Source of the DNA: Chromera velia | Taxonomy: Eukaryota > Sar > Chromeraceae | Direction: 5' to 3' | DNA: 29,392 nt | Assembly: GCA_018398765.1 (NCBI GenBank) | Contig: JAHBMJ010001498.1 | Span: forward strand, 1-29,392 | In this document: in pieces, positions 1 to 29,392 of the stretch | Position numbering within the stretch: position 1 is the first letter of the stretch | Layout of the letters: each line of letters starts with the position of its first letter | Notes under the pieces: generated by a model | What the model saw: only the letters and a program-made list of their open reading frames with translations | Database searches by the model: none | What the model was told of the DNA's origin: nothing | Translations under genes and position numbers: made by a program

Positions 1-198
1 TTTGGTGACATTGGCGGTAAGAATATCCAAGTCAGAGGGGCTAGGGCTTTGATCAGACGAGTCTTTCGAGATGAAACGACCGTCAGCCCCACGAGGTTGG
101 TCTTCGTCCGAAGTTGGCATCAGAGAGGGAAAGAGACACTCTGATGGAGACCAACAGACCCTGAGGAGGAGAAGGAGGAAAGAACCAACTGCTACCAT
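1..198 (-). CDS. Partial 5' end of an unrecognised gene, runs off the left edge
   Basis: A minus-strand frame stays open from an ATG at 198-196 to the first base of the window, 66 codons. The first residues (MVAVGSFLLLLLRVC) look like a short signal peptide or anchor. A second in-frame ATG at 120-118 would instead give a hydrophilic start, rich in Ser, Asp and Pro, with the string RGADGRFISKD. An in-frame stop lies just upstream of the first ATG. No domain can be seen in so short a piece. It could be a chance frame; a GC-rich block about 220 bases upstream resembles the blocks in front of other genes here, which favours a real gene slightly. Confidence 0.35.
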   Translation of the reverse strand, partial: MVAVGSFLLLLLRVCWSPSECLFPSLMPTSDEDQPRGADGRFISKDSSDQSPSPSDLDILTANVTK

Positions 199-355
199 GT
201 AATGAACTAGAGAGTCCAGTCAAGGACAGTCCAGTTAATCTTATGGTTCTCTATACAGGAATAATACTGTATGACTTCTGTCCGGCTTCTGCTCTCATCT
301 ATTGAGAGTTGCTTTATCAAATCACTCGAAGTATTGCGCGAATCAACTTCACAAC

Positions 356-409
356 ATGGATCAATACATGCATGCTCTCCGTATGGATCAATACATGCAT
401 GCTCTCCGT
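356..409. repeat. Two-copy 27-bp tandem duplication
   Basis: The 27 bases at 356-382 are repeated exactly at 383-409. Each copy carries the palindromic core CATGCATG. This is a perfect, and so probably recent, duplication in noncoding DNA. Confidence 0.9.
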
Positions 410-417
410 AATGCTTC

Positions 418-502
418 CAGCCGCGCTGCCCCGATAAGCAACGCCGCGGCTCGGGACCGGCCGAGTCGGGCCGACCACTGCACGCCCGCCGCCGCCTCTC
501 TA
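418..502. promoter_or_regulatory. GC-rich, CpG-dense block
   Basis: This short block is dense in CG, GGCC and CCGG words and is flanked by AT-rich DNA. It lies about 220 bases upstream of the ATG at 198 (minus strand), a placement like that of the blocks at 4797-4925 and 27454-27605. A role in promoter function is an inference from position and composition only. Confidence 0.3.
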
Positions 503-896
503 TAAGTGGCTGATTACACTATAGACTATACTATTCATTATACTATAGTAGTATAGATGTTCATTTAAATAACAAGATTATTATACATTTATATAAATTA
601 TATATTTTAAAAATAACGTGGATTCGTCGTGGAACCAATCAATCAATCATCAATTAACCATTTGGTGCAAGCCAATACCTGGCAGTGGAACGCAGAGATT
701 CCCGGAACATAAAATCCTATCTTATCCTATCCTATTGTACTATAATTCTCTAGATAATTCTTCCACTCCGATTATGATCGAGGTCTACGACACTGGCTAA
801 CAAGCGTGCTCAGCTGGTGTAATTGTTTACCAGATTGCACTGCCAGTGCATGCATGGGGGTTTAATAATAATACAGGGAATTAGACTGGGCTTGCT

Positions 897-3800
897 CTAA
901 ATTTCAAACGCGCTCGGTGGCAGTCCTGCCGAGGCTGTTTGAACTGTTCTATCAATCGCTCTGAGAAAATCTCTGGACAGTCTCTCTCCAGAGAAATACC
1001 CCGTTTGTTGCCTCGCAATCGTCAGAACGTCGTGGGCCTGCGCCCGAACCTTCGGGTCGAGTGCCAGCCTCACAGCCAACGCAGCGTATCTGGTGCCGTC
1101 TGACGACACAAGCTCCCCCAGCTGCATTCGTCTTAGCAGCGCTGCTGTGCAGCGTGAGACGGGGCTGGAGAGCTCGACAGTCAGCACAGGCACGCCCATG
1201 CCAATAGCGTCGTGTGCCTCTTGACACTGGTTGAATGGCCAGGTGTCGAGAAAGAGGTCCACCTCTCTGCACACACACAGAACACAAACCCTCGATCGTC
1301 ATTTGACATGCACATGGAGAACATCAATGCATCTAACTTGGGACAGCGAACTCTGTCTGGTACACTCGGACGGAAGCACGGGTGGAGGAGCCATTCAAGA
1401 GGACATGGGAGAGGCAATCTATGGACTGACGCAGGCACAAACAAACTAGGATAGAGAAAAAAAAAGCCAGGATCGGAACGAAGTGAGAGGAAGAGTGACA
1501 GAAGAGAGAAAGAAAGCCGAAAGAAAAAAAAAGGAAAAGGGAAAAAGAACAGAGAGAGACCTTGGATGGAATTCAAAGAACCAACAGTGAAGGGGGTGGA
1601 CGGGAGGAAAAGCGCGGGATGGAGCAGCGAGCAAGCGTTCCAGCGATGGAGCCGATCGAGGAGATTTGAAGACAGTGACGCGCTTGTGATTTCTCACTTC
1701 TTCCTTTTAATTTTTTTTTTGGTTTTCGTCCTTCTACGAACATCATGATTAAGTGACTGGAGTGACTTGCACCTCTAGAGAGGCTGACTCAGTGACTCGC
1801 TAGCTGACTGACTTACTGACGGCCGGATAAATTGGCTGATTGCTTGACTCACTTACTCATTCACTGACTGACTTGTATCTCGCCAGATGCTGGGGTCCCG
1901 AGGTAACTGGCGCTTTGAGAATGCGGGATGCGGGAACGTCAAGAGACGCAAAGGCATCCAGAATGTTTCGAGACGCTACAGGGTTGTAGTCACTCAACCA
2001 GAGGACTGAATTGGGGAGACGTTGGAGGACCTGCGCCCATACTTTGACAACGTCGGGTGTTATTCTGTTCGGAGGACCGAAAGCCGCAAGGACGATTGAG
2101 TCCTCTGTCGGTTCGGGAAGACCGAACGAGGCACGACGAGTGGCACGGTCTTCAGGAGAGACCGCTACTTGTGCGATCAATGCCCCGGAGGGAAAATACC
2201 CTGATTTCAATCGAATGATTTTCTCATCATACTCACGATCTAAATCCTCAGGAATGACTCCCCTGTCTGCAATAATGTAATCCAACAGAGGCGTTCCATA
2301 CCGTGAGGCTCCCGATGCTTTCCCTCCCCCCCCCTCCCCTTGTTGATCACTTCTTACTGCTCTGCCCATCGTAATCGGATAACGGAACCACCCGATTTGC
2401 ACAGGAGAAACCCGGGCAGCCAGAATGGCCGATCTTTGGGGTTCTCCCAGAAGCCCGTCAACATCTATCAGGACGTCAGGAGCGACACTGCGAATTTTCA
2501 AAACAGCATCAACGTCCACGAGAGACGAGACATCGTAAATCTCATCAAACTGCGACCGCATCGCAGGAGTCAAGGCGTCAAGCCCGATGTGATTCGGAGA
2601 GAAGTGGGGTCGCTCATACGAAAAGAGCAACAGCTCGGCATGGGTCCGATTGAAGTGAGAGAGAAAATCCCAAACAGAGACCCCAACACGGGATGAACGA
2701 ATGCTGCTGGAGAAGAAACCTATTCGTATCTTCCCCTTCCGATGCCCCCCTATTCCCCCCCCAGGTTGGAACGGCTGCTTCATACCCTCCGTCTGAAAGT
2801 TCAGGTACGGAGCGTACAAACGAGCACCCTTACTGAGACTTCGTGCAGATGCGCAGGAATTCAGGAGCACTGCAGGGTCAACCCTCTGCCCCTGCATCAT
2901 GCGTAAATAAATTTTGTGCATCACCCCTGACATATTCTCCCACGCCGCTGTTTCCATCATCATACGCTGCACGAGTTCCAGGTGCGGTCCTGTCGGTGGC
3001 CCTTGAGCAAGGGCGTTTTCTGCTGCTTTTTCGAGACGGCGGAAATGTCCCCGACTTCGAAAAAAAGACGCAGCGAAACTCAACACACGCGGACACCAAG
3101 GACGTTGACGCAAAGCAGACTCCACCAGTTGCAACACCTCTCCATCCCTTCCCTTTGCACTCAAAAGAATCGCAAGATTCAGCAATGCATCTGCATCGTT
3201 CGGATCCGCATCTAAGGCTCTTTCCATAATCTCAATACTGCTCTCTGGGAGGTTCAACTTCACCCGACGTAGACCTTCTGCCACCAAGACTTGGGACAGA
3301 GTTGGGAAATCCCCCGAAAAAAGAGTTTCTTCCTCTTCACTCTCGATGGGAATGTGCTGGTGATGTTGCCAGAGAAAAGCGTGCTGCTGCTGCCGCAACT
3401 GCTGCTGAGCAGTACCCTCCACATCTACCCCACTCAGGCACGCCGATTCCCGCGCACTCCCCAACACCCCCGTCAAAGTGCTGTAGTGAGCCATAGCACC
3501 AGCGATCTGAATGAAAGTGTCTGCACGCACCCATACATAAAACCAATTTGCGAAAGAATGTTGAATGGGAGCGGGATAGAAGAAGATAAAGAAGGCATGC
3601 GAACACGACACCGTCATGAGACGTCACCATGCAAACTGCTCTTCCTCCTCTCTCGAATGATTCACCGGAAGAGCGGCCCAGTCGGAAGGTTTGAAGGAGC
3701 AAGGCGACCCAGCCAAGCAAGCAAAGCCATCATGAAAGAGAACAGAGGGACGAAGCCGGCAGCCGCAGCAAATCCATGCACCGGTGCAGGCCGACGTCGA

Positions 3801-4498
3801 ACGGATGAACTATTCGTTCCTTCCCTCCCAAGCAGACGTTCGCAGGCACTCAGACGGACTCAGTGACAAGGCAGAGAAAGAAAGATACAAAACCACAGTC
3901 GACAGCTACTCAGAGAGAGTCAATCCACAGGGGCGCAGGAGCACAACTGTGCATGGAGACAGACACAGATCCCGAGCTGGAGACAGAAAGAGAGCGGAGG
4001 GAGACGGCAAGTAAAAACAGGGCGCGAAGAAAACCAGTTCGACGTTCCATCAGCTCCTGCCGGGCAGCATGGAGTCAAACTAGAAAGGCCAAAGCAGAGA
4101 CAGCTGACAACGCACAAACATGCACCTGACCACGGGCCTGCAGCGCAGCTGACAGACCGACCGACCGACCGACCGTTCAGATCCGAACCTCCAGTTGCCC
4201 CCTCCAGGATCAGAGATCCGACCTCAAAGGCGGTCAGAATTTGATAGTGCTGTTTCCTGAAAGCCTTTTCTGCTTCGCATCTTTTCTCGGGGGTGAGCAT
4301 TACCTTGATCCAGTTGAGATACTTTTCTTCGAACACATCCCCGGCAGGAAGCTCGGGCTCGTTCTGATCCCAGTAGGTGAACACAGCCTGGATTTCCGAC
4401 TTGACCGTCGGCAGAACAAAGCAGGCCAAAAAAGACAGAACAAGGAACCTCAATGCAAAGAATAAGGCTCCTTGTGCGTGCGGATCGGTCGCTCTCAT
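897..4498 (-). CDS. GT41 (OGT/SPY-family) glycosyltransferase-like protein with TPR region, active-site motifs degenerate
   Basis: The proposed exons are 4498-4189, 3520-1873 and 1266-897, giving 775 aa; phases close as 1-1 and 2-2. Exon 1 starts MRATDPHAQG, followed by a hydrophobic stretch and a possible cleavage after VKS, so it may be a signal peptide. Residues about 175-275 hold weak TPR repeats. The GT41 domain starts at GKIRIGFFSSS (about 366) and runs to the end. It includes DYIIAD, a stretch like ITPDVVKVWAQVLQRLPNSV, and after the last intron VDLFLDTWPF and AIGMGVPVLT. GT41 enzymes add GlcNAc or fucose to Ser/Thr of nucleocytoplasmic proteins. Here several donor-site residues are changed (see findings), so it may be inactive or use another donor. 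The exon-1 link is the weakest part: a donor 15 bases further on (exon end 4174) also fits, and translation could instead begin at the ATG 3494-3492 in exon 2. Upstream UTR exons are not excluded. Confidence 0.8.
1267..1872 (-). other. Intron 2 of the GT41-like gene
   Basis: The donor reads AA|GTCAGT and the acceptor TGTGTGTGTGCAG|A. Joining them restores a Lys codon. The joined stretch then aligns without a gap to the OGT segment just before the LDT/LDP motif. The intron contains A-rich tracts on the plus strand and no supported gene. Confidence 0.8.
3521..4188 (-). other. Probable intron 1 of the GT41-like gene
   Basis: This interval lies between the leader exon and the TPR exon. The acceptor TGCGTGCAG|AC and the donor GGAG|GTTCGG are both phase 1. 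The donor is weak; the alternative AACG|GTCGGT is also phase 1. No other gene is supported here. Confidence 0.5.
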
Positions 4499-6055
4499 GG
4501 CGAACACAGAGAAGCCGCAAGTGGAATACTGGTGAACGGGGCAACACGTCGAAACAACGTATTGCAAGCAACACACCAACTCGATCCGTCTTTCAGGAGA
4601 TGCACAGAAACAATACGGCTTCCTGGAGCGGTACTTTCCAGGAACGTTGCTTCAGGACGTGTATGCAGAGAAACTCGAGTGTCACGTGAGTGTCACGAAC
4701 TTCAGGAATCCCGAAGAATTATCGATGGGATATCATTGATCATCCCGGGTGGCTCGGGTATTGGGCAGCTCGATCTTCAATGATCTTCAGTGGCCTGGCC
4801 GGATGCGTGACGTTTGTACGCGTGCAGAGCGGCCCCGCGGTCCCCATGCATGCATCGCCTCGGCCGGCAGTCTGCCCATGCAGGGGCGCCCGAAGGGCGT
4901 TCCTCGGCGCGCCGCGAGGGAATTAAAGTTTTCTCGTGTCCACGCCACGCCGCAGGGCGACTATAAGCAACATGCATGCAATGCAACACTAAAAATCATT
5001 ATCACAAAAAAACTATAAGCTGCAAGGTTATCTGTAAAAACCCGGCAGCGAACCATTCACAGTAAGGAAACTAATCTTTTTTTTTAAGGCTCGAAGTTAG
5101 TAGACAAAAGAAATGAAACCACTACAAAAAAATTTAAAAAAATAAAGTCTGGTATAGTTTTAAAATTTTTGTTGTTATCTGTTATATAAAAATCCTTAGA
5201 AAAATCTTATCAGCGGTGATCAACGAGTCTTCCTGAGTCATTTTTTCGTTTTTGAGTCGGAAACTTTTTTGAGTGAGTCCTAGCCCAAGTCCCTAACACA
5301 AACTCTGGACTAGACTCTAGAGAATCCATGAGAATTTTGATTGCTTCTACTAGCTTCTACTAGCCTTCTAGGCGCACGTCGGACATTCAGCATTAGAACG
5401 GGAAATCAATCCTCCGTATATACAGACATAAATGTATATAAATATTATTTTATATTTTATCGTAACCCCCCTCCAAAGCCCCTCACTACCCTCCTACCAG
5501 TATGACATGCTAACGTACACAATTTCTTTTTTTCCTTTTTTCCCCCCAGTATTTGAACTGTACGTCCAACACGTACATAGACATACATTGGTCTCAATCC
5601 GTTTTACAATCGCATTGCTAGTCGCATTGCCTCCTTTAAAACCTTCTGAATTTAATAGTCGACCCTTGTCTCGGTAGTCGTCTGTAGAAGAAAGCGAATT
5701 CACCACCACCCATTCCTAATTTCACACCACCAATTCATCGATCAAACAGATCGGACCACCCAGGCGAGATCGAAGCGAGGATCGAAACAATAGAGAGAGA
5801 AGAAGCTGTGGTAAAACAGCTTCAGCAGCAACTTAATTTGTCTCACTCACTGACTAGCTCACTGAGGCCTTCTTTGACAGGCAGCAACAGAAATCCTGGC
5901 CCACCCGAGTGCTGACTCCACCCTGTCTTGTCTTCTGGGTGTCGGAAACCCAATAGAAAAAAGTGTCGGGGACCCACTCATTCACTCATGCATGCAGAAT
6001 CGTGCAGCAGCCATGCATGTGAATTGACGGATTACGACGTGTTAAAAAAGCTCCT
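4499..6055. other. Intergenic spacer between the GT41-like and RING genes
   Basis: No gene is seen in this 1.56-kb spacer. It contains the presumed promoter of the GT41-like gene, a GC-rich block (about 4797-4925), two TGCATGCA octamers (4847, 4973) and then AT-rich DNA to about 5480. A third octamer lies at 5989. The right part is 3' flank of the RING gene. Confidence 0.6.
4797..4925. promoter_or_regulatory. GC-rich, CpG-dense block upstream of the GT41-like gene
   Basis: The block contains GGCCGG, CCCCGCGG, TCGGCCGG and GGCGCGCCGCG, plus a TGCATGCA octamer at 4847. It ends about 300 bases upstream of the proposed ATG at 4498 and is bordered on the far side by AT-rich DNA. It is a candidate promoter or nucleosome-free region, by composition and position only. 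Confidence 0.35.
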
Positions 6056-8565
6056 TCATCTGCCACCCTGCAATTCACTCATCGTTCCCAAAACTCTTGT
6101 ATCTCTCATGCTGCCTCCTTTGTTGAAAATTGGAGCAGCTTCAATCGAGGGGTCTCTGTCTGTCTGTCTGTCTGTGAAAAAAGACGATATAGTCTGTCTG
6201 TCTGTCTGTCTGTCTGTCTGTGCTTTCTTATTACGCACGCCCTGTTGCAGAATGGTAAAAGACGAATAAATAATCAAGCTCAGATTTCCTTTGCAGAAAA
6301 TGCCGAGCAACCGAATTGAATTGATTCAGCTTAAATGATCGAACTCCCNCCCCCCTTACTCTCATCCTGTCTCGAGCCTGCACCAGGCACAACCAAAGGA
6401 GCCCGGTCAAGTCCGAGCTCATCATCGCAGTTCCGACAAACACCGGGTCTATCCATTGGGCTGCCCACCCAAACACCACAGCCAGGCAGGCAGGGGGCAT
6501 CACAACCCTTCTCAGCGTCTGAAAGTCCTGTAAACACCACCCCTGGCCGCACACACCACACAGGAGACCCATCAGCACCACAAGACCTAGTACCAACACT
6601 GACACAATAATCCACCACAGAACGAACAGAAATTCCTCGTTCAAACCGCTGCGAACACATTTACAGAAACCCCTCTCAGCCCCCCCCAATGTGAACCTAT
6701 AATCGTCCACAAAAAAGTCCCCATCCCCCCCTCTTATGCAGCTCAACCCCAACGGCGCTATCAAAGCCAACAACGCCCCGTATCGAGAAAAACCGCACCA
6801 GAAAAGGAAACGCAGACCCTGCCAGGGTGTCAGACTGCCGAACCCCACACACAGTTGACCTCCCATAGTGAAAAGGAAGCAGGTGAGCACTGTGAGGATC
6901 CCCAGCCACGTCATGGATCCCGGCCACTTGTGGCGATAGATCATCCCACTGAACGCAACGCAACAGGGGGGGGAACAGACGGAGAATCATGATGGAATTC
7001 TGTATGTTCATCCCCCCATTGTCTACTGCAACGGATTCAATCAATCAACTGCAAAAGGAAGGGTGATTCTTCTACGGGGATGGGATCAGGAGCGTGTCCC
7101 TCTTCTCTTTCAGCAGCTCCCCCCTCGCTGAGCAAGCTTTGTATTCCACATGAATGCGATTCAAAAGTCTGAAAAGTTCCCAATTGGGTCCTTTCATTAC
7201 CTTCGCTTGCCTCTCTTCCCTTTCCCCCCCCCCGTCGTGCTACCGTCCTCCTCTTCCTTCGGTCCTCCGCTGCTATGATCAGCTTATCCTCCCTTCTCTT
7301 TGACGGTCTGTCTGCCTGTTCTATCTGACCGGGCACATCAAGGAAGAGGAAGCGCGACAAAGAACAAACGATTCATTCTTTTTGGAAGCAAAAACACAGA
7401 CTGACTGACTCACTTGTAGTCACTCCGCTGAGCGCCGGGGCACGCATCCACGAATTCCGCAGGCGTGTGCTCCGGAAGGTAAAAATAAGCTTCCATCTTG
7501 AAGACCAGGTGGAGGGAGGAGGCAGCCAGAAGGGCAAGCTGGATTAGGGGGAGCAGAAAGAGTGAGACGAGAAAGAAGCTCCAGCAAATGTCTCGTGCAA
7601 CATGCCGTAGGCATTGGCACAAAGGGAAACAACAATAACACCTTCGCCTTGGGTGTCGTCGCCTGTGGAAGGCAGCCCAGCGGAGTCTCTGGTGTCCCGT
7701 CACCCTCTCCCTCCCTCCTGCGCCCCCTCTGCTCGGTGCTCCAGTGTGGCCGTCTGCAGCGACCTCGCATGACTTCGGCGTCCCTGGTTGGGAGTCTGCG
7801 CTTGCAAGGAAACTCCAGAATGCGTCATGGATCTGGGCGGTGCTCTCGTGCGCCGTTTGCCTGCATGCACGTCACACAGAGTCCGTCCGTCCATGCACAC
7901 ATGCATCGGAGGGGTAGTGGAAACAGTGGAGAAGGAAATCATCAGATCGACCAAGTTTGGGTGCGAGTAGATCGGGTATTCCTCCTGCGTCTGTGGTAGC
8001 AACCGAGAACACCAGGCGAGGCAGGATCACCAACAAAAGACAGAGAGAGACATTGGTTGTCTGTCTGTGTGTCAGTATAAAAGCACCACCGCACCCAACA
8101 GGGCGCATCCACTACCAAGACGCACCTGCACTGCGGACACGGAACCTGAGCGCCATGGGAACGCACTAGAAGCGCGAAGCATTGCTGCAAAAGGGACGGA
8201 CAGAGGGAGGGTCAGCACAGTTGGAAACAAAGGATGGATGGACAATCCAAGGTCGAAAGATTGTAATGGTACAAAGGGGCACTATTGCAAGAAGAGCTGC
8301 GGCTTTCTTCACACTCAGAAGCGAACAGACAACTTTCACATATCAACATCGCAGAGCGACCGAGTGCTTGAGGTAGCCCTCCCAGGGAAAGCAAAACGTG
8401 TTGACAGGGTGCATGCAGACACACCACACTGCATACCTCACAAAGGTGGTGCTTGCAGCTGAGGAGGATCGGTGCGTGTTTCCTTCGATTGTACTCATTC
8501 AGGCAGACACAGCATTCAGGTGCTGCGTTGTTCTCCAGGTCGATCTGTTTTTCCATTTCCATCAT
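6056..8565 (-). CDS. RING-finger (C3HC4) multi-pass membrane protein, putative E3 ubiquitin ligase
   Basis: The hand-built exons are 8565-8437, 8184-8116, 7990-7764, 7662-7414, 7307-7201, 7127-7076, 6948-6360 and 6163-6056, with all phases closing (509 aa). Exons 1 and 2 are firm. They join HHLCE to QCFALL and so complete a C3HC4 RING: C18, C21, C37, H39, C42, C45, C59, C62, ending CPQCR. Exon 4 has a hydrophobic segment (SFFLVSLFLLPLIQLALLA). Exon 7 has several more, including EEFLFVLWWIIVSVLVLGLV. RING domains of this type recruit E2 enzymes for ubiquitin transfer, so a membrane-anchored E3 is likely. Exons 3, 5 and 6 rest on weak splice sites. Exon 8 is uncertain because its acceptor lies in a TCTG microsatellite, and an unknown base (6349) lies in the last intron. 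Exons 1-4 and exon 7 could belong to two separate genes. I do not recognise the family. Confidence 0.6.
6151..6222. repeat. Interrupted (TCTG)n microsatellite
   Basis: Two runs of the tetranucleotide, 6151-6174 and 6192-6222, are separated by an A-rich spacer. The first run overlaps the proposed last-exon acceptor of the RING gene, so length changes there could shift splicing. Confidence 0.85.
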
Positions 8566-9348
8566 CCTTCTGTCCGCAGGATAGGACTAGAGGAACCACA
8601 CTCAAAGAAACCTTGAGTATTCCTTCAAAATGCACAAGTGAGAAGGTTTCTCTCCGCTTGCAGCACTCGAGCAATCAGTGCTGGCACGATTTCATCATTC
8701 AGAGACGGCGATCTTTACGTGAAAGCAAGCAACAGACAATTTGAGCTCGCCTTTGACAGCGCCTCAACACGCAGTCGACCGGTCACCTAGACAAGTTTTC
8801 TACGGCTGAGGAGAGAGTGAATGCATTCTTATGCTGGTGAACCTGCAGCGGTGGAAACCCTTGCACGTTGCATGAAACCTGAGATTCTCTACTGCATGGG
8901 ACAAATGTGCTGAATGGCCCCGGAAAGTTTTTTGGAGTCCGAGCTAAATGCAAAAAAGCGAAAACCCTTTTCTGAGCAACAGATGATCATGCATGCACAG
9001 CAACAGTTGGTCGGTCTGGTCTGTTCAGAATTAAATGTTCAGAACGTCGATGAACCTCGTTGATTGACCTTGGAGTCCGCGTCGACTGCCCATGCACGCC
9101 TCTCCGATCCGCTGCAGCTGTTTGAGTCTGTCAGAGTCTCAGGGCCGATCGACAACTCTTTGACGTTTTCGTCAAGACCCACCATTCACCATTGATATAT
9201 CTTTCTTTTCAGGCTTTCCCGACCTGAATCGTTGCGCACGAAGGAGCGACAGCGAGGCCTGTGCAGTTCCCTGTACTGAAGTCCGCTTGTAGTTCTGCTC
9301 ATTTCCAGGACGGCAGCTGATTAGGCAGTCGTTGAGTGATCCAGAAAC
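8566..9348. promoter_or_regulatory. Divergent promoter region between the RING gene and IFT56
   Basis: The two genes are transcribed away from each other across 783 bases. No gene is seen in the spacer. It contains a TGCATGCA octamer at 8990-8997 and a moderately GC-rich stretch near 9070-9120. No clear TATA box close to either ATG could be assigned. Confidence 0.4.
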
Positions 9349-11375
9349 ATGAACCGTCCCGGATCTGCCCTGACAAGGGGCAAGCCGCGAAAACCCCCTC
9401 CCGTCCCTTCTTCCGGTGTCAACGCCGCCCGAAAGGCCTCTCCTGAAGCCAAAAAGCCAGAATTAGAAGACTTCCTCCGTGTTCAGGACTATGCAGGTGC
9501 CACCACTCTTCTGAATTTTGAGTTCAAGGCCAGAGAGGAGAGACAGAATGCCTCTCTCTGGATGGCCTACTGTTGCTACCACAACGGAGACTACAAGCGA
9601 GCCCTCGACATCTACGACGAATTGATGCAACGGCTTCCACCAGAAGCGCAGAACGAGATTCGCGTCTTCAGGGGTTGTTGTCTCTACGCCCTGTGTGAAT
9701 ACAAGGAGGCAGAGGAGGAGGCGTTGAAGGCAGGCAACAGCCCTCAAGCCTCCTGGACTGCCCTCCAGACGCGTCTCCTCTTCCATGTATACCACAAGAT
9801 GGGGGACGAGAAGAACGAATCTCTGTATGAGAAGAGACTCACCAACAGCATTGAAGACGAGCTCTGTCTAGCTGCGAACAAGTATCTGAAAAATCAATTC
9901 AACCTCGCAGCAGATATCTACAAGCGTAAGCTGTTGGCAGATCACTCGCTTCTCGCTTTGAACGTGTATCTTGCTCTGTGTTGGTACAAGCTTGACGGGT
10001 ACGATGTTGCCCTAGAGTTGCTGAACCAATACCTCCACTCTCCTATGTTTGAGGGAAAGTTGAAGGAATCCATCACAGCCATCAACCTGAAGGCTTGTTG
10101 TAACTACCAGCTGTATAACGGAAAGGCAGCAGAGATGGAGATACGGGATCTGCAGAACCTGTCAAACTCCTCCAACCTCGCCATGGAGCACGACCTGCTC
10201 AGACACAACACGGCCGTGTTCAAAAACGGAGAGAGTGCCCTGCAGGTAAGTGCGTGTGGTTATGAATGAATTCACGCGCTGCCAAAGCATCACCGCCTTT
10301 CTGAATTGGATCGTTCTTCCTCCTCTGCCTCTTCTTCTTCTTCTTCTTCTTCTTCTTCTTCTTCTTTTCTTCTTCTTCTTCTTCTTCTTCTTCTTCCTCG
10401 TCTTCTCTGTAATGATGTGGACATGTGTGCGCATGCCTGTCAGTTTGCGTGTGACAGATACATCTTCACACCCGACTTCTTTTGTTTTTTGTCCTCCTCC
10501 ATGCTCCCCTGCACCTTTCGCCCTCGCTTTTGGATCTACAGAATGACTGCATGTCCTCAGACCAAAAGGATGGATGATTCCGTTCTCTTTTCTCCTGCAA
10601 GATGAAAGAAGGGTCGTGTCTTCATTTGATATTACGGTGGTGGTGTTGTGATGGAAGAATGGAGAATAAGATCTCTTTCCAACCATCGATCTCAAGCCTG
10701 CAGCACCTCCCATGGCTAATCGCATTCTCTCACTCTCTCTCTTTGTTTTGTGTGTGTGTGTGTGTGTGTGTGTTTATGGGTGTGTGTGTGTGTATGGGTG
10801 TGTGTGTGTGTGTGTGTGTGTGTTTGTGTGTCTTCAGGTCTTCCCTCCCCTGATGGACCTCCTCCCAGAGGCCCGCTTGAACCTGTTGAACTACCACATG
10901 AGGAACCAGAACGTGAAGGAGGCCCACCAGCTGGTAAAGGATCTGGAGGCCGTCTCCTCCCGAGAGATCATTCTGAAGGCCGTCGTCTTCGCAGCGTTCG
11001 GACAGGCTCAGGACCCACCTTCGACTGACCACCTCGAGCTTGCACAAAGGCTCTTCCAGCTCGTGGGCGCACACCCCAACGAGTGTGACACCATTCCGGG
11101 AAGGCAGTGCATGGCCTCCTGCTTCTTTCTGCTGAAACAATTCGAGGAGGTCAGTCGGTGAAATGAAAGAAAAAGGTCCCGCATAGAAGAGAAGATCATC
11201 GCACTGTCTGTCTGTATGGCTTCAGCAGAGGGATATTCCAATAGAAAGACGCCCGTCCCTTTCCCGCAATCGATTGGATTGGCAGGCGGTGCGATTCCCT
11301 CTCCCTTTCTCTTTCTCTTTCGCTCGCTCTCTCTCTCCTCTCTCTCCTCTCTCTCTCTCTCCTCNNNNNNNNNNN

Positions 11376-11406
<31 letters not shown>

Positions 11407-12338
11407 ACTGAAGAACAATTAGGTCTTGTGGCCCTTATGTGCACTGATTTCTCCCTCCCTCCTGTGCAGGTTCTGGTGTATCTGAAGAGCATAAAGTCCT
11501 ACTTCCAGAGCGACGACGACTTCAACTGGAACTACGGGATTGCCTGTGCGAATGCGGGGGACTTCAGGGAGGGCAGAGATACTCTACTGCTGGTGCAGAA
11601 CGAACGGTAAGTCTGTCCTTCCTGACCGACCATGCATGGTTTCTTCCTTCGGCATTTGTTGCGGTGGTGGGATTTGGAGTTTTTGACTTGTGTAGAAAGA
11701 ATGAAGGGATTTCACCGTACTCTGTCTGATTCACCGGGTAAAGGGAGAGAAGCGCGGGAGAAATGAAGCAGCTACGTGACCAGGCAGGGGCAGAGAAACC
11801 TTCCAGACAAAGGGGATGAGTTTTGAGAAGGTCGCAAGCCCTTCTAGCAGTCGCGAAGAGATGAAGGTCAAAAAAGCAAGTGTCTTTCCGGGGTCGATGC
11901 ATTTATCTGTGCATTGATTTCTCCATTGGGCTTGCAGGTATCGCTCGGACTTTTGTTACATCTCCTGGCTCTGCCGAGCTTCGATCATGAGCAATGACCC
12001 TGCGAGTGCGTGGGAGATGTACAGCCAGATGGAAGTGAACGGGGATTCCTTCAATATCCTGCAGCTGATTGCGAACGACTGCTACCGAATGGGACAATTC
12101 TACTGGGCCTGCCGTGCGTATGACGTGCTGGAACGTTTGGAACCTGATCCAGACTTTCTGGAAGGGAAGCGGTGCTCTGCCATTGGGGTCTTCCAACAGT
12201 GTGTGGTGCAACAGATGGGGGGGGCAAGGGATAGCTGGTCGAGGGATGCTTCCCCTGACAGGCTCTTGGAGGTCGTGAAGATGCTGAGGTCCAGCGACCA
12301 CCTTCCTCAAGTAAGCAAGCTCCAGAGATTTTCGTTCA

Positions 12339-12387
<49 letters not shown>

Positions 12388-12914
12388 TGTGTATGTGTGT
12401 GTGCTTTCTCGCTTTCTTTCTTCTTTGTTTCGTGTATCTAGCTTCAGATGTCCAACTCAGTTGATTTCCCTTTTTTTTCTCATGCCCATGTTGTGAGGGG
12501 ACGAGAAGGTTCGCTCGTACGTACAGATGAAGTTTGTGGGGTCGACGTTTGCTCTTGCCACCTCAAGCGGTTTTTCTTCCAGGCCAGCGGCCAGGTGGAA
12601 AACGTGAGCAAATGGGCTGCGTCTCGAAGAGTGGGGACGAATAGAGAGACTCAAGAAAGTAGGAAGGGAAGTGGGAAAATAAGACCAGTCCGAGTAAACC
12701 TGTAGTCACGGCGTGTTCGGCCCCCAGCTCAGCAGATGAGTGGCTGTCAATCAGGAGAAATGCGCGAACCACGGTTGCTGAAATGAAAAGAGGGTATGCG
12801 TCGTGTGTCCTGTCTTCCTAATGCGTCGTGTGTTTGCTTAATCGCTTGCAGATTGACTACACCGTTGGCATCATGAAGCGATGGGCAAAGGAACATCGCA
12901 TCAAAATTGATTGA
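9349..12914 (+). CDS. IFT56: Intraflagellar transport protein 56 (TTC26/DYF-13), five exons
   Basis: The exons are 9349-10245, 10838-11149, 11470-11606, 11938-12310 and 12852-12914, giving 593 aa with phases 0, 0, 2, 0. The human protein is about 554 aa. Recognisable family stretches are [94 protein letters not shown] and the C-terminal [13 protein letters not shown]56 is a TPR protein of the IFT-B complex that moves cargo along cilia and flagella, so the organism builds a flagellum at some stage. The start ATG is the first in frame and is followed by a Pro/Lys-rich N-terminal tail before the TPR array. Introns 1, 2 and 4 carry long pyrimidine or TG microsatellites; the 11-base gap lies in intron 2, so no coding sequence is lost. 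No frameshift is seen. Confidence 0.96.
10328..10399 (+). repeat. (TTC)n pyrimidine tract in IFT56 intron 1
   Basis: This is a 72-base pure pyrimidine run, mainly TTC trinucleotides, about 80 bases after the exon 1 donor. Confidence 0.95.
10746..10836 (+). repeat. (TG)n microsatellite next to the IFT56 exon 2 acceptor
   Basis: TG repeats with TTTATGGG/TATGGG interruptions run into the acceptor TGTCTTCAG at 10837. TG-rich DNA therefore occupies the place of the polypyrimidine tract. Confidence 0.95.
11327..11405 (+). repeat. (TC)n-(TG)n compound microsatellite with assembly gap
   Basis: A CT/TCTC run is followed by 11 unknown bases (11365-11375) and a TG run, all within intron 2 of IFT56. 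The gap probably reflects a repeat that could not be assembled. Confidence 0.9.
11365..11375. other. Assembly gap (11 N)
   Basis: Eleven undetermined bases lie inside a microsatellite in IFT56 intron 2. Confidence 1.
12341..12402 (+). repeat. (CT)n-(GT)n compound microsatellite in IFT56 intron 4
   Basis: A CT run turns into a GT run about 35 bases after the exon 4 donor. It has the same pyrimidine/TG polarity as the repeats in introns 1 and 2. Confidence 0.95.
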
Positions 12915-13460
12915 TCAACAGAGGGGCGGGCTTACTCACTGTATGGCATGAAGTTTCCTCCATGGAGCTTCTCTTTGTTCTGTTTCTTCTAAATGCCCAT
13001 ACTCTTAAATTCTTTGTGCCAATTACTTATGACTAGTTATAACTTATAAGGAATCAATCATTGTTTAGATCATCATGATTGTATAGTGATTTTAGACTCC
13101 GAGTCAGAGCAATTAATATATAGTGATTCTCTATTAATGAAACTTTAAAACAACGAGCAAAACTTGGACTTATGTAGGAAATTAGTTCAGAATTTAAGAT
13201 TCCTGCAAGTTTATGTATAAAAATTTAATTCATTGATTGATTGATTGATGCATCTAGTGATTGATTGCATGCATGCAGCATGCCAGTGATTAATTGACTG
13301 ATATTGGTCAAAATTAGTTTAAATTTAACATTGATTGATTGATATGTTCCGCCCTAGGGCCTTCCCACTATGTCTATCTGTCGCCAGAGCTAGCAGGGGA
13401 TATATAGCCTAGAATATAACTTAAGGATGGAGTACTATGGCTAGGGTACTAGAATGAAGT
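12915..13460. other. 3' flank of IFT56, AT-rich spacer
   Basis: No gene is seen. The stretch is AT-rich with GATT repeats and overlapping TGCATGCA octamers at 13266-13277. No clear polyadenylation signal could be assigned. It ends at the left terminal repeat of the LTR-like element. Confidence 0.5.
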
Positions 13461-13800
13461 TGAAGTATAGGGTACCAGCCTGCCGCGTCTCCTTGCTTGC
13501 TTCTGGGCTCGCCGGGCCGAGCGTGCAGGCCGTGCCGCGCGGTGCCTAAGCGCCGTGCTGGCCGGGATGGATTGCCGTGCGCGCATTCGATTTTGTACGA
13601 TTTGTGCCGTACGCATTCAGCACCAGCCGTTCAGATCGATTCACATCGTGCAACACTAGCTGATCAAAAGCCGTTTGGTTCAAATTAGTTATTCGTTCTA
13701 CTCTGCCTTGACGGACAGACTATTTCATGAAGTAGTTCCACCATCATGGAGATCTAGCTCTGCATTCCAGATGGCCACTCTTGGTCATCATTCCATTTTG
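13461..13800 (+). repeat. Left terminal repeat (putative 5' LTR)
   Basis: This 340-base repeat starts with TG. Its first third is GC-rich and CpG-dense. Most differences from the right copy are C/T or G/A transitions, as expected from decay of methylated CpG sites. Confidence 0.65.
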
Positions 13801-15067
13801 CGGTTAACAGCACGCTCTGTTATGTCCTCGTTCGTTCAGCTATGACCGAGCGATCACTTCCATCTCCAAATCTTTTTCCAGCAATCTTTTGCTCCACTAG
13901 CTCTTCTATGAATTGGAAGCCACCCGTTCTAATCAGAACAGGAATGGTGGAATGCTTTGATAGCTGTTTCCTTTTTCTGTAGCAGAAGTGGAGACCAGTT
14001 CGATCTGCGCAGTCGCTCCGACAGGCTACAGCAGGTTTTCGCTGGGAGACGCCGCCTTGTTGCACTTATGGATTTTGCTTGCAGACGACATCATTGTAGA
14101 CGCTCTGAGTTCCCGATCTCCCCTCACGCTCTTCGGACCTTAATTTCCAACCACCTCTATAACTTTTAAAGAGTGAGCGAGCATCCAAGAATCTCTAGCA
14201 GCATGATCACTGCCACTTCGCCATGAGCCGCCCATCCACCAGCTGCCACCAGTTACTGCCAAGATTGCACTGAGCTGTCAGTGCACCATCTGCTCGCACC
14301 TGCTTTAGGGGTCGCCAAGAACTGGAAGTACTGCACCATCTCTACTGGAATTTGCTTGTCTGCTTGCCAGGATAATTGAGGAGGCAAGGCTAGAGGTAAG
14401 GTTTCGGAAGCACCTCTTTGAGGAGGGGGATTCGGGGGGGATTCTTCCATCTTTGTTTGGCCGTCTTCATGTTATCTGCTATCCAATATCCATCTATGTG
14501 CACATGCGAGTATGGAGGGAAGCCAGGACGACCTGCTAAGCTATGTAGGCAAGCTTTGCAGTGTTTGTTTTCTCGTGTTAGGCAGTGAGTGCAAACTATG
14601 TATGTGGTCGAATCCTGCCAATCAGGAAGCATGGATGACTCGCTTTACAAACTGCATATGAATTTCTTCTCTTTCCTTAAAGTTTGCACACGCCTTGTTC
14701 CTCAGGAAAGATCTGAAAGGATCGAAATCTGAACACGCATCAATCCAATGACATTGGAATGAAAGATGACTGGTTGCTTTCATGTATGCAGTGTATATGA
14801 CTATAATTCCGCCTTTAAAGATGATCGGTTGCTTGCATTGCTATAATTCCACCTTTGTTAATGAGGGTGATCGGTTTGTTGCACACAGAAAGCATAATTC
14901 CACTCTTTCTCTATGCTTGATTTCATTTGATTCTTGTTGAGAACTTAAGGTAAGAACGGGGGGGTTGAAGCTTTAATTCGAAGTGCAGTTAGTTAGAGCA
15001 AGTGGCTGTTTCTTCTCTTTGTTCTTCTTTCTTGTGTTTTGATCTCGTTCTCTTTACATAGAAACGT

Positions 15068-15083
15068 AAGCGAGGGGGAGATT
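15068..15083 (+). other. Polypurine tract before the right terminal repeat
   Basis: AAGCGAGGGGGAGAT plus T directly precedes the TG start of the right repeat. Tracts of this form prime plus-strand DNA synthesis in LTR retrotransposons and resemble those of Ty1/copia elements. Confidence 0.5.
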
Positions 15084-15413
15084 TGAAGTATAGGGTACTA
15101 GCCTGCCGCGTATCCTTGCTTGCTTCTGGGCTTGCCGGGCCGAGCGTGCAGGCCATGCCGTACGGTGCCTAAGCGGTGTACTAGCTGGGATGGATTGCCA
15201 TGTACGCATTCGATTTTGTACGATTTGTGCCGCGCGCATTCAGCATCAGCCGTTCAGATCGATTCACATCGTGCACCACTAGCTGATCGAAAGCCGTTTG
15301 GTTGTTCGTTCTACTCTGCCTTGATGGACAGACTATTTCATGAAGTAGTTCCACCATCATAGAGATCTAGCTCTACATTCCGGATGGCTACTCTTGGTCA
15401 TCATTCCATTCTG
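15084..15413 (+). repeat. Right terminal repeat (putative 3' LTR)
   Basis: This 330-base repeat matches 13461-13800. It lacks a 10-base segment present in the left copy near 13680. Confidence 0.65.
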
Positions 15414-15652
15414 ATAACTCCTCTGGATCAGACTCATGAGAGATATAGTCTAAGAAACAGTGTATCTGATAAACTTTATTCTAAAAAATTATTTAATACT
15501 AGTTTTCAAAGTTTTTTTAAATGCACGTACAGAATTATAAACCAGGCATTTTTGATCAATCGTATTAATTGCTCTGATCTCAGTTTATTTCAATTAAACT
15601 AGTTATTCAGTTTAGAAACCTGTTCACTTGCCTTCCCGCTAGCTTTTTAACC
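15414..15652. other. AT-rich spacer between the two transposon clusters
   Basis: No gene is seen. It ends with TTTTAACC (15645-15652), which is repeated at 17925-17932 and is the likely target-site duplication of the outer DNA transposon. Confidence 0.5.
15645..15652. repeat. Target-site duplication TTTTAACC, left copy
   Basis: These eight bases are identical to 17925-17932 and flank the outer element. Confidence 0.6.
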
Positions 15653-15683
15653 TTAGACGTGGTCTTTACTACGACTCTTTAGT

Positions 15684-15691
15684 TAGTTTAG
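15684..15691. repeat. Target-site duplication TAGTTTAG, left copy
   Basis: These eight bases are identical to 17514-17521 and directly abut the inner element's inverted repeats. Confidence 0.75.
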
Positions 15692-17513
15692 TAAGGACGA
15701 GAAAAGGTGCATAGGTGCAAGGTGCAAGGTGTTTTAGACGAATGCACCTGAATTCAGCTGCATTTCAGGTATATTTATCAGGTGCATTGTTTCTACTATA
15801 AAAACATAAATTGAAGAGCCGTCTCCTAGGGTTTCTAGCCATTAAAAGGCGCCTAATTCAATGCCAAAACGCTCTTTCTCATATAGCATAGCTGCACAAT
15901 CTTTTATTATAAGAATTTGATTGAAAAACATATAAAAAGTTGATAGGAGCCGATAGTAAGTCTCGTTTTTAAACTATGAAAACGATCCTTTGAACTGGAT
16001 TCAACTACACCGTGACTGCAGCACTTCACTTCTTGCAAATGCATTCTCATGTCATTTATCAACAAATTAAAAAACAGCAAAAGCATTCCAACGATGGGGA
16101 ATCTTCTCAATTCTGTGGAGAAACGGGCTAAACGGTGCTGTCCGAAGCATGAAAGACATGCCGCTGCCTGAGCAAAGAATGAAAGAGGTACAGTCATGTT
16201 GCTGACTGAGTAGAGAGTGGAAGAGACGGAGACATGCTGCTGACTGAGTACTAGAGGATGAAAGAGGTGCAGTCATGTTGCTGACAGAGCAGAGAGTGAG
16301 ATAGATGGAGCCAGGCTGCTCCCTGTGCAGAGAATGAAATAGGTGCAGTCATGCTATTGACTGAGGAAAGAATGAAAGAGGTGCAGTCATGCCGCTGACT
16401 GAGCAGAGAGTGAAAGAGATGCCGACATGCTGCTGCTTGAACAAAGAATGAAAGAGGTGTGGTCATGCTGCTGATAGAGCAGAGAGTGATATAGAGCGAG
16501 CCACGCTGCGGCCTGAGCCGAGAATGAGAGAGGTGCAGTGATGCTGCTGCCTGGGCAGAGAGTGAAAAAGGTGTAGTCCTGATACTGACTGAGCACTGCA
16601 AGAGAGTGAGAGCGATGGAGTCATGCAGCTGACTGTGCAAAGAATGAAAGAGGTACAGTCATGCTGCTGCCTCAGCAGAGACTGAAAGAAATGCGGACGT
16701 GCCGCTCTTGGGCAGAGAGTGAGACGGAGTGAGAGGGACGCAGTCTGGCTGCCCGTGAGCAGAGAATGAAAGAGATGCGGTCATGCTGCTGTCTGAGCAG
16801 AGGGAGAATGAAAGAGGTGCAGTCATGCTGTTGCCTCAGCAAAGAATGGAAGAGGTGCAGTGACTGTCATGTTACTGACTGAGCAGAGAGTGAGAGCGAT
16901 GGAGTTATACTGTTGCCTGAGTAAAGAATGAAAGAGGCGGAGTCACGCTGCTGCCTCGGCAGAGAGTGAAAGAAAAGTAGGGGTGCCGCTCCTGGGCAGA
17001 GAGTGAGACATGCAGAGAGAGAGGGACCGTGTCACCCAATCAGGCTACTCATGAGCAGAGAATGAAAGAGATGCGATCATGCTGCTGTCTGAGCAGAGAA
17101 TGAAAGAGGTGTATAGTCATGCTGTTGCAGAGGAACAGTCATGTTACTGGTCGACTGCAATTAAGAGCTGTATGGTTTTTCTCAGATGATATATATATGG
17201 ATCTGCATGCATGCGCATGCATCTTCAAAGTTTGCATGCATGCGAGACATATGCGAGACTGGCGGCGCACGAGAGACTCACAAGAGAAGGACCAGAGAGA
17301 CACTAAAGAGTCTGACAAGAGATCGAGCTAGATACAACGCGCCCCATGCAGCGCTATAGAGGCGCCGCACGGGCGCCGCGTCAGTGAAGGGCCCCGTGAG
17401 CTGCTCGAATCTCTTTGCTCCACAAAATGCACCTATCAGGTGCATCCAGGTGCATAGGTGCAAATCAGGTGCATCAGGTGCATTTTTTCAGAATACACCT
17501 TTTCCCGTCCTTA
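15692..17513. mobile_element. Inner hAT-like non-autonomous transposon carrying a minisatellite
   Basis: The ends form inverted repeats starting TAAGGACGRGAAAAGGTG, 19 of 21 bases matching. They are flanked by perfect 8-bp duplications TAGTTTAG at 15684-15691 and 17514-17521. Many AGGTGCA/TGCACCT words lie just inside both ends, which is the usual arrangement of transposase-binding subterminal repeats in hAT elements. No transposase frame is present. The interior is mostly a 38-bp degenerate tandem repeat. The GC-rich stretch near 17337-17400 and two TGCATGCA octamers (17204, 17233) lie near the right end. Confidence 0.75.
16142..17130. repeat. Degenerate 38-bp tandem repeat (minisatellite)
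   Basis: Roughly 25 units follow the pattern GAGCAGAGAGTGAAAGAG, then a GTGCAGTCATG-like core, then CTGCTGACT. Counting consecutive units near 16400-16510 gives 38 bases each. Units vary by substitutions and small indels, and some are longer. Thirty-eight is not a multiple of three, so the minus-strand reading frames through the array (rich in Ser, Leu and His) are probably by-products of the repeat. Confidence 0.85.
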
Positions 17514-17521
17514 TAGTTTAG
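17514..17521. repeat. Target-site duplication TAGTTTAG, right copy
   Basis: These eight bases match 15684-15691 and abut the right end of the inner element. Confidence 0.75.
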
Positions 17522-17924
17522 TTCTTTAGTTAGTTCATATTTCGCTGCAAAACTAAACTAACTAACTAAATTATGCACTAAACCTATAACTAAACTAGTT
17601 GTAATGTGTGTTAAATTTAAGCCACTGTTAAACTGTAAAATTATGTAAATCAAACTGTAAAAGGTTTGATCTAAGGTTTGATCATGTACTTATTATCTCT
17701 AATAGCCCAATCATTGTCTAAGTTATTCTGAGTCCGACTTAAGGACTAGCTCAACTTGCTGCTCAAGGAAGTTCAAGCTTAAGGAGCAATTTAATGCTCC
17801 CCTGCTGCATACCAGTGGGGGGGGTGCATCAGGGGTGCAATCAATCAATCAAATCGTAAGATCAAATCTGTTTAGTTAGTTCTCCATGGAGTCATAAATT
17901 AAACTAACTAAAAACCACGCCTAG

Positions 17925-17932
17925 TTTTAACC
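17925..17932. repeat. Target-site duplication TTTTAACC, right copy
   Basis: These eight bases match 15645-15652 and flank the outer element. Confidence 0.6.
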
Positions 17933-20089
17933 CGCTTTCAGACGGCTAACCTAACGGCTGATACTCGGCCCGTAACTCGGGTTAGTATTAATTTGGGTTA
18001 ACATTTGACCTATAGTATATTTGCTAGAGCATTTGACAATTTCAATGACAAAAACGGCTCAAGTGTATTGAAGGATCAACACTGCTCTGCAACGGAGCAT
18101 TATTGTACCATACGCGAACATTATGCGCGTGTCACACCCAGACACAGAAAATTGGAACACGCAGTACTTCTTTTTGGGACTGAGACCACAACGGTTTGGA
18201 TGCAAGGAAATGAACAACAACAGCAGCAACAGAAAAATGAGTACAGACATCGACGAGACAGGCAGTCCAGACACACCTCTGGAGACCAGAGAAGGAAAGG
18301 CTTAGAAGGATGGAGAGAGGGGAGCAAGAGACGAAGAAAAAAGCGATTGTCAGACAAATATCGCACCACTCGAATAATTAAATGAAATCGAATCATGAAC
18401 CCCCACAGACACGACCGACTGACAATGAAATCATTCATGCAGATCGATCCATGAAGGAAGGCAGGCAGTGCCTCGGACACTCTTTTCCTCTCGTCGGTCG
18501 GTTACCCACCAGCCAGGGAATCGAGTCGGGACTGCTGCTGTTGTGTCTGACAGTGTGAGCACGTACGTGTGTGTCTTCATGTGTGTGCGTGTACGTAACA
18601 ACGCAAAGGGTTCCCCACTCGATACAGTCAGTCTGCGTGTTGACTGTCTGTCTGTCTGTCTGTAGGCGAAGACTCTCAGTTACCGCTTCCCACAAGAATA
18701 AGACAGAGGTCCTACCGTACGAGAAAGACAGAGAACAGGGCAAAGGTGGACACCGAACTGATGCACACACGAACAACAAAAGACAGGCGCGAAAGGAATG
18801 GAAGCAGGTTGCTGTATAAGGAATGCACAGACTACGGCTTTCTTGTTTTCTTTCGTTTTGTGTCTCCGAGGAAAATGCCACACCATCCAGGGAGCATAGA
18901 GCACATTTCATTTTATTTCATTCCGACTGAAGGGCGTTTGCGATTCACGCACACACACACTTGTCCCGTAGGTGCGGTGAACGATGGAGCTGTCTCTACT
19001 CCTTTTGAAGTGCTCTAGAGTGGGTTGGGTTGACTGAGTGGGTGACTGAATAGACACGACCCTCTGCTTAAATGAACCGCCCTGCGCGTATGGTGGTGAT
19101 TCGGTCTCACCAGTCGAAACAAAAGCCAAGGCAGAAAGGAAGAAAGAAGAAAAGAAACAAAGAAAGAGCAAGACAGAAGGGTGGAACCGTTCAGATACTC
19201 TTTTCCATGAACCGCATGCGAACACATTTTCGCATGACACTCACTGTATCAAGGAGAAACGGAAAGAAAGGAAAGAAGAATGCAGGACAGACATAAAGAA
19301 ATTTTGAAATTGCACGCTTTCTTTCAATCCTCCCACCCTGATCCCCCGGCCCCGCTTGAATTCCTGCATGTCCTTCACAAACGAAAGAAAGTCTTGTTGC
19401 AACCCTCGAAGGGAGTCTCAACTTATCTCCACCACTGCTGGTGGATTTCCCTTGTATTGCCTACCCGTGTTCGCTGCACGTTCCCTCTCTGTTTAATTCT
19501 GCCTTTTTTGTTGCCTTTTTGTCCAACATACCAAAGCTGTATAGATCCGTTCGTTTAATTCTTTTTTTCTGAAGCTTCTCTAACGCTACATGATGAAGGA
19601 ATAGGAAGTTGGTTGCTCCTCTCTCTGCATTTCTGACCGATGGATAAAGTGGAAAGACACCCATGCCGACTCTCATGCCACCAACGGTTCTCCCTTCAAT
19701 CACGAGACCTCATGCATGCACACTCTTGCATGGCCGCCATGCACTCATTCACTCACTCACTCACACCACTGCACGGACCTAATTGAGGAAAGCAAACAGA
19801 AGAGACAGACCAGTTACAGGAAGAAGAAATGAAAAAGACGACGGGAAGGAAGAAAAGGAGAACACGGATGGATCAACAGACGCCCTCGAGTGATCAATCA
19901 ATCAATCAATCGAGAGAGAAAGGGGAGGGACGGAGGGAGGGAGGGAGAGAAAGAAAAGAAAGAAAGAAAGAAAGAAAAGAAAGAAAGAAAGAAAAGAAAG
20001 AAAGAAAGAAAGAAAGAAAGAAAAGAAAGAAAGAAAGAAAAGAAAGAAAGAAAGAAAGAAAGAAAAGAAAGAAAGAAAGAAAGAAAGAA

Positions 20090-20121
<32 letters not shown>

Positions 20122-20504
20122 CAAGAGAGTCAGTGCAAGACAGACAAAAGTCCATTCAAGATGACATACGCACGCACACACGCACGCACGCACGGCGTAT
20201 AGAAGAGACACTGATGCACTTCATTCAGACCGATTGTGAAGATTCATTCAATGAGACAAAAAAAAGAAGACAAAGAATCAAGACAGAAACACGCCTATCA
20301 AGTCTTGCTTTGTTCTCAAAAACGGACAAAGGTAAACCCTACATCTATGTTGCATTTCAAAAAAACAAAGGTATTTATTTATCAAATCCATCAACACACA
20401 CACACGCGCAAACGTTCCTTCCACCCCCGACAAACCATTTGCATGCACCTGCACAATTTCTTTCTTTCCAGTTTGTCCCCCCTTCCCCTTCCTCCCCCCT
20501 TGGC
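17933..20504. other. Intergenic region, 3' flank of the Patched-like gene
   Basis: No supported gene is seen in 2.57 kb. There are short TCTG runs near 18640-18665, a TGCATGCA at 19713, ATCA repeats near 19894-19913, a long GAAA tract (19932-20121), CA/CGCA repeats near 20168-20195 and a TGCATGCA at 20440. Short reading frames here have simple-repeat translations or no coding features. Confidence 0.5.
19932..20121 (+). repeat. 190-base pure purine (GAAA/GGGA)n tract
   Basis: Every base from 19932 to 20121 is A or G. The tract starts as GGGA repeats and becomes GAAA with regular AAAAG shifts. Long mirror-like purine tracts can form triplex DNA. Confidence 0.95.
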
Positions 20505-22350
20505 CTATGCACGATCTGTTATAGGCCCTATGAAGATCCAAGAGGGCAGTCTCAACAATTGTCCCCCCTCCCCCTCTCTCTCTCCCTCTCCCTCCGCCCC
20601 CATTCCCTTCTCTGCAAGTTCCGTCTCTTGGAGGCTGCTCACAAGATCTGGAGAATCTTCCTGAAGTCCCGCCACCAACCGATAAAGGGCCGCTTCTCTC
20701 TCCTCCGTAATCAACACGTCTGTGCTACCCTGATCATGCACCCCATTTGCATTCGCACCGTCTCCCTGCATGCCACTCCTTCCCGTTGCCCCGCCGAACA
20801 CTTTTCTCTTTTGCGGAGAAGGGAAGGACCGCGAAGATATCATGTCCTTCTGTCCAAACGCGTCCCCCTGTGCTTCAAAGGACTCGGATGGCAGTCCCTT
20901 CAAGTCGGTGTGTACTCCATCCACCGTACTCGACCCTGAGGGGCCGACGAGAGACAAAAGCACAGGAACAACCACAATCCCGTGAGCCAAAGCAAAAGTG
21001 ATGGCCAGGGTGATCATCTTGAAGAACACGAGGAAGATGTTCGATTGGGACAATGCAGCAGGTGCCGCTGCGAGAAGCACCGTCACAGCCCCATGGAACA
21101 CCGGTGACCCCAATGTGCCCAGTGCTTCCACCGCCCTCTGCTGTCTCCCAACACCCAGAGAAGAGCTGAACGCGTGACAGATGTGGGCCACGTAGTCGAC
21201 AGCAAAGCCTGAAAGAAAGAATGCAAAAAGACTTCCGTATGAAAGCAAATGCATACACGGGCCACGTAGTCGACAGCAAAGCCTGAAAGAAAGAAACCAA
21301 CCAACCAAGCAAGGTGCGGGCATACACGTATGTTCTGAGGCATTTCTGCTCCATTCTCAATCGCTTCAAGTTCCTTTGCTGGCTGAATCCTCCTGGAGGC
21401 TGCCGCACACTGACTGCGTGACTTGGGAGATGACCACCATGTGGAGTTGATGTCAATGCAGTGAGATAAACAAACAAGTGCAGGAATGGAACTCAACTAC
21501 AAGAGGAACCCTATCGAGAACCGCAACGACGCATTCATTTTCTGTCCGTATTTCCTTTCTCTTCTCCGTTTCTTTCTTCTTCCTTTCTCTCTCGCATCTC
21601 CCTTCCTCTTTTCCCCTCGCCTGCTTTCCTTTTTCCTTCTCCTCCATCCATCCATCCATCCATCCCTCACTCACTCACCTGCGCAGATGATGAGGATGAC
21701 GGAGGTGAGCACGGACAGAGAGAGGTCTTGCATCACCATGTACCCAAGCATCCCGACGTCGATCGAGATCACCATCGCCAAGACAAACACGACTGCCCAG
21801 AAGCACTTGAGGACCACGAGGGAAACCGCCAAGGCAGCCAAGAGGACCCCCATCAGAGAGATTAGAGTTGACTCCAGAATCACAAGGTCCAACTCTGAAA
21901 GAAGGTGCAGCTGTTCCACATACCTGCATGCATGCGGACAGACAGAGGGAAGAAACCACACACACAGACTGTGTATGTTTTCTCATCGAAGTTGCCTTCA
22001 GCTTTTTGCACCACCGTCACAGCTATTTCACACTGTGTTTAGCTCAATCTGTCAGAGATGCTGCGACCCCCTTCTTCTCTTCTCTCCCCCAGCTCCTCCG
22101 AGTGTGGAAGGAAAAGTCGACTCACTCTTTTTTCTGTCCAATAACCAACCAACCGGCCACCCGACCTGGCGTGGAAGAGGCCTCTCTGGCTGAACTCGTC
22201 CAAGTCCTTTCGGATCCCGGTCATCTGTCTCGTCACACACCCAGAAGACATGCAGTGACCTTCCTCCACAGAGTAACGCCAGGTCTCCAGACCCCGCACT
22301 GCAACAGACAGACAGACATCATCACACAGGAGGATAAATGCACACCCAGA

Positions 22351-22383
<33 letters not shown>

Positions 22384-25300
22384 AGACAGACAGACAGACA
22401 GACAGACACCCTCGCCAAACTACCATCATGATCTGAGGCACTCCGTGCGAATGGCCCGGAAAGCGATCAAAATTAACTCCATTTGTTTTGACCCTTATAC
22501 TCATGTTGTGTTAAGTGCCGCCTCAGCTCTATTTCCGGGACATGCATCTGCGTGCGTCAGATTTTTCAATCGGAGATTCAGCACGCTCGACGTACATACG
22601 CGCGCTCCCACCTCAACTCTTTGTAAGTGCCCCTCAGCTACGCTTTCCGGGCCACTTCCCTTCCAACACACCACTGAAGCTTCCCGGACACAGAAAACGA
22701 AAAGTTAGTTCAAGGACCAACAACAGAAAAAGAAGTCATCAGTCCCCCCTCGCCCCTCTTCGTCTAACCTACTCACTTGTCTCAGGGTTTTTCCAGACAA
22801 AATCAAATTTATAGTAGTGCCCCACGCGAGACTGCAGCCAGTCTCCCAGTCTCTCCTCAAACTCTTCCCGAGACCCCCACGTGGCCTCCCCGGACCTCCT
22901 CCTTTCCTCTAAAAACGCCCCCAGACCACACCGCACAGAGTTTTGGTACCTGCAACCAAAGAAGAAAGGGAGACACGTACACATACACACACACCTTCAG
23001 ACTGAAAGACGAGGAGACAGCGCACAAGGGAACGGCAGTCAATCGGAGGCATGTAGAGAGGAAAACCGGATAGAGAAAAAAAAAAGCCTTGCGTTGTGCA
23101 AGCATTCCAGCTGAAGCGACAAAAACAAAAAAAAGCCCGCTGCCTCCCTCCTTCCCAACCAACTGACTCCGCATCTTCCTGCACAGCCACCATCTGGAGC
23201 AGCGTGTCTTGAACATCCTTCTCCCACCACTCCGCACCCGGATCGAAAAAAACTGTCCCCACAAGGCCGGTGTCTTCAAATTTCTTGAAATATTTGAAGA
23301 AATCTCGCACAGGGCTGTCCAAATTGGACAGCTCCTGTGGCTGAAGCCCGTACCTCATGTTGGGCAGGTACGAAATTGCAACACCAAGATACAACAGCCA
23401 CAGTAAGATCACGACCACGATTCCCACGGGGTGCACAAGCCAACGAGCATACCAGTTGGTGATCATGCGGATCGACCAACCGGAGAAAGTACCGGGAGCA
23501 ACAGGGACAGCCGCTGCGGTTTCTTTCGACGGAACTTTCAGAAGGCCGAGCCTCTGGGATCGGACCTGGAGGGAGTCAGGTGACTTTTCGTTTTTCCTTC
23601 TCACGTGTGCCTTCTCACTAGCACAGGAGGAAGGGTGTGCCTCTGCACTCCCCCCCGGACCTTGCCTCCTCCCATTCACTCGGGCTTGTTCTCCAGGGCG
23701 GTGGGAAGAATCTGCAGGGACCCCTGCAGAAGAAGCGTGGTGTTCGTTTGATCTTGAGAAATGGCTCGATGCCTTTGCTTCTGTGTGGTAAGAGGAGAAA
23801 TGCATATCATCAGTGGGCCTCTCCCCCGTGCCTTCACCTTCCCCCTCTCCTTCTTCAACATGGGCAGGAGGGGAGAAAGGCGAATTGGAGTGCTGAAGAG
23901 GACTGAGGGGAGATGGTTCGTTGACCCCGTCCTCCTGCAGGTGAGTGGGGTGAGAAAGAGACAGACCCGGGGGGGTGCGGTCGTAGTGAGAGGATGTGAA
24001 GTGGAGACCCGATCCATCGCTCGGCTGCTTCGGGGACTGTGAAGCTTGAGCGTCTGTGTGATCTCCTTCCTCCACCTCTCCCTCTTCCGCCTCCTCAACC
24101 AAGTCTTCCCCTGGATCGGCATCCAGCAACAGAGGGGCGACGGTCGCGGCGGTGTTCATCCGTCTCGCATTCACTCGCCGTTGGGGTCTATGTAATTCGG
24201 ACTCTTCTGAACTGTGGAGGGGCATTGCGTCTGTCTCTCTGTCTACACCTGGAGGCGAAAGCGCTGTCCCCGCGAGTGACGGGTCGAGTCCGGAATTGGA
24301 ATGTGTGGTTGTATTCCTTTTCTCCCGGTCTCTCTGCACCTTGCTGCCTCTTTTCGGAGCGGTCATTGAGGATCCTCTGTGACTTGGCTTCCCTGAGCTG
24401 CCCGCTTCTGTTGATGAGTGGGAATCCGAAACGGTGGGGGGGGAATTGGAAAGGGCGGGTCGGAGTTTCAGGTAGGTCACATGAGACCATCTTCGTGGGT
24501 GGAGGGCCTGTTCAACTGCGAGTTGAAGGAAGACCTGTTGTTGGACAAGGAGATCCTCTGCCTCCTCTAACATCGCACGTGCGGTGTCTACCTTCGCTTG
24601 CGCACTCGCAGCCTCCTCCTCTACCCCCTGTGCAATCAGAAATTTCTTTCGCGTTTCAAACAAATCTAGGGCCGGGTCTTCAAGATCCCGTGCGGACTGG
24701 GATCGGAACGGGTTGGAGGTGAGCACCCTGATGAGACTGCGGATGTATCCTTTCTCTTCCAAGGCTTCTCGACGTGCGTCGAGACCCAAAAATGCCAAAA
24801 AAAAGGTCAGACACATCAAGTAACCAAACACAAGAGCGACAAGCATGAACAAACAGAAGTTTCGAATGGCAAACGAAGGAGAAGCCAGACCAAACGCAAG
24901 ACCCAAAACATCAGTTGCAGTCGTCAAAGAAATAGACATCCCCGCTTCTGCCACTGTCAAGCCAACTCGCTCTCTCGGCCGTCTGGGCAGCAGCCCTTCT
25001 TTCTGCCGCCGGACCGATCTCACATCTGCCCCCGTAAGATTATACAGCCCCAAGATGACAAAAAAGTCATCCACCCCAATTCCAAGAACAAGAAACGGCA
25101 CTGCGGTGTTGGCACTCGTGTGGGGGAGCCCGAAGAGGTAGAGGAGACCCGAGGCCCCCAGATATCCCAACACAGGTGCTAGAGTCCCCATCAACGTCGG
25201 CACAACTTTCCACTCAGAGACCCTCCTGGAGAATTGAACACCGACTGCGTACAGGCAGAGAATGACGGTGATCACCCCGTATCTTACGAGGTCACCTGTC

Positions 25301-27077
25301 GTGATCATGGTCGACTCCTCAAGGGCGTCGTCTGCAACACAACAGAGCACTTGAAAGTAGTGTGAAGAATTCAAATGCGTGCATGGACCCGGAACGATTC
25401 TCAAGTCGCTGAAGCACGTCACCAACGGAAGAGACGACGGGGCAAAAAAACTTAGATGGATAGAAGGCAGTCCGACAAGGTGCGTCTTCAGTTGACCTTT
25501 CGGCTAACCGCAGCTGCGACTGCACGGTAGCATCGATGATGTAAAAATGCTCACAAGACGGCGAGATGTGAAAGACCAATCCAAACATACATCCCCTTTT
25601 GACTCTTGACTGACCATAGCTACGACTGCTGAGGATTTTCACCTTGATCTCGGGGTTCGAGGCCCATTTGGGGTTCTGCTTCAGTTCTTCCTCCACTGCG
25701 GCTAGCCACCCCATCACCTCATCCGTCGTTGCGTTGCGATGGGGATGTGGCCCTGTGGGGTTTCTTCTCATATCTGATGGCGTCTCCGGATCTTGGGGAG
25801 ACGGCGTGAAGGGCATTCCGTCTCCCGCCTGTGTCCGGTAGAATAGGGCGACTCCCTTCGCAGATACGACACGCACATGCCGCAATTGATCCCCACCCTC
25901 CTGCTCTAACCTCTGTTGGAGCTGCTTGCAATCTTTACGCACGCCTACTTCCTCCGCCCCATCCACGAGTACGCACTTCGCTCCGGTGAACAAGGTAGGA
26001 ACGTCAACCAAACGCATCGCCCAAGGGCGAGGTGCAAATTGATGCGAAGGCCACCGAATAACAGGCCTGCCAAATCTACTCATGTACCCACGATCCCGCT
26101 GATCCAGGTCGTTCTGTGTTATTCTGTACAATTTTGGGAGTGCTGCGTACTCACAAACCCCATCACCCTGCATTCGACAGACATCACGAAACTGGACGCT
26201 CTTGCCCCCCTTTTTGGGGAAGCGCACTTTCAGACTTCTGATAGAGTCGTCAAGCGCATCTATCTCCTTCATTGCAGATGGACTCATTAGATTCACATCC
26301 CCTCCCTGCCCGTCGTCTCTGGGAAGAACAAGGACCGAGACCCAAAAATTCGGACCTCCGAAGGACTTCCGCATGCGCTGGATGTCCTGCACACACGCAC
26401 ATAGGTGGAGAAGAGGGGGGGGGGGGCAGTCATGAAACGGCGACACGAGGGCCAAAGCAAGCGCGGATGGGAAAAAGGGCGAGAGGACGAAACACAGAGG
26501 GAGGGACGGAGAGAGGGGGGGGAGAGAGGGAGGGAGGCGAAGAGAGGGGAGGAGGGGGGATCCAGTCCCAGAAGGACAGTGCATGTGCAGTCAAGACCAG
26601 GCATAAAGTGAGAGGACCAAGAGTGGGCAAGAGAGAAGGCGCTCAATTAACCGACCCTTGCCGTCTCGCTGTCTGTGGGGGCAAAGTCTTTTGTCCATTG
26701 ATACCGCATGGAGGCCCTCATGAGACCCAGGGAGAGGAGAGCACAGACAAGAAAAGAGACTCCAATGATCTGCAGATGCACGCAAGCAGGCAGGCAGTAA
26801 GTCAGTGGAAGGGAAGAGCACAGTTCTGTAATGGGACATTGAGAAAGGTGCAGTTCTGCACATCTTCTGCGCTGAAACGTCAAAAAGACAAACTCAAAAA
26901 GGCTGAAGGAAGACAGAAGAGGGTAAACAAACCCACCAGAAGGGGAAAGTCGTAGGCTGCATAGCCGACTCTCTTGAAGAACATGGAAGTGGAAGCATAC
27001 ATTCTCGCACGAGCGCTTCCAAAGCACCCAGCGAACCTCTTCCATCCCTTTCGACAGTCAGATTCCTTCCTGTCCAT
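20505..27077 (-). CDS. Patched/NPC1-like RND transporter with sterol-sensing domain, eight exons
   Basis: The exons are 27077-26937, 26769-26656, 26386-25615, 25331-23168, 22949-22777, 22298-22166, 21923-21679 and 21208-20505 (1481 aa); every junction closes in phase. The order is the family's: TM1 (about 44-64, FPLLIIGVSFLVCALLSLGL), a large luminal or extracellular loop (86-345), then TM2-6 as the sterol-sensing domain (about 355-525) with GIGVDDFF at 426-433. A hydrophilic loop follows (about 530-960), then TM7 near 976-998, a second loop, and TM8-12 with GFAVDYVAH at 1248-1256. The Asp in GIGVDD and GFAVD match the charged residues of RND proton relays, so transport activity is plausible. 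Patched-family members move sterols or related lipids. The start is uncertain: the ATG at 27077 has G at -3 and +4, but an acceptor-like ACATGCAG upstream could bring in another exon. Family level is firm; the exact subfamily is not. Confidence 0.88.
21185..21295 (-). repeat. 37-bp direct repeat duplicating the exon 8 splice acceptor
   Basis: Bases 21185-21221 are repeated exactly at 21259-21295, 74 bases apart. The copy at the lower coordinates contains the real acceptor (CTTTCAG) and the first coding bases of Patched exon 8. The other copy lies in the intron and carries the same acceptor and GFAVDYVA codons. Confidence 0.9.
22341..22408 (-). repeat. (CA)n-(CAGA)n microsatellite in a Patched intron
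   Basis: It lies 42 bases upstream, in sense orientation, of the exon 6 acceptor. On the sense strand it reads as TCTG and TG repeats. Confidence 0.95.
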
Positions 27078-27992
27078 ATCGATAAGGCTAAGGGATCCTT
27101 CAACAGACAAGAGCACAGTATCAGGCACGGGCCTGCATGTGGAATGAGAGAGAAGAACAGGTCAAGATAGTCAGAGCAGACTGAGAGAGACTTCGCTGTT
27201 GGAAGACTTCCTCAATTGACGGCCGGCATGCAAAAACGAAAGATTACGCAAAGAGATGAGTACTCGCGTGTCAATAGAGACCTCCTTTGATCTACCGGAA
27301 GGTCAGAAGCAGCATTCGAATGTGGGCTATGACTGTTCTTTGTGCCTTCGCCAGATCAGATAAGCTCTTCTTTCGTCCCTTTTGAACTGACTGGCATAGT
27401 TCAGCCGTCTCCGTGAGTCCGCGTGACAATTTTTAATCACTTCAATCAAGCCTGTCGCGCGCGCGCCTCTAAAGCGAACTGAGCGAACTGAAATGCCAGG
27501 CCATGGGCCGGGCCCGGCCGTGCATGGGGCCGAATTTTTCGCGCGTGCGCGTTCATCATCCCGGCCGGCCGCGCCGCGAGTGCATGACATCGCGTGTGAC
27601 GGCTGCAACGCGATCGATGCTGAGAGCAACGCGATGCTGAGATGACGCCCTTGCAATTTCCGAGATGGATCGAAAGAGTGGGAAAGAAATGGAAAGACTG
27701 TCCCTCCTCATGAACTGATATACACATATGTCGTCAGAGGAAGAATTGTCAAAATCACTGTCGATCAGCCTACAGGGTCTCCAGCTTGATTGAGACACTC
27801 GTGCAGCAGCTGCACCGCTTACTCTGCTTTGAAGTTCCATTCAATGAGACCTCTGACAGTCAACCTCTCTGCGACACGAGGGGAACGCCTTCATTTTTCT
27901 CCCACCATCACCAATAATCAATCAACGAGTTGGAGAAGTCTTCTCCACCCGCCTCTACATTTGAAAACTTTTTTTGGCAAAGCAAACTGACG
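27078..27992. promoter_or_regulatory. Divergent promoter region between the Patched-like and unknown genes
   Basis: The 915-base spacer between two outward-facing start codons has a CpG-dense core at about 27454-27605 with CGCGCGCGCC, GGGCCGGGCCCGGCC and CCGGCCGGCCGCGCCGCG. It may serve both genes. A noncoding first exon of the Patched gene could also lie here. Confidence 0.4.
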
Positions 27993-29111
27993 ATGTTTGG
28001 TGAGAACATCTCGTGTCGTCTGGAATCGAAAAACAACGTCACTCAAAGCATCGATCGATCCTCCTCCCCTGGAATGAAACTCTTCTGGTGCCAAGCAGAA
28101 AGTATGCAGCTGCACCATCCCGAATTCACAGAACTCTCTGAGGCCACTGACTTCCCTCCCGGTTGTTGCCTTGTCATCACGGGCTGTGAGGATTTGCCTG
28201 GTCTCGAAAGTGGAACAGAGTGGCAGTTGTTTCTTGTTCCCAAACTTGACACTCCATCCGTGATTGCCGAGGACACCGTCTATCAACGATACGACGAGTA
28301 CTGGAAAGTCCCCTGTGCATTCGGAGGCAGCCGCTTTCTGACAGAAGACGAGAAGGAGTTGGTTTGGACGTATAAAAGCAATGCAAAGGTTGTGATCCTC
28401 TCTGAAGCACTTGATGTTGCAATCAAGGCTCGCAGCCTCCCTGCAGTGCTACTGATCATCCAGGCTTCCATTTATGGGTTCGAGAGAGCCATGAGGAAGG
28501 GGCAGGACGTTGTGAATCTTGCCATCATGCGGATGCAGCAGAGGGCCGCGGCCTTTGCGGTTGAGATTCTTCAGCAGCCGCTTTCTTCGTTTGTCGCTTT
28601 TAACGGAGACACTCAGAGAGAGGCTTCGTTCGTCAAATCGCTCACCGCGAACTTTCGCAAGATGGACAAGGACTTCCAGGACATGGTTGGCATTCTTTTC
28701 AAAGCTGCGATGGACGCCTGCTACTACTTCGACAAACCTGGAGACCCTACGATTGATTTGTACTGCCAAAGTTTGTCCAACATCCTGGATTCCGCTTGGG
28801 GTCTGCTGTACAACGCAGGGCTAAACGCGTACACTCGGGCCGTACACCTGATGAAATCCATAGAGAATGATGACTGCAAAGAAGATCCCATGGAGGCAGC
28901 GCAGCTAGCAGCCCGGTGGCTCAGAAAAGCGGAGAAGTACTTGTGGACGGCAGGTCGAGAGATGCGACAGGCCGACGAGGGAGTGGACATGCAGTCGATA
29001 GCGAACCTGGATCTTCTCTTCCTCGGTCTGTACGCGGAAGACCCTGGTGAGATGATCTCCAAAGGACGCGGCTGTAGTATCTGGAGGACCAAAGAGTCAG
29101 TCGATCAGTGA
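27993..29111 (+). CDS. Unrecognised 372-aa protein
   Basis: The frame is open from an in-frame TAA at 27915 and the first ATG is at 27993 (start MFGENISCRLESK). It continues without interruption for 373 codons, and codon third positions are mostly G or C, as in the other genes here. The N-terminal third is mixed, with Cys residues and a FPPGCCLVITG stretch. The rest (about 130-345) looks mainly alpha-helical, with LPAVLLIIQASIYGFERAMR and MEAAQLAARWLRKAEKYL. There is no signal peptide, obvious membrane segment or catalytic motif. A donor-like CTG|GTGAGA near 29045 means the last 20 or so codons could be intronic and the gene could continue downstream. I cannot assign a family. Confidence 0.7.
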   Translation: MFGENISCRLESKNNVTQSIDRSSSPGMKLFWCQAESMQLHHPEFTELSEATDFPPGCCLVITGCEDLPGLESGTEWQLFLVPKLDTPSVIAEDTVYQRYDEYWKVPCAFGGSRFLTEDEKELVWTYKSNAKVVILSEALDVAIKARSLPAVLLIIQASIYGFERAMRKGQDVVNLAIMRMQQRAAAFAVEILQQPLSSFVAFNGDTQREASFVKSLTANFRKMDKDFQDMVGILFKAAMDACYYFDKPGDPTIDLYCQSLSNILDSAWGLLYNAGLNAYTRAVHLMKSIENDDCKEDPMEAAQLAARWLRKAEKYLWTAGREMRQADEGVDMQSIANLDLLFLGLYAEDPGEMISKGRGCSIWRTKESVDQ

Positions 29112-29392
29112 GCCAGTAAGCCATGCAGAGATTTTTTTCAGCCAGGAAGGCACGGAGTAGTTCGGTCAGCGAGTCACCTGAGGGAACCGGTCCTAAAGTC
29201 ACACAGTGAGTTCCTCAGAGTGACGTCCAATTTCTTCATTCATTCATTTGCCGACTCGATGAATCAACAACCGGCCTGGCAGCCCGCCCTTCCGTCAGGC
29301 AGTCTGTCAAACAGCGGAACAAACCGGGAAGTCCTGACAGAAGCTGTCAGAAAGAGAGAGAGAGAGAGGGGGGGGGGGGGGGGGGGGGGGGG
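29112..29392. other. 3' flank ending in a G homopolymer at the contig edge
   Basis: No gene is seen. The window ends with GAGA repeats and a run of 25 G (29368-29392), which probably marks where assembly stopped. Confidence 0.7.

Follow-up and report, generated by a model that had tools for sequence, protein, structure and literature searches.

The window analysed here, a stretch of 29,392 nucleotides from Chromera velia (contig JAHBMJ010001498.1), carries on its minus strand a gene for a protein that combines TPRs with a GT41 domain. This protein is probably a GT41 pseudoenzyme maintained by selection, namely a TPR-GT41 binding module that would not carry out diphosphate-sugar transfer and whose phosphate site would be closed by R477 and E557. 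The TPRs and both Rossmann lobes are retained, as are the residues that touch the nucleoside (the equivalents of H901, R904, and D925 in human OGT, hOGT). The residues that hold the diphosphate or position the reaction (H558, K842, T921, and T922), as well as G654 of the donor loop, have been lost.

Gene structure, fold, and family assignment

The gene is predicted to consist of three exons, and its features are given below in window coordinates.

4498-4189, minus strand: predicted exon 1, with Met, then a hydrophobic N-terminus resembling a signal peptide or membrane anchor (MRATDPHAQGALFFALRFLVLSFLACFVLPTVKS), then a helical-looking stretch, as judged from the sequence
4188-3521, minus strand: predicted intron 1, 668 bp, from splice prediction
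3520-1873, minus strand: exon 2, with TPRs, the GT41 N-lobe, and most of the C-lobe
1872-1267, minus strand: intron 2, GT-AG, 606 bp
1266-897, minus strand: exon 3, with the remaining C-lobe; the stop codon ends at 897
2793..3299, minus strand: TPR/helical region, residues 66-234 (663-aa numbering), from Pfam TPR matches and helices in the predicted model
2361..2732, minus strand: GT41 N-lobe, residues 255-378, from alignment
2703-2705, minus strand: S264 at the D554 column, from alignment
2691-2693, minus strand: S268 at the H558 column, from alignment
2382-2384, minus strand: R371 at the G654 column, from alignment
2295..2363, minus strand: Gly-rich insert, residues 378-400, immediately after YPITMG, from alignment; predicted disordered, pLDDT <50
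2064..2066, minus strand: R477, codon AGA, at the catalytic Lys position (hOGT K842, AtSPY K665)
1878..1889, minus strand: H536 and R539, the retained equivalents of hOGT H901 and R904, nucleoside side
1218..1229, minus strand: QCQE, residues 554-557, at the phosphate-loop position (GHTT in hOGT; AHTT in most of 80 bacterial GT41s)
1209..1211, minus strand: D560, the retained equivalent of hOGT D925 (ribose)

Exons 2 and 3, read from the ATG at position 3494, encode 663 amino acids, and joining the exon 1 donor (G|GTTCGG) to the acceptor at 3520 yields a 775-aa model. The length of 775 aa that an earlier note on this DNA had given for the spliced protein is thus reproduced once exon 4498-4189 is added. 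The reading frame of exon 1 has a coding score of 0.129 compared to -0.211 and -0.131 for the other two frames, using a score trained on exons 2 and 3. An alternative splice from 4304 to 3506, giving 732 aa, is also possible. The hydropathy of the exon 1 leader (2.49) is weak evidence because a value of 2.6 is reached by 6 of the 200 ATG frames in the window. No GT41-like reading frame was seen in intron 2 (1872-1267), and when the Gly-rich insert was inspected by eye as a small intron, the obvious donor and acceptor phases were mismatched.

The protein matches PF13844 with 103.5 bits (cut-off 25), and its best PDB match is XcOGT (E 1.8e-36), with which it is colinear over residues 90-642. These matches bear out the proposal, made originally from the DNA letters, that the fold-defining parts of the GT41 domain are intact and colinear. 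The protein is also colinear with hOGT and AtSPY, best in the C-lobe. Pfam TPR matches and a predicted model of exon 2 indicate TPR helices followed by a two-lobe GT-B fold; the predicted fold covers this exon, and its alignment took 56 of the 80 bacterial proteins introduced below.

Proteobacterial OGT-type GT41s such as XcOGT share with the window protein the TPRs, the two-lobe fold, the LFLDT...G.PVLT core, and the absence of an intervening domain. Unlike them, the window protein has the equivalents of H558, K842, T921, T922, and G654 replaced, a Gly-rich insert after YPITMG, and a predicted N-terminal hydrophobic leader. The catalytic domains of human and Drosophila OGT are colinear with that of the window protein, which keeps H901, R904, and D925. 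However, it lacks their intervening domain, has few TPRs, and has lost the motif His, the catalytic Lys, and the HTT loop. SPINDLY O-fucosyltransferases (AtSPY and TgSPY) likewise have a GT41 domain with TPRs, whereas the window protein carries Asp at E752 and, where SPY has Ala731, the Arg of the R904 column, and is without H495, K665, the Thr run, and Y744.

Elsewhere in the window, positions 9340-12496 (plus strand) hold a TPR-rich gene, presumably IFT70/TTC30-like, with Pfam ANAPC3/TPR matches for 9340-10269 and with exons split by GT-rich simple repeats. A long reading frame at 22909-25503 (minus strand) matches Patched and sterol-sensing domains (PF02460 and PF12349) and is probably part of a multi-exon gene.

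Replacement of donor-site residues

The donor site was judged against a census sample consisting of the best 80 of 318 confirmed bacterial GT41 loci from an alignment scan, whose patterns (DLFLDT[WH]P and KG..R.GF) touch none of the donor sites judged. The column of the catalytic Lys (K842) is Lys in all 80 proteins and R477 in the window protein. Likewise, the T922 column is Thr in 80 of 80 (window E557), the T921 column is Thr in 78 of 80 (window Q556), and the H920 column is His in 68 and Gly in 12 (window C555). Within the SSDFxxH motif, the window protein has S268 at the His column (hOGT H558; His in 74, Gln in 6 of 80) and S264 at the Asp column (hOGT D554; Asp in 74, Glu in 6 of 80). 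The LGYPG Gly column (hOGT G654), which is Gly in 80 of 80, is R371. Three residues are kept: H536 at the H901 column (His in 66, Tyr in 12 of 80), R539 at the R904 column (Arg in 78 of 80), and D560 at the D925 column (Asp in 66, Glu in 14 of 80). XcOGT itself has Gly and Ala at the D554 and G654 columns, which provides precedent for single changes.

Most of the changes that the earlier note had called are confirmed by these columns: the altered LGYPGT-SG motif, the exchange of the LYKI Lys for Arg and of the preceding Tyr for Asn (Y841N among the base-change comparisons below), the conversion of GHTT to QCQE, and the retention of the D925 and H901 equivalents, to which R904 can be added. The reported change of the SSDFxxH His to Ser is also correct, but its label, H498, is not. 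The residue corresponds to hOGT H558, since query position 1 is PDB-chain residue 556 and the chain numbering runs 10 ahead, which places the Asp at 554 and the His at 558; D554, H558, and K842 are mapped likewise in PMC7949088. The broader statement that nearly all donor-site residues are replaced applies to the catalytic and phosphate side but not to H901, R904, and D925.

It is very improbable that these replacements are an artefact of splicing or assembly, with the true exons or bases holding the canonical residues. The gene model is a prediction, and close to the loop exon 3 spells RHTT when read in the +1 frame (window 1209-1220). However, this HTT sits too far downstream by three residues, and the +1 frame loses GVPVLT, so that by its spacing and flanks the RHTT looks like a coincidence. 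A compensated frameshift behind QCQE was also considered, and the spacing rules against it. Furthermore, the replaced residues lie inside aligned, colinear blocks, and the canonical His, Lys, and GHTT are not placed elsewhere in the protein, as judged by sequence alignment for all sites and by a structure search for exon 2 (register only). Two base changes are needed in 10 of 13 replacement comparisons, with one each for K842R, G654R, and Y841N, and sequencing error at all replaced sites is therefore unlikely. No second close copy of the gene was found in its own genome.

Mutations at many of these positions have been described. The hOGT variants H558F and K842M were reported to be inactive, yet they bound UDP-GlcNAc as well as wild type, and loss of binding was proposed for D925A (PMC4703063). 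Nup62 glycosylation was abrogated by K842M, K898A, and H901A (PMC4840301). For AtSPY, K665 mutants and H495A/F were dead and T748A, S496A, and Y744A were strongly reduced (PMC9715652), and in planta activity was abolished by K665A, K689A, E752A, and Y744A (PMC10027727). TgSPY was without activity as K793A and reduced as H623A (PMC7949088). TtOGT carries Cys at H920 and Glu at K898, and its activity was not detected in vitro (PMC4683255). Thus, in the papers cited here on these residues, variation at H920 and K898 has precedent, and natural loss of K842 has none.

The phosphate loop can vary, because AaNGT grips pyrophosphate with Thr519-Asn520-Gly521 and Lys440, the listed contacts being Lys440, Thr437, Asn520, and the backbone (PMC10507012). 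We infer that Thr519-Asn520-Gly521 and Lys440 are equivalent to the HTT loop and K842. Moreover, chemistry could proceed even without the His, since the alpha-phosphate is thought to act as the base in GT41 (PMC9715652, PMC4703063, and PMC10507012).

The losses of the window protein are concentrated in the pocket. We compiled our own list of 20 donor-site positions from PMC9715652, PMC10027727, PMC4703063, and PMC4840301 and called a column conserved at ≥90% across the 80 bacterial GT41s; columns with a residue in fewer than 76 of the 80 rows were dropped from both column tests. Eight donor-site columns qualify, and the window protein loses seven and keeps one. By comparison, it loses 20 and keeps 45 of the 65 other conserved columns that remain after those fixed by the scan are removed (p 0.0032, assuming independent columns). 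A first test that included the columns fixed by the scan patterns gave 7/8 versus 21/74 lost (53 kept; p 0.0019), and the values at 95% conservation were 4/5 versus 11/39 (p 0.039). XcOGT, used as a control, loses 2/8 and 14/65 (p 1.0). Among the 80 bacterial proteins, none of the eight donor-site residues is lost in 66, one is lost in 7, and two are lost in 7.

The retention of 45 of 65 conserved non-pocket columns argues that the fold has been under selection. We consider it improbable that the gene is decaying, with the pocket constraint recently lost and the rest to follow. Among the 85 end branches of the tree, that of the window row is indeed the longest (3.58), which also fits relaxed constraint, and a disordered insert lies beside the donor loop. 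In addition, the 20 changed non-pocket columns exceed the 14 of XcOGT. Against decay, 663 codons are open across two exons, the non-pocket columns are mostly kept while the losses are concentrated in the pocket, and Arg and Glu appear together, as they do in bacterial rows described below.

At least four GT41 genes were detected in the C. velia genome, the window gene and three others. One of these (C1083) is the SPY orthologue (E 1e-79 to AtSPY) and keeps the His, Gly, Lys, Thr run, and Glu; the window protein, which matches AtSPY with E 2e-20, is not the SPY orthologue of the genome. The other two (C3766, locus L011, and C1247, locus L013) are divergent GT41-like genes that keep Lys and Thr-Thr and have lost R904, and the motif His is kept in the C3766 gene, for which alone the N-lobe was aligned. 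The window gene is the outlier among the detected GT41 genes of this genome. The C3766 and C1247 genes have reading frames with hydrophobic starts nearby, and their products are possibly secretory GT41-like proteins.

Single-protein scans of a genome contig collection and a viral contig collection confirmed no close relatives, and an alignment scan of the viral contig collection likewise confirmed none. With regard to a possible bacterial transfer of the gene, the placement of the window row is unstable in the trees: one groups it with XcOGT (support 90/82), another leaves its position unresolved, and a grouping of the window row with hOGT and SPY withstands the test (p-AU 0.19). A C-lobe tree with both the K842 and T922 columns masked places it in a 20-row OGT-type bacterial group (100/99).

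Arginine with an acidic residue in bacterial GT41 domains

Of 150 genomes sampled from the phylum to which genome G001 belongs, 66 match PF13844. A further 68 unique domain matches (L102-L167), taken from the top matches and genomes G001-G004, have Lys at the K842 column in 60 of 62 filled rows, with one Met (L160) and one Arg (L167). Locus L167 lies in G003, the genome of Paramagnetospirillum caucaseum locus L048. When 120 genomes of that order were searched with L167, 74 matched at E 1e-15, many with Lys-type GT41s.

The resulting census table holds 237 unique C-lobe domains of 260 matches (loci L014-L257), of which the loci after L167 were chosen for likeness to L167. The window row, duplicates, and rows shorter than 100 residues are not among the 237, and loci from the window's own genome lay outside the search. 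The K842 column is Lys in 206 of these domains, Arg in 10, and another residue in 21. All ten Arg rows have an acidic residue at the T922 column (8 Glu and 2 Asp), compared to 3 of the 227 other rows (p 2e-15, kinship ignored), and the 206 Lys rows have 194 Thr, 5 Ser, 3 Ile, 2 Gly, 1 Asn, and 1 Ala, none being acidic. The reverse pair, Glu with Arg, occurs in two rows that are 90% alike (L183 and L187).

Because the ten Arg rows are related (36-97% alike), this count rests on few independent events. In the C-lobe, the window protein shares 45% identity with its nearest Lys-type row and 24-29% with the Arg rows. A single clade of the window and the ten Arg rows is rejected (p-AU 0.0004; C-lobe, both columns masked), whereas the ten Arg rows alone as one clade are not (0.24). 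Therefore, the combination of Arg with an acidic residue arose at least twice.

Several other bacterial domains have unusual features. L160 (G034:C25) has Met at the catalytic Lys position, with the His, the HTT loop, and the nucleoside residues intact, and looks like a naturally occurring counterpart of the engineered K842M enzyme. Its reading frame begins with sequence that seems unrelated to the TPRs of other GT41s and is transposase-like by eye. L015 is a 1576-aa bacterial frame with seemingly more than one GT41 copy, and frames longer than 2000 aa with several GT41 matches exist (e.g., G109:C92, 3781 aa).

Loci L168-L195 and L264:8220-10142 encode alphaproteobacterial TPR GT41-like proteins without the catalytic Lys and the motif His. 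Like the window protein, these K-less proteins join TPRs to a GT41-like domain, have lost H558 and K842, and, in ten rows, carry Arg with Glu/Asp. Unlike it, they have lost R904 and are encoded beside Maf and often FlaF. The motif His is absent from all 10 Arg rows and all 17 other K-less rows and present in all 8 Lys rows of that alignment, the register being approximate in these distant N-lobes. The GT41-like gene of G003 directly follows the gene for the Maf flagellin glycosyltransferase, with FlaF a few genes further on, and Maf also adjoins the gene in L258 and L260.

Across 44 genomes, Maf lies within 8 kb of the gene for 8 of the 10 Arg rows and for all 17 of the remaining K-less rows. 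This amounts to 25 of the 27 K-less rows tested versus 0 of 33 Lys-type places, all of which were confirmed as Lys (p 7e-15, kinship ignored). The two misses are in G218 (a 5.8-kb contig) and G223. There are 31 K-less rows in total; those outside the test are L160, which belongs to another part of the family, L222 (G198:C105, F/D, with Maf adjacent), and L219 and L241, whose genomes were outside the Maf search. FlaF lies within 8 kb of 6/10 Arg rows and 11/17 other K-less rows (17/27 together) and of 3/33 Lys-type places.

The flagellar setting alone does not explain the loss, because all six GT41 domains within 5 kb of FlaF in four genomes that gave no Maf match (G221, G252, G233, and G177) keep the Asp, His, Lys, and Thr. 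Three further Lys-keeping domains were not counted: L230 (no FlaF is listed for its contig), L252 (FlaF is 8 kb away), and L248 (genome outside the Maf search). Four other FlaF regions (L270-L273) gave no GT41 match. The same 6/6 count led us to reject the idea that K-less GT41s are simply active enzymes of flagellar loci. Loss of Lys goes with a second transferase, Maf, nearby.

FlmG of Caulobacter has a TPR part, which binds flagellins, and a GT-B part. It modifies flagellins in a pseudaminic-acid-dependent way, and the genome has no Maf orthologue (PMC7591256). On our reading, where Maf transfers the sugar, the GT41 partner may have kept a binding job and lost catalysis. The bacterial group, which would be related to FlmG, supplies candidates for a pseudo-GT41 protein that partners Maf. 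What the group demonstrates is that a GT41 domain can persist once the same residues have gone, which is separate from what the window protein does.

Likely role of the window protein

R477 and E557 stand at the places of K842 and T922, both of which line the diphosphate in working enzymes. For this reason, we infer that the two residues, with E557 lying outside the folded exon 2, probably form a salt bridge that spans the vacated phosphate site. If so, a UDP-sugar would not bind productively and transfer activity would be lacking. The likely job would be binding, of a partner protein via the TPRs and perhaps of a nucleotide read by the nucleoside-side residues, and a possible location would be the secretory pathway.

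The earlier note had offered two readings, a pseudoglycosyltransferase or an enzyme with a different donor. The non-catalytic sense of the first agrees with the activity lost or reduced in K842 and H558/H495 mutants and with the concentration of losses in the pocket. The term itself is less apt, since the papers found under it apply it to enzymes that make non-glycosidic bonds, ValL and VldE among them, and pseudoenzyme is therefore the better word. Some observations count against a pseudoenzyme. Arginine can bind phosphate, and the motif His column is Gln in 6 of 80 bacterial rows. In addition, losses of K842 and H558 need not stop donor binding, as hOGT K842M and H558F were reported to bind UDP-GlcNAc.

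In a different reading, which we regard as unlikely, the protein would be a working GT41 enzyme that uses another donor or mechanism. R477 would replace K842, and H536, R539, and D560 would bind a uridine-type nucleotide; alternatively, a donor with one phosphate (a CMP-sugar) would not need the diphosphate grip. Consistent with activity, the nucleoside-side residues are retained, the fold is intact in the predicted model, and hOGT K842M still binds its donor (PMC4703063). FlmG also demonstrates that TPR-GT-B proteins using other sugars exist (PMC7591256). However, H558, K842, T921, and T922 are lost together, and in bacteria the loss tracks a nearby Maf, whereas FlaF-linked domains in genomes that gave no Maf match keep the Asp, His, Lys, and Thr.

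A selected pseudoenzyme is the reading we prefer. Non-catalytic roles of OGT have been debated from engineered mutants, as in the rescue by Drosophila OGT D955A (PMC4703063). No description of a natural, catalytically stripped GT41 was found among the titles and abstract openings surveyed, and no paper on O-GlcNAc transferase in C. velia was found; the literature searched was mostly outside subscription journals.

More tentatively, the Lys-Thr diphosphate clamp of GT41 may have been swapped more than once for Arg-Glu/Asp, in a eukaryotic, possibly secretory, TPR protein and in the bacterial flagellin-modification partner of Maf. The site would then be locked for protein binding or take a diphosphate-free donor (e.g., a CMP-sugar), a proposal we consider possible but doubtful. 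Use of a diphosphate-free donor, if true, would be GT41 chemistry not described in the papers cited here.

OGT and SPY, the regulators of nuclear and cytosolic proteins, both belong to GT41. The window protein and the Maf-linked group are natural test objects for the GT41 fold without catalysis. They also suggest a sequence rule, Arg plus Glu/Asp with no motif His, by which such proteins may be spotted among entries named O-GlcNAc transferase.
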